Positions 1 through 54,832 of a stretch of DNA of 54,832 nucleotides are shown piece after piece. A program made the translations under genes and the position numbers. The notes beneath the pieces were generated by a model. That model saw only the letters and a list, made by a program, of their open reading frames with translations, ran no database searches and was not told the DNA's origin. Position 1 is the first letter of the stretch, and every line of letters begins with the position of its first letter. The stretch lies in the NCBI GenBank assembly GCA_020846025.1, contig JADLER010000037.1, positions 1-54,832 of the forward strand. The letters are read 5' to 3'. The stretch is from Bacteroidia bacterium. Its GTDB lineage: Bacteria > Bacteroidota > Bacteroidia > B-17B0 > Aurantibacillaceae.

Positions 1-441
1 TGGGCGGTAGTTGAACAAAAACATTTTGTAGAGTATGGTAAAAATGATATTGCAATTAATCATCTAACTTTTCATTTTACTATTGATGAAGCACTCCAAA
101 ATCAAAAACCTCATGTTTTATTAGCGTCTAGTGTTATTCCTTATTTTGAAAAACCTTATGTACTTATTCAACAATTATTAAAATATAATTTTGAATATAT
201 TATTATAGATCGAACGGCTTTTATAGATGACAATGAGGAGCGGATAACCAAACAAATTGTTCCAGAATTTATATATAAGGCATCTTACCCTGCTTGGTTT
301 TTAAATGAAGAAAAATTTTTAAAAGCATTTTCTGATAAGTATGAATTGCTTAATAGTTTTCCTAGTGCCTTTGATGCAGATGGAATTTTAGAAGATGGGA
401 AAAGAGTATATCGTAAAGGATTTTATTTTAGAAAAAAATAG
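1..441 (+). CDS. TIGR04325-type methyltransferase, 3' fragment
   Basis: The reading frame is open from the first base and stops with TAG at 439-441, giving 146 residues of a protein whose N-terminal part lies outside the window. The segment has the look of the C-terminal half of the TIGR04325 family of putative SAM-dependent methyltransferases: a WxVVEQxHFVEYG stretch at the start, LLASSVIPYFEKPY around residues 40-53, and an IIIDRTAF motif around 67-74. These proteins sit in polysaccharide clusters and are presumed to methylate sugars, but their substrates are unknown. It ends 3 nt before the next gene, so it is probably in the same operon. The family call is from memory of motifs; the function is inferred. 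Confidence 0.75.
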   Translation, partial: WAVVEQKHFVEYGKNDIAINHLTFHFTIDEALQNQKPHVLLASSVIPYFEKPYVLIQQLLKYNFEYIIIDRTAFIDDNEERITKQIVPEFIYKASYPAWFLNEEKFLKAFSDKYELLNSFPSAFDADGILEDGKRVYRKGFYFRKK

Positions 442-444
442 GCT

Positions 445-1485
445 ATGTATAATTTTGTTACATTATTTAATTCTGCTTATTTGTCAAGAGGTTTGGTGTT
501 GTATCATTCTTTAATAAAACACTGTCCGCAATTCCATCTTTATGTGATTGCATTTGATGATGCCACGTATGATTATTTTCAAAAGTTTCCACAGCCACAT
601 TTAACGGCTATTTCACTTCAAGCATTTGAAGATGAAAAACTATTATCCATTAAAACAACACGCTCAGCCACCGAATATTGTTGGACATGCACACCATCAA
701 CAGTATTATATGCTATTAATACCTTTCAATTAAACCATTGTGTATATATTGATGCCGATATGTGTTTTTATGAGAATCCTAAGATTTTGTTTGATGAATG
801 GGGTGATAAATCGGTTTTAATTACAGAGCATCATTATACAAAACCTTATGATCAGAGTGAAGAAAGTGGGAAATATTGTGTGCAATTTGTAGGGTTTAAA
901 AATGATAAAGATGGCTTGATGGCACTTAATTATTGGCGAAATGCGTGTATTGAATGGTGCTATGCAAGAGTCGAGGATGGAAAGTTTGGAGACCAAAAAT
1001 ATTTAGATGATTGGACTACTCGTTTTAATAAAGTACATGTGATGGCACATTTAGGAGGTGGCATAGCACCTTGGAATATGCAACAATATTACTTCTCTAA
1101 ATCAGGTCAACAAATTATTGGTAAGGAAATTATTACTGGAAATAAGTTTGAGGCTATATTTTTTCATTTTCATGGTGTTAAAATCTATACCGATCATATT
1201 GTTTCTTTAACTGGTGATATGTATGAAATGAATTCTGATGCTTTACATCTGTTTTATTTGCCTTATGTGTCAAAGTTAATGGAGGTTTCAAAACATGTTC
1301 ATAAGCAAACGAAAAGACAATTTGATGCGAATGGAGCTAAAGAAAAATCACCTCAAAAACCCGAGAATTTTTTATCTTTGTTAAAATGGTATCTTTATGA
1401 CATTAGACAAGATATTAAGAATATCAACGGAAAGCGAACGAAACAACGAATGAAATATAAACATTTTTATTACTGTAATGGCTAA
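445..1485 (+). CDS. Glycosyltransferase (GT8-like, DxD motif)
   Basis: A 346-residue cytoplasmic protein beginning MYNFVTLFNSAYL, a typical start for nucleotide-sugar transferases of the GT-A fold. A DAD motif at about residues 103-105 (YIDADMCFYENP) is the expected metal and nucleotide-sugar binding site, and GGGIAPWN lies near residues 204-211. There is no signal peptide or membrane segment. It most resembles the GT8-like group found in Bacteroidota polysaccharide loci; donor and acceptor cannot be told from the sequence. It starts 3 nt after the methyltransferase fragment and its 3' end overlaps the next gene by 8 nt, indicating translational coupling. Confidence 0.75.
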   Translation: MYNFVTLFNSAYLSRGLVLYHSLIKHCPQFHLYVIAFDDATYDYFQKFPQPHLTAISLQAFEDEKLLSIKTTRSATEYCWTCTPSTVLYAINTFQLNHCVYIDADMCFYENPKILFDEWGDKSVLITEHHYTKPYDQSEESGKYCVQFVGFKNDKDGLMALNYWRNACIEWCYARVEDGKFGDQKYLDDWTTRFNKVHVMAHLGGGIAPWNMQQYYFSKSGQQIIGKEIITGNKFEAIFFHFHGVKIYTDHIVSLTGDMYEMNSDALHLFYLPYVSKLMEVSKHVHKQTKRQFDANGAKEKSPQKPENFLSLLKWYLYDIRQDIKNINGKRTKQRMKYKHFYYCNG

Positions 1486-1846
1486 AATAATAGATTTAAA
1501 AACATTTACTGATAAAAGAGGTAATCTTACTGTAGTAGAAAAAGTTTTGCCATTTGAAATAAAACGCGTTTTTTATATTTATGGAGTGGATGATTCTAAG
1601 CGAGGTGGACATCGTCATCATAAAACAATACAAGCAGCGGTGTGTATAAAGGGCTCTTGTAAAATTTATAATCATAATAATTTAAAGGAAGAGGTATTTG
1701 ATTTAAATAGCCCAAGTAAATGTTTAATCTTAAATCCTGAAGATTGGCATACTATGTATGATTTTTCTGAAGATGCCATATTAATGGTTTTTGCATCTGA
1801 ATATTTTGATCAAGCTGATTATGTTTTTGAACCTTATAACTCATGA
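1478..1846 (+). CDS. fdtA: FdtA/WxcM-type dTDP-4-keto-6-deoxyhexose 3,4-ketoisomerase
   Basis: This 122-residue single-domain cupin has the length and order of FdtA/QdtA/WxcM isomerases: [10 protein letters not shown] at residues 12-21, [10 protein letters not shown] at 43-52 carrying the active-site histidine cluster, and [12 protein letters not shown] at about 86-97. The family converts dTDP-4-keto-6-deoxyglucose to the 3-keto isomer, which the following PLP enzyme aminates to a 3-amino-3,6-dideoxyhexose. It overlaps the preceding gene by 8 nt and the next by 4 nt. Whether the product is the Fuc3N (galacto) or Qui3N (gluco) series cannot be decided here, so the symbol is a family label. Confidence 0.85.
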
Positions 1847-2928
1847 TAGATTACGAAAATTTACATCAATTAAATAAATCTTTATTTGATGAATATAAAT
1901 TGGCCTTTAATGAGGTTTTAGAAAGTGGCTGGTATATTCTAGGAAATAAAGTTAAAGAGTTTGAACAACAATTTGCTCATTATTGTCAAACTAAATATTG
2001 TGTGGGAGTTGCTAATGGATTGGATGCCCTTCAATTATCTTTAAGAGCTTTTAATTTTCAACAAGGAAGTGAAGTGTTGGTTCCTTCAAACACCTATATT
2101 GCCACTATTTTATCGATAGTTGAAAATAAATTGCAGCCCATTTTAGTAGAGCCTAATATAGTAACCTATAATATAGATCCTACTTTAATTGAACGTCATA
2201 TAACGCCTAAAACAAAAGCCATTTTAGTTGTTCATTTGTATGGCAAAATGTGTGATATGGATCCAATTATGGAAATTGCTAGAAAATACAATTTAAAAGT
2301 TATTGAGGATTGTGCTCAGTCACATGGTGCACAATACAAAGGTAAATACTCGGGTAGTTTTGGCGATTATGCGGCGCATAGTTTTTATCCAACCAAAAAT
2401 TTAGGTGCCATTGGCGATGCGGGTGCTGTTACTACCCAAGATGCGGATTTGGCTAATCGCATAAAGGTTTTAAGAAATTATGGTTCTGAAGTTAAATATT
2501 ACAATGAAGTGGTAGGTGTTAATTCTCGATTAGATGAGCTACAGGCAGCTTTATTAATAGTAAAATTAAAATATATAGAGAAGATAACTGCTCATAAAAG
2601 AGCTTTGGCCGACATTTATTTTAAAAACCTTAAATCTGATTTTGTTTTACCGCAATTACATTCAGATTATCATGATGTATTTCATATATTTAATGTAAGA
2701 CATGAGAAAAGAGATGCGCTAAAAGATTATTTATTGAAAAATGAAATTAAAACAGAGATTCATTATCCTGTAGCACCGGTAAAACAAAATGCAATGAGAG
2801 GCATTATTGATAATCAAGTAACGCCAATTGCCGAGTTAATACATCAAACAACTTTAAGTTTACCAATTTCGTATTTTCATACGGAAGATACAATACATAA
2901 AGTGGTAGAAGTCATGAATAAATTTTAG
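1843..2928 (+). CDS. fdtB: DegT/DnrJ/EryC1/StrS sugar aminotransferase (FdtB-like)
   Basis: A 361-residue fold-type I PLP aminotransferase. The N-terminal [17 protein letters not shown] is typical of the family. Asp156 in [10 protein letters not shown] and Lys185 in [15 protein letters not shown] are the expected PLP contacts, the lysine forming the internal aldimine. [12 protein letters not shown] follows near residues 227-238. It should transfer an amino group from glutamate to the 3-keto sugar made by the FdtA-type enzyme, with which it overlaps by 4 nt (ATGA). No N-acetyltransferase (FdtC/QdtC) and no rmlA or rmlB gene is in the window, so the rest of the pathway must lie upstream or elsewhere. 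Confidence 0.88.
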
Positions 2929-2932
2929 AATA

Positions 2933-3703
2933 GTGCCAAAAATTTCAATCATAACTATTAATTATAATAATGCTACGGGTTTAGATAAAACCATTCGTAG
3001 TGTAATTAATCAAACCTACAAAGAATTTGAATTTATAGTTATAGATGGTCAATCTACTGATACGAGTGTTGATGTAATTAAAACGTATGAGCATTGTATA
3101 AATAATTGGGTTAGTGAACCAGATAACGGAATTTATGATGCACAAAATAAAGGGATTTTAAAATCAACAGGAGATTATTTATTGTTTTTGAACAGCGGAG
3201 ATGTTTTAGCTGATCATAAAGTGTTAGAGAATGTAAGTGATAAACTTAATGGACGATCCTTTTATTATGGAAATTTGATTCTTGAATCTAATAGTCATAT
3301 TATTGAACATAAAGCGCCTGAATTAATTGATGTGGATTTTATGCTAAATAGTACAATTTGGCATCCATGTGTATTTATAAATTCATCTCTCTTTAAGGAG
3401 TTTGGGTTATATAATACTACATTTAAAATTTGTGGAGATTATGAGTTTTTTATTCGTTGCTTATTAAAACCTAATATCACTACTCAATATTTAGATTTAT
3501 TTATTACACAATTTGATGCTAATGGAATAAGTAATAATCCTCAACAAAACCAATTACAGACTGAGGAGAGAGAAAAAGCATGGAGAATGAATGTGTCGGA
3601 ACTTATTTATGAGAATTTAAAACAACAAAACTCATTTAAAAGAAGTAAGTATGCAACTGTTATAAACCTCTTACAGAAATGGAGAGGTAAACCTAGATTT
3701 TAA
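2933..3703 (+). CDS. Glycosyltransferase family 2
   Basis: A 256-residue GT2 enzyme (GT-A fold). It has the usual N-terminal strand PKISIITINYNNATGL, then FIVIDGQSTDTSVD, VSEPDNGIYDAQNKGI and LFLNSGDVLADH, the last in the position of the DxD metal site. The organisation resembles WcaE/WcaA-like colanic-acid transferases. The start is GTG at 2933, four bases after the aminotransferase stop; no in-frame ATG precedes the conserved first strand. It overlaps the next gene by one base (TAATG). The sugar transferred is unknown. Confidence 0.85.
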   Translation: MPKISIITINYNNATGLDKTIRSVINQTYKEFEFIVIDGQSTDTSVDVIKTYEHCINNWVSEPDNGIYDAQNKGILKSTGDYLLFLNSGDVLADHKVLENVSDKLNGRSFYYGNLILESNSHIIEHKAPELIDVDFMLNSTIWHPCVFINSSLFKEFGLYNTTFKICGDYEFFIRCLLKPNITTQYLDLFITQFDANGISNNPQQNQLQTEEREKAWRMNVSELIYENLKQQNSFKRSKYATVINLLQKWRGKPRF

Positions 3704-4485
3704 TGAGCATGTTGAAGACTATCAAGGAATATTTGTTTATGAGAAAAAAAAGATTGAAACAATCTTTTTTAAAATTGATACGAAACATAAAACGTTCATT
3801 ATTAAAAAAGCAGATGATTGATTCAGAAAATTGTTTTGATGTTCCAATTATTATTAACAACCGAAATCGTTATACTTTTCTAAAATTAATGATTGAACAA
3901 CTAACTTCTTTTGGTTATAAACACATTTATATATTAGATAACGATAGCACCTATCCACCATTATTAGAATATTATAAAACGGTATCTGCACAGGTTGTTT
4001 TTTTAGGTAGAAATGTGGGTTATAAGGCATTATGGGAAACAGAGGTGTTTGAACAGTTTAAAAAGCAATATTATGTTTATACAGATCCAGACATATTGAT
4101 GCAAAATGATTGTCCAAATGATTTTGTTTATCATTTGTATAAGGCATTAAACCTATATCCGAAGGTTGAAAAAGCGGGCGTAGCCTTGAAGATTGATGAT
4201 TTACCTGATAACTATTTATTTAAGAAAGAGGCTATTGAAAATGAAAGCATATTTTGGCAAAAAAAACTAGATGCTGAAATATATGATGCTCAAGTTGATA
4301 CTACCTTGGCATTGTATAAGCCCTTTGCTTATGGTATTGCAGAGGAATGTAAAGCCATAAGAGTAGCTGGTAAACTTACTGCTCAACATCTAACTTGGTA
4401 TTTGGATACTAACCATTTACCTGAAGAGGAGTTGTATTATAAGCAGTCTATAAAATCTAATTCGTCAGTTTATAGTGTTAAATGA
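3703..4485 (+). CDS. Glycosyltransferase (GT2-like, short)
   Basis: A 260-residue protein. A basic N-terminal segment of about 40 residues is followed by a GT-A-like core: PIIINNRNRYTFLKLMIEQL, HIYILDNDSTYPPLLEYY, VVFLGRNVGYKALWE, and YYVYTDPDILM, where the DPD is in the metal-binding position. The C-terminal half is shorter than in standard GT2 enzymes. A later ATG (Met38, just before the core) would remove the basic extension; I keep the first ATG because it overlaps the upstream stop by one base, as other genes here do. Acceptor and donor are unknown. It overlaps the next gene by 4 nt. Confidence 0.72.
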   Translation: MSMLKTIKEYLFMRKKRLKQSFLKLIRNIKRSLLKKQMIDSENCFDVPIIINNRNRYTFLKLMIEQLTSFGYKHIYILDNDSTYPPLLEYYKTVSAQVVFLGRNVGYKALWETEVFEQFKKQYYVYTDPDILMQNDCPNDFVYHLYKALNLYPKVEKAGVALKIDDLPDNYLFKKEAIENESIFWQKKLDAEIYDAQVDTTLALYKPFAYGIAEECKAIRVAGKLTAQHLTWYLDTNHLPEEELYYKQSIKSNSSVYSVK

Positions 4486-5426
4486 GTGCATTGGTTTCAA
4501 TATGTATCCCTACTTACAGGCAGACACTTTATTTAAAAAGATGTTTGGATTCGGTTGTTAATCAAGATTATGCAAATTTAGAGATTATTATTTCAGACGA
4601 TTCTCCTGATGATACTGTAAAATTATTTCTTGAAACAGAATTCTCGAAACTTAAATACGATTACCATAAAAATGATTCGCCGTTAGGCTCACCTCGTAAT
4701 TGGAACGCAGCAATTCAATGTGCTAATGGAGACTATATAAAAATATTACATCACGATGATTTCTTTACACAACCACATAGTTTAAGTATGATGGTAAATG
4801 AAATATCAAATACTCAATCTGATTTTCTATTTTGTCAAACTGATGTGTGGTACACTAATAAAAATACACATCGTATCCAAAGCGTTTCAAACAAACAATT
4901 CAGATTATTGAAACAATTCCCAGAATTGTTATTTTATAAAAATATAATTGGTGCTCCGAGTGTTATATTGCATAAGAACAAGAATGAATATAAATATGAT
5001 GAAAACTTGAAGTGGTTGGTAGATGTTGATTTTTATTTGAATGCTTTTTTTTTAAAGGCCAAATGGTGTTATTTAGATAAACCATTAATTTCTACGATGC
5101 ACGACGTTGAAGGTCAAATTACTGGATCTGTACTAAACGATAAGGATGTTCAGATAAGGGAACATCTTTTACTTTTTAATAAAATTAAACCACATATTTT
5201 TAATTTAAAAGGTGCAACTCAGTTTTTTGATAATCTGTTTTTTAAATATCAAGTTAAGAGTTTTAATGAACTTTATGATATAACGCCACATGCTGAAAAT
5301 AACCGTGCTTTTTATGAAGAGATAATTGCTGGATTGCCAAATTTTCGCTTTTTCAAAAATTTCAGAAGACGTTTCTTTGAGAGTCGTTACAATAATTATA
5401 TCTTTAAATTTGAACCATATATATGA
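4482..5426 (+). CDS. Glycosyltransferase family 2
   Basis: A 314-residue GT2 enzyme with a canonical start: ALVSICIPTYRQTLYLKRCL, then EIIISDDSPDDTVK, GSPRNWNAAIQCANGDYIK and ILHHDDFF, where the HDD supplies the metal-binding aspartates. After the catalytic domain comes a C-terminal helical region of about 100 residues without recognised motifs. The gene overlaps its neighbours by 4 nt on each side (ATGA junctions at 4482 and 5423), so it is translationally coupled in the polysaccharide operon. The transferred sugar cannot be predicted. Confidence 0.85.
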   Translation: MSALVSICIPTYRQTLYLKRCLDSVVNQDYANLEIIISDDSPDDTVKLFLETEFSKLKYDYHKNDSPLGSPRNWNAAIQCANGDYIKILHHDDFFTQPHSLSMMVNEISNTQSDFLFCQTDVWYTNKNTHRIQSVSNKQFRLLKQFPELLFYKNIIGAPSVILHKNKNEYKYDENLKWLVDVDFYLNAFFLKAKWCYLDKPLISTMHDVEGQITGSVLNDKDVQIREHLLLFNKIKPHIFNLKGATQFFDNLFFKYQVKSFNELYDITPHAENNRAFYEEIIAGLPNFRFFKNFRRRFFESRYNNYIFKFEPYI

Positions 5427-6307
5427 TTATTGTAAAACTCATAGGTGGATTAGGAAATCAAATGTTTCAATATGCGGCAGCCCGTCATTTATCGTATTTA
5501 AGAGATACACCTTTGCTTTTTGATACAAGTTATATTGACAAGGAACCAGCAGGTGCCTATACTAAGCGCCAGATGGAATTAGACGCTTTTAATATTCAAA
5601 TACAGAAAGCTACTCAGTCAGAAATAGATTTTTTTGATATACCACATTCCAATAAAATAACACGTAGTTTGCAACGAAATTTCCCATTTTTTTTTAAGAA
5701 TTTGTATGTTGCAGAAAGTGGTTCCTCTTTTAACAAAAAATTCTTTAATTTTCCTAAAAACACATATTTGGAGGGATTTTGGCAAAGTGAGAAATATTTT
5801 TTAGCCATTAGAGAAATTATCTTAAAAGATTTTACGTTAAAAAACACATTAGAAACTGAATATGAAAAATATTTGCATCAAATTCAATCGTTAAATGCTG
5901 TATCGTTACATGTACGACGTGGTGATTATGTTTCAAATGAATTTGTAAAGCAGCATCATGGTAATTTACCTTTTTCATATTATCAAGATGCTATTAGGTT
6001 CATAAGTAAATATCATTCTAATTTGGATGTATTTGTTTTTTCTGATGATATTACATGGTGTCGTTCTCATCTTAATTTGGAGGTCAATACACAATTTGTC
6101 GAGAATCTTTCTGGTTCTAATCCTCATTCTGAGATGTATTTAATGTCAAAATGTAAACACCATATTGTAGCGAATAGTAGTTTTAGTTGGTGGGGAGCAT
6201 GGTTAAATACCAATCCATCTAAAATTGTTGTGGCCCCAAGACAATGGTACGCTGATAGTAAATTAAATACTAACGATTTAATTCCAAAGACGTGGAAAAC
6301 ACTTTAA
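5423..6307 (+). CDS. Alpha-1,2-fucosyltransferase (GT11)
   Basis: This 294-residue protein is a clear GT11 member. It begins MIIVKLIGGLGNQMFQYAAA, the hallmark N-terminus, carries the GDP-fucose binding HVRRGDYV motif at residues 163-170, and has SSFSWWGAWL near 252-261. Such enzymes add L-fucose, or occasionally another sugar from a GDP donor, in alpha-1,2 linkage to galactose on O-antigen or capsule. No GDP-fucose synthesis genes (gmd, wcaG) are visible in the window. It overlaps the GT2 gene before it by 4 nt and the one after it by 16 nt. Confidence 0.92.
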   Translation: MIIVKLIGGLGNQMFQYAAARHLSYLRDTPLLFDTSYIDKEPAGAYTKRQMELDAFNIQIQKATQSEIDFFDIPHSNKITRSLQRNFPFFFKNLYVAESGSSFNKKFFNFPKNTYLEGFWQSEKYFLAIREIILKDFTLKNTLETEYEKYLHQIQSLNAVSLHVRRGDYVSNEFVKQHHGNLPFSYYQDAIRFISKYHSNLDVFVFSDDITWCRSHLNLEVNTQFVENLSGSNPHSEMYLMSKCKHHIVANSSFSWWGAWLNTNPSKIVVAPRQWYADSKLNTNDLIPKTWKTL

Positions 6308-7320
6308 ATACAGGATCACCAGTGGTGTCGGTTGTGATGTCTGCATATAATGCAGAGAGTTTTCTACATGAAGCAATTGAAAGCGTTTTAAATCAAACAT
6401 TTCAGCAGTTTGAGTTAATTATTATCAATGATGGCTCTACTGATTCTACTTTATCAATTATAAAATCATTTCAAGATCATCGTATTAAAATAATTGAAAA
6501 CGATAAAAACAGAGGCCTTATTTATTCTTTAAACAAAGGCATTGAATTATCTAAAGGAAAGTATATTGCTCGAATGGATGCAGATGATATTTGTATGCCT
6601 AGTCGTTTAGAGAATCAAGTTCGGATGTTTGAATTAAATCAGAATGCTGTTATTGTTGGTAGTAATTATTATTTGTTATATCAATCAAAACTCAAACATA
6701 TCAAAAATCGAAATGACAGTGATTATCAAAAAGCAGTATTGATTTTTACGCCTTGTTTTTGTCATCCAACGGTAATGATGAAAAATATATTTTCTCAATA
6801 TAATTTATCGTATCATCCTAACTTTTTACATGCTGAGGATTTTAAATTATGGACTGATATGGCACAATACGGCACGTTTTTAAATGTTGCAAAACCATTA
6901 TTAAAATACCGTCATCATACAAAACAAGTGAGTAATCAATATCACGAGAACCAATTGAAAATTAGTAGTGATATCAGAAGCGCTTATTTGCAAAAGCTGG
7001 GGTTTAAAATCACTGATGAACAACTAAATATAATTAATCTAATTGGAGATAATATTTTCATTAGAACATTAGAATCATTAGAAGCAATTGAAATGGTTCT
7101 ACTTTTATTACATAAACAAAATAATACGCTGCAAGTGTTTAATACGACCTCATTCTCAACTTTTTTATTAAAATTTTGGTTTGACTCCTGTGGTAATACC
7201 TCCTTAGGTTTAACTGCTTATCATTTATTCTTTAAATCACAAATCGCATCACTTTCTCATGTTACTTCACGACAAAAATTAATTTTATTTGCTAAATGTT
7301 GTATTAGAAGGTTTAATTAA
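6292..7320 (+). CDS. Glycosyltransferase family 2
   Basis: A 342-residue GT2 enzyme: PVVSVVMSAYNAESFLHEAIESVL, LIIINDGSTDSTLSII, NDKNRGLIYSLNKGIELSKG, and YIARMDADDICMPSRL with the catalytic DADD. The start used is GTG at 6292, inside the end of the fucosyltransferase gene; an in-frame GTG at about 6322 would still retain the whole first strand. It is the last gene of the polysaccharide run and is followed by a long leader region for the next operon. No terminator hairpin is apparent between 7321 and 7383. Confidence 0.85.
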   Translation: MENTLNTGSPVVSVVMSAYNAESFLHEAIESVLNQTFQQFELIIINDGSTDSTLSIIKSFQDHRIKIIENDKNRGLIYSLNKGIELSKGKYIARMDADDICMPSRLENQVRMFELNQNAVIVGSNYYLLYQSKLKHIKNRNDSDYQKAVLIFTPCFCHPTVMMKNIFSQYNLSYHPNFLHAEDFKLWTDMAQYGTFLNVAKPLLKYRHHTKQVSNQYHENQLKISSDIRSAYLQKLGFKITDEQLNIINLIGDNIFIRTLESLEAIEMVLLLLHKQNNTLQVFNTTSFSTFLLKFWFDSCGNTSLGLTAYHLFFKSQIASLSHVTSRQKLILFAKCCIRRFN

Positions 7321-7382
7321 TTTCTTTTACGAATTCTATAACCCTTGATAAATCAGTATTTTTAAAAATATTTTAAAAAATA

Positions 7383-7415
7383 TTTGGAGATATAACTTTT
7401 TATACTTTAACTTTG
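7383..7415 (+). promoter_or_regulatory. Bacteroidota-type promoter for the met operon
   Basis: TTTG at 7383-7386 and TAACTTTG at 7408-7415 are separated by 21 nt. Both match the published Bacteroidota sigma-ABfr consensus (TTTG, then TAnnTTTG). Transcription should begin around 7420-7425, about 25 nt before the riboswitch. The match is exact at both boxes; the start point is inferred. Confidence 0.75.
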
Positions 7416-7446
7416 TCCCGAATTATTTCCCACCCATGTGTGTTAT

Positions 7447-7574
7447 AATTTATAAAGAAGTGGCGAGAGAATAGGCTCGATGACCCACTGGCAACCAACT
7501 AAAAGTTCTGATAAAACAGAATTGGAAAACCGGTGCCAAATCCTACTCCGATGAAAAACGGAGACAAATAAATT
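7447..7574 (+). ncRNA. SAM-I (S-box) riboswitch
   Basis: The conserved SAM-I core is visible. P1 is AATTTAT (7447-7453) pairing perfectly with ATAAATT (7568-7574). P2 has AGTGG/CCACT plus CGAG/CTCG with a kink-turn-like GATGA between. GGCAACC (7490-7496) is followed by a P3 arm with TTCTG/CAGAA, GGTGCCAAATCC (7532-7543), and a P4 hairpin CTCCG/CGGAG. A pseudoknot between the P2 loop (TAGG, 7472-7475) and CCTA (7542-7545) can form. It lies directly upstream of methionine genes, the expected target. No classical terminator follows P1, so the mode of control is unclear. Confidence 0.9.
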
Positions 7575-7589
7575 AAATAATTAAAGAAC

Positions 7590-7715
7590 ATGAAACACAC
7601 AACTGCAACTAAAATCCTAAAATCTCAAAAGCTAGATTTTAAAAAGGTATTAAATTCTTCGTTATTTTCATCATTTATGATATCTTACTGTATGTGCTGT
7701 TGTTGCATGTGCTAG
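7590..7715 (+). CDS. Cys/Met-rich leader peptide (putative attenuator uORF)
   Basis: An ATG-started ORF of 41 codons ends at TAG 7713-7715. The peptide starts MKHTTATKILKSQKLDF, continues KKVLNSSLFSSFMISY, and finishes CMCCCCMC: six cysteines and two methionines in the last eight residues (Cys34, 36-39, 41; Met35, 40). Sulfur amino acids are exactly what the downstream operon makes. The ATG lies 15 nt after the riboswitch P1 stem, with an A-rich upstream sequence usual for Bacteroidota starts. By analogy with polycysteine leader ORFs described in mycobacteria, ribosome stalling at the Cys/Met run could control the operon. It might instead encode a small metal-binding peptide. Function is inferred; the ORF and its composition are seen directly. 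Confidence 0.7.
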   Translation: MKHTTATKILKSQKLDFKKVLNSSLFSSFMISYCMCCCCMC

Positions 7716-7746
7716 TATATCCTTTTTATTTCGTGGGTATTTCTAT

Positions 7747-7793
7747 TGACTTTTAGTTAGTCATGAAACTTGCAGATGGTAGCCTATTCCATC
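7747..7793 (+). promoter_or_regulatory. Two small hairpins after the leader ORF
   Basis: TGACT (7747-7751) pairs with AGTCA (7759-7763). GATGG (7775-7779) pairs with CCATC (7789-7793), enclosing a 9-nt loop. The second loop contains AGCCTATT, complementary to the P2 arm and loop of the riboswitch. Neither hairpin is followed by a T-run, so they are not intrinsic terminators. Role unknown. Confidence 0.4.
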
Positions 7794-7815
7794 ATTATTA
7801 CAAATCAAATAACCT

Positions 7816-7855
7816 TTTATGTTGTGATACAAGCGCGCGGTATTAATAACATAAA
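7816..7855 (+). promoter_or_regulatory. Long hairpin before metY
   Basis: TTTATGTT (7816-7823) is complementary to AACATAAA (7848-7855). Inside it TGATAC pairs with GTATTA (one G-U), leaving an AAGCGCGCG loop. The 14-bp interrupted stem ends 37 nt before the metY start codon. No T-run follows, so it is more likely an anti-terminator, ribosome-access or mRNA-stability element, or a DNA operator, than a terminator. Confidence 0.5.
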
Positions 7856-7880
7856 GCAATCAACAAATAATAACAATTAA

Positions 7881-9239
<1,359 letters not shown>

Positions 9240-9252
9240 TAAACTAAAAATT

Positions 9253-10293
9253 ATGAGTCATAAATTATTAGTTCACAACAAAAGATTTCTATTAGAAAGT
9301 GGCTTGTCACTTCCTAAATTAGAAATTGCCTATCACACATTTGGTAAGTTAAATGCTGAAAAAAGTAATGTAGTTTGGGTAGCTCATGCACTTACTGCAA
9401 ATAGCAATGTGTTTGACTGGTGGCAAGGATTATTTGGAATAAATGAATTGTTTAATCCTGATGAATATTTTGTGGTGTGTGCTAATAATTTAGGCTCTTG
9501 TTATGGAACAACAGGGCCACTTAGTATTAATCCAGATACAAACCAGCCATGGTATGCTTACTTTCCTGAAATTACAACAAAAGATATGGCTAATGCCCTT
9601 CAACTATTAAAAGAGCATCTTGGAATTGAAAAAATTCATACTTTAATCGGTGGTTCGCAAGGAGGTCAAATTGCCTTAGAGTGGTCATTGCTTCAAAAAG
9701 ATATTTCAGAGCACCTTATTTTAATTGCAACCAACGCTCAACATTCATCATGGGGTATTGCATTTAATGAATCGCAACGTTTGGCAATTAAAGCCGATAG
9801 AACCTATTTTTCTAATTCACCACAAGGAGGAGCTAAAGGACTTAAGGCAGCAAGAAGCATTGCTTTGCTAAGTTATAGAAGTTATGATACTTATCAAAAT
9901 ACACAATCAAGTGATAAATATTCAAATAACTATGCGGCTTCGTATCAACGTTACCAAGGAGAAAAATTGGTTAATCGTTTTAATGCTTATGCTTATGTTA
10001 GATTATCAGAAGCGATGGATTCACACAATATTTCAAAAAATAGGGGAGATAATGTTGTAAATGTATTAAAAGCTATTAAGGCTAAAACATTGGTTATAGG
10101 ATTAAAAACAGATATATTATTTCCTACATCAGAACAACGATTTATTGCCAATAATATTAAGGATTCTGTATATAGTGAAATTGATTCTTTATATGGACAT
10201 GATGGTTTTTTAATTGAAACAAAACAATTAACGGAGCATATCAAACAATTTTATCAATCAAATACAATTAAAATTAACGAAGCAGTTATTTAA
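9253..10293 (+). CDS. metX: Homoserine O-acetyltransferase
   Basis: A 346-residue alpha/beta-hydrolase-fold acyltransferase of the MetX family. The nucleophile is Ser135 in LIGGSQGGQIALEW. The acid is in GLKTDILFPT near residue 280-290, and the catalytic His is in LYGHDGFLIE close to the C-terminus. CANNLGSCYGTTGP matches the family's acyl-pocket segment. It acetylates homoserine from acetyl-CoA, feeding MetY, whose gene ends 13 nt upstream. Some MetX-like enzymes use succinyl-CoA or act on serine. The partner MetY and the downstream homoserine dehydrogenase favour homoserine O-acetylation. Confidence 0.93.
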   Translation: MSHKLLVHNKRFLLESGLSLPKLEIAYHTFGKLNAEKSNVVWVAHALTANSNVFDWWQGLFGINELFNPDEYFVVCANNLGSCYGTTGPLSINPDTNQPWYAYFPEITTKDMANALQLLKEHLGIEKIHTLIGGSQGGQIALEWSLLQKDISEHLILIATNAQHSSWGIAFNESQRLAIKADRTYFSNSPQGGAKGLKAARSIALLSYRSYDTYQNTQSSDKYSNNYAASYQRYQGEKLVNRFNAYAYVRLSEAMDSHNISKNRGDNVVNVLKAIKAKTLVIGLKTDILFPTSEQRFIANNIKDSVYSEIDSLYGHDGFLIETKQLTEHIKQFYQSNTIKINEAVI

Positions 10294-10306
10294 AAATAAA
10301 TAGATT

Positions 10307-11557
10307 ATGAGTAAAAAATTAAAAATTGGATTATTTGGTTTTGGATGTGTAGGTCAAGGTCTATATCATGTATTAAAAAATAGTACAGGCTTTAAAGCAG
10401 ATATTGTTAAAATTGCTGTTAAAGATAAAGCTAAATTAAGAACGGTTGAACCATCATTGATTACGTATAATAAATGGGAGATATTAGAAAATCCAGAAAT
10501 TGATGTCGTTGTGGAGTTAATTGATGATGCTGATGAAGCTTTTCAAATTGTAAGCGAAGCCTTAAGAAGAAGAAAACATGTAGTTACAGCTAATAAAAAA
10601 ATGTTAGCCGAACATTTAGAAGAATTATATCATTTACAATATGAATATAATGTTTCTTTATTATACGAAGCAGCTGCATGTGGAAGTATTCCAATTATTC
10701 GATCTTTGGAAGAGTATTTTGATAACGAGGAACTGAAAAAGGTTTCTGGTATATTTAATGGGACAACAAATTATATTTTAACCAAAACATTAACTGAAAA
10801 CTTGACCTATCAAGAGGCATTGTGTCAAGCCAAGGATAAAGGTTTTGCTGAGTCTAATCCAGTAAATGATGTGGAAGGATTTGATCCTAAATTTAAAGCA
10901 ATAATCATTGCATTGCACGCCTTCGGGTTAATTATTAAACCGAGTGGGGTGTTAAACATTGGGATAACTACTTTACAAGAGATTGATATAAAATACGCTA
11001 ATGAAAAAGGATATAAAATTAAATTAACACCACATATTCATCATATCACCCGAGATAAAGTTTCTGTATTTGTAGTTCCGAGTTTTATAAAATCACAAAA
11101 TCATTTATTTAATGTAGATAACGAGTTTAATGGTGTAATTGTAGAAGGCAAGTTTTCTGGCGAACAGTTTTTTCAAGGAAAAGGTGCAGGAAGCTATCCT
11201 ACTGGAGCAGCTGTTTTATCTGATATTTCAGCATTATCTCATGGTTATAAATACGAGTTTAAGAAATATACGCAAAATCAAATTCTGAGTTTCTCCAATG
11301 ATGTTATACTCGAAGTGTATTTTAGATATAATTCACCTAATGATTTGCAATACCTACATTTTGAGGAAATAACTGAGAAATATTCTAGTGACAGTTATTA
11401 TTATGTAATTGGAAAAATTCATCTTGAACATTTAATTGGGTATCGGGAATATATTCTTACAAACAACCTTTTTATTTCGCTAATAAATGAACGAGTAGAA
11501 ATCTCAAATGACGAAAAACTTAAAAAGAGTTTTAAAAAGGAATTTCAGATTTTCTAA
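10307..11557 (+). CDS. Homoserine dehydrogenase
   Basis: A 416-residue monofunctional homoserine dehydrogenase. The Rossmann nucleotide site is GLFGFGCVGQGLYHVL at about residues 9-24, followed by VVTANKKMLAEH near 93-104. The catalytic-domain signature includes GIFNGTTNYILTKTL and NPVNDVEGFDPKFKAII. The last 90 residues are the extra C-terminal domain usual in Bacteroidota Hom, with an ACT-like role possible but not clear in sequence. It reduces aspartate semialdehyde to homoserine, supplying MetX. No aspartate kinase is fused. The gene starts 13 nt after metX, so metY-metX-hom is one transcript. Confidence 0.93.
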   Translation: MSKKLKIGLFGFGCVGQGLYHVLKNSTGFKADIVKIAVKDKAKLRTVEPSLITYNKWEILENPEIDVVVELIDDADEAFQIVSEALRRRKHVVTANKKMLAEHLEELYHLQYEYNVSLLYEAAACGSIPIIRSLEEYFDNEELKKVSGIFNGTTNYILTKTLTENLTYQEALCQAKDKGFAESNPVNDVEGFDPKFKAIIIALHAFGLIIKPSGVLNIGITTLQEIDIKYANEKGYKIKLTPHIHHITRDKVSVFVVPSFIKSQNHLFNVDNEFNGVIVEGKFSGEQFFQGKGAGSYPTGAAVLSDISALSHGYKYEFKKYTQNQILSFSNDVILEVYFRYNSPNDLQYLHFEEITEKYSSDSYYYVIGKIHLEHLIGYREYILTNNLFISLINERVEISNDEKLKKSFKKEFQIF

Positions 11558-11656
11558 AAGGAATTTAGGTATTTTTAATTCGGTAGTTATTTTGTAGAAT
11601 CAGCGATTTACGAATTAATATTTGAGTGAAATGTAGTTTAAACGCTTGATATTTAT

Positions 11657-11664
11657 TAGATTTG
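11657..11664 (+). promoter_or_regulatory. Candidate -7 element before cysD
   Basis: TAGATTTG matches the Bacteroidota TAnnTTTG box and lies 23 nt before the cysD start. No TTTG box stands at the right distance upstream, so this is a weak candidate for a second promoter within the 130-nt gap 11558-11687. Confidence 0.35.
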
Positions 11665-11687
11665 CACCTATTCGCTAATTATAAAAT

Positions 11688-12596
11688 ATGAGCCGACAGT
11701 TTGATTATTTAGACTTTTTAGAATCTGAGGCAATACATATACTGCGCGAAGTGGCTGGTCAGTTTGAACGACCTGTTTTATTATTTAGTGGAGGAAAAGA
11801 TAGTACTGTTTTAGTACACCTAGCGCTCAAAGCATTTCGACCAGGTAAATTTCCTTTCCCTTTATTACATATTGATACAGGGCATAACTTTGAGGAAGCC
11901 ATTGTGTTTAGGGATCAACTGGTTAAACAAATTGATGAAAAATTGATTGTTCGTTATGTAGCGGATACTATAAAACAACATAATTTGCAGGATGCTAAAG
12001 GTAAGTTCCCAAGTAGAAATGTTTTACAAACAAATACTTTATTAGATGTTATTGAAGAATTCAGTTTTGATGCTTGTATAGGTGGTGCTAGACGTGATGA
12101 AGAGAAAGCAAGAGCCAAAGAACGTGTGTTTTCTGTACGAGATGAGTTCGGTCAATGGAACCCTAAATCGCAACGCCCAGAATTATGGAATATTTACAAT
12201 GGGAAAATCAATAAAGGCGAGAATGTGAGAGTGTTTCCTATTAGTAATTGGACAGAATTAGATGTTTGGAATTATATTAAACGAGAACAGATTTCACTTC
12301 CTTCTATTTACTTTACTCATGAACGTGATTGTATTGTGTTAAATAATGGGCAATTAATGAATGTTAATCAATTTATAAAAGTAGATGAAACAGATATAAT
12401 TGCTCGTAAGAAAGTAAGATACCGTACAGTAGGCGATATGACTTGTACAGCGGCAATTGAAAGTGAAGCATATACGATAGATGATATCATTAAAGAGTTG
12501 GAAAATACTAAAATTAGTGAAAGAGGTGCTACGCGAATGGATGATAGAATCAGCGAAGCTGCAATGGAGGATAGAAAGAAAAACGGATATTTCTAA
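11688..12596 (+). CDS. cysD: Sulfate adenylyltransferase subunit 2
   Basis: A 302-residue PP-loop ATP pyrophosphatase. The signature FSGGKDSTVLVHLA is at residues 33-46, followed by HIDTGHNFEEAI and IGGARRDEEKARAKER, all typical of CysD. With CysN it forms the heterodimeric ATP sulfurylase that makes adenosine 5'-phosphosulfate from sulfate. It lies 130 nt after homoserine dehydrogenase and 54 nt before cysN. The presence of cysDN suggests the cell can assimilate sulfate, although cysH, cysIJ and cysC are not in this window. It may be read through from the met promoter or from its own. Confidence 0.96.
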   Translation: MSRQFDYLDFLESEAIHILREVAGQFERPVLLFSGGKDSTVLVHLALKAFRPGKFPFPLLHIDTGHNFEEAIVFRDQLVKQIDEKLIVRYVADTIKQHNLQDAKGKFPSRNVLQTNTLLDVIEEFSFDACIGGARRDEEKARAKERVFSVRDEFGQWNPKSQRPELWNIYNGKINKGENVRVFPISNWTELDVWNYIKREQISLPSIYFTHERDCIVLNNGQLMNVNQFIKVDETDIIARKKVRYRTVGDMTCTAAIESEAYTIDDIIKELENTKISERGATRMDDRISEAAMEDRKKNGYF

Positions 12597-12650
12597 ACGA
12601 AGAGTAATTAATGAATACTAAATTACATATTTTATTTATATAAATAACCA

Positions 12651-13895
12651 ATGGAATTACTTAGATTTTTTACTGCAGGAAATGTTGATGATGGAAAAAG
12701 TACACTCATTGGTCGTTTGTTATATGATAGCCAATCCATCTCAACAGATATTATTGAAACATTAACTAAACAGAGTAAGGCTATAAAGGAAGATAATACG
12801 TTTAATTTAGCTTTATTAACAGATGGATTGAGGGCAGAAAGGGAACAGGGTATTACAATTGATGTAGCCTATAAATACTTTACCACATCAAAACGAAAAT
12901 TTATTATAGCTGATACACCAGGACATGTACAATACACACGTAATATGTTTACAGGTGCATCATTAGCTCATGTAGCTTTACTATTAATTGATGCCAGGCA
13001 TGGTATAACTGAACAAACAAAACGACATGCAGTAATCTCATCTATTCTGCGAATACCAAATGTATTGGTGTGTATAAACAAAATGGATTTAATTAATTAT
13101 AGTGAACATAAATTTAATGAAATAAAAGATGAATTCATGAAATTTGCACATCAATTGAATTTATCAAGTATTACATTTATTCCAATGAGTGCCTTGTTGG
13201 GAGAAAATGTGGTAACACAATCTAATAAAATGGATTGGTATAGAGAAAAGTCGTTATTAGATTATTTAGAAACTGTTGAAATTAATTCGTCTCAAAAAAC
13301 ACTGTCATCTAGATTTCAGGTACAATATGTTATAAGGCAAGAGACTGATGTTGTACATAACTATAGAGGCTATGCAGGGAAAGTTCTATCAGGTAAATAT
13401 TACGTAGGACAAAAGGTAAAAATACTACCTGGGAATTATGAATCAGAAATTTCTTGTATCGAAATGAACCAACAAAAAGTTATAGAAGCTTCTTCAAATT
13501 CTTCAATAATTATTCAATTAAAAAACGATATAGATGTAGGTAGAGGTTGTTCAATAATTCCTTTTAATGAGTTTCCATTTACAAGCAATGAATTTACTGC
13601 AATTTTGTGTTGGATGGATAATTGTTCGTTTGTAAAAGGCCAAAAATTTTATCTTCAACAAAATTCGTTTAGAACAAAAGCAATTATTAAAGAAATTGTT
13701 TTTAAAATTAATATTCATTCCTTTGAACCAAAAGAATGTGAATCAGATATTCAATTAAATGATATTTGTAAAGTTGTAATTAAAACAGCTGAACCAATGT
13801 GTTTTGATAGCTTTAAGGAGAATACAACCACTGGTGCATTTATTCTAATAAATGAAGCCACAAATAATACTATTGCGGCTGGAGTGATAGAATAA
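12651..13895 (+). CDS. cysN: Sulfate adenylyltransferase subunit 1 (GTPase)
   Basis: A 414-residue translation-factor-like GTPase. The P-loop is GNVDDGKSTLIGRLL at residues 10-24. The switch region REQGITIDVAY, DTPGHVQYTRNM (G3) and NKMDLINYS (G4) follow in order, then EF-Tu-like beta-barrel domains. Its GTP hydrolysis drives APS formation by CysD. The length is that of stand-alone CysN, so no APS kinase (CysC) domain is fused. A bidirectional terminator follows within 60 nt, marking the end of the sulfur operon. Confidence 0.96.
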   Translation: MELLRFFTAGNVDDGKSTLIGRLLYDSQSISTDIIETLTKQSKAIKEDNTFNLALLTDGLRAEREQGITIDVAYKYFTTSKRKFIIADTPGHVQYTRNMFTGASLAHVALLLIDARHGITEQTKRHAVISSILRIPNVLVCINKMDLINYSEHKFNEIKDEFMKFAHQLNLSSITFIPMSALLGENVVTQSNKMDWYREKSLLDYLETVEINSSQKTLSSRFQVQYVIRQETDVVHNYRGYAGKVLSGKYYVGQKVKILPGNYESEISCIEMNQQKVIEASSNSSIIIQLKNDIDVGRGCSIIPFNEFPFTSNEFTAILCWMDNCSFVKGQKFYLQQNSFRTKAIIKEIVFKINIHSFEPKECESDIQLNDICKVVIKTAEPMCFDSFKENTTTGAFILINEATNNTIAAGVIE

Positions 13896-13918
13896 TTCAT
13901 GGATGTTGTTTGAAACAT

Positions 13919-13950
13919 AAAAAAGCCTCTAACCAATGGTAGAGGCTTTT
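13919..13950 (+). terminator. Bidirectional intrinsic terminator
   Basis: GCCTCTA (13925-13931) pairs with TAGAGGC (13940-13946), preceded by six A and followed by four T. It lies between the convergent ends of cysN and the minus-strand SprB-repeat gene and can serve both. Confidence 0.85.
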
Positions 13951-13970
13951 ATATGCGTTGGATTATACAT

Positions 13971-16900
13971 TTAATGATTAATAATTAATTTTAGTGTAGT
14001 TTCTTGATTTTCTATTTCTAGTCTAATAAAATAAACTCCTGAAGGAATATGTTTAGTTTCAAAACTAAATTGTTGGTGGCCTTGTTCGTATTTAGCTTCA
14101 TGAATTATATCAGTAACTTTTTCTCCTAATACATTACACAAAGTAGCTTTGATATTTGCAGTAATATTTAAGTCAAACGCAAGGTAACTTAATTGTGTAG
14201 ATGGATTTGGATAAAGATTGATAGTACCTTTTATTTGGTTTAAATGATGAATAGATGAAGTAACACCAGTTGGATTTATGTACATTGAATCTACCACAAA
14301 ATCAAGATTGTTAAATGTTGTAGAGCCAGTACTTATAACACGATGGTAAGTGCTACTTGTATCAAGCCCAGGAATATCTACCATAATAAAATACGATTCG
14401 TTGGTTAAATTATCAGGTAATCCTGTTAAAGTGTATGTGCCGTTCACATCAGTAGTTGTTTGCACTAACATTTGCCCTCCGGGGTTGCGACCTCCTTTTA
14501 CAATGATACCTCTAATAGGTTGTCCTGGGGCAGTTGGCTTAAATTCATCAAAGGCTAATCTTAGTCCAAAGCCTATTCCTTCAGTAATTGTCCCGCTTAA
14601 TTGACCAGAGCCAGGTGTAAATGTTTCTAATGGTATGATTTTAATATTTTGATTAGTATTATTTGCACAACCATGAGAAATAATAGTTGCATCTTGCCAA
14701 GTTATGGAACTATCGGCATACGTTATTTGTAGATTAGTTGCAGTAGGTGTTGCTCTAATTACATATTGTCCACTATCAACACTAGTGAAATTATAACTAC
14801 TAGCTAGTGGAACAGAAGTTAATGAATCCCATTTACTTAAATATAATGTATATTTATAAAGCGTTACATCACCTGAGGTTACACCTGCTGTATTTGTAAT
14901 AGTTCCTCCAATGTTTTTATTTGAAATAATATTAATAGATCTTGTTTCTGTACCAATACAACCATTTATATCTGTAACTGATAATGAATAAGTGGTAGTT
15001 AATGTAGGATTTGCAACTACAGACGCTGTATTTGTTGAATTTAATCCAGCTGATGGTGTCCAGTTATAATTGTATGGTGGAATTCCCCCACTAACATTAG
15101 AACTTAAATTAGTACTTGAACCTTTACATAAATTGAAATTCCCAGAAATATTTGGAATTATGGCAATTGGTTGATTAATCGTGGCAATTGCGGTATTTGT
15201 ACAACCATTAGTAGCTGTTACCTGTAATGTATATATGCCAGCACATACATTAGTAATATTTGCTGTAGTTTGTGATGTAGGTAACCAAAAGTAAGAAGAT
15301 GCAGGGATTCCTGTAACAGTAGATGTTATGGAGCCATTACATGAGCCAAAGCATAAAGCATTATTGGGAGAGAGAGTTATATTAGGTGTAATTGTATTTT
15401 GAGTAACAATAGTAGTTTCAGTTGATGCACAACCATTAGCCGAAACAGCAGTAAATGAATATGTACCAGGTAAATTTACAACAGCATTTAATGTCGCACC
15501 TCCAGAGACAACTCCAGACCCTGACCATAAATAGTTAATGCCACCAATTACAGTAGCAGTAAGTGTATTTGTAGTGATTGAACAATTTAAGGAGGCTGTG
15601 TTTAATGAGATGGTAGGGTTTGGATATACAGTAATACTTATTGTAGGGGCACTAATACAACCATTATTATCAATGACCTGGGCTGTATAATTTGTGCTTA
15701 AAGTTGGGTTAGCAATTACAACAGAAGTATTAGTTGAACTCAACCCCGTAGGTGGTGTCCAATTGTAAGAGTAAGGAGGTGTTCCTCCAGTTGCAGTTAC
15801 TGTGAGTGTGGTGTTTGAACCAATGCATATATTGGAGTTGCCATTTACAACTGCTGTTAAAGGGGGTGGTGAACTTACAGTAACAGTTTTGGTAACAATA
15901 CATCCTGATGCATCAGATACATTTAAGCTATAAGTACCAGCGCACAATCCAGTAACACTTGGCGTAGTTTGACTTCCAGGCATCCAATTATAAGTATATG
16001 GTAAAATACCTCCAGTTACGTTACTTGCAACAATTCCATCGCAAGAACCTTGACAGGCAGTGTTAGTTTGTGTGGTATTGGCTATAACATTAATAACAGT
16101 TAGAGTAACCGTATTAGATGCTAAATTATAGCATCCATCATTTACTATACATCTTATATTGTTTTGATTTAAACTTGGATTAGTTAAAACTGACAAAGTA
16201 GAGTTAGTGGCGTTTGAATATGGTGAAGTGGCATCTGCAAAAAATAATGAATTACGAACTTGCCACTGAAATGATGCCCCTGTTGCTCCACATGTGAAAC
16301 TTCCATTGGCACCATTACAAACTGTTTGGGAAACTGGTTGGCTATCTATATTATAACTACCAACTGAAGTGCGAACACTTCCTTTAGAACCTGTATAATC
16401 ATAATAGTAAAAATAAGGATAACCACTGCCATCAATATCTATATTTACAAGTGAAGTACTTGTAGAAGTGGTAACATTTGAGAGAATTAAATCGAAATTA
16501 CCGCTTCCACTATTATATTTATAAACATCTGGGTAAGGAGGAGTTGTGGGAGTAGAGATAAATAATGGATTGTCATTAGGATCTATTGCTAAATCAAAAT
16601 ATCCTTGAACAGCACTTCTTCCTGAATGAGTTGAACCTACTTGAGACCATGATCCTGAAGTGTATTTATATACAGATAAACCACTCGTTTCTGTGTAACC
16701 CAAAAAATAATCATTAGAATTTTTACCAATTTTAATTATACCATTTGTAACCGTAGATGTACCAAAGCTTCCTATTGAGTTCCAATTAACACCATCAAAC
16801 TCTTGAACTTCAAGTTTACCTGAGTTATCAATATCTTGATACACAACAATAGGATTTCCACCATAATTAACTGCAATTGAGTTATATTGTGCTTGCCCTG

Positions 16901-17438
16901 CAGATACGACGCCAGAGCCAACATTATCCCAAGTACTTAATGTCGAATTCCATTTTTTTACAGTTGTTGCATTTCCATTTGACACATCTGAATATGCAAC
17001 ATATTCAATACCTAACGTATCGAACGCTAAAGCAAAATTATTACCAACATTTGAAGAAATGCTACTTCCCTGTTGAATTAATGTAGAACCTGATAAATAA
17101 TACAAAAGTGGAGTTTTAGAGCCAGCATCATCACGCACTATAATGGATACTTTACCTGTTCTACTAATAGCTATATCTGTATTTACATTACATGAAGTAG
17201 CAAGAGAAGCTTGCAATGTCCATGTAGAAACTGTTTTTCCTTTCCATAATTCTGTTTTGCCTGAGTTGCCTTTACCTAACAATACATAAATATCGCCATT
17301 AGGTGCAACTGCCATAGATTGATTTTGTGGATTAGTTAAAAAGCCTAATGCCCCTACTTGATCTCTTGAACATTGTGAAAATAATTTTAAACTGAAACTC
17401 AGTCCTAAAACAATAATACTTAATAAATATTTTTTCAT
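13971..17438 (-). CDS. Large SprB-repeat secreted protein with T9SS sorting domain
   Basis: An 1155-residue exported protein. A signal peptide of about 22 residues ends at LFSQ. Residues about 25-370 look like a beta-propeller of short repeats (GxPxxxYxD). An Ig-like segment follows. Residues about 450-870 hold tandem repeats of the SprB/PKD-like type, with the recurring pattern C-x-G-x-C-x-G-x-I-x-S and PYxYNWxP. The last 75 residues (INLYPNPSTQ ... GVYFIRLEI) form a T9SS type-A C-terminal signal. It is therefore probably a cell-surface or released adhesin-like protein; ligand unknown. SprB-type repeats occur in gliding adhesins, but this protein is far smaller than SprB itself. Confidence 0.85.
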   Translation of the reverse strand: MKKYLLSIIVLGLSFSLKLFSQCSRDQVGALGFLTNPQNQSMAVAPNGDIYVLLGKGNSGKTELWKGKTVSTWTLQASLATSCNVNTDIAISRTGKVSIIVRDDAGSKTPLLYYLSGSTLIQQGSSISSNVGNNFALAFDTLGIEYVAYSDVSNGNATTVKKWNSTLSTWDNVGSGVVSAGQAQYNSIAVNYGGNPIVVYQDIDNSGKLEVQEFDGVNWNSIGSFGTSTVTNGIIKIGKNSNDYFLGYTETSGLSVYKYTSGSWSQVGSTHSGRSAVQGYFDLAIDPNDNPLFISTPTTPPYPDVYKYNSGSGNFDLILSNVTTSTSTSLVNIDIDGSGYPYFYYYDYTGSKGSVRTSVGSYNIDSQPVSQTVCNGANGSFTCGATGASFQWQVRNSLFFADATSPYSNATNSTLSVLTNPSLNQNNIRCIVNDGCYNLASNTVTLTVINVIANTTQTNTACQGSCDGIVASNVTGGILPYTYNWMPGSQTTPSVTGLCAGTYSLNVSDASGCIVTKTVTVSSPPPLTAVVNGNSNICIGSNTTLTVTATGGTPPYSYNWTPPTGLSSTNTSVVIANPTLSTNYTAQVIDNNGCISAPTISITVYPNPTISLNTASLNCSITTNTLTATVIGGINYLWSGSGVVSGGATLNAVVNLPGTYSFTAVSANGCASTETTIVTQNTITPNITLSPNNALCFGSCNGSITSTVTGIPASSYFWLPTSQTTANITNVCAGIYTLQVTATNGCTNTAIATINQPIAIIPNISGNFNLCKGSSTNLSSNVSGGIPPYNYNWTPSAGLNSTNTASVVANPTLTTTYSLSVTDINGCIGTETRSINIISNKNIGGTITNTAGVTSGDVTLYKYTLYLSKWDSLTSVPLASSYNFTSVDSGQYVIRATPTATNLQITYADSSITWQDATIISHGCANNTNQNIKIIPLETFTPGSGQLSGTITEGIGFGLRLAFDEFKPTAPGQPIRGIIVKGGRNPGGQMLVQTTTDVNGTYTLTGLPDNLTNESYFIMVDIPGLDTSSTYHRVISTGSTTFNNLDFVVDSMYINPTGVTSSIHHLNQIKGTINLYPNPSTQLSYLAFDLNITANIKATLCNVLGEKVTDIIHEAKYEQGHQQFSFETKHIPSGVYFIRLEIENQETTLKLIINH

Positions 17439-17525
17439 ACTCTTAAAATTTTAAACGACTAAATATAAATAAAATAGTTGTTAAATTTTTTTATAGAATA
17501 AAGAATTAAAATTTAACTAAAAAAT

Positions 17526-18032
17526 TTAGTCTAAATACATGCTTATTAAGCCTTCTGGTGAATTAAATTGAATGGTTTTTTCGTCATCATTAATTTCTTC
17601 AATTAAATCTTCATTAAAAGGTAAGATGATTTCTTTACCACTTGGGTGAACAACCAAGGCTGTAATATTTTGTGTTTTTTCATCTATATGTTGTATCACA
17701 CCAATATTACCATAACTAGTATCAATTATGCTATAACCAATAAATTCTTGGTAAGATTCCTCGTCTTCTAAAATAAAATTAGGTAATACAGATACTTTTT
17801 TTCCTACTAAGTTTTTAGCTAAATCTATTGAGTTGATAGTTTCTAATTTTAATAAATAACCCTGATTGATGGCATTACATTCTTGTACAAAATAAGGCAC
17901 CTGAGAACCATTTAGAGTAATAAACAAAGAAGTGAGATTACTGTTTATATCTATATAATCTAATAAACGTAAAACCACTTGCCCTTTTAAGCCATGTGTT
18001 TTACTAATATATCCTACCTCTTTTGTTTCCAT
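17526..18032 (-). CDS. rimM: Ribosome maturation factor RimM
   Basis: A 168-residue RimM: N-terminal domain with GYISKTHGLKGQVVLRLL at residues 7-24, and a PRC-barrel C-terminal domain with EFIGYSIIDTSYGNIGVIQ and the GKEIILPFNEDLIEEI stretch that ends the family. It assists 30S head assembly by binding ribosomal protein S19. In many bacteria rimM follows rpsP; here it is 3 nt downstream of a TRIC-family channel gene instead, so the usual pair is split or rpsP is elsewhere. Confidence 0.92.
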   Translation of the reverse strand: METKEVGYISKTHGLKGQVVLRLLDYIDINSNLTSLFITLNGSQVPYFVQECNAINQGYLLKLETINSIDLAKNLVGKKVSVLPNFILEDEESYQEFIGYSIIDTSYGNIGVIQHIDEKTQNITALVVHPSGKEIILPFNEDLIEEINDDEKTIQFNSPEGLISMYLD

Positions 18033-18035
18033 ATA

Positions 18036-18659
18036 TTAATCTTTAGTTTCATTACCAAATTCAAATTTTGGGAGTGCTAATTTATATTTAACAGCACTAA
18101 CCCTCACTATTATTATTATACTAATGCTCACTATCTCTGCTATATTATTATCTAGTTTAAAATAGTGTAAGAACACATAAGCAATTGCCCCAATAATACA
18201 CGCAGTAGCATAAATTTCTTTTGCAAAGATTAATGGAATTTCATTTAATAAAGTATCTCTTATAACACCACCAAATACGGCACTTACTAAACCTAAAATC
18301 ACAGCCGCATAAGGGTTTACGTCCATTTCTAAACTTTTCTCTACACCTACAATGGTATATATAGCAACGCCAACTGTATCAAACAAAAAAAGTGTACGAT
18401 ATAGTTTCACTATATAATTTTTGAAAAATAAAGTAAAGATAAATGCCACGAAAATTGTGATAAGAATATTGCCATCATTTAACCAAGAAATTGGGTATGC
18501 TCCGAGCATCATGTCTCGTAAGGTGCCGCCGCCAATGGCGGTTAAAAAGCCTGTAAAAAAAACACCAAAATAATCATGGTAATGTTTTTTGTCTCGAGCA
18601 GCCACAGCCCCCGAGATTGTAAAAAAGAATATACCAATAAGATTTAACCAGTATGACAT
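18036..18659 (-). CDS. Trimeric intracellular cation (TRIC/UPF0126) channel family protein
   Basis: A 207-residue integral membrane protein with about seven hydrophobic segments. It has two copies of the UPF0126/TRIC motif: AIGGGTLRDMMLG near residues 41-53 and VFGGVIRDTLLNEIPLIF near 128-145. Prokaryotic TRIC homologues are potassium-permeable channels in the inner membrane. It lies 3 nt upstream of rimM and is probably co-transcribed with it, which may be chance packing. Physiological role is not evident. Confidence 0.88.
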   Translation of the reverse strand: MSYWLNLIGIFFFTISGAVAARDKKHYHDYFGVFFTGFLTAIGGGTLRDMMLGAYPISWLNDGNILITIFVAFIFTLFFKNYIVKLYRTLFLFDTVGVAIYTIVGVEKSLEMDVNPYAAVILGLVSAVFGGVIRDTLLNEIPLIFAKEIYATACIIGAIAYVFLHYFKLDNNIAEIVSISIIIIVRVSAVKYKLALPKFEFGNETKD

Positions 18660-18695
18660 TTCTATTTGATAATTATGATGATGTCACAGTACACA

Positions 18696-20054
18696 TTAAA
18701 CCTCTGATTTTGGTGTTAAGGTCTCTCCTTCCCATTTTGCTACTACAGCACTTGCTACCGCGTTACCAATTACATTGATTGCTGAACGTCCCATGTCTAA
18801 TATTTGATCAATTGCTAATAATAATAGTAATCCTTCTACTGGAATGTGAAACATAGTTAACATACCTGCAATAACTACCAAAGAGGCTCTAGGTACACCT
18901 GCCATTCCTTTACTAGTTATTAATAAAATTAACATCATCTGTATTTGATCACCCATGGTCATTTCAATACCGTAGGCTTGTGCAATAAACACTGTAGCAA
19001 ATGTCATATACATAATTGAACCATCTAAGTTAAATGAGTAACCTAGTGGAAGTACAAAAGATACGATTCGGTTGCTTATTCCAAATTTTTCTAATTGTTC
19101 AATTGTTTTAGGCATGGCACTTTCTGAACTTGCTGTACTAAAAGCTAATAAGATTGGCTCTTTTATATAGGATAATAATGAAAAGAAATTAATACCTAAA
19201 ACTAAACATATTGTAAATAAGATACCAAACACAAAAAATAGTAACCCTCCAAAAAAACATGCAATAAGATACACATAGCCACCTAACACATCTAATCCTT
19301 GTTGTATGACAACAGCGGTAATAGCTCCGAAAATACCGATGGGTGCAAATCCCATTACGAAATTAGTTACCTTAAACATAATGTGAGATAAACTATCCAT
19401 AATATTTATCATGGGTTTGCCTATTTCGCCAATACTTGCAGCAGCTATACCAAAAAACAAGGCAAAAACTACAATTGGTAATATCTCGTTTTCGGCCATA
19501 ACTCTTACAATACTATCAGGAACAATATGAGCTATAAAGTTAGATGCTGTTTGTGTATTGGTTTTTACTCCTGCATCAGCAGAGTTAGGTGGAAGTTCCA
19601 ATGCCATTACTTTACCTGGCTCAAATAGGTTTACTAAAACTAAACCTAATGTAAGGGCTAATAAAGTAGCAAATGTAAAATAGATGATGGTTTTGCCTCC
19701 AATTCGTCCTACACTTTTAAAATCGCCCACTTTAGCCACACCCATAACGAGTACAGATAATACCAATGGTGCAATAATCATTTTTATGAGTCGTAAGAAA
19801 ATATCACTCAAAATTGAAAAGTTAGAAGCTACATTTTTCTTTATTTTTTTTAATTGTGATACATATAATTGTTCGCTAGCGTGTAATATTTGTTGTTCAA
19901 TTTCAGGATTACCTTTTGATAGGTGTTTGATGTAGCTTGTTTCTAGTTTAGGAATTTCGTTTGTGATAGATTTATTAATTCCATAGCCAATTATAATTCC
20001 TAATATCATAGAAATTACAATAATTGTTATGAGCCTATTTTTTTTACTAAACAT
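18696..20054 (-). CDS. Dicarboxylate/amino acid:cation symporter (DAACS family)
   Basis: A 452-residue membrane transporter of the glutamate/dicarboxylate family (GltP/DctA fold). Visible marks are the re-entrant loop SESAMPKTIEQLEKFGI, the NLDGSIMYM segment of TM7, and the C-terminal GVPRASLVVIAGML and DRSAINVIGNA-like (DMGRSAINVIGNAVAS) sodium/substrate site. An extra stretch of about 40 charged residues lies after TM1 (residues 30-70), probably periplasmic. It imports glutamate, aspartate or C4-dicarboxylates with sodium or protons; substrate cannot be chosen from the sequence. Confidence 0.92.
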   Translation of the reverse strand: MFSKKNRLITIIVISMILGIIIGYGINKSITNEIPKLETSYIKHLSKGNPEIEQQILHASEQLYVSQLKKIKKNVASNFSILSDIFLRLIKMIIAPLVLSVLVMGVAKVGDFKSVGRIGGKTIIYFTFATLLALTLGLVLVNLFEPGKVMALELPPNSADAGVKTNTQTASNFIAHIVPDSIVRVMAENEILPIVVFALFFGIAAASIGEIGKPMINIMDSLSHIMFKVTNFVMGFAPIGIFGAITAVVIQQGLDVLGGYVYLIACFFGGLLFFVFGILFTICLVLGINFFSLLSYIKEPILLAFSTASSESAMPKTIEQLEKFGISNRIVSFVLPLGYSFNLDGSIMYMTFATVFIAQAYGIEMTMGDQIQMMLILLITSKGMAGVPRASLVVIAGMLTMFHIPVEGLLLLLAIDQILDMGRSAINVIGNAVASAVVAKWEGETLTPKSEV

Positions 20055-20094
20055 AAATAATCATTTGTTTGAATTAATGAATTACAGATTTGAT

Positions 20095-21174
20095 TTATAA
20101 TGTTGCGCTTCGTTGTTTTAATAAGTTATCTACTATTACTAAGGCAGCCATACTTTCTACGATAGGAACTGCCCTTGGTAAAACACAAGGATCGTGGCGC
20201 CCTTTTCCTTGTACAGTGGTCGCATTTCCATTCATATCTACGCTTAATTGTTCTTGCATAATGGTAGCAACAGGTTTAAAAGCAACATTAAAATAGATGT
20301 CTTCGCCGTTACTAATACCGCCTTGAATCCCTCCACTAAAATTTGTTTTGGTTTTAATTTTATTTTCTTCGTTTATAAAAACATCATTTAGTTCAGAGCC
20401 TTTATAGTTAATTGAACTAAACCCTGCACCATATTCAAATCCTTTTACGGCATTTATACTTAGCATGGCTTTTCCTAAATCAGCATGTAGTTTATCAAAC
20501 ACAGGTTCTCCCAAACCAATGGGAGTTCCTTTAATTACACAGCTAATTATGCCTCCAATGGTGTCACCGTTTTTTCTTATTTCTTCAATATAACTAATCA
20601 TTTTATTAGCAATTTCTTCATCTGGACACCTTATAATGGATTCTTCGGTTTTTGATAAATTAAGTTCGGTATAGGGCTTTTCTAATTTAATAGTTCCTAC
20701 TTGGCTTACATAAGCTTGTATGCTAATTTGGTATTGATTTAAAATAAGTTTAGCTATGGCACCACCTACAATTCTACTAGCTGTTTCTCTTGCTGATGAG
20801 CGTCCTCCTCCTCGATAATCTCTAATGCCAAATTTTTGCTGATACGTAAAATCAGCATGCGAAGGACGATACACTTCTTTTAAATGTTCGTAATCTTTAC
20901 TCTTTTGATTATTGTTTTCTATAATAAAACCAATTGGATGTCCAGTTGTTATTTCATTAAAAACACCTGACAAAATTTTTACTTCATCATCTTCCTTACG
21001 TTGAGTAGTGATGTGCGATTGTCCAGGTTTGCGGCGTTGAAGCTCATTTTGAATAAATGCCATATCCAACTTCAATCCAGACGGACATCCATCAATAATT
21101 CCACCAATGGCTTCACCATGGCTTTCGCCAAATGTGGTTAAACAAAAAATATTACCAAATGTATTTGCCGCCAT
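20095..21174 (-). CDS. aroC: Chorismate synthase
   Basis: Chorismate synthase, 359 residues from the ATG at 21174; a TTG nine bases upstream is the longest alternative but has no support. The N-terminal [20 protein letters not shown], the [13 protein letters not shown] segment, [20 protein letters not shown], and the C-terminal [16 protein letters not shown] are all family signatures that contact FMN and EPSP. It converts 5-enolpyruvylshikimate-3-phosphate to chorismate using reduced FMN, the last common step to aromatic amino acids. A TATTTTTG box (21188-21181) ends only 6 nt before the ATG, so the transcript may be nearly leaderless. Confidence 0.96.
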
Positions 21175-21274
21175 AAGTGTCAAAAATACTAAAAATAAAC
21201 GGGTATTTTTATAATAGATTTAAGATAGATGATAGAAAAAAATAAATATCTTGGCGTTTCTAAAAGCACAAGTG

Positions 21275-22525
21275 ATGTCAAATAAACTTTTAATAAAAAA
21301 TATAAAATCGTTAGTACAAGTAAGAGAGCCAGAAGTTCTAAAGGTAAGCGGACAAGACATGAAAACCTTACCTTGTATTGAAAATGCTTGGTTAGCAATA
21401 GATAATGGCTTAATTGCAGATTTTGGCTCTATGAGTGATTTTCCTGGTATTTTAGATTGGAAAGATTTAGAAGTGATAGATGCCGATGGGAAAATAGTTT
21501 TACCATGTTATGCTGATAGTCACACGCATATTGTTTATGCTGGAAATAGGGAAGGTGAATTTGTAGATAGAATAAATGGGTTAACCTACGAAGAAATTTT
21601 TGCACGTGGTGGGGGCATCTTAAATTCTGCTAAACGTTTGCATGAGGCCACTGAGGATGAATTATTTGAACAAGCCATGTTGCGGTTAAGAGAAATGATA
21701 AGTCAGGGAACAGGTAGTGTAGAAATTAAAAGTGGTTACGGACTTAGTGTAGATAGTGAGTTGAAAATGCTACGTGTTATAAAAAGAATAAAAGATTTAA
21801 ATATATTGCCAGTTAAAGCTTCTTTTTTAGGAGCACATGCCTTACCTCATAATTATAAAAATGATAAGCAAGGCTATATTCAATTAATAATTAACGAGAT
21901 GTTACCTATAATTGCGAAAGAAAAGCTAGCAGATTATATAGATGTATTTTGTGAACAAAATTATTTTACGCCCGAAGAAACCAAATTAATTTTAGAAGCT
22001 GGAAAAAAACTGGGTTTAATTCCTAAGGTTCATGCCGAACAGATGAGTCATTTTGGAGGTATAAAAGTAGGTGTGGAATGTAATGCCATTAGTGTTGATC
22101 ATTTAGAATATTGTAATGATGAAGATATTGCTCTATTAAAACAATCAGAAACTATGCCTACTGTATTGCCCGGCGCCGCTTTCTTTTTAAGTTTACCATT
22201 ACCGCCGGCACGAAAAATGATTGATGCTGGATTAGCAGTTGCATTTGCAAGTGATTATAATCCTGGAAGTAGCCCAAGTGGTAATATGAATTTTATGATG
22301 AGTTTGGGTTGTGTACAATACAAGCTTACTCCCGAAGAAGTGATAAATGCTTGCACATTAAATTCTGCCTACGCAATGCATTTATCGCATGAGGTAGGAA
22401 GCATTGCGTTAGGTAAAAAAGCAAATTTCTTTATAACCAAACCTATTAGTTCGTACGCCTTTATTCCTTATGCTTTTGGTAGTCAATTAATAGAAAGTGT
22501 GTATTTAAGTGGCATTAAGCAATAA
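21275..22525 (+). CDS. hutI: Imidazolonepropionase
   Basis: A 416-residue amidohydrolase-fold enzyme from the ATG at 21275 (an in-frame TTG at 21251 would add eight residues with no family support). Metal ligands are in LPCYADSHTHIVYAGNREGEF. Further HutI marks are GGGILNSAKRLHEATEDEL, KSGYGLSVDSELKML, HAEQMSHFGGIKVG and FASDYNPGSSPSGNM. It hydrolyses 4-imidazolone-5-propanoate to N-formimino-glutamate in histidine degradation. The other hut genes are not in the window. It is divergent from aroC and its 3' end meets the convergent ABC permease gene with 2 nt between. Confidence 0.95.
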   Translation: MSNKLLIKNIKSLVQVREPEVLKVSGQDMKTLPCIENAWLAIDNGLIADFGSMSDFPGILDWKDLEVIDADGKIVLPCYADSHTHIVYAGNREGEFVDRINGLTYEEIFARGGGILNSAKRLHEATEDELFEQAMLRLREMISQGTGSVEIKSGYGLSVDSELKMLRVIKRIKDLNILPVKASFLGAHALPHNYKNDKQGYIQLIINEMLPIIAKEKLADYIDVFCEQNYFTPEETKLILEAGKKLGLIPKVHAEQMSHFGGIKVGVECNAISVDHLEYCNDEDIALLKQSETMPTVLPGAAFFLSLPLPPARKMIDAGLAVAFASDYNPGSSPSGNMNFMMSLGCVQYKLTPEEVINACTLNSAYAMHLSHEVGSIALGKKANFFITKPISSYAFIPYAFGSQLIESVYLSGIKQ

Positions 22526-22527
22526 CT

Positions 22528-23766
22528 TTATTCAAAGCGTAAACTTTCAATTGGATCGAGTTGTGATGCTCTTTTAGCGGGCATATAACCACTAATGAGT
22601 CCTACGATAAAACAAATTGTAAAACCTAGAATAATCCAAGTCCAAGGAATAAAAAATGTTGAACTAAGGTTGAATGAAATTAAATTCGCTGCTAAAATTC
22701 CCATTACAATTCCAAAAAATCCGCCGCAAATACAAATCACAATACTTTCAATTAAAAATTGATTTTTAATTGTATTAGCTGTTGCACCTAATGCTTTACG
22801 AATACCAATTTCTCGAGTTCGTTCAGAAACCGAAACAAGCATAATATTCATTAATCCGATAGATGCACCTATTAATGTAATGATGCCAATTACGATGGCA
22901 CCCATAGAGGCTTTAGAGGTTAATCCAATGAGCATAGTAGCTAAATTGTCTGATCGTGTAATTTCAAAATTATCATCATCACCAACCCGTACTTTTCTAA
23001 TCTTTCTAAAAACACCTGTAGCCTCATCTATGGCAGGATCTAATAAAAGTGCGTTGGGCGTCATCACATTAATAGTAAAACTCATACCATTTCCTCCAAA
23101 ATATTGTCGGGCTGTGCTTAAAGGAATGATACATATTTTATCACCACCAAATCCCATACTATTTCCTTTACTTGAAAGTACTGCAATTACTTTGTATTTC
23201 CCTCCATTTAAGTTAATGTATTTATTCAGTGCTTTTTGTTTTCCCTTAAATAAAGCAAACTCTACATCTTTACCAATAATAATGACATGGGCACTATTTG
23301 TAATATCTAAGGGCGAAAAATTTCTACCATGTTCAATTTCGTATCCACTAATATCAATATAGTTCTCATCACTGCCAAATATTTGAATATTAGGGTTTGT
23401 TTTTTCTGATTCAAACTTTAGTCGGGCATTAAATGATGCCATGGCTGAGATAGAAGTTTTTGCAGGGAAATGATAAGCTTCTTTAAACCGTTCAGCTTCT
23501 TTATAAGCTATTGATGAGTAAGTTCGTTTTTTCTTTGAGGATTTTACACGCATAGCAGTACCACTATTTCGAATGGTAAAAGAGTTAGCTCCCATATTTG
23601 CAAAATTTGCATTAATGGATTCTTTCATCGCATCAATAGCGGATGAAATACCTACTAGTGCTGTAATTCCAAAAAAGATAATAAGCATAGTAAGATAAGC
23701 TCTTAGCTTATTTGCTTTAATAGAATTAATAGCAATTTTAATATTTTCATTTAATGAAAATGTCAT
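22528..23766 (-). CDS. ABC transporter permease (MacB/FtsX type)
   Basis: A 412-residue permease with the MacB layout: TM1 (about residues 20-42) after NIKIAINSIKANKLRAYLTML, a periplasmic domain of about 240 residues, then three C-terminal membrane segments of the FtsX domain, with SVSERTREIGIRKALGATANTI before TM3 and the end motif PAKRASQLDPIESLRFE. Such permeases work with a MacB-type ATPase and often a periplasmic adaptor to expel antibiotics, toxins or lipoproteins; neither partner is adjacent here, so it must pair with genes elsewhere. Confidence 0.9.
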   Translation of the reverse strand: MTFSLNENIKIAINSIKANKLRAYLTMLIIFFGITALVGISSAIDAMKESINANFANMGANSFTIRNSGTAMRVKSSKKKRTYSSIAYKEAERFKEAYHFPAKTSISAMASFNARLKFESEKTNPNIQIFGSDENYIDISGYEIEHGRNFSPLDITNSAHVIIIGKDVEFALFKGKQKALNKYINLNGGKYKVIAVLSSKGNSMGFGGDKICIIPLSTARQYFGGNGMSFTINVMTPNALLLDPAIDEATGVFRKIRKVRVGDDDNFEITRSDNLATMLIGLTSKASMGAIVIGIITLIGASIGLMNIMLVSVSERTREIGIRKALGATANTIKNQFLIESIVICICGGFFGIVMGILAANLISFNLSSTFFIPWTWIILGFTICFIVGLISGYMPAKRASQLDPIESLRFE

Positions 23767-23878
23767 TAGGTAAATGTAATTAAATAAATGTATAGAGACA
23801 TAAAAATATTAATCCAGTGTATTATTAATTTGAAAATTAATATTAAAATCGAATGTTTTATTAAGCTAGATTAGTGCA

Positions 23879-25267
23879 TTATTCATTCTCAGTTTGACCG
23901 TATAGAGCAGCTTCGTAATTCGGTTTCTTAATATATGCTGGGTTAATACTTTCTGGATTCATCGATCCAAAGACTTGCCAATATGCTTCCTTGGTCATTC
24001 CATCATAATCTATAATATTGTATTTGTACTGAAAAGTCTGAAATATATTTAAGAACATAAGTAAACAGAGGACTGTAACGCAAATTTTAAAAAGTATCTT
24101 CGATTTTTGGTGGATATAATAAATAAAACTTCCTAATGGAATTGCTAATAATGGATAAATGTCTATAAATGTTCTTTGCCCAAATGAACCACCGTACCAC
24201 CAGCACCACCAACTAGACACGAGAAAAATATATAATGGAAAAAGTATTAAAAAGGCGCTGATGAAAATTTTTGTTTTTTGTTTATATAGTGTGAAAATAC
24301 CTATTGATGCAATTAACATAATGGGTGTGTAGAGATACCAACCTTTTCTGTAACTTATTAAAACGTTGAGTATTTGAGGGTTCGAAAAATAAAAATTTTC
24401 ATTACCATAAGAAAATATTAGCCAATTTCCTGTAACGTATTTGTAATATAATAGTTGTGGGAAAATGAAGAAGCTAAAAACACAAACGAATAAAAGCACA
24501 TGGCTGTAGTGATTGAAAAAAAATAATATTCGATTTTTAAAATTTTGTAGGGATATTACATTATAAAGTAGGAACGGTAAAATGAAGAAAATATTTAAAG
24601 GTCTTATTAAAACCATCATTCCAAAACAGACGGCAATAACAATAAGGATTTTATTAGTTTGATTTTGATAGTATTTATGAGTGTAATATAGAAATATTGA
24701 AAATAAGGAGAAAGTATAAGCATGACTCATAGCCGATTCAACACAAGTGTAATAGAGTAGGTTTGTGCCAAAAAACACAAGTAGTAGAGTAATAGTTGTA
24801 ATTTTCTCTGAGAAAAATTGAAGCAATAATTTACGAAGATACCAAAGCCCGATAGCAATATAAATTAATCCCGAAAAATCAATCATACATTCGTAGATGG
24901 GAGAAAAACCATCGTTTGCAAAGCCTAATTTACTTGCTAATAAGTGAGCAATTAAAAAAAATGGAGCATATAACACTGCCATTCCCATTGTGTATTTAAT
25001 AACACGATTTCCTTTATCATCCTCAATATACCAATATTTAATCCCCGAACTTTTATTGTTATTTTCGGTTGTTACAAATTTTAAACTCACATCTTTATCA
25101 ATAAAAGTAGCGGGTAAGTAACTGTAATAAGAGGTAATATCCCATTTTATAACATCGTTATATTTGTATTTCGATAAATTAAGATGTACTTCGATAATGG
25201 TTATACAAGCTAATGCAATAACAAAGAGGCTTGGAAATTGAAAAATATATTTTAGAATATTTTTGAT
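23879..25267 (-). CDS. GT39-like polytopic glycosyltransferase with no standard start codon
   Basis: The first ATG/GTG/TTG in frame is the GTG at 25090, giving 403 residues. The frame stays open upstream to the desaturase stop at 25297-25295, and that upstream part reads as real protein: a membrane segment (FPSLFVIALACITIIEV) and WDITSYYSYLPATF, the conserved luminal loop of GT-C/GT39 enzymes with its catalytic-type Asp. Residues after it continue the family pattern, with about ten more membrane segments. The 5' end is therefore placed tentatively at ATC 25267 (462 residues, reading xKNILKYIF). It would use a polyprenyl-linked sugar donor. Possible explanations are a rare ATC/ATT start, a lost ATG, or a sequence error. 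Confidence 0.7.
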   Translation of the reverse strand: MKNILKYIFQFPSLFVIALACITIIEVHLNLSKYKYNDVIKWDITSYYSYLPATFIDKDVSLKFVTTENNNKSSGIKYWYIEDDKGNRVIKYTMGMAVLYAPFFLIAHLLASKLGFANDGFSPIYECMIDFSGLIYIAIGLWYLRKLLLQFFSEKITTITLLLVFFGTNLLYYTCVESAMSHAYTFSLFSIFLYYTHKYYQNQTNKILIVIAVCFGMMVLIRPLNIFFILPFLLYNVISLQNFKNRILFFFNHYSHVLLFVCVFSFFIFPQLLYYKYVTGNWLIFSYGNENFYFSNPQILNVLISYRKGWYLYTPIMLIASIGIFTLYKQKTKIFISAFLILFPLYIFLVSSWWCWWYGGSFGQRTFIDIYPLLAIPLGSFIYYIHQKSKILFKICVTVLCLLMFLNIFQTFQYKYNIIDYDGMTKEAYWQVFGSMNPESINPAYIKKPNYEAALYGQTENE

Positions 25268-25294
25268 GTGGACAAAGATATTAAAATCTATTTT

Positions 25295-26260
25295 TTATAG
25301 TCGTATCATTTTTTGCTGTTCATAATCCCACAATTTAAGACTCAAACAATCCCAAATAGCTTTTGGAGATAAAGAGGTTGTTTTTGGATTTTGTAATTCA
25401 GGAATAGCTTGCATGACCTCAGGCAATCTGTAAAAAGGAATCCTAGAGTTGAGATGATGAATATGATGATAGCCAATATTAGCTGTAAACCAGTGCATAA
25501 CGGTATTTAATTTCATGTAACTAGATGAATCAAGTGCAGCGCCTTCATAAGTCCATTCTTCATTTCCTACAAATGTTACAGTAGGAAAATTATGTTGGGC
25601 ATAAAATAAATAACTACCTAAAGCTCCTGAAATAAAGTGAGGAATAGCACATAACAAAATCCATGTTTGCCATCCCAAGAAGTAAAACACAGCTATTTGA
25701 TAGGCGAAATGCATTATTAAAGCAATGAGTGAATCAATATTTTTACTAAAACGGTTGATAATAGATTTTACACACATACCATACATAAAGGTAAAAATAT
25801 ACCCAAATAAAATAGTGAGTGGATGTCTGATAAATAAATAATGTAATTGTTCTTTTCTGCTCAATCTTTCAAATTTTTGTTTGGTGTAAATAGGATAAGA
25901 ACCAATACTTGCACTAAATAGTTTGGAATTGTTTTTATGATGGTAATCATGGCTAGCGCTCCATATACCAGTTGGCGCTAAAACATAAAATCCGAAAATG
26001 GTAAAAATGATGTCAGCAAATAGTGATTTGTTTAAAATTGCTTTATGTTGATGATCGTGATATATAACAAATAAACGAACGATAACTAAGCCCGCTAACA
26101 TGCTACAAATGAGTTTTAATGACCAATGGAAATTATATACAGTACCTACTAATAAAGCGATTAAGATGAGGTAGGTGCTTATTGTTAAAACCCAACTTTT
26201 TGATCGGTTTTCGATTGCAAATGGTTTGGTAGCTAGTATTAATTGTTTACCCTGTAACAT
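25295..26260 (-). CDS. Membrane fatty acid desaturase family protein
   Basis: A 321-residue integral membrane protein of the fatty acid desaturase/hydroxylase superfamily. All three histidine boxes that bind the di-iron centre are present: YHDHQHK near residue 68-74, HDYHHKN near 105-111, and HHIHHLN near 269-275 after GYHHIHH context. Four to six hydrophobic segments lie between them. It could introduce a double bond or hydroxyl group into an acyl chain, sphingoid base or carotenoid; the subfamily cannot be settled by eye. Its stop codon is in the same frame as the downstream GT39-like gene. Confidence 0.87.
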   Translation of the reverse strand: MLQGKQLILATKPFAIENRSKSWVLTISTYLILIALLVGTVYNFHWSLKLICSMLAGLVIVRLFVIYHDHQHKAILNKSLFADIIFTIFGFYVLAPTGIWSASHDYHHKNNSKLFSASIGSYPIYTKQKFERLSRKEQLHYLFIRHPLTILFGYIFTFMYGMCVKSIINRFSKNIDSLIALIMHFAYQIAVFYFLGWQTWILLCAIPHFISGALGSYLFYAQHNFPTVTFVGNEEWTYEGAALDSSSYMKLNTVMHWFTANIGYHHIHHLNSRIPFYRLPEVMQAIPELQNPKTTSLSPKAIWDCLSLKLWDYEQQKMIRL

Positions 26261-26275
26261 GCGAAGCGAATATAT

Positions 26276-26306
26276 AAAAAAAACACCGCATTAGAGCGGT
26301 GTTTTT
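26276..26306 (-). terminator. Intrinsic terminator after the S8 protease
   Basis: AACACCGC and GCGGTGTT form an 8-bp or longer stem (26282-26289 with 26296-26303) around a 6-nt loop. On the minus strand it is followed by a run of eight T. It lies 25 nt after the protease stop codon and separates that gene from the desaturase. Confidence 0.9.
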
Positions 26307-26330
26307 AAACGATGTTTTAACTTTTAGGTG

Positions 26331-27920
26331 TTATTTGACCATACTTTGAGCCATTTTCACAGCTTCATATAGATTAACAATACCTCCGTGTTTAGATAGC
26401 TCACTAAATTCAACCATTTCATCTCTTGAGCCTGGTTTAATTACTTTGGATTCTTTGTATGATTTGATAGAAGATTTAGTTAAAATTTTTATAATTTGTT
26501 TAGGAGTAAGGCTTGGAAAATATGATTTTAAAACAGCTGCACATCCTGCAACTACTGGCGCAGCCATACTTGTTCCACTTGCGTCTTTATATTGATTATT
26601 GTCTGGCACTGTAGAATGAATATCAACACCTGGGGCAAAAATATCAACGGTTTTTTTACCATAATTACTAAATGGAGCTACAATCTCGTCGCCAGGTTTC
26701 CAACTTAGTGCACCTACATCCATAAAGTTAGATGGAATCTTTCCGTTTTCCATTTTTTTACAAGGATAATGGATGATTTCATCAATATCATCCGAGTTGT
26801 TTCCCGCTGCATGAATTAATAATACGCCTTTACTTTCGGCATATTTAACGGCATCATCTACAGCTTTCTTATTTGAAGTGTATTTTTTTCCGAAACTCAT
26901 ATTTAATATACTAGCGCCATTATCAACAGCATAACGTATGGCGTTCGCAATATCTTTATCGCGCTCATCTCCATCAGGTACACAACGTAAACTCATTATT
27001 CTTACATTGTCGGCAATTCCATCTATGCCAATTCCATTATGGCGTGAAGCAGCAATAATACCAGCTACATGAGTGCCATGAAAAGCGCCTGGTCCTTTGC
27101 AATCGCCATTACCATAATATTTTTCAGTAACATCATTATAGTTATCACCTACAATTTCGCGAGAATTATAGTTTACGTCTAATCTCGTATTGTCCATTGA
27201 TTTTAAAGCTTCAGATAATTTTTCAATTAAATCTTCTATCTCCATTCCTGAAGAAGCTTGAGCAACAGCAATCATTTTACCTTGCATATCTTTCTTATCG
27301 TCAGATTTAAAGGCTTTAATATCCTCTAAAGTAACTTTCTCAACTCCTTTTTCTTTTTTAATTTTTTCTACAACACCGCTTACTGCTTCTTTTATAAACT
27401 TGTATTGATTCACTCTCGCTTCTTGTTCGGCTGTTTCTTTATCATAATCTGCCTTTACTTTTTGCCAATACTTAAATTCTTTTTTTTCGGCTTTAGTTTT
27501 CATATCAACTTCAGCTTTTCCGTCATATTTGTCTTTTAAGGATTTATAAACGCGGGCAATCTCTAGGTTGTCTTTTTCTACATTTCTACCGTCTTTGTTT
27601 CCTAAGAAATTCCAACCATGTATATCATCTACATAACCGTTTTTATCATCATCAATACCATTGTTAGGAATTTCGCCTACATTTGTCCACATCACATCTT
27701 TTAAGTCTTCATGGTTGTAATCTACGCCACTATCTAAAACGCCAACAATAATGGTTGTTGATTTTTTTCCTATTAATAGTTCTTTATACGTGCGTTCAGT
27801 ACTTACACCATTAACATTATCTATACTGGCATCTAAGTTAAACCAGTTATCAGGTCTTTTATTTTGAGCATTGGTTGTTGCTACAAAAAATAATGAGGCT
27901 AAGACAACTATTTTTTTCAT
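26331..27920 (-). CDS. S8 (subtilisin-like) serine peptidase
   Basis: A 529-residue exported subtilase with a signal peptide ending near residue 18 (TTNAQ). The catalytic triad is Asp63 (GVLDSGVDYNHEDL), His281 (FHGTHVAGIIAA) and Ser451 (GTSMAAPVVAG), with oxyanion Asn374 in HAAGNNSD. About 190 residues lie between Asp63 and the GDC segment before His281; most of this (about 115-255) is a Lys/Glu-rich, helical insertion absent from standard subtilisins. There is no C-terminal T9SS domain, so it probably stays in the periplasm or is membrane associated. Upstream (27947-27964) is the dyad TACGAT-N6-ATCGTA, which could be an operator. Confidence 0.93.
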   Translation of the reverse strand: MKKIVVLASLFFVATTNAQNKRPDNWFNLDASIDNVNGVSTERTYKELLIGKKSTTIIVGVLDSGVDYNHEDLKDVMWTNVGEIPNNGIDDDKNGYVDDIHGWNFLGNKDGRNVEKDNLEIARVYKSLKDKYDGKAEVDMKTKAEKKEFKYWQKVKADYDKETAEQEARVNQYKFIKEAVSGVVEKIKKEKGVEKVTLEDIKAFKSDDKKDMQGKMIAVAQASSGMEIEDLIEKLSEALKSMDNTRLDVNYNSREIVGDNYNDVTEKYYGNGDCKGPGAFHGTHVAGIIAASRHNGIGIDGIADNVRIMSLRCVPDGDERDKDIANAIRYAVDNGASILNMSFGKKYTSNKKAVDDAVKYAESKGVLLIHAAGNNSDDIDEIIHYPCKKMENGKIPSNFMDVGALSWKPGDEIVAPFSNYGKKTVDIFAPGVDIHSTVPDNNQYKDASGTSMAAPVVAGCAAVLKSYFPSLTPKQIIKILTKSSIKSYKESKVIKPGSRDEMVEFSELSKHGGIVNLYEAVKMAQSMVK

Positions 27921-27946
27921 AATTCATTTATTTGATTTATCAATGT

Positions 27947-27964
27947 TACGATTAATTTATCGTA
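27947..27964. repeat. Short perfect dyad upstream of the S8 protease gene
   Basis: TACGAT and ATCGTA are exact inverted repeats separated by six bases, 27 nt upstream of the protease start codon. This is operator-like geometry, but no regulator is known. Confidence 0.3.
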
Positions 27965-28009
27965 TAAGTTTGTTAAATAATGCAACTTGCTCAAAAACGT
28001 GATGGACGG

Positions 28010-29392
28010 CTAGTTACATATTTGAGAGATACCTAGGATTAAATCGTGCTTGGTGATAATATGTACAGTTCCTGCTAAATCAGTCATTAAAACAGCGTTA
28101 TTTTCTTTTGTAATTAATTTAGAGATTTCATCCATAGGTGTATTAGCATCTACCATTGGAAAAGCCGCTTGCATTAATTCTGCAACAGTTTTAGTTTTTA
28201 AACTATTATCAGCAATTAATTTATTAAATAAATAATTGTCATTTAATGAACCTACAAATTTTCCATCTTTAATAACTGGAACTTGTGAAATACCATATTT
28301 GTTCATTAAATTAAGGGCATCACTTATAGGGGCATTATCGTTAATAGTAACTAATTTTTGATTTTTATGTGTTGAAATTAAATCAATCGCTTTAGGCTTT
28401 TTAATTTCTAAAAAGCCTCTATCGCGCATCCAATCATCATTAAACATTTTACCTAAATAACGAGTTCCATGATCATGAAAAATGACAACCACTACATCCG
28501 TAGGTTTAAATAAATGCTTCATTTGCATCAAGCCAGCCATAGCTGCTCCAGCACTATTGCCAACAAATATGCCTTCTTCACGCGGAATGCGACGGGTCAT
28601 AATTGCAGCATCTCTATCGGTTACTTTTTCAAAATGGTCAATTAAATTAATATCTACATTTTTTGGTAAAAAGTCTTCACCTATACCTTCTGTGATATAA
28701 GGATAAATTTCATTTTTATCAATTTCACCAGTTTCTTTTAATTTTTTAAATATTGAACCATAAGTGTCAATACCTAATAGTTTGATGTTTGGATTTTTCT
28801 CCTTTAAGTATCTTCCTGTACCACAAAGTGTACCGCCTGTTCCCACACCTACTACTAAGTGTGTTATTTTTCCTTCTGTTTGCTCCCAAATTTCAGGTCC
28901 TGTTTGTTCGTAATGAGCTTGAGAGTTTGATAGATTATCGTATTGATTAGGTTTCCAAGCATTAGGTACTTCTTTTTCTAATCGAGATGAAACAGAGTAG
29001 TAAGATTTAGGATCTTCAGGCTCAACATCTGTAGGACACACAATAACATCAGCTCCAAATGCTCTAAGTGCATCTACTTTCTCTTTACTTTGTTTGTCGG
29101 TGGTTGTAAAAATACATTTATAGCCTTTAATAATGGCGGCAATGGCTAAACCCATTCCTGTATTGCCACTTGTTCCTTCAATAATTGTTCCGCCTGGCTT
29201 TAAACGTCCATCTTTTTCAGCATCTTCTATCATCTTTAATGCCATTCTATCTTTTATGGAGTTGCCAGGATTTACGGTTTCTATTTTAGCTAATACCGTA
29301 CAAGGTAAGTCTTTTGTAATAGAGTTTATTCTTACCATTGGCGTATTACCAATTGTTTCTAAAATATTATTACTTATTTTTTGGTATTTCAT
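28010..29392 (-). CDS. Cystathionine beta-synthase (PLP core plus CBS pair)
   Basis: A 460-residue protein. Residues 1-about 325 are a fold-type II PLP enzyme: GNTPMVRINSI, the Schiff-base lysine in NPGNSIKDRMAL, the substrate loop EGTSGNTGMGLA, and the PLP phosphate site GVGTGGTLCGTG. The EGIGEDFLP segment is more like cystathionine beta-synthase than CysK. Residues about 335-460 are two CBS motifs (VTINDNAPISDALNLM; AFPMVDANTPMDEI), which in related enzymes bind SAM or adenine nucleotides. It likely forms cystathionine from serine and homocysteine (reverse transsulfuration). O-acetylserine sulfhydrylase activity is possible. Confidence 0.88.
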   Translation of the reverse strand: MKYQKISNNILETIGNTPMVRINSITKDLPCTVLAKIETVNPGNSIKDRMALKMIEDAEKDGRLKPGGTIIEGTSGNTGMGLAIAAIIKGYKCIFTTTDKQSKEKVDALRAFGADVIVCPTDVEPEDPKSYYSVSSRLEKEVPNAWKPNQYDNLSNSQAHYEQTGPEIWEQTEGKITHLVVGVGTGGTLCGTGRYLKEKNPNIKLLGIDTYGSIFKKLKETGEIDKNEIYPYITEGIGEDFLPKNVDINLIDHFEKVTDRDAAIMTRRIPREEGIFVGNSAGAAMAGLMQMKHLFKPTDVVVVIFHDHGTRYLGKMFNDDWMRDRGFLEIKKPKAIDLISTHKNQKLVTINDNAPISDALNLMNKYGISQVPVIKDGKFVGSLNDNYLFNKLIADNSLKTKTVAELMQAAFPMVDANTPMDEISKLITKENNAVLMTDLAGTVHIITKHDLILGISQICN

Positions 29393-29412
29393 ATTGTATT
29401 AAGTTTTAAAAA

Positions 29413-30360
29413 TTATAAAAGGTTGTTTAATGATTTTAAAATATTGGTTTCAACTCTTTCTAGTAAATTATGGGTAGGATGTTTTACAAAGGTATCTCCA
29501 GTTACTTTTTCAAAAAGTTCAATATAGCGTTCCGATATTTCATTAACCCATTGTTCACTCATTTCAGGAATTTTTTGCCCTTCTTTTCCTTGAAATCCAT
29601 TTTCTATTAACCAACGGCGTACAAATTCTTTACTGAGTTGTTTCTGTTCTTCGCCTTTTTGTTGGCGTTCTTCGTAGCCATCTAAATAAAAGTAGCGAGA
29701 TGAATCGGGCGTATGAATTTCATCCATTAAATAAATTTGACCATTATATAAACCAAATTCATATTTTGTATCAACTAAAATCAACCCCATTTTATGAGCT
29801 ATTTCTTGCCCACGAGCGTATAGCTTTCGGGTGTAATCTTCAAGCTGCGCGTAGTATTTTTCTTCAACGATGCCTTGTTTTAAAATTTCTTCTCGGCTAA
29901 TATCTTCATCGTGTCCTTCACTAGCTTTGGTAGTTGGTGTAATAATTGGTTCAGGTAGTTTATCGTTTTCTTTTAATCCTTCAGGTAATGCAACACCACA
30001 AAGTGTTCTTAGTCCGCTATTATAAGTTCTTGCAGCGTGTCCAGCTAAATAACCACGAATTACCATTTCTACTTTAAACGGTTCACATAAACGACCAATA
30101 GATACGACTGGATCAGGAGTGTCTATGACCCAATTAGGTACAATATCTTTTGTTTCATTTAAAAATTTAGCTGCAATTTGATTTAATACTTGCCCTTTAT
30201 AAGGAATACCTTTTGGTAATACCACATCAAAAGCACTAATACGATCGCTAGCAACCATAACTAGGTATTTATCGTCAATATTATACACATCTCTTACTTT
30301 TCCTTTGTAAAAGCTTTTTTGATTTGGTAAATTAAAGTGGGTAGCGGTAAGTGCTGACAT
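29413..30360 (-). CDS. purC: SAICAR synthase (phosphoribosylaminoimidazole-succinocarboxamide synthase)
   Basis: A 315-residue PurC of the long form common in Bacteroidota and yeast. Marks are [15 protein letters not shown] (ATP site), [32 protein letters not shown], and [30 protein letters not shown]. It joins aspartate to CAIR in purine synthesis, using ATP. A TATATTTG box (minus strand, 30387-30380) lies 19 nt before the start codon. No other pur gene is adjacent. Confidence 0.96.
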
Positions 30361-30379
30361 ATTATAAAAAATTGAAAAG

Positions 30380-30387
30380 CAAATATA
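30380..30387 (-). promoter_or_regulatory. Candidate -7 element of purC
   Basis: TATATTTG on the minus strand matches TAnnTTTG, 19 nt upstream of the purC ATG. No TTTG box stands at normal spacing, so support is from one element only. Confidence 0.4.
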
Positions 30388-30420
30388 GCAACTAATTTAA
30401 GCTTTTAAGCCTTGATTTAC

Positions 30421-31572
30421 TCACAGTTTACTGACATTTTCCTTGTGTTTTTGGATGAATTTATGAACTATTTCAGACCAAATAAAATCTTTACAAACTA
30501 AATCAAAAGCATTTTTTCCTTTTTGATTTAATATCTGATTCGGAGAATTTATTGCATCTAATACAGCTCTTTTTAATTGAGAGGAATTTCCAGCCTCAAT
30601 TAACCAACCATTATAATTGTTTACCATCTCATTTACGGCACCAACATCTGTTGCGATTACAGGTGTGGACATTGCCATGGCTTCTAAAATTACTGTTGGC
30701 ATCCCTTCAGCATGACTAGGGCAGACTAACACATCTGCACCTTTAATTATAGATTTTAGAATTTCTTGTTCTTTAATAATCCCATAGTAAGTTACATTTC
30801 TAGAAGTTATTTTCTTTTCTTCGGGGATTGGTCCTACAAAATCAAAACTGAATGGGATATTAGTTGTAATAAGTTCTTTTAATAAGTCATTTAATTCTTC
30901 GATTCCTTTTCGTCTTTCATATCTTCCAATAAAAACAAATTTTCTTACTTGTGTTGAGAAGCTTTTATCTTGTGATAACCAACTATTATCTATGCCATTA
31001 TTTGAATGGATAATGTTTTCTTTTTTAATACCTATTTCAAATAGGATATTATCAAGGTTTCCTCCAAAAGATAAAGTGAAATTAGCATTCCTACTAATAT
31101 ATTTAGTTGGAGATTTTAGTAAGAAATTCTGTAATTTCGACTTGAAACTTGCTGGTGGTTGAAACATCTCATATCCGTGAAAATTGACATATAAAAGAGG
31201 TGATTTTTTATTCTTTTTTTTCTCAATAATAAACCTCCAACCTGTAAAACCTTGTGCATATATAAAATCATATTTATCAAGTTGTTCTTTAATGCTGTTG
31301 TATGCAAGTTGAGAGTAACGATATGAATTATAAATATAGTGTCCAGGAAATTTGAAACTGGTTGGAAATTGCAGTACAATAGAATGAATGAATTTCTTTT
31401 CTTCTTCTGTAAAGAATTCTAATTGCTGAATATCATAATTTGATTCGTTGTAATGAATTAAATCAACATAAATGCCATTTTTAGCAAAATACTTTGCTAA
31501 GTAAAACGAATGTTTTTGCATTCCTCCTAAAACATAAGGCGAAATTCCATCTGTTATTAGGGCAATATGCAT
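30421..31572 (-). CDS. Glycosyltransferase family 4
   Basis: A 383-residue GT-B-fold enzyme. The N-terminal HIALITDGISPYVLGGMQKHSFYLAKYF has the glycine-rich acceptor loop typical of GT4. The C-terminal donor domain shows RKFVFIGRYERRKGIEEL and the E-x7-E motif in SHAEGMPTVILEAMAM. It would transfer a sugar from a nucleotide donor to a lipid-linked or surface glycan; specificity unknown. It starts 2 nt after the end of the DUF4270 gene on the same strand, so the two may be co-transcribed. Confidence 0.9.
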   Translation of the reverse strand: MHIALITDGISPYVLGGMQKHSFYLAKYFAKNGIYVDLIHYNESNYDIQQLEFFTEEEKKFIHSIVLQFPTSFKFPGHYIYNSYRYSQLAYNSIKEQLDKYDFIYAQGFTGWRFIIEKKKNKKSPLLYVNFHGYEMFQPPASFKSKLQNFLLKSPTKYISRNANFTLSFGGNLDNILFEIGIKKENIIHSNNGIDNSWLSQDKSFSTQVRKFVFIGRYERRKGIEELNDLLKELITTNIPFSFDFVGPIPEEKKITSRNVTYYGIIKEQEILKSIIKGADVLVCPSHAEGMPTVILEAMAMSTPVIATDVGAVNEMVNNYNGWLIEAGNSSQLKRAVLDAINSPNQILNQKGKNAFDLVCKDFIWSEIVHKFIQKHKENVSKL

Positions 31573-31574
31573 AC

Positions 31575-32945
31575 TTATTTATCGTAAGGATATTTTATAT
31601 AAGTTACTTTAAATTTTGGTCTAGCAGCAATGTTGCTAGATTGCGTGCCAGCAAATACAACACGTTGATAACGATTATCTCTTCTGGCAGCGTATGCTGG
31701 ATTAGGAAGCGCATTTACTATATAAAAACCATAATTGTTGATTTTTTTAGTTATAATTTTTTGCATCTGTCTGGCAATATTAAAAACATATTGTTTTTTA
31801 GTTCCATCATAACTTCCGCCATATTTTACAAAGTCTGATGCTTCTAATTGGTCATAAACAAGTTCTTCAGAACCATCATCGCCACAAGCTAATAGTGCTA
31901 ATGAGCTTGGATAACTATAATAAAAATTATATGGACTTGCAATTTCATCAATGCTTACAATTAACTCTGCTCTACTAATTGAAACGTTTACAGAATCTGC
32001 AAAATGCTCCATAAATGGTAAATAAACCTTTACTCTTGTTCCTCCAAATGTGTTAAGATATACATTGTTTTTACCACTTGTTGTATCATTTGAAACAACT
32101 TGTTGGTATAAATTTTGAGTTGCCCCGGCAATGTAATTATGATTTATATGATTAAAACGTAGGGCATCTGGGCCTGAAAAAGAAAAATGATACATTTCGC
32201 CTTTTGTACTTAATGAATTTCCATTATGATAATATAAGTTTACACCTGAGTTTACATCATCTAAATCAAACTGACGAATGGCTCCACTGCCGGGTAATGA
32301 CAAATCTGTATTTTCTGATGTAATATAAAAACCCTTATAGGCATCTTGAAAATAGGTATTGTTAATGAGATTAGAAGTGTTTTGAAGAATATATTGTGCT
32401 AGAGTTTTACTTAAAGGAATTATTAAATAAACATATTCTCCTCTTGCACGCACAGTTCCATATAAGGTATTTATAGGGGTAATTGATTTATTAATGGTGT
32501 GATTAACTCTATATCCATTATCTAATTTGAGTTTTTCATTGAGTGTATATACCTCAAATTTTAATTTAGTAGCCGTATCTCCAACAACATTTCCGGTATA
32601 TAACATAACTATGTCTGCAGAATCTATTATCGGATTGGTACCAAAACTTAAATTAGATAAATTATTACTGATTGAAAAGTTAGTATAGATAGACGCATCA
32701 GTTCGTCCAAAAATAGGATCTTGGTTAGAACCTAAAAATTTATACTGGTCGTTAAAAGTTCTAACACTATCCACTCGTTGTGTGTGCATAAACAAAGAAA
32801 CAGAATCAGTTATGGTAATCCCCAATTTATCTGACTCAGGCTGCACATCTATACCTAAAATATTGTTATCATCTTTCTTTTTACAAGATGAAAGTATAAT
32901 TATACACGTAAAAAATATAAAATATTTAAGGTGAGGTTTAAACAT
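31575..32945 (-). CDS. DUF4270 family outer-membrane lipoprotein
   Basis: From the ATG at 32945 the protein has 456 residues. It starts MFKPHLKYFIFFTCIIILSSC, a lipoprotein signal with lipobox LSSC, followed by a Lys/Asp-rich stretch. The body matches the DUF4270 pattern: ILGIDVQPESDKLG near the N-terminus, GSNQDPIFGRTDASIYTNF, and a C-terminal RYQRVVFAGTQ ... RPKFKVTYIKYP. An upstream in-frame ATG (32972) would lie inside a terminator hairpin and is rejected. The family is Bacteroidota-specific and usually sits beside a short glycogen-synthase-like gene, as here. Function unknown. Confidence 0.88.
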   Translation of the reverse strand: MFKPHLKYFIFFTCIIILSSCKKKDDNNILGIDVQPESDKLGITITDSVSLFMHTQRVDSVRTFNDQYKFLGSNQDPIFGRTDASIYTNFSISNNLSNLSFGTNPIIDSADIVMLYTGNVVGDTATKLKFEVYTLNEKLKLDNGYRVNHTINKSITPINTLYGTVRARGEYVYLIIPLSKTLAQYILQNTSNLINNTYFQDAYKGFYITSENTDLSLPGSGAIRQFDLDDVNSGVNLYYHNGNSLSTKGEMYHFSFSGPDALRFNHINHNYIAGATQNLYQQVVSNDTTSGKNNVYLNTFGGTRVKVYLPFMEHFADSVNVSISRAELIVSIDEIASPYNFYYSYPSSLALLACGDDGSEELVYDQLEASDFVKYGGSYDGTKKQYVFNIARQMQKIITKKINNYGFYIVNALPNPAYAARRDNRYQRVVFAGTQSSNIAARPKFKVTYIKYPYDK

Positions 32946-32984
32946 ATTAAAATAAAACGCATAATTAATCAAAATTATGCGTTT
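32946..32984 (-). terminator. Hairpin plus T-run between the glycogen-synthase-like gene and DUF4270
   Basis: AAACGCATAATT (32955-32966) and AATTATGCGTTT (32973-32984) form a 12-bp stem with a 6-nt loop. On the minus strand it is followed by TTTTATTTT. It begins 24 nt after the glycogen-synthase-like stop and its T-run reaches to within 3 nt of the DUF4270 ATG. Confidence 0.75.
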
Positions 32985-33008
32985 AAAATAGTTAAATCTA
33001 TAAAAAAT

Positions 33009-33839
33009 TTAATCAGCCAATACGATACTATCTTCTAATACCATATCATAAAATTCGTTACATGCATCGCAATATTCACCTTCAAGTTTAAATTCTAAGA
33101 TTGGTTTTCCTGATTTTTTAGCGTATTTTTCTAATTCAGGGTTTATTTTTTCGCTACCAAATGTGATACCATCAGCATAATCAATTGCTAATTTCATTAA
33201 ATTAATATAATTAGCATCTTCTAAATGTTTTAAATCTTTTCTGTTAATGCCTTCTACAATGGCTTTATCAATTATTTTTTTACTTAATGACTTTGTAAAT
33301 TCATCATCATAAATAGTGAAAATAATTTTAGTATCTGCAAATAATGGGTCTTCGCAAAATGCTTTCTTAACATATAAAGGAGTTAAGCCTGTAAACCAAC
33401 CATGACAATGAATAACGTCTGGAGCCCATCCCAATTTTTTTACAGTTTCAATAACACCACGATTAAAGAAAATAGAGCGTTCATCATTATCTTCAAAGGA
33501 TTTACCAGTTACTTTATCTGCTAAAACAGATTTTCTTTGAAAATAATCTTCATTATCTATAAAATACACCTGCATACGAGCAGAAGGGATTGAAGCAACC
33601 TTAATGATTAAAGGATGATCGGAATTATTGATAACAATATTCATTCCTGATAATCGAATTACTTCATGTAATTGATGTCTTCTTTCGTTTATATTACCAT
33701 ATTTTGGCATAAATGTTCTAATTTCCTTCCCTTTCTCTTGTATAGCTTGGGGAAGTCTTCTAGCAATTTTACCAATATGGGTTTCATCTAAATAAGGAGT
33801 AATTTCCTGCGACACAAAAAGGACTCTAGCTTTTCTCAT
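33009..33839 (-). CDS. Glycogen/starch synthase N-terminal-domain protein
   Basis: A 276-residue protein that matches only the N-terminal (GT5) domain of glycogen synthases: ARVLFVSQEITPYLDE, LPQAIQEKGKEIRTFMPKYGNINERRH, and WAPDVIHCHGWFTGLTPLYV. The C-terminal donor domain with its E-x7-E motif is absent. The truncation is clean and the gene has its own promoter, so this is a stable short protein and not a decaying gene. Location next to DUF4270 and divergent from panC is a recurrent Bacteroidota arrangement. Without the donor domain it is unlikely to make glycogen; role unknown. Confidence 0.85.
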   Translation of the reverse strand: MRKARVLFVSQEITPYLDETHIGKIARRLPQAIQEKGKEIRTFMPKYGNINERRHQLHEVIRLSGMNIVINNSDHPLIIKVASIPSARMQVYFIDNEDYFQRKSVLADKVTGKSFEDNDERSIFFNRGVIETVKKLGWAPDVIHCHGWFTGLTPLYVKKAFCEDPLFADTKIIFTIYDDEFTKSLSKKIIDKAIVEGINRKDLKHLEDANYINLMKLAIDYADGITFGSEKINPELEKYAKKSGKPILEFKLEGEYCDACNEFYDMVLEDSIVLAD

Positions 33840-33866
33840 AATTTAGGTTTAAGTTTTTTCGAATTA

Positions 33867-33898
33867 CAAAAGTAATAAAAAAAAATCCATATTTCAAA
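33867..33898 (-). promoter_or_regulatory. Bacteroidota-type promoter of the glycogen-synthase-like gene
   Basis: On the minus strand TTTG (33898-33895) and TACTTTTG (33874-33867) are separated by 20 nt, an exact match to both consensus boxes. The -7 box ends 27 nt upstream of the start codon. Confidence 0.7.
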
Positions 33899-33944
33899 GT
33901 ATTATTTAGCTTTACACCCAGTTTTTGAATTTTAGACTTAAAAA

Positions 33945-34781
33945 ATGCAGATATTTCATACAATAAAGGAAGTAAAATTATATGTTGATGAGAAAAAACA
34001 ATTAGGACATAAAATTGGATTTGTTCCAACAATGGGGGCATTGCACCAAGGTCATATTTCTTTAATTGAAACATCTAAAAAGCAAACGGATATTACAATA
34101 TGTTCCATCTTTGTAAATCCTACTCAGTTTAATAATGCAGATGATTTAAAACACTATCCTCGTACTCCTGATAATGATATACAAATGTTGCAAAATGCTA
34201 AATGTGACGTACTTTATATGCCTGAGGTTAATGATATTTATCCAAATAATGAGATACTAAACTTCGATTTTGGTATAATTGGTAACATTTTAGAAGGCGA
34301 ACATCGTCCTGGACATTTTAACGGAGTAGGTCAAGTAGTAAGTATATTACTAAAAGGAATCCAACCTCATAAAGCATTTTTTGGTAGTAAGGATTATCAG
34401 CCAGTAATGATTGTAAAAGAATTAATTAAGCAACAAAATATTCCAGTTGAAATTTTTTCATGTCCTATTTTAAGAGAAGCTGATGGTTTAGCAATGAGTT
34501 CAAGAAATAAAAGATTGACGAATGAGGAGCGAAAAGTAGCTTCATTAATACCTATTATGATGAAAAAGGCAGCAGACTTAGTTCGTGAAAAAGGAGTAAC
34601 TTATGCTAAATTATATATTGATGAACAAATTCAGCAACAACCTTTAATGAAATTAGATTATTATGAAATTTGTGATACTGAAAGTTTAAATACTTTACAT
34701 GATATATATAACAAACAAGCCATTTCACTGATAGCTGTATTTGTAGGGGCTGTAAGATTAATAGATAATTTAGAAATATAG
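33945..34781 (+). CDS. panC: Pantothenate synthetase
   Basis: A 278-residue PanC. The nucleotidyltransferase HIGH-type motif is MGALHQGHISLI at about residues 30-41, followed by ICSIFVNPTQFN, DVLYMPEVNDIYP, EGEHRPGHFNGVGQVVSIL, FFGSKDYQPVMIVKEL and LAMSSRNKRLT (KMSKS-like). It condenses pantoate and beta-alanine with ATP to pantothenate. panD and panB are not adjacent. It is divergent from the glycogen-synthase-like gene with a shared 105-nt promoter region. Confidence 0.96.
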   Translation: MQIFHTIKEVKLYVDEKKQLGHKIGFVPTMGALHQGHISLIETSKKQTDITICSIFVNPTQFNNADDLKHYPRTPDNDIQMLQNAKCDVLYMPEVNDIYPNNEILNFDFGIIGNILEGEHRPGHFNGVGQVVSILLKGIQPHKAFFGSKDYQPVMIVKELIKQQNIPVEIFSCPILREADGLAMSSRNKRLTNEERKVASLIPIMMKKAADLVREKGVTYAKLYIDEQIQQQPLMKLDYYEICDTESLNTLHDIYNKQAISLIAVFVGAVRLIDNLEI

Positions 34782-34839
34782 TTTTGATGCCTTAACAATA
34801 TTTAGCAAAAGAAAATTAAATACCTTAATCTGATTTACA

Positions 34840-34847
34840 TAGTTTTG
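34840..34847 (+). promoter_or_regulatory. Candidate -7 element with a near-leaderless start
   Basis: TAGTTTTG matches TAnnTTTG and ends 5 nt before the ATG of the next gene, which suggests a leaderless or very short 5' UTR. Confidence 0.4.
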
Positions 34848-34852
34848 TATTT

Positions 34853-35248
34853 ATGTTTAGTAAACATTTAAAACATATATTATTCACTAGCATTTTTTTA
34901 CTTGGGATTGTAGGCGTACACACATCTTTTGCTCTTACATCTCATGAAACAACTTTAAGGTTTGAAAAATTAGTTTCACAAAATAAAATTGTTTTAGCTG
35001 GCGAGCATCAGTTAGATGATGTATTATATATTTTACCGGCACAGACTGGCTCGGCAGTTTTTACTCAATTAAGATTAATCGATGAATTTCAAATATCCGA
35101 TAAGTTATTACCAGATTTACATGTTTTAGAAATTCTGTTTACTTCCACAAACAACGTACATAAAAATTATCAAAGGATTCAACAACAGCCCACCATTTCT
35201 CATTTATCTTCTGGGAAGTATTTGTACATCCGTACATTTAGAATCTGA
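34853..35248 (+). CDS. Small exported protein of unknown function
   Basis: I do not recognise this 131-residue protein. It starts with a basic stretch and a hydrophobic segment (ILFTSIFLLGIVGVHTSFA) consistent with a signal peptide cleaved after TSFA, leaving about 100 residues. The mature part is polar with no cysteines and no repeated motif; segments such as KIVLAGEHQLDDVLYILP and LLPDLHVLEILF suggest a small mixed alpha/beta domain. It sits between panC and the RND efflux operon; a TAnnTTTG box ends 5 nt upstream of the ATG. It may be a taxon-restricted periplasmic protein. Confidence 0.6.
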   Translation: MFSKHLKHILFTSIFLLGIVGVHTSFALTSHETTLRFEKLVSQNKIVLAGEHQLDDVLYILPAQTGSAVFTQLRLIDEFQISDKLLPDLHVLEILFTSTNNVHKNYQRIQQQPTISHLSSGKYLYIRTFRI

Positions 35249-35272
35249 TTCTTGATTTTTATTCTTTCGTTT

Positions 35273-35324
35273 TAGCAATCTATCCTAAAGAGGCAAGATA
35301 AACTTTTCGTTTTTCTTGTTGCTA
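35273..35324. repeat. Nested inverted repeats upstream of the RND operon
   Basis: TAGCAA (35273-35278) and TTGCTA (35319-35324) flank an inner CAAGA/TCTTG pair (35294-35298 with 35314-35318). The arms are short and the structure could be fortuitous, but the same TAGCAA/TTGCTA words recur in the stem that follows the operon at 41139-41218. Confidence 0.3.
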
Positions 35325-35378
35325 ATAAATTCTAATAATTAAAATCAAAAAAAGTTCGTAAAACACATTTTAAAAATT

Positions 35379-36461
35379 ATGAAAAAAGTACTCCTAATTG
35401 GTACTCTGTGTGCTAATATCTTTATAGTTGCATGCCATTCAGAACATGAGGAAAAAGTAAGTGATATAAAATTTTTGGTTACTTCACCATTAATTAAAGA
35501 TACAAGTATTACCACACAGTATGTTTGCCAAATACACGCTATACAGCATATTGAGTTAAGAGCCTTAGAAAAAGGCTATTTGCAAAACATTTATGTAGAT
35601 GAAGGTAAAATGATAAATGAAGGTCAGAAAATGTTTCAAATTATGCCTTTAATTTATAATGCTGAATTACAAAAAGCAACTGCAGAAACAAATTTTGCAG
35701 AAATAGAATATCAAAATACCAAAAGCTTAGCTGATAGTAATATTGTTTCTAAAAACGAGTTGGCCTTAGCAAAGGCTAAACTTGAGAAAGCTAAAGCTGA
35801 ACAAGCATTGGCGCAAACTCATTTACAGTTCACAGAAATAAAAGCACCTTTTACTGGAATCATGGATCGCTTTCAGGTGAGACTAGGCAGCTTAGTTGAT
35901 GAGGGAGATTTACTAACTACCTTATCAGATAATAGTAAAATGTGGGTTTATTTTAATGTGCCTGAAGCCGAGTACCTAAACTATAAAACAAATATTTCGT
36001 CAAACAACTTAATGAAGGTAAAGTTATTGATGGCAAATAATAAATTGTTCGACCAACAAGGCATTGTTGAAACCATAGAATCTGATTTTAATAACGAAAC
36101 GGGTAATATTGCTTTTAGGGCAACTTTTCCAAATCCTACAGGATTATTAAGACATGGTGAAACGGGTAATATTATAGTAACCTCTCCTATTAAACAAGCA
36201 CTTATTATTCCTCAAAAAGCCACATTCGAAGTGTTGGATAAAAAATTTGTATATGTAATAGATAAGAATAATCAATTAAAATCAAGAGAAATTACTGTAA
36301 CTGCCGAGTTACCTCATATTTTTATTGTTGGTAGCGGCTTAGCACCAACGGATAAGATTTTATTAGAAGGTTTACGTCAAGTGCATGAAAACGAGAAAAT
36401 TGAATTTAGCTTTATGAAACCTGATTCAGTAGTTTCTAATTTGAATTTATATGCTGAATAA
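35379..36461 (+). CDS. RND efflux periplasmic adaptor subunit (MFP)
   Basis: A 360-residue membrane fusion protein. The lipoprotein signal ends in the lipobox VAC before a Cys at about residue 19. Then come a beta-barrel/lipoyl half (LRALEKGYLQNIYVDEGKMINEGQKMF), a coiled-coil hairpin rich in Glu, Ala and Lys (residues about 95-145), the second lipoyl half (TEIKAPFTGIMDRFQVRLGSLVDEGD), and a C-terminal beta domain. It links the inner-membrane pump to the outer-membrane channel. It is the first gene of an adaptor-pump-channel operon, 24 nt before the pump gene. Confidence 0.93.
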   Translation: MKKVLLIGTLCANIFIVACHSEHEEKVSDIKFLVTSPLIKDTSITTQYVCQIHAIQHIELRALEKGYLQNIYVDEGKMINEGQKMFQIMPLIYNAELQKATAETNFAEIEYQNTKSLADSNIVSKNELALAKAKLEKAKAEQALAQTHLQFTEIKAPFTGIMDRFQVRLGSLVDEGDLLTTLSDNSKMWVYFNVPEAEYLNYKTNISSNNLMKVKLLMANNKLFDQQGIVETIESDFNNETGNIAFRATFPNPTGLLRHGETGNIIVTSPIKQALIIPQKATFEVLDKKFVYVIDKNNQLKSREITVTAELPHIFIVGSGLAPTDKILLEGLRQVHENEKIEFSFMKPDSVVSNLNLYAE

Positions 36462-36485
36462 ATTAATCTTAAAAAATTAGAAATC

Positions 36486-39400
36486 ATGTTTACGAAATTT
36501 ATTCAAAGGCCAGTTCTTGCTATTGTTATTTCCATCATTATCATTTTTGTTGGAATATTAGCCATAAAAAAGTTACCTATTTCACAGTTTCCAGATATTG
36601 CACCTACAACAGTAAATATCTTTATTGCATATCCTGGTTCAAGTGCAGATGTATTGGTGAAATCAACATTAATTACTTTAGAGCAAGCAATTAATGGTGT
36701 GCAAGACATGCGTTATATTGCTACTGATGCTACAAGTGCAGGTGAAGCCACTTTACGTATTATTTTTGAACCTGGTACCGATCCAAATGATGCGGTTATT
36801 CGTGTGAAAACAAGGGTGGATCAAGTAATGCCATTATTGCCTGAGCTTGTACAACGTGAAGGAGTTATTATTACGCCCATTCAACCCAGTATGTTGATGT
36901 ATGTGAATCTTTATTCCAAAAATAAAAGTATGGATGAGAAGTTTCTATTCAATTATGCTACTGTTGAAATGATTCCTGAAATTCAACGAATAAAAGGCGT
37001 AGCAAGAGCACAAATTTTAGGTAGTCGTCGTTATGCTATGCGTGTGTGGTTAAACCCAGAAAGAATGAGAGCGTATAATGTGTCGGTAGAGGAGGTAATG
37101 GATGCGCTTGCTGAACAAAGTATCATTGGAAGACCGGGGAGAATAGGGCAGAGTTCTGGTATTGCAGCGCAATCATTAGAGTATGTTTTAACTTATAAAG
37201 GTCGTTATAATAAACCAGAAGAGTATGAGGGTGTTATTATTCGGGCAGATGCTAATGGAGAGAGTATTCGATTAAAAGATATTGCAACGGTAGAATTAGG
37301 AAGTGAATTTTTTGATATTTATTCAAATTTAGACGGACATCCTTCGGCTGCTATTGTATTAAAGCAAAACTATGGAAGTAATGCCAATGATGTTATAGAA
37401 AGTGTAAAATCTACTCTGGAAGAAATGAAAAAATCTTTCCCCCCAGGTATGGATTATAAAATTAGTTATGATGTCTCTCAATTCTTAGATGCGTCTATTG
37501 AACAGGTTATTGAAACATTACGTGACGCATTTATATTAGTAGCTTTAGTTGTGTTTGTGTTTTTAGGTGATTTCCGTTCTACATTAATTCCAATTTTGGC
37601 AGTTCCTGTGTCGCTTATAGGTGCTTTTTTTGTTATTCAATTCTTTGGTATTTCTATTAATTTGGTTACTCTATTTGCTTTAGTACTTGCCATAGGAATT
37701 GTAGTGGATGATGCAATTGTAGTGGTAGAAGCGGTTCATGCTAAGATGGAAGAAAATCCTAAATTATCTCCTTATAGTGCTGTGAAAATAGTACTCGGAG
37801 AAATTAGTGGGGCAATTATTGCAATAACGTTAGTAATGGTTTCAGTATTTGTGCCTATATCTTTTATGAGTGGACCGGTAGGTACTTTTTATCGTCAGTT
37901 TTCTATTACGATGGCTAGTGCAATTGTAATTTCGGCATTAATAGCCTTAACGCTTACACCTGTATTATGTGCTATGCTTTTAAAGAATCATCATGGCCAT
38001 GAAAAGAAAATGAACATATTAAACAAGGCAATTAATGTATTTAATAGAAAGTTTGATAGCTTAACAGGTAAGTATGTTTGGTTATTAAGATTAATAGTAA
38101 ATAGAAGAGTTGTTACTTTCGGGGTATTAATCTTATTTTGTATTGGTGTTTTTTACGGAAGTAAAGTAGTACCATCTGGTTTTATTCCTAATGAAGATCA
38201 GGGTACCATATATGCCATTATTCAAACACCTCCAGGTTCAACACTTGAAAAAACAAATCAAGTTTCGCAGCATCTTCAAAAAATTTGCGAAGATGTTGAA
38301 GGTGTGGAGTCAGTGTCTTCGCTAGCAGGTTATGAGATTATGACGGAGGGTAGAGGTTCAAATGCAGGAACATGTTTAATTAATTTAAAACCTTGGTCTG
38401 AACGTCATCAAACTGTAAAGGAAATTATGGAAGAACTAGAACATAAAACAAAAGGACTTGGGGCTATTGTGGAGTTCTTTGAACCACCTGCTATTCCAGG
38501 ATTTGGTACTTCTGGTGGATTTTCAATGCGCTTACTAAATAAAACTACTAATACTGATTACCATGATTTTGATAAGGTAAATAAAGAATTTATGGAGAAT
38601 TTAGGTAAACGAAAGGAGCTGACGGGCTTATTTACTTTTTTCGCAGCTAATTACCCTCAATATGAATTAGAAATTGACAATAATCTCGCGAAACAAAAAG
38701 GAGTAAATATTGGTAAGGCAATGGAGAATTTGAATATTATGATTGGAAGTACATACGAGCAAGGGTTCATCAAGTTTAATCGATTTTTTAAAGTATATGT
38801 GCAATCTGATCCAAAGTTTAGGAGACTGCCATCAGATATTCTCAATTTGTTTGTGAAAAATGAAGCAGGAGAAATGGTACCATACTCATCCTTTATGAAA
38901 CTTAAAAAGGGACAAGGGCCAAATGAAATTACACGATTTAATTTATATAATTCGGCAGCCATACAAGGTCTTCCAGCAAAGGGATATACAACGGCAGAGG
39001 CTATACAAGCTATTCGTGAGGTAGCTGCTAAGACCTTACCTAATGGCTATGATATTGCATTTGAAGGATTATCTTATGATGAATCTATACGAGGTAACGA
39101 ATCTATCTATGTATTTCTTGTGGTTTTATTATTTGTGTATTTTGTTTTGGCTGCACAATACGAAAGTTTCATTATACCATTATCGGTTATACTATCCTTA
39201 CCTGTAGGTATTTTTGGTTCGTTTTTATTATTAAAAGTGATGGGCTTAGAAAATAATATCTATGCCCAAGTTGGTTTAATTATGCTTGTAGGTTTGTTAG
39301 GTAAAAATGCCGTATTAATAGTAGAGTTTGCATTACAAAAACAACAGCAAGGTGCTACCATACTTGAAGCAGCCATAGAAGGAGCTAAAGTTCGTTTTCG

Positions 39401-39686
39401 ACCTATTTTAATGACTTCATTTGCATTTATAGCTGGATTAATTCCTTTAATGTTAGCTCATGGGGCAGGTGCCATTGGTAATAGAACTATTGGAACTTCG
39501 GCATTAGGAGGTATGTTGTTTGGTACATTATTCGGTGTGATTATTATACCAGGCTTATATTTCATTTTTGCTAAACTAGCAGAAGGCCGAAAACTTATTA
39601 AAAACGAAGACGATTCGTCATTAACAGAAGACTTAGTACATCAAATTGATAATTTCCCACATCCAGATGAAAATGAACATAATTAA
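36486..39686 (+). CDS. RND efflux pump, HAE1/AcrB type
   Basis: A 1066-residue proton-driven transporter, the normal length for AcrB-like pumps. Twelve membrane segments surround two large periplasmic loops. TM4 holds the proton-relay aspartates in VLAIGIVVDDAIVVVEAVH. The N-terminal FIQRPVLAIVISIIIIFVG, the QFPDIAPTTVNI segment, the GFIPNEDQGTIYAIIQTPPGST start of the second loop, and MLVGLLGKNAVLIVEFA are HAE1 signatures. Substrates are probably antibiotics, dyes or bile-like compounds, but cannot be read from the sequence. The last 41 bases overlap the open frame of the next gene. Confidence 0.96.
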   Translation: MFTKFIQRPVLAIVISIIIIFVGILAIKKLPISQFPDIAPTTVNIFIAYPGSSADVLVKSTLITLEQAINGVQDMRYIATDATSAGEATLRIIFEPGTDPNDAVIRVKTRVDQVMPLLPELVQREGVIITPIQPSMLMYVNLYSKNKSMDEKFLFNYATVEMIPEIQRIKGVARAQILGSRRYAMRVWLNPERMRAYNVSVEEVMDALAEQSIIGRPGRIGQSSGIAAQSLEYVLTYKGRYNKPEEYEGVIIRADANGESIRLKDIATVELGSEFFDIYSNLDGHPSAAIVLKQNYGSNANDVIESVKSTLEEMKKSFPPGMDYKISYDVSQFLDASIEQVIETLRDAFILVALVVFVFLGDFRSTLIPILAVPVSLIGAFFVIQFFGISINLVTLFALVLAIGIVVDDAIVVVEAVHAKMEENPKLSPYSAVKIVLGEISGAIIAITLVMVSVFVPISFMSGPVGTFYRQFSITMASAIVISALIALTLTPVLCAMLLKNHHGHEKKMNILNKAINVFNRKFDSLTGKYVWLLRLIVNRRVVTFGVLILFCIGVFYGSKVVPSGFIPNEDQGTIYAIIQTPPGSTLEKTNQVSQHLQKICEDVEGVESVSSLAGYEIMTEGRGSNAGTCLINLKPWSERHQTVKEIMEELEHKTKGLGAIVEFFEPPAIPGFGTSGGFSMRLLNKTTNTDYHDFDKVNKEFMENLGKRKELTGLFTFFAANYPQYELEIDNNLAKQKGVNIGKAMENLNIMIGSTYEQGFIKFNRFFKVYVQSDPKFRRLPSDILNLFVKNEAGEMVPYSSFMKLKKGQGPNEITRFNLYNSAAIQGLPAKGYTTAEAIQAIREVAAKTLPNGYDIAFEGLSYDESIRGNESIYVFLVVLLFVYFVLAAQYESFIIPLSVILSLPVGIFGSFLLLKVMGLENNIYAQVGLIMLVGLLGKNAVLIVEFALQKQQQGATILEAAIEGAKVRFRPILMTSFAFIAGLIPLMLAHGAGAIGNRTIGTSALGGMLFGTLFGVIIIPGLYFIFAKLAEGRKLIKNEDDSSLTEDLVHQIDNFPHPDENEHN

Positions 39687-41112
39687 AATAACATCTTTCA
39701 TAATGTGTGTCATAGTTGCCATAATTATGAATTCTTGTGTAAACAATTCTAAAATTGTTACAAGAAAAGAAAATAGAAACACTCCAAATCAATTCAATGC
39801 AACCACAGATTCTACAAGAAATTCAGCGAAGATAAAGTGGAAAGAGTTTTTCACAGATCCTGTTTTAGTAGCGTTAATTGATACGGCGCTTAAGAATAAT
39901 CAAGAGCTTAATATTGTAACACAAGAAATTGAAATAGCTCGAAATGAAGCAAGAGCAAAGAAAGGAGAGTATTTGCCATATATGTATTTGCAAGGAGCAG
40001 GTGGTGCTGAAAAAACATCTCGTTATACTAGGAATGGTGTTGTGGAAGATAATTTAGAAGTAGAGCCAGGGAAACATTTTCCAGAACCATTAACTGATAT
40101 GTTGCTTTCAGCAAATGTTTCATGGGAAGTAGATATTTGGAAGAAATTGAGAAATGCCAAGAAAGCGGCTGTTGCAAGATATATTGCTACTACCGAGGGT
40201 AAAAATTTTGTGATTACACATTTGATTTCTGAAATAGCAAGTACCTATTATGAGCTTCAGGCTTTAGATAATCAATTGCTTATATTAAAACAAAATATTT
40301 CTATTCAAAGTGATGCGTTAGATATTGTTAAACTTGAAAAAGCTTCGGCACAAGTTACTGAATTAGCTGTGAAACGATTTGAGGCCGAGGTTTATCACAC
40401 AAAGAGTTTGCAGTTTGATATTCAACAACAGATAATTGAAACTGAAAATAAACTTAACTTTCTAGTAGGACGTTATCCGACCACTATTGTTCGAAATTCA
40501 GAAAGTTTTATGACGCTTGTTCCTATAACTATTCAAGCAGGCATCCCTTCACAATTATTACAAAACAGACCTGATATAAAACAAGCCGAATATCAATTAA
40601 CAGCTTCCAAGTTAGATGTAAAATCGGCAAAGGCTAGTTTCTATCCAGCTTTAAATATTAGAGCAGGCGTGGGTTATCAGGCTTTTAATCCACAATATTT
40701 TATTAAAACACCACAATCATTATTATATACTGTTGCAGGAGATTTAATAGCACCGTTATTAAATAGAAATGCACTTAAGGCTCAATATTATAGTTCGAGT
40801 GCCAAACAAGTGCAAGCAATGTTTAATTATGAGCAAACTATATTAAATGCTTATATAGAAGTTTTAAATCAGGTAAATAAAATTGATAATATCGCTAAGA
40901 GTTATGAGTTAAAAGAAAAACGCGTTTTAGCATTAACACAATCTATCCCCATTTCGAATAATTTATTTAAATCTGCACGAGCTGATTATATGGAAGTATT
41001 AATGACACAACGTGATGCCTTAGAATCTAGAATGGAATTAGTGGAAACAAAAAAAGAACAAATGAATGCCCTCATAAATGTGTATAGAGCATTAGGAGGC
41101 GGCTGGAGATAA
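39667..41112 (+). CDS. Outer-membrane efflux channel lipoprotein (OprM/NodT type)
   Basis: From the ATG at 39667 this is a 481-residue TolC-like protein. Its signal peptide ends with a lipobox, IIMNSC, and it has the OprM-type duplicated helical layout: WKEFFTDPVLVALIDTALKNNQELNI opening the first half, VSWEVDIWKKLRNAKKAAVARY, and LLQNRPDIKQAEYQL opening the second, with long coiled-coil helices between. It completes the tripartite pump. The gene overlaps the pump gene by 20 nt. A TTG at 39646 would extend the frame by seven residues ahead of the signal peptide and is unlikely to be used. Confidence 0.93.
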   Translation: MKMNIIKITSFIMCVIVAIIMNSCVNNSKIVTRKENRNTPNQFNATTDSTRNSAKIKWKEFFTDPVLVALIDTALKNNQELNIVTQEIEIARNEARAKKGEYLPYMYLQGAGGAEKTSRYTRNGVVEDNLEVEPGKHFPEPLTDMLLSANVSWEVDIWKKLRNAKKAAVARYIATTEGKNFVITHLISEIASTYYELQALDNQLLILKQNISIQSDALDIVKLEKASAQVTELAVKRFEAEVYHTKSLQFDIQQQIIETENKLNFLVGRYPTTIVRNSESFMTLVPITIQAGIPSQLLQNRPDIKQAEYQLTASKLDVKSAKASFYPALNIRAGVGYQAFNPQYFIKTPQSLLYTVAGDLIAPLLNRNALKAQYYSSSAKQVQAMFNYEQTILNAYIEVLNQVNKIDNIAKSYELKEKRVLALTQSIPISNNLFKSARADYMEVLMTQRDALESRMELVETKKEQMNALINVYRALGGGWR

Positions 41113-41138
41113 TGTTGGTTAATGACTAGCATAAAAAA

Positions 41139-41218
41139 CTTGCTAAACCTTGGTTGAATACTTAATATTTTTATTTCATAGTTTTTATATTAAGTTATTT
41201 GACTAAGGTTATAGCAAG
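41139..41218. repeat. 80-nt nested inverted repeat after the efflux operon
   Basis: Outer arms CTTGCTA-AACCTT (41139-41151) and AAGGTT-A-TAGCAAG (41205-41218) pair over 13 bp with a single bulged A. Inside, ACTTAATAT (41160-41168) pairs perfectly with ATATTAAGT (41187-41195). It folds into one long hairpin with an AT-rich terminal loop. No T-run follows. It might be a 3' stability element, a small RNA, or a relic miniature inverted-repeat element. Confidence 0.6.
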
Positions 41219-41223
41219 ACTAT

Positions 41224-41251
41224 CATTAATTTTTTATTAAAAAAATTAATG
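41224..41251. repeat. AT-rich 12-bp hairpin
   Basis: CATTAATTTTTT and AAAAAATTAATG are exact inverted repeats around a 4-nt loop (ATTA). It lies 34 nt before the yjdM start and could act as a weak terminator for the efflux operon, though it lacks G:C content and a clean T-run. Confidence 0.5.
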
Positions 41252-41285
41252 TAATTTTACACCCATTGTTTAATTATATTATTTT

Positions 41286-41636
41286 ATGGCTGAATTTCCT
41301 GCATGTCCGAAATGTAAATGTGAATATACCTATTCAACTGGTACTTTATTAACTTGCCCTGAGTGTTTTTATGAGTGGAATCCAGATGAAGAAATAAAAA
41401 TGGAAATAGTTAACGAATCATCAGATAAGGTAATTGATGCCAATGGCAATCAGTTATTTGATGGAGATACAGTAGTTGTGATAAAAGACTTGCCAGTAAA
41501 GGGAGCATCAAAACCTGTAAAAGCAGGAACAAAAGTTAAGAATATTAAGTTAGTTGATGGTGATCATAATATTAGTTGTAAGATAGACGGATTTGGTGCA
41601 ATGGGACTTAAATCTGAATTTGTGAAAAAGGCTTAA
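41286..41636 (+). CDS. yjdM: YjdM/PhnA family zinc-ribbon protein
   Basis: A 116-residue protein. The N-terminal zinc ribbon has CPKC (residues 7-10) and CPEC (about 28-31). The C-terminal PhnA domain is a small SH3-like barrel with [37 protein letters not shown] as its conserved core, shown here in pieces. Despite the old PhnA name the family is not known to be needed for phosphonate use, and its molecular role is unknown. It is monocistronic; its end lies 13 nt from the convergent amidase gene. Confidence 0.93.
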
Positions 41637-41649
41637 TTGATTTTTAACT

Positions 41650-42186
41650 TTACCATAATTTTTTAAGAGATTCCCAATCCGTATTCCAAGGATCTGTTTT
41701 TCTAACAGGGGCAATATCACTGTGTCTTAAAGTATATTTTATTGAATGATGTTGTTTGATGTTTTTAACCAAGGCTACTAATGATTTAATTTGTTGCTCG
41801 GTTGGAGATTCAGTATATGACGTCATAATTTCTATCCCAATCGAACAACTATTTACGTTTGTTCTCCCATCTGGCAAACTGCTTTTTCCTGCATGGTATG
41901 ATAAATCTTTTTCTTCAACTAAGCGGTAAATTGTTCCATCTCTACCAATTACATAATGTGCGGATACGTTATATTGTGCAAATTGTTTGATTACTAAATC
42001 AATATCGTAATAATCGCCACCAGAGTTATTAAAGGTAGAATGTATAATAATTGCGTCAATTTTTCTGTGCTGAATTTTAGCATGCCCAAAGGTTATATTT
42101 TTATTTATAATCTTTAAGCTATCTTGTGATAAGATAGTTGTATGATAACCAACTGATAATAGTATAATGAGAGAAATAAGTTTCAT
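41650..42186 (-). CDS. N-acetylmuramoyl-L-alanine amidase (Amidase_2/PGRP fold)
   Basis: From the ATG at 42186 this is 178 residues, with a signal peptide of about 22 residues (MKLISLIILLSVGYHTTILS). The type-2 amidase fold has the zinc ligands His in IDAIIIHSTF (first), His near RHSDIAP (second), and the DPWNTDW segment replacing the usual GR-x-DPG. YNVSAHYVIGRDGTIYRLVEE is the classic T7-lysozyme/PGRP core strand. It cleaves the bond between MurNAc and L-Ala in peptidoglycan in the periplasm. The upstream Met (42198) adds four residues and is less likely. Confidence 0.9.
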   Translation of the reverse strand: MKLISLIILLSVGYHTTILSQDSLKIINKNITFGHAKIQHRKIDAIIIHSTFNNSGGDYYDIDLVIKQFAQYNVSAHYVIGRDGTIYRLVEEKDLSYHAGKSSLPDGRTNVNSCSIGIEIMTSYTESPTEQQIKSLVALVKNIKQHHSIKYTLRHSDIAPVRKTDPWNTDWESLKKLW

Positions 42187-42237
42187 TATTTTGTACATAC
42201 ACTAATGTTTCTTATGAAGAAACTTTAGTGTAAAATT

Positions 42238-43311
42238 TTAGTTAGGCATTTCGGGGCTAATCTCAACACCAGTTGGTATTTTTCCTTTTAAACTACTTAA
42301 GAAAGCTTTAATGCTTTCTGTTTGTTCATCACTTAATTCTTTATTTAATTGAAGCTTTGCCATTATTTTAATTGCTTGACCCAAGTCTGTTACACTTCCA
42401 TCATGAAAATATGGAGCCGTCTCAGTAATATTAATGAGTGAGGGAACTTTAAATATGAATTTATCGGATTCACTTTTTGTGTTTGCCATTTTTCCTAGGT
42501 CTTCATGTTTACTGCCAGTTAGTGATGTGTAATTATCACCATAAGTAGGGAATTTCATTAAAGAAGCGCCACCCATTGCAACCCCATTGTGACATGTCAT
42601 GCATCCAGTATTTATAAATTCTCTAAGTCCCTTTTTCTGTTCAGGTGTAAGCGCATTTTTATTACCATTCAAATATTCGTGAAAAGGAGCTGGTGTTATT
42701 AATGTGCGTTCAAAAGCACCAATTGCCTTTTTTAAATTATCATAAGATATTGGATTTTTTTCTTCCGGAAAGGCCTCGGTAAATAATCGGTTGTAACCAG
42801 CTATTTTTTTAAGTCTATCTATTACATAGTTTTCCGAAGGCATATTCATTTCTACAGGATTTAAGATAGGCATCCCAGCTTGTTCTTCTACATCTTTTGC
42901 ACGCCCATCCCAAAACTGTGTCAGGTGTAATGCAGCATTGTATACAGTAGGTGAATTTCTATCTCCTAATTTCTTTGAGTCTCCCTCGCTTGTTGGTTTG
43001 TTATCAACTCCATAAGTAGATAAATTATGGCATGTATTACAACTTTGAGTGTTGTTTTTTGATAATCGGTTGTCGAAGAAAAGTGTTTTCCCTAGTAATA
43101 TTTTTTGAGTACTGTGAGGTTTTTCAGTAATCGTAGCTTCATTAGGTAATGGTTTAAAAAAGGCTTGAGCCTCTGCTAGTAATACTGAATCTTCTTGCGC
43201 CTCTGCATTAATTATAGGATTCGCTTCTGCATTTTTGGTTTCGGAAGTGCCACAAGATACAAGTACATTGATTAAGCCAATTGTAATAAATAAAGATAGT
43301 GTATGTTTCAT
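42238..43311 (-). CDS. Di-haem cytochrome c peroxidase lipoprotein (CcpA/MauG family)
   Basis: From the ATG at 43311 the protein has 357 residues, with a lipoprotein signal whose lipobox is LVSC. Two c-type haem motifs are present: CNTCH about residue 95 and CMTCH about residue 242. The LGKTLFFDNRLSKNNTQSC and FKVPSLINITETAPYFHDG segments are typical of bacterial cytochrome c peroxidases. It would reduce peroxide with electrons from the periplasmic respiratory chain. A TACCTTTG box (43336-43329, minus strand) lies 17 nt before the start. The longer reading from 43359 has no signal-peptide logic and overlaps the divergent gene. Confidence 0.92.
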   Translation of the reverse strand: MKHTLSLFITIGLINVLVSCGTSETKNAEANPIINAEAQEDSVLLAEAQAFFKPLPNEATITEKPHSTQKILLGKTLFFDNRLSKNNTQSCNTCHNLSTYGVDNKPTSEGDSKKLGDRNSPTVYNAALHLTQFWDGRAKDVEEQAGMPILNPVEMNMPSENYVIDRLKKIAGYNRLFTEAFPEEKNPISYDNLKKAIGAFERTLITPAPFHEYLNGNKNALTPEQKKGLREFINTGCMTCHNGVAMGGASLMKFPTYGDNYTSLTGSKHEDLGKMANTKSESDKFIFKVPSLINITETAPYFHDGSVTDLGQAIKIMAKLQLNKELSDEQTESIKAFLSSLKGKIPTGVEISPEMPN

Positions 43312-43328
43312 AGTTTTTAAATAAAACA

Positions 43329-43336
43329 CAAAGGTA
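43329..43336 (-). promoter_or_regulatory. Candidate -7 element of the minus-strand peroxidase gene
   Basis: TACCTTTG on the minus strand matches TAnnTTTG exactly, 17 nt before the peroxidase start codon. A TTTG box at proper spacing is not seen. Confidence 0.4.
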
Positions 43337-43407
43337 TTAAAAATACATTGGCTTATCATAGTTTTGTTTTGGTAAATTTTATACTTTTAACTGATAAATT
43401 CGTTAAT

Positions 43408-44358
43408 ATGTATAAGTTATTTTTTCTTTTGTTTTTATTCTTTATAGTATCATGTAGCGAACCTACACCTAAAGAAAAATTACTAAAAGAACCCAATACA
43501 ATTGCTGAATTAGGAGAATTGCTTTTTAACGATTCTATTTTATCGAGAGGAAATCAGGTGAGTTGCGCTTCATGTCATAAATCAGAATTTGCTTTTGCTG
43601 ATAATGTGCCATTTAGTTTTGGAGTAGATAGTATTGCGGGAGATAGGAATGCGCCAAGTGCTATGAATATGTCTGCGCGTAATTTTTATTTTCATGATGG
43701 TAGGGCAGAAACGCTTGAAGAACAAGCCAAAGGACCAATTGAAAATCCAAAAGAGATGGATCTTCCGATTTCGGAAGCAGTAAAAAAATTAAATAATCAT
43801 GTTCAATATAAAGCGTTCTTTATAAAGTTATTTGGTAAGCCAGCTAATTCAGAAAATTTAGTTGAGGCTATTGCTACCTTTGAGAAAACTTTGGAAACCA
43901 ATAATTCTCCATTTGATAATTATATAAATGAAAAAGATACAGTACTGTTTTCGGAGGCAGCCAAAAGAGGACAAACTATTTTTAATGTGAAAGGAAAATG
44001 TTTTGATTGCCATTTTGGTCCTGATTTTACGGGAGATGAGTTTAAAAATATCGGATTGTTTAATGCTAAAGATTTGAATGATAGTGGGCGATATGTTATT
44101 ACTCGAAAAATAGAGGATATTGGAAAATTTAAAGTGCCAGGATTACGAAATATTGAAATTACCAAACCATATATGCATAATGGAATGTTTAAAACCTTAC
44201 GCGAAGTAATAGATTATTACAATAACCCTGATAAATTTGTGCCTAATTCTATTAATAGAGATACCTCACTTAGTAAGCCTTTAAATCTTTCTGAAGATGA
44301 AATAAATGATTTAGAAGCTTTTTTAATTTCATTAACCGATCAACGTTTTAAGAAATAG
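43408..44358 (+). CDS. Di-haem cytochrome c peroxidase lipoprotein (CcpA/MauG family)
   Basis: From the ATG at 43408 the protein has 316 residues: a lipoprotein signal with lipobox IVSC, then two haem motifs, CASCH (about residue 55) and CFDCH (about 198). LGELLFNDSILSRGNQVSC, FHDGRAETLEEQAKGPIENP and FKVPGLRNIEITKPYMHNG match the peroxidase/MauG family. It is related to the divergent neighbour but about 40 residues shorter, lacking the linker after the signal peptide. The two share a 96-nt promoter region. The track of 20 codons upstream of 43408 lies before a good signal peptide and is not used. Confidence 0.92.
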   Translation: MYKLFFLLFLFFIVSCSEPTPKEKLLKEPNTIAELGELLFNDSILSRGNQVSCASCHKSEFAFADNVPFSFGVDSIAGDRNAPSAMNMSARNFYFHDGRAETLEEQAKGPIENPKEMDLPISEAVKKLNNHVQYKAFFIKLFGKPANSENLVEAIATFEKTLETNNSPFDNYINEKDTVLFSEAAKRGQTIFNVKGKCFDCHFGPDFTGDEFKNIGLFNAKDLNDSGRYVITRKIEDIGKFKVPGLRNIEITKPYMHNGMFKTLREVIDYYNNPDKFVPNSINRDTSLSKPLNLSEDEINDLEAFLISLTDQRFKK

Positions 44359-44373
44359 TTTTAACTATTTGTT

Positions 44374-44408
44374 TTTGTAAGTAATCTAATATTTTTTTAG
44401 TACATTTA
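44374..44408 (+). promoter_or_regulatory. Candidate promoter of the TPR-SpoIIE gene
   Basis: TTTG (44374-44377) and TACATTTA (44401-44408, one mismatch to TAnnTTTG) are separated by 23 nt and lie 14 nt upstream of the start codon. Moderate support only. Confidence 0.4.
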
Positions 44409-44422
44409 AACGTTTTAGATTA

Positions 44423-46663
44423 ATGATAAAAAGGGGATGGATATTAAGTTTTTTGTTTCTTAACTCAATATTATTGGCTCAAGATTCTTTAAAAGTCAAT
44501 TCTTGGATAGAGCAAAGTAAAGATTTAATGCGTCTTGGGCAAACACAACAGTCCTTGAGTCAGTCTCATCAGGCGGTTGCGTTTTGTAAAAAACAACAAT
44601 ACCATAAAGGTTTAGCTCAATCTTATAATCAACTTGGGGCTATTTTCGAGAGTCATAGTAATTATGATAGTGCAAATTTTTATTTAAATGCCTCGATTCA
44701 AATTTCTGAGAAATTTAATTTTAAAGATGAGTTAGCAGTGGCTCATAATTTAATTGGATTAATATTATGGCATCAAAGTACCTACAAAGAGGCATTACCT
44801 CATCATAATAAAAGTTTGTCATTGTTTCAAGAATCCAATAATCAAAAAGGTATAGCGAATACATATACCAGAATTGGGAATGTTTATTATGATTTAAGTG
44901 ATTTTCCTAATTCACTCGATAATTTTTTACAATCTTTAAAAAGATATGCCAATCTTAAAGATAGCATAGGTATTGCAGAGGCTTGTAATTATTTAGGAAA
45001 AGTGTATAGCCGCTTAAATGAAAGAGAATCGGCGAAGAAATATTTATTTAAAGCTTTAGGCATTAATCAGCGCTTAAAAAATAGCCGTGGCATTGCTATA
45101 TCTTATAATGGACTAGGCAATTTATTCATGGATAATTTTGATTTAATAAAGGCATTAAAATTTTTTATAAAAAGTAAAGAGTATCATCAAATAGGTGGTG
45201 ATAAAATAGGTATCTCGATTGCGCATATTAATATTGGAACAATTTACGATATGATGTATAACTTATCTGATGATTCATTAAAGATTGTAGCTGCTAATTT
45301 ATCCTATCGTTCATCTACTCCTTTACGTAAAAGCCTTTTAGATTCTGCAAGGTATAATTTTAAGGAATCCATTCAAATCAACTCTCAAGTTGGGAATAAA
45401 TTCGGATTAATTTATGGTTATAATGGTATTGGAGATATATATGTAAAAGAAAATAATTATCAAGAAGCAATACCACAGTACAAACAGGCTTATGCATTAG
45501 CTCTTGAGGTAAAGGCTACTAGTGAGCAATACGAAACAGCTAAAAGAATTTCAAGATGTTTTGAAGGGCTAAATTTAAAGGATAGCGCATTTTATTACTT
45601 AAAAACGTATATTCATGTAAAAGAGGAAGTAGTAGGTGAGGAACGACAAAGAGAACTCTATAGAAAAGAAAGTCAATATGAATATGAAAAGCAAATTCAA
45701 AAACAAAAATTAATTCGTCAGGCCCAATTGGCAGTTGCAGCTGAAAAACAAAAGCAACAATGGTTTATCATAACAGCCGTTGTGATAGTATTAGTAATTG
45801 TGATTTATTTTGCCATTATTTTAAATAAACGATTAAAGACAACCCGTATTCAAAATAAATTAATTGAACAGCAAAAATCGAGCATTGAACAAAAAAATAA
45901 AGAGATTATAGATAGTATAATGTATGCTAAACGAATACAAGATGCGATGCTAACATCTCAAACATATATTGAGAATGAATTAAAGAAAATAAAGTGTAAT
46001 AGTTTTATTGTATTTAAACCTAAAGATATTGTGAGTGGTGATTTTTATTGGTTTCATGTAGATGGCGATGAGATTTTTTATATGACAGCTGATAGTACTG
46101 GGCATGGTGTTCCTGGCGGTTTTATGAGTATGTTGGGTATAAACTTGTTAAGTGAGATTGTTGTAGAAAGAAAAATAAAAGACCCTGGTATGGTACTTAA
46201 TTTATTAAGAGAAGAGATTACACGCTCCTTAAAAACAGATGATGGATATGCTAAAGACGGTATGGATGCTGTGTTTTGCAGGCTTAATACTAAAGCAGGT
46301 ACCTTAGATTGTGCCTTAGCAAATAATGCTTTATATATAGTAAGACAAAGTGTGTTATTAGAATTTAAAGCGCAAAAAATGCCAGTAGGTTATATGGAAC
46401 AGGTGAAACCCTTTGAAACTAAACGTATCGAATTACAAACCAATGATGTTATTTATACGTTTACTGATGGATACGCCGACCAGTTTGGAGGTGAAAAAGG
46501 CAAGAAATTTAAATACAGCCAGCTTAAAAATAAATTAATAGAGATAAACGCATTACCTCTATCAACACAACAATTCGAGTTGTCAAAATGCTTTGAAGAA
46601 TGGAAATCGAATATTGAACAAGTTGACGATGTATGTGTAATTGGTCTTAAATATTTTGCATAA
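44423..46663 (+). CDS. TPR sensor protein with SpoIIE-type phosphatase domain
   Basis: A 746-residue membrane protein. The signal peptide ends near SILLAQ. Residues about 25-400 hold eight or so tetratricopeptide repeats, with the pattern GxAxxYNxLGxxY recurring. A Gln/Lys-rich helix leads to one membrane segment (WFIITAVVIVLVIVIYFAII, about 450-470), a coiled coil, and the KEIIDSIMYAKRIQDAML linker. The C-terminal SpoIIE/PP2C domain has FKPKDIVSGDFYWFH, TADSTGHGVPGGFMSMLG and YTFTDGYADQFGG, with the metal-binding aspartates. It probably senses periplasmic signals and dephosphorylates an unknown anti-sigma-antagonist-like partner. This is a common Bacteroidota layout. Confidence 0.93.
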   Translation: MIKRGWILSFLFLNSILLAQDSLKVNSWIEQSKDLMRLGQTQQSLSQSHQAVAFCKKQQYHKGLAQSYNQLGAIFESHSNYDSANFYLNASIQISEKFNFKDELAVAHNLIGLILWHQSTYKEALPHHNKSLSLFQESNNQKGIANTYTRIGNVYYDLSDFPNSLDNFLQSLKRYANLKDSIGIAEACNYLGKVYSRLNERESAKKYLFKALGINQRLKNSRGIAISYNGLGNLFMDNFDLIKALKFFIKSKEYHQIGGDKIGISIAHINIGTIYDMMYNLSDDSLKIVAANLSYRSSTPLRKSLLDSARYNFKESIQINSQVGNKFGLIYGYNGIGDIYVKENNYQEAIPQYKQAYALALEVKATSEQYETAKRISRCFEGLNLKDSAFYYLKTYIHVKEEVVGEERQRELYRKESQYEYEKQIQKQKLIRQAQLAVAAEKQKQQWFIITAVVIVLVIVIYFAIILNKRLKTTRIQNKLIEQQKSSIEQKNKEIIDSIMYAKRIQDAMLTSQTYIENELKKIKCNSFIVFKPKDIVSGDFYWFHVDGDEIFYMTADSTGHGVPGGFMSMLGINLLSEIVVERKIKDPGMVLNLLREEITRSLKTDDGYAKDGMDAVFCRLNTKAGTLDCALANNALYIVRQSVLLEFKAQKMPVGYMEQVKPFETKRIELQTNDVIYTFTDGYADQFGGEKGKKFKYSQLKNKLIEINALPLSTQQFELSKCFEEWKSNIEQVDDVCVIGLKYFA

Positions 46664-47009
46664 TATCGATACGATAAGGGAGTTTAGCGCTAAAACACAA
46701 TTCATCATTTAAAATATAGCATTTTATCCTATCCTATACGAAATTTATCTTTAGAAAAGAAATTTTTTGTGCATTTTTAATCCAGTTTATTGTTTAAATT
46801 ATTAACATTTTTGAGAACAGTGTTAAAATAATTGTTATTATCGTTTTCAATATTGAAAACTTTTTTTGTTAGTAAAATATGTAGTGGGTTGAATTATAGC
46901 AATTTAACATATTAATTTTGATAACTTTTTAGTCGTTAGAAAAAAAATGTGGTTTACTTTGGGCTAATTTTATGAAAAGCAAAACTCATTTAAACAAACA
47001 ATATATTAT
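46664..47009 (+). other. 346-nt intergenic region upstream of nrdJ
   Basis: It holds an 18-bp palindrome followed by a T-run (46843-46868) and a small ORF (46972-47028) overlapping the nrdJ start. I looked for a cobalamin riboswitch, expected for a B12-dependent enzyme, and saw no B12-box-like sequence. A TTACTTTG word at 46954-46961 is one mismatch from the -7 consensus. Confidence 0.6.
46843..46868 (+). terminator. 18-bp palindrome followed by T-run
   Basis: GTTTTCAATATTGAAAAC (46843-46860) is a perfect palindrome; as RNA it gives a 7-bp stem with an ATAT loop, followed immediately by seven T. It may terminate the TPR-SpoIIE transcript 180 nt after its stop, or be a protein-binding operator for nrdJ. 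Confidence 0.5.
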
Positions 47010-49574
47010 ATGGAAACAGTTACTATGAAATTAGGGAAAAAGACATTCTCAAAAGACGAAGTTCAAAAAGCCACTATCGCGTATTTTAAAGGAGATGATT
47101 TAGCAGCTAGAGTTTGGATTAATAAATACGCCTTAAAAGATTCTGAAGGGAATTTTTATGAAAGATCGCCTGAAGATATGCACCATCGTATTGCAAGTGA
47201 AATTGCAAGAATAGAAGCAGCCTATTCTAATCCATTATCACATCAAGAGGTTTATGATTTAATTAAAGACTTTAAATATATTGTTCCGCAAGGTAGCCCA
47301 ATGACGGGTATTGGAAATCCATTTCAAATAGCCTCTTTATCTAACTGTTTCGTAATTGGTAATAAAGGTGGAAGTGATTCTTATGGTGGAATCATGAAAA
47401 TTGATCAAGAACAAGTTCAACTGATGAAACGTAGAGGTGGTGTGGGGCATGATTTATCACACATTCGTCCTAAAGGCTCGGCAGTTAAGAATTCTGCTCT
47501 TACTTCTACTGGCTTAGTACCATTTATGGAACGTTTCTCTAATTCAACTCGTGAGGTGGCTCAAGATGGTCGTCGTGGCGCTTTAATGCTTTCTGTTTCT
47601 ATTAATCATCCAGATTCTGAAGATTTTATTGATGCTAAATTAGAGCAAGGTAAAATAACTGGTGCTAATGTATCAGTTCGTATCGATGACTCTTTTATGA
47701 AAGCTGTAAAAGAAGATACATTATATACCCAAAAATATCCTATTTTCAGTAATAATCCTCAATTTACTAAAGAAGTAAATGCTCAAGATATTTGGAAAAA
47801 AATTGTACATAATGCATGGAAATCGGCAGAGCCAGGTATTTTATTCTGGGACACTATTATCAATGAATCCTTACCGGATTGTTATGCTGATTTAGGTTAT
47901 AAAACTATTTCAACTAACCCATGTGGCGAAATTCCATTATGTCCTTATGATTCTTGTCGCTTATTAGCAATCAACTTATTCTCTTATGTTGTAAACCCAT
48001 TTACTAAAGATGCCTATTTTGATTTTGATTTATTCAAAAAGCATGTGGGATACGCTCAACGCATGATGGATGACATCATTGATTTAGAATTAGAAAAAGT
48101 GGATGAGATTTTATTAAAAATAGATTCTGATCCTGAAGACGAAGAAATCAAACGTATTGAGAAAAATTTATGGTTGGAAATTAGAAACAAAGCACGTGAA
48201 GGAAGAAGAACAGGAGTAGGAATTACAGCAGAAGGGGATATGTTAGCTGCATTAGGTATCCGTTATGGCAGTAAAGAAGGCAATGATTTTTCAATTAATG
48301 TACATAAAACTTTAGCATTAGCAGCTTACCGTTCATCTGTTGAAATGGCTAAAGAAAGAGGTGCTTTTGCAATTTATGATGCAAAAAGAGAATTACATAA
48401 TCCATTTGCGCTTCGTATTAAAAATGAAGATCCTGCATTATATAATGATATGCAAGAGTACGGAAGAAGAAATATTGCCATGTTAACTATTGCTCCTACG
48501 GGCAGTACATCTATTATGACACAAACTACATCAGGTATTGAGCCAGTATTTATGCCAGTGTACAAAAGAAGAAGAAAAGTAAATCCTAATGATAAAGATG
48601 TGCGTGTGGATTTTGTAGATGAGGTAGGTGATTCATGGGAAGAATACGTAGTATTCCATCATAAATTTAAACAATGGATGGAGGTAAATGGCATAGATAC
48701 AACTATCAATTATTCTAATGAAGAAATTAATACATTAATAGAAAAATCTCCTTACTATAAAGCAACGTCTAATGATGTGGATTGGTTAAGTAAAGTGAAA
48801 ATGCAAGGTGCTATTCAAAAATGGGTAGATCATTCAATTTCTGTAACTATTAACATTCCAAGTGATGCAACTGAAGAATTAGTGAATCAATTATACCTAA
48901 CAGCATGGGAGGAGGGTTGTAAAGGCGTAACTGTTTATCGTGATGGTTCGCGCTCAGGAGTATTAATCTCTAATGATGAAAAGAAAAAAGAGAACGATTC
49001 TGAAAAGAATGTTCAACAAAATATCTTCCCAACAAAACGACCTCAAGTATTAGATGCAGATGTTGTTCGTTTCCAAAATAATAAAGAGAAATGGATTGCA
49101 TTTGTGGGAACAATTGCTGGTAAACCTTATGAAATATTTACAGGGTTAGCTGCTGATGATGATGATGGAATTTTATTACCTCGTTGGGTAAACGAAGGTT
49201 ACATTATTAAAAACAGAGACGACAAAGGAAACTCAAGATATGATTTCCAATATATTAACCAAAGAGGCTACAAAACAACTATTGAAGGATTATCATATCG
49301 TTTTGAGCCAGCATACTGGAATTATGCCAAATTGATTTCTGGAACTTTAAGACATGGTATGGCTATAGAAAATGTAGTAGATTTAATTAATGGACTTCAA
49401 TTAGATAATGAATCTATTAATACATGGAAAAATGGTGTTGCTCGAGCGCTTAAACGTTATATCCCAGATGGTACACAGGCTAAAGGAAAATGCTCAGATT
49501 GTTCATCTCCAAATTTAATGTATCAAGAAGGCTGCTTAACTTGTAAAGATTGTGGTTCTTCTAAGTGTGGATAA
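47010..49574 (+). CDS. nrdJ: Adenosylcobalamin-dependent ribonucleotide reductase (class II)
   Basis: An 854-residue class II reductase. Catalytic-fold marks include SPMTGIGNPFQIASLSNCFV, the NPCGEIPLCPYDSCRL active-site loop, a GVGITAEGDML segment, and LTIAPTGSTSIMTQTTSGIEP. The C-terminus ends in a cysteine cluster (CSDCSSPNLMYQEGC, CKDCGSSKCG), giving the reducing thiols or a zinc ribbon. It makes deoxynucleotides with oxygen-independent B12 radical chemistry. An ATG at 47025 is an alternative start, five codons later, overlapping the stop of a small upstream ORF. Transcription ends at a clear terminator. Confidence 0.96.
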   Translation: METVTMKLGKKTFSKDEVQKATIAYFKGDDLAARVWINKYALKDSEGNFYERSPEDMHHRIASEIARIEAAYSNPLSHQEVYDLIKDFKYIVPQGSPMTGIGNPFQIASLSNCFVIGNKGGSDSYGGIMKIDQEQVQLMKRRGGVGHDLSHIRPKGSAVKNSALTSTGLVPFMERFSNSTREVAQDGRRGALMLSVSINHPDSEDFIDAKLEQGKITGANVSVRIDDSFMKAVKEDTLYTQKYPIFSNNPQFTKEVNAQDIWKKIVHNAWKSAEPGILFWDTIINESLPDCYADLGYKTISTNPCGEIPLCPYDSCRLLAINLFSYVVNPFTKDAYFDFDLFKKHVGYAQRMMDDIIDLELEKVDEILLKIDSDPEDEEIKRIEKNLWLEIRNKAREGRRTGVGITAEGDMLAALGIRYGSKEGNDFSINVHKTLALAAYRSSVEMAKERGAFAIYDAKRELHNPFALRIKNEDPALYNDMQEYGRRNIAMLTIAPTGSTSIMTQTTSGIEPVFMPVYKRRRKVNPNDKDVRVDFVDEVGDSWEEYVVFHHKFKQWMEVNGIDTTINYSNEEINTLIEKSPYYKATSNDVDWLSKVKMQGAIQKWVDHSISVTINIPSDATEELVNQLYLTAWEEGCKGVTVYRDGSRSGVLISNDEKKKENDSEKNVQQNIFPTKRPQVLDADVVRFQNNKEKWIAFVGTIAGKPYEIFTGLAADDDDGILLPRWVNEGYIIKNRDDKGNSRYDFQYINQRGYKTTIEGLSYRFEPAYWNYAKLISGTLRHGMAIENVVDLINGLQLDNESINTWKNGVARALKRYIPDGTQAKGKCSDCSSPNLMYQEGCLTCKDCGSSKCG

Positions 49575-49597
49575 TTAATATCTCAATATAGATTCAT

Positions 49598-49640
49598 AAC
49601 ACCTGTTCTTTTAATTAATTTAAGCGAACAGGTGTTTTTG
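49598..49640 (+). terminator. Intrinsic terminator of nrdJ
   Basis: AACACCTGTTC (49598-49608) pairs with GAACAGGTGTT (49626-49636), an 11-bp stem around a 17-nt AT-rich loop, followed by TTT. It starts 24 nt after the nrdJ stop codon. Confidence 0.9.
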
Positions 49641-49654
49641 TTATAAGTTCTATT

Positions 49655-49662
49655 TACCTTTG
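49655..49662 (+). promoter_or_regulatory. Candidate -7 element of pyrF
   Basis: TACCTTTG matches TAnnTTTG and ends 4 nt before the pyrF ATG, pointing to a leaderless transcript. The nearest TTTG (49637-49640) is only 14 nt upstream, closer than usual. Confidence 0.45.
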
Positions 49663-49666
49663 CAGT

Positions 49667-50479
49667 ATGACTAGAGTAGAAATAATACAAGAAATAAAGC
49701 AAAAAAAAACATTTTTATGTGTGGGACTTGATCCTGATGTGGATAAACTTCCAAAACATCTATTAGAAGAGGATGATCCTATCTACGAATTCAATCGTCA
49801 AATCATTGATGCCACAGCAGATTATTGTATGGCTTACAAACCTAATACCGCTTTTTACGAAGCTTATGGTGTATCAGGTATTACAAGTCTTGAAAAAACT
49901 ATTAAATATATTAAGCAGTATTATCCTAAGCATTTTTTAATTGCGGACGCCAAACGAGGCGATATTGGTAACACATCGGCTATGTACGCCAAGGCCTTTT
50001 TTAATCGTTTAAATGCTGATGCTATTACAGTAGCGCCATATATGGGTAGCGATTCGGTAAAACCATTTTTACAATTTGAAAATAAATGGGCAATTGTATT
50101 AGGATTAACTTCTAATGAAGGTGCTAATGATTTTCAATTAGACATGGGGAAAAATGAATTATTGTATAAACATGTATTGCGTACTTCTAGCCAATGGGGA
50201 ACACCTAACAATATGATGTATGTGATAGGTGCAACAAAGGCTGAGATGTTAACTGAAGTAAGAGCTATATTACCAACACATTTCTTTTTAGTTCCAGGTG
50301 TTGGTACTCAAGGAGGTAGTTTATCTGATGTTTGCAAATATGGTTTAATTAAAGATGATATAGGGATAATAGTTAATTCTTCAAGAGATATTATTTACGC
50401 TTCGAGTGGAGAAGATTTTGCGGATGCAGCTGCACTGAAGGCTAAGACAATTTCTAATGATATGAGCCATTATTTGTAA
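49667..50479 (+). CDS. pyrF: Orotidine 5'-phosphate decarboxylase (type 2)
   Basis: A 270-residue enzyme of the longer, type-2 OMP decarboxylase group. Marks are TFLCVGLDPDVDKLP, YKPNTAFYEAYG, the catalytic LIADAKRGDIGNTSAMYAKAFF with the Asp-Lys-x-x-Asp tetrad, and FLVPGVGTQGG near the C-terminus. It converts OMP to UMP. Its 3' end overlaps the convergent L,D-transpeptidase gene by 10 nt, so the two mRNAs are complementary at their ends and no terminator lies between them. Confidence 0.95.
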   Translation: MTRVEIIQEIKQKKTFLCVGLDPDVDKLPKHLLEEDDPIYEFNRQIIDATADYCMAYKPNTAFYEAYGVSGITSLEKTIKYIKQYYPKHFLIADAKRGDIGNTSAMYAKAFFNRLNADAITVAPYMGSDSVKPFLQFENKWAIVLGLTSNEGANDFQLDMGKNELLYKHVLRTSSQWGTPNNMMYVIGATKAEMLTEVRAILPTHFFLVPGVGTQGGSLSDVCKYGLIKDDIGIIVNSSRDIIYASSGEDFADAAALKAKTISNDMSHYL

Positions 50480-52146
50480 ATCATTTTCATCATTTCTTCA
50501 TCTTTTCTATAAATGTCAAGATATAGTTTTAGACCTGTACTATCGGCATGAGCGGTGTAGTATCTGGTGTAAATAGGCACTAAAGGACGTTTGAGTTTTA
50601 TTTTCTTTTGTTCTTGTTTTGTAAAATATACTTGTAAACTATCATGACGATAATTTAAACTATCGTCTCTAATTAAAAAATCAGCAAACTCGACAAAATT
50701 CTCAAGTCTAATACAACCATGACTTTGCGCTCTATTACTAGTTTTAAAGTATCGTTTAGAATTAGTATCATGTAAATAAACTCCAAAGGGATTGTGAAAA
50801 TTAAATTTTACAATGCCTAAACTATTTTCTTCGCCTATGCGTTGCCTAAACCGAACGGGGAGATAATCTTCGGTATATTTTTTCCAAGGCAATTTGGTAT
50901 AATCTAGTACTTTGTTACTGGCTCCTATTACTTCAAAATTTTTCTTTCTAATATAGCTAGTGTCTTTTTTCACAAGAGGTAGAATTTCCTTAGTAGCAAT
51001 ACTTATTGGGACATTCCAATATGGATAAATGAGTATGTGGTCAATTTTACTTTTTAAGATTGGAGTTTGATGGTCGGGCTTCCCGCAAACTACGGCGGAT
51101 TGCATCACTACGGTATCTTTTTCAAATACAGTAAGCCAAAATGCAGGAATATTAATGAAAACATATTTCTCAGGGAAAGTATTTTCCCAGCGCCAGCGTT
51201 CCATAGCCATACAAATTTGTTTAATCACTTTTTCCCTATTGTAAGATAGAGCTTGTTTAGTATAAATACCTATTTTTCCATCGGGTTGTATAAACCATTT
51301 TGTTTGTAATTTCTTTAATGCTCTTGCCAATTTTAAACTATCATTGGCTTTGCTGGTACTATCATAAAAGCCTTGTTTGATTAAACTACTTATGATGTGT
51401 TGATGTTTTAATAAACTATCTTTCTCACTTGTAAATGGAATTGAATCCATGTTAAATTGATTTTTATCATTTAATATATGAGCTAGTTCTTGCTTCAACA
51501 TTCGATAATTATAAAATTTAGGTTCCAATGAATCGAGTACTGCTTTTAGTTGCTTGGAATGATACCCGCTTACGAGTAGGCTATCCCAGCCTCTTGGAAG
51601 TTTTTTAAAATTAGTTTGTAATAGCAAACTATCTGCATAAAAACGACCTTTGTTGAGGTGAGCACCTAGTAAAAAGTAAGCATCACTCAATAATAAATCA
51701 GCATTTACAAGCGCTGTAATGTTTATGTATTTTTTGTTGGCATGTATAGAATCTATATAGTTGATGATAGGTGTTAGGTGGTAATCATCAGGATAAAGAC
51801 CGTAATACTCAGCATGTTTTATAATTGAAATAAGTGAATCGCCTAATAAATTAAGTTGAGTTTTTGAGAACCAGAGTAAGGAATCAGAATAAAGTTGCCT
51901 GAAATATTTAAAGCAGGATAGAGTAGTGGAATCAACGATAATTATAGAGTCTTGATTAGATAACCATTCATTTAATTCATTATGAAGTTCTAATTGTACA
52001 TCTTGAGGTTTATCTACTTTTACAATTACTTGTTTTTTAACTTCTGGTTGACAAGAAACAATGAAAATTATGAATAGCAATAAAAAACAAAACCTTGTCT
52101 TAATTTTAGACAAGGTTCTGAGTATAATTATCGTATTTAAAATCAT
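50470..52146 (-). CDS. L,D-transpeptidase, YcbB type
   Basis: A 558-residue envelope protein with a lipoprotein signal (lipobox IVSC at about residue 32). The middle contains an YcbB-like scaffold and a peptidoglycan-binding helix pair (ALKKLQTKWFIQPDGKIGIYTKQAL, about residues 270-295). The YkuD catalytic domain ends with HDTNSKRYF ... RAQSHGCIRLENFVEFADFL, where the Cys in SHGC is the nucleophile. It would form 3-3 cross-links in peptidoglycan or attach proteins to it. It overlaps the upstream T9SS cargo gene by 4 nt and the convergent pyrF by 10 nt. Confidence 0.9.
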   Translation of the reverse strand: MILNTIIILRTLSKIKTRFCFLLLFIIFIVSCQPEVKKQVIVKVDKPQDVQLELHNELNEWLSNQDSIIIVDSTTLSCFKYFRQLYSDSLLWFSKTQLNLLGDSLISIIKHAEYYGLYPDDYHLTPIINYIDSIHANKKYINITALVNADLLLSDAYFLLGAHLNKGRFYADSLLLQTNFKKLPRGWDSLLVSGYHSKQLKAVLDSLEPKFYNYRMLKQELAHILNDKNQFNMDSIPFTSEKDSLLKHQHIISSLIKQGFYDSTSKANDSLKLARALKKLQTKWFIQPDGKIGIYTKQALSYNREKVIKQICMAMERWRWENTFPEKYVFINIPAFWLTVFEKDTVVMQSAVVCGKPDHQTPILKSKIDHILIYPYWNVPISIATKEILPLVKKDTSYIRKKNFEVIGASNKVLDYTKLPWKKYTEDYLPVRFRQRIGEENSLGIVKFNFHNPFGVYLHDTNSKRYFKTSNRAQSHGCIRLENFVEFADFLIRDDSLNYRHDSLQVYFTKQEQKKIKLKRPLVPIYTRYYTAHADSTGLKLYLDIYRKDEEMMKMIYK

Positions 52147-53150
52147 TTACTAACGTTAAACTTACCGGTTTTAAGGGTTTCGTTTTGTTTGTTTACTACT
52201 TGATAGATATATACACCTTTAGCAATATTATCTAGGTTAAGTTGTGCTTTACCTAATTCAAATTTTGCATTAGAAATCATTCGACCAGTTACATCAAAAG
52301 CTAAAATAGAATATGCTTCTTGACTTTGAGTTTCAAAGTTTACAACTGTAGACGAAGGATTTGGGTACACTGATAATTCAATGGTTGATTTTTGATTTTC
52401 ATTAACTCCAACAACTGAATAGTTGCTAATAGCAGTAACGAAAGTTTGAGTACTTGAACCCATTATTGAATTAATAGTTGAAGTATTAATTGTTAAAATA
52501 GGAGCTTTACTAGCACTTGGACTATAATAGTCATAAACTTCTGTATTTACAGTAGCAGTAATTGAAGATATAGTTGCAACGATATCTTGATTTGTTTTTA
52601 CTCTAATTATATCTGTAAAAGTTTTGCTTGGTAATACTAATGTTCCTGTTCCATCAGCTAAAACAGTACAAGATCCGCTAAATGTTCCAGAGCCAGCTAA
52701 TGGCGCTGTGGCAGTAACCGAGCCACTAGTTGCAACTGTAGTAGTGGTATTTAAACTCATTGGATATACTGCATAATAAGCAGGGGAAGAGTAAATAAAG
52801 TTCAGGTTAAATGTATTAATAACCATATCACCGCCAAAATATTTAAGTTCTGTAGAACTGGCTAAGTAATAAGAACTATTGTTTGACCCTGCAGTAACAA
52901 AAATATTTGCAGGATTGTACGCTGTATTGGTAGATGTACTTGCTGCATAATTGGTTGTAACCGTAGTAGAAGGAGTAACAGAATAATTCCAAGTAGCGCC
53001 AGCACCACCAGCACCCGGAGAAATACCTACAGTGTTGCAAGGAACAGTTGAATAGGTATCACCTGCAACAAATGCGTGATTGGATTGTGTAAGCTGAGCT
53101 GACACAGTTAATGCACTAAATGATAAAAGAGATAGTAAAATTTTTTTCAT
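52143..53150 (-). CDS. Secreted protein with T9SS type-A sorting domain
   Basis: A 335-residue exported protein with a signal peptide ending near residue 18 (LTVSAQ). Residues about 20-235 are Ser/Thr/Asn-rich with beta-strand character and no domain I recognise. The C-terminal 75 residues are a T9SS type-A signal: LSVYPNPSSTVVNFET, ILAFDVTGRMISN, GVYIYQVVNKQNETLKTGKF. It is thus secreted through the outer membrane to the cell surface or medium. It overlaps the L,D-transpeptidase gene by 4 nt, so the two are translated from the same message. Confidence 0.85.
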   Translation of the reverse strand: MKKILLSLLSFSALTVSAQLTQSNHAFVAGDTYSTVPCNTVGISPGAGGAGATWNYSVTPSTTVTTNYAASTSTNTAYNPANIFVTAGSNNSSYYLASSTELKYFGGDMVINTFNLNFIYSSPAYYAVYPMSLNTTTTVATSGSVTATAPLAGSGTFSGSCTVLADGTGTLVLPSKTFTDIIRVKTNQDIVATISSITATVNTEVYDYYSPSASKAPILTINTSTINSIMGSSTQTFVTAISNYSVVGVNENQKSTIELSVYPNPSSTVVNFETQSQEAYSILAFDVTGRMISNAKFELGKAQLNLDNIAKGVYIYQVVNKQNETLKTGKFNVSK

Positions 53151-53186
53151 ATTTTAAAGTTTAAGGTTAATCAAATATACAAAATT

Positions 53187-54593
53187 TTAAAATATTTTAC
53201 TAGGGTTTAAAATTAAGTTAGGGTCAAAAACTTTTTTAACATTTCTCATAAGTTCTAATTGATATTCTGGAAAAATAATGGGCATATAGTTTTTTTGAAC
53301 TAATCCAATGCCATGCTCCCCACTTATAGTTCCACCTAACTTTCTACAAAGTGTAAAAATTTCGGTAATACCTTTTGGCAATTCACGTTCCCAAACATCG
53401 TTTGGCAAATCACCTTTGATAATATTAACATGCAAATTGCCATCGCCCGCATGACCATAACATACACTTTTAAACCCATATTTTGCACCAATTTCTTTTA
53501 CACCTTTTAATAGTGTTGGTAATTCGGCTCTAGGAACAACGGTATCCTCTTCTTTGTAAACCGAATTACTTTTTACTGCTTCACCAACTTTTCGTCTTAT
53601 TTTCCATAAAGATGATTTCTGTTCGGTAGTATCAGCCATAAGAATTTCATCGCAACCATGCTGAGTCATGATGTCGCTGATGGTTTCACAATCTTGATAT
53701 AGTAATTCTAAATTATTACCATCTACCTCTACCAATAATAAGGCTTGCCATTCGGGCTTAATGGAAAAATTTACTTCTCCTGCGTATTTGATACTCCAAT
53801 CAATGGCATCTCTTTCCATAAATTCCATAGCACTGGGTGTAACACCTGCTCTAAATGTGGCACCCACAGCTTCGCAAGCTTTTTCGGCTGAAGTAAATGG
53901 AATAAGCATTAATACATCATGTTTTGGTAATGGAATGAGTTTAAAAACTATTTTGGTTACAATTCCAAGCGTTCCTTCACTTCCTATCATAAGATGTGTA
54001 AAGTTATAACCTGTGGAATATTTAAGAGTATTAGCTCCTGTCCAAATAATTTCTCCGTTTGGTAATACAACCTCAAGATTTAAAACATAATCTCTGGTAG
54101 TTCCATATTTAACAGCTTTAGGTCCGCCACTACTATGTGCAATGTTTCCTCCTAATGAACAACTTCCCCAACTGGCTGGATCTGGTGGATAAAATAAACC
54201 TTCTTTTTTTACCTCTTCTTGAAATATATAATTAATAACCCCTGGTTCAACGGTTGCTTGTAAATTTCGAGTATCAATTTGTAAGATACGATTAAATCGT
54301 TCCATACTTATTACAATACCTCCATATATTGGTAATGCCCCACCACTTAGTCCTGTACCTGCTCCTCTGGCTGTTACTGGTATGCGAAAGTTGTTCGCTA
54401 ATTTCATAATTTCTGAAATTTGCTCCACAGTTTGTGCTTTTACCACTACTTCTGGTTTATAAATGAAGTCTTCGGTATGATCTTGTCCGTATAACTTTAA
54501 AATTTCATCGTCTATAAATACATATTGTTCACCTACGATTTGTTTTAGTAATTGAATATGTTGAGATGTAATGGTTTGATACGGTGTATTCAT
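53187..54593 (-). CDS. GlcD-type FAD-linked oxidase
   Basis: A 468-residue FAD-binding type 4 oxidoreductase. The PCMH domain has VTARGAGTGLSGGALPIYGGIVISMERFN and the flavin site PPDPASWGSCSLGGNIAHSSGG. The C-terminal cap ends with YGHAGDGNLHVNI and GTISGEHGIGLVQKNYM, motifs shared by glycolate oxidase GlcD and D-lactate dehydrogenase (Dld). Likely substrates are glycolate, D-lactate or D-2-hydroxyglutarate; no iron-sulfur GlcF partner is adjacent, which slightly favours a stand-alone 2-hydroxyacid dehydrogenase. Its start codon overlaps the preceding gene's stop (ATGA). Confidence 0.9.
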   Translation of the reverse strand: MNTPYQTITSQHIQLLKQIVGEQYVFIDDEILKLYGQDHTEDFIYKPEVVVKAQTVEQISEIMKLANNFRIPVTARGAGTGLSGGALPIYGGIVISMERFNRILQIDTRNLQATVEPGVINYIFQEEVKKEGLFYPPDPASWGSCSLGGNIAHSSGGPKAVKYGTTRDYVLNLEVVLPNGEIIWTGANTLKYSTGYNFTHLMIGSEGTLGIVTKIVFKLIPLPKHDVLMLIPFTSAEKACEAVGATFRAGVTPSAMEFMERDAIDWSIKYAGEVNFSIKPEWQALLLVEVDGNNLELLYQDCETISDIMTQHGCDEILMADTTEQKSSLWKIRRKVGEAVKSNSVYKEEDTVVPRAELPTLLKGVKEIGAKYGFKSVCYGHAGDGNLHVNIIKGDLPNDVWERELPKGITEIFTLCRKLGGTISGEHGIGLVQKNYMPIIFPEYQLELMRNVKKVFDPNLILNPSKIF

Positions 54594-54832
54594 TTTACTT
54601 TTTGTCTATAATAATTTATAATGTTTTCAGCTTCTTCTTTTTGTTGTGTACCAATTAAAAATGTTTTACCATTCTTATAAGTTATGTAGATTCCATATTC
54701 ACCAGCTACATTGTAACACCAGCCCTTTCCTACATGACTATATCGCACACCCCATCCACCATAATCACTTATAGGTGAGTATTTAATAAGTTGAACAGAT
54801 TGTATATCTTCCCAATTAATACTACGATGACA
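54590..54832 (-). CDS. PH-like domain protein, C-terminal fragment
   Basis: The minus-strand frame is open from the window edge (54832) to TGA at 54592-54590: 80 residues plus stop. It contains INWEDIQSVQLIKYSPI, GGWGVRYSHVGKGWCYNV, GEYGIYITYKNGKTFLIGTQ and KEEAENIINYY, the pattern of a bacterial PH-like (bPH) domain attached to short membrane proteins in Bacteroidota. The N-terminal part with the membrane segments would lie beyond the window. Its stop overlaps the GlcD-type start codon, so they are co-translated. Function is unknown. Confidence 0.65.
   Translation of the reverse strand, partial: CHRSINWEDIQSVQLIKYSPISDYGGWGVRYSHVGKGWCYNVAGEYGIYITYKNGKTFLIGTQQKEEAENIINYYRQKVK

Follow-up and report, generated by a model that had tools for sequence, protein, structure and literature searches.

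The methionine operon in this stretch of DNA (the window, 54,832 nucleotides in full) is preceded by a 41-codon open reading frame (ORF) ending in a run of Cys and Met codons. The ORF very probably encodes the leader peptide of an attenuator that reads the charging of Cys-tRNA and Met-tRNA, placed behind a SAM riboswitch. This reading draws on comparison with related leaders, in which the tail is constrained at the level of coding, Cys and Met codons stand before the stop codon, the ORF is tied specifically to SAM leaders of metY/metX and the RNA after the stop is structured. An earlier reading of the same DNA, made from the sequence only, had proposed such an attenuator in tandem with SAM-I, and the comparison, with its conserved tail and enriched Met, argues strongly for it.

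In the proposed mechanism, a ribosome starting at 7590 would translate the leader, arrive at the Cys/Met run right before the stop codon, and stall on the run when Cys-tRNA or Met-tRNA is scarce. The position of the stalled ribosome would set the folding of the RNA after the stop, and with it the amount of metY-metX-hom-cysD-cysN message made or used. We infer that starvation increases expression, with a geometry in which a halt early in the run would leave a first hairpin (h1) free and a ribosome at the stop would cover the first arm of h1. Together with the riboswitch this would form a two-step gate, in which SAM acts first and the supply of Cys and Met second. A wider proposal, to which we give a little less than an even chance, is a nested gate with two inputs, in which a terminator-less SAM-I riboswitch has its output through the leader start codon, with SAM determining if the Cys-tRNA/Met-tRNA sensor comes into play. 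The sensor would act through RNA structure after the stop, without an intrinsic terminator and without hiding a start site, and several Bacteroidota lineages would share the arrangement in their operons for homocysteine synthesis.

Leader, riboswitch and operon in the window

The leader ORF occupies 7590-7715 on the plus strand, running from ATG (7590-7592) through 41 sense codons to TAG (7713-7715), and encodes MKHTTATKILKSQKLDFKKVLNSSLFSSFMISYCMCCCCMC. Six Cys and two Met codons make up its final eight (7689-7712, plus strand), giving the end CMCCCCMC directly adjoining the stop, as the sequence-only reading had described; both the ORF and its run are seen in the sequence and in the leaders of relatives. 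Upstream, at 7447-7574 on the plus strand, stands a SAM-I (S-box) riboswitch aptamer (RF00162, model positions 1-108, E 2.5e-13), whose score of 66.4 bits exceeds the gathering score of 44.4 and places it in that family. An A-rich spacer with the start region of the leader ORF follows (7575-7589, plus strand), so that the aptamer-to-ATG distance is 15 nt. On the 5′ side of the aptamer, the sequence contains a promoter-like pair, TTTG ... TAACTTTG (7383-7415, plus strand), a candidate that we take to resemble the Bacteroidetes -33/-7 consensus, a promoter type outside the reach of the sigma-70 scan.

Pfam and NCBIfam profiles give the gene order after the leader as metY, metX-like, homoserine dehydrogenase, cysD and cysN, all on the plus strand, and the earlier claim of a SAM riboswitch upstream and a methionine/sulfate operon downstream holds. 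The metY gene (O-acetylhomoserine sulfhydrylase, 7893-9239) matches TIGR01326 at 656.8 bits (cut-off 495.1), and the metX-like homoserine O-acyltransferase gene (9253-10293) matches the acetyl type best, at 342 bits to TIGR01392, below the cut-off of 500. Homoserine dehydrogenase (10307-11557; NF004976, 324.3 bits, cut-off 205) is followed by the small and large subunits of sulfate adenylyltransferase, cysD (11688-12596; TIGR02039, 423.4 bits, cut-off 396.6) and cysN (12651-13895; TIGR02034, 492.6 bits, cut-off 336.1). The ORF precedes the operon as had been stated, and the gap between its stop and the metY ATG is 177 nt (7716-7892) rather than the 178 nt first given.

Directly 5′ of the leader, glycosyltransferase-like and sugar-aminotransferase-like genes were recognised by eye at 445-7320 and are probably a surface polysaccharide cluster. 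Beyond cysN, the minus strand (13971-17438) encodes a secreted-looking repeat protein of 1,155 aa, whose C-terminal end we take to resemble a type IX secretion sorting domain.

Conservation and composition of the Cys/Met tail

Related leaders were compared by a fixed rule, under which an ORF was counted when it began with ATG at -20 to +400 nt relative to the aptamer end, had 15-90 codons and held at least four Cys within 10 of its final 16 residues. The relatives' set comprised RF00162 matches from the window's own genome and 40 relatives (59 listed) and from the 87 genomes of its family (87 new, the first 47 chosen for aptamers shorter than 160 nt and the remaining 40 also read), giving 145 loci, 105 in a first count and 40 further family loci. 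L181, with a run of N in its leader, was left out of all counts, and L091, whose locus is identical to L030, out of the peptide counts. Downstream genes were assigned by short motifs at any point of the locus sequence (a few 'metH' loci start with another gene). On this basis, 49 of 51 metY/metX leaders have a short Cys-rich-ended ORF behind the aptamer, against none of the 94 other SAM leaders (0/85 metH, 0/5 metB-like and 0/4 other). Among the metY/metX leaders two fail the rule, L212 because it has three Cys and L024 because its tail is broken; the remaining 40 family loci (38 metH and two other) contain no such ORF even at three Cys. Since metH- and metY/metX-type SAM riboswitches coexist in many of the relatives' genomes, the metH leaders form a within-genome control. 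The sequence-only reading had suggested looking for Cys/Met tails in related leaders; the tail is conserved there, as is the link to biosynthetic genes that marks a leader attenuator.

A chance origin of the tail had been called very unlikely, and the controls agree: the same rule passes 7 of 1,980 dinucleotide shuffles of the named leaders described below and 2 of 1,206 background tiles. The pattern TGYTGYTGYTGY has 42 matches in the window's own genome, 30 of which were turned into loci; among the 25 loci examined (at most two sites each, with 12 matches outside the reading), only the window's run ends a leader-sized ATG-started ORF. L236 in this genome is an 11-codon ORF with the end CCCCG. 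Across the 87 family genomes, the tail-plus-stop pattern occurs at 30 sites against three for a reversed control pattern, and 29 of the 30 coincide with SAM leaders by coordinates. The 30th, L259, has neither an ATG nor a SAM riboswitch and was dismissed as chance. The second SAM riboswitch of the window's own genome (G000:C205:13194-13309, L001) lies before metH and is not accompanied by a Cys-tail ORF.

The last 12 codons of 100 distinct peptides encode 599 Cys (50%) and 199 Met (17%) among 1,200 residues, against 44 Cys (1.6%) and 34 Met (1.3%) among 2,696 in the ORF bodies, and His drops from 101/2,696 (3.7%) in the body to 16/1,200 (1.3%) in the tail; the peptides were selected on Cys, so the independent figures are those for Met and His. 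The codons of the pathway's amino acids, Cys and Met, are concentrated in the run, as in leader attenuators. In 28 overlapping close pairs, the differing codons comprise 298 nonsynonymous against 65 synonymous of 795 in the body and 28 against 25 of 280 in the tail, as raw counts with no neutral-rate baseline, and change at the amino-acid level is far lower in the tail codons than in the body. Conservation of synonymous sites, which had been proposed as a sign to look for, is absent, TGT and TGC being interchanged at aligned Cys positions. The number, spacing and order of Cys also differ among leaders (e.g., CCCCCC, CCMCICCPCC and MCMCCCC), and L209 exceeds L208 by 42 nt in length without loss of the reading frame. 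The constraint on the tail, the TGT/TGC exchange and the in-frame change of length together point to codon identity, not a folded peptide, as what is retained.

Position -3 of the leader ATG is A in 46 of the 48 leaders of the window's own family and, over the full set, in 70 of 100. L009 and L171 have G and T at this position; both were omitted by oversight from the folding, two-hairpin and codon-change analyses, whose own-family set therefore numbers 46 leaders. Start context, constrained tail and in-frame length change are the signs in the sequence that the ORF would be translated.

The sequence-only reading had named a metal-binding mini-protein as its alternative, which may be widened to a small Cys/Met-rich metal-binding or redox protein or a copper-sensing nascent chain like CutF/CruR. 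Both Cys and Met are Cu(I) ligands, and translation-coupled, Cys-containing sensor proteins that regulate the next gene are known from the available part of one report (PMC9973294). This explanation is nonetheless improbable, given the His depletion of the tail, the variable number, spacing and order of Cys, the mostly nonsynonymous substitutions in the body and the confinement of the ORF, in relatives, to metY/metX SAM leaders. Residues adjoining a stop codon remain in the ribosome exit tunnel when translation ends, so that the tail would at that point still lie within the tunnel.

Several leaders depart from the common form. The leader ORFs of L209 and L198 are interrupted midway by additional in-frame codons (IGDV.IAIAS.ASR), perhaps a small repeat element. 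Short terminal forms are seen in L139 (ATRMR) and in the class-mate L338 (CCITRMR), and the CCCC of L114 is distant from its stop.

Proposed ribosome loading, RNA structure and the putative output step

Aptamer and leader ATG are separated by a median of 10 nt, and by 3-15 nt in 93 of 100 leaders, against a median of 84 nt for the first in-frame metH ATG (47 loci). A terminator would hardly fit into so short a distance. With the aptamer of the window ending 15 nt before the ATG, the riboswitch most likely governs ribosome loading on the leader; most simply, the closed aptamer stem would hinder leader initiation.

The RNA after the stop folds more stably than shuffled sequence, with a mean z of -1.66 in own-family leaders (46), -2.28 in Pedobacter (11) and -1.82 in Mucilaginibacter-type leaders (7), and to a lesser degree in Cytophagales-type leaders (-0.60; 18); the values are -0.26 farther 3′ and 0.17 for the body of the ORF. 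A pair of neighbouring hairpins, in most cases near +3 to +34 and +35 to +54, occurs in 23 of the 46 own-family leaders (39 of 920 shuffles) and in 5 of 17 Pedobacter/Mucilaginibacter leaders (15 of 340 shuffles); the sequences of this module differ between own-family leaders, and under the search rule 18 of the 46 have no module. In the window, the two-hairpin search gives the candidates h1 (ATATCC/GGGTAT, 7717-7740) and h2 (TGACT/AGTCA, 7747-7763), 3′ of the stop on the plus strand, both of which are weak here and lie outside the leader's own lowest-energy fold. The counterparts of h1 in relatives have a comparable position and a different sequence. RNAalifold gave covariation of h2 in ten Pedobacter leaders, a weak h1 with h2 absent (-0.78 kcal/mol) in 19 own-family leaders (A5) and nothing in 46 mixed leaders; alignment A2 is misaligned, the window and L055 differing in it, and L123 is absent from A4.

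The UGY run might itself be an RNA element that pairs downstream, its reading frame being incidental. In eight leaders, most of which carry Cytophagales names and which were chosen after the pairing was noticed, the stop is followed by an invariant GCAACA that is able to pair with the Cys codons and may be their partner. Over 101 leaders, by contrast, the Cys run pairs with downstream RNA about as well as expected by chance (mean z -0.48, below -2 in 11 leaders), the start, frame and stop are retained despite the change of length, and Met codons are likewise enriched, all of which makes a pure RNA element very unlikely. Invariant GCAACA and then a conserved GTGAC motif follow the stop in L095, L097, L102, L106, L113, L115, L128 and L136.

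As to the output step of the proposed attenuator, intrinsic terminators are not enriched up to +110 of the stop (2 of 100 leaders against 18 of 1,000 shuffles), and none is present in the window between 7340 and 7900. A trp-type transcription attenuator was set aside with terminators at the level of shuffles. In a crude mask model of 41 leaders, accessibility of the metY start differed by -0.008 between a ribosome at the first Cys codon and one at the stop, and a translation attenuator hiding the metY start appears, on this model, not to apply. The lack of either kind of output would suit a translated ORF whose Cys codons just slow ribosomes and a riboswitch that is the sole regulator, but that explanation is just as unlikely as the RNA element, for it leaves unexplained why Cys and Met, which both belong to the pathway, should be selectively enriched and why the ORF is absent at metH leaders. 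The RNA 3′ of the hairpins contains more C (19%) than G (11%), with 17% and 13% in metH leaders. This excess is weakly consistent with Rho, and Rho-dependent termination is a first guess for the output of the attenuator. CruR works through Rho.

By a simple rule, 41 of 48 own-family leaders have a conserved ORF of about 75 aa between leader and first gene, with the motif NLIG..FL..Q..YG.AQRGG...RLVSDVNILTS.E..IFSN. It starts about 200-310 nt past the SAM aptamer (e.g., in L016, L020, L180, L195, L208 and others) and is absent from the window (L002). One member gave no Pfam or NCBIfam match, alignment gave no PDB sequence match, and the structure model is of low confidence (pLDDT 54.5).

Known systems and occurrence in Bacteroidota

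Mycobacterial poly-Cys leaderless sORFs are reportedly cysteine-responsive attenuators, according to work by Canestrari in 2020. They differ from the Bacteroidota leader, which is not leaderless. Leader peptides of cys operons with runs of Cys codons are described for Mycobacterium, P. acnes and B. longum in the part available of an earlier paper (PMC1262725), in keeping with the mycobacterial polycysteine leaders named in the sequence-only reading. Shared features there are a short ORF, a Cys run near the stop, a place before sulfur amino acid genes and no obvious terminator. Those leaders belong to Actinobacteria and to cys/cbs genes, and the same part of the paper names no riboswitch (PMC1262725), whereas the window-type leader belongs to Bacteroidota and metY/metX, lies directly behind a SAM-I aptamer and includes Met codons too. 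The uORFC-8-2 motif, which precedes cysS in Rhodobacterales, likewise has Cys codons in an upstream ORF and a proposed ribosome-mediated attenuation; it differs in having just a pair of adjacent Cys codons, as a rule codons 14-15, and in its U-run terminator and its tRNA synthetase gene (PMC8632094, available part). CutF and CruR also have a Cys-containing ORF that controls the next gene via its own translation, with metal genes, a proline-rich end and, in CutF, a Sec signal peptide (PMC9973294, available part), in place of the sulfur amino acid genes and Cys/Met end of the window-type leader. With the SAM-I (S-box) riboswitch, RF00162, the aptamer itself is shared; the nearest start codon here is that of the leader peptide, and a terminator after the aptamer was not found.

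Leader-peptide attenuation is best known in Proteobacteria and Actinobacteria, judging from the accessible portion of one source (PMC2965389). A partial literature search, missing most subscription journals, found no poly-Cys leader paired with a SAM riboswitch, no Cys+Met sensor and no such leader in Bacteroidota. None of the terms metX, short ORF and cysteine occurs in the main text of a F. johnsoniae profiling paper (PMC6847099), and the parts examined of a B. thetaiotaomicron map mention leader-peptide-like sORFs, none of the Cys/Met type (PMC7366714). By analogy, the Bacteroidota Cys/Met leader would work like the known leader-peptide attenuators and is best filed among them. If this is true, several Bacteroidota lineages would apply leader-peptide attenuation to sulfur amino acids in series with a riboswitch, and a single leader would sense two charged tRNAs together with SAM, the end product. 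Ribosome-position control would then be testable in bacteria without Shine-Dalgarno sequences, with about a hundred natural leader variants available for locating the output step.

Within the window's family the Cys-tail leader is close to fixation; elsewhere it recurs, with a patchy distribution. A MetY-alignment search gave 80 named loci, a non-random sample of the nearest relatives of the window's MetY, 66 of which have an above-cut-off SAM aptamer upstream of metY. The ORF rule passes 42 of these 66 leaders at four Cys, 50 at three and 30 at five, where the reverse strand gives 1, 5 and 0 of 66; shuffles pass in 33 of 1,980 at three Cys and 0 of 1,980 at five, besides the seven at four given above. 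Passing leaders include those of Pedobacter, Mucilaginibacter, Pontibacter, Rufibacter, Chryseolinea, Cesiribacter, Bernardetia and Haliscomenobacter. Below the rule fall 24 of 66 at four Cys and 16 at three; L143, whose SAM aptamer is 1,500 nt from metY, was scored as a miss, and six of the 24 are leaders of Algoriphagus, Belliella and Lunatimonas that have the aptamer and no Cys run. Three of the 13 named loci with no SAM match and at least 300 nt upstream also pass (L110, L138 and L169), the upstream DNA of L125 being too short. A permissive search of 7 of the 14 named loci lacking a SAM match, these three included, found no sub-threshold aptamer, so the leader can occur without the riboswitch.

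From a phylum sample of 392 genomes, a non-random set of 70 loci was read, namely the 30 best-scoring and 40 further listed (28 class-mates and 12 of other classes). Among these listed best-scoring matches, only the class-mate L075 has a Cys-tail ORF, which corresponds to 1 of 35 loci classed metY/metX, 0 of 6 further metY-like loci and, by taxonomy, 1 of 31 class-mates and 0 of 39 loci from other classes; L325, L331, L332, L337, L346 and L355 look metY-like yet are classed 'other'. With one ORF in 70 loci, a class-wide rule is not borne out. The class-mates L325, L331, L332 and L337 have SAM leaders in front of another MetY-like type (TNALHAGHD...), with no Cys-tail ORF. In Sphingobacterium (L155, L157 and L163, the last two identical), the leader ends in a Met run (MSMRMRM) and one final Cys, as if the putative sensor had moved from Cys to Met.
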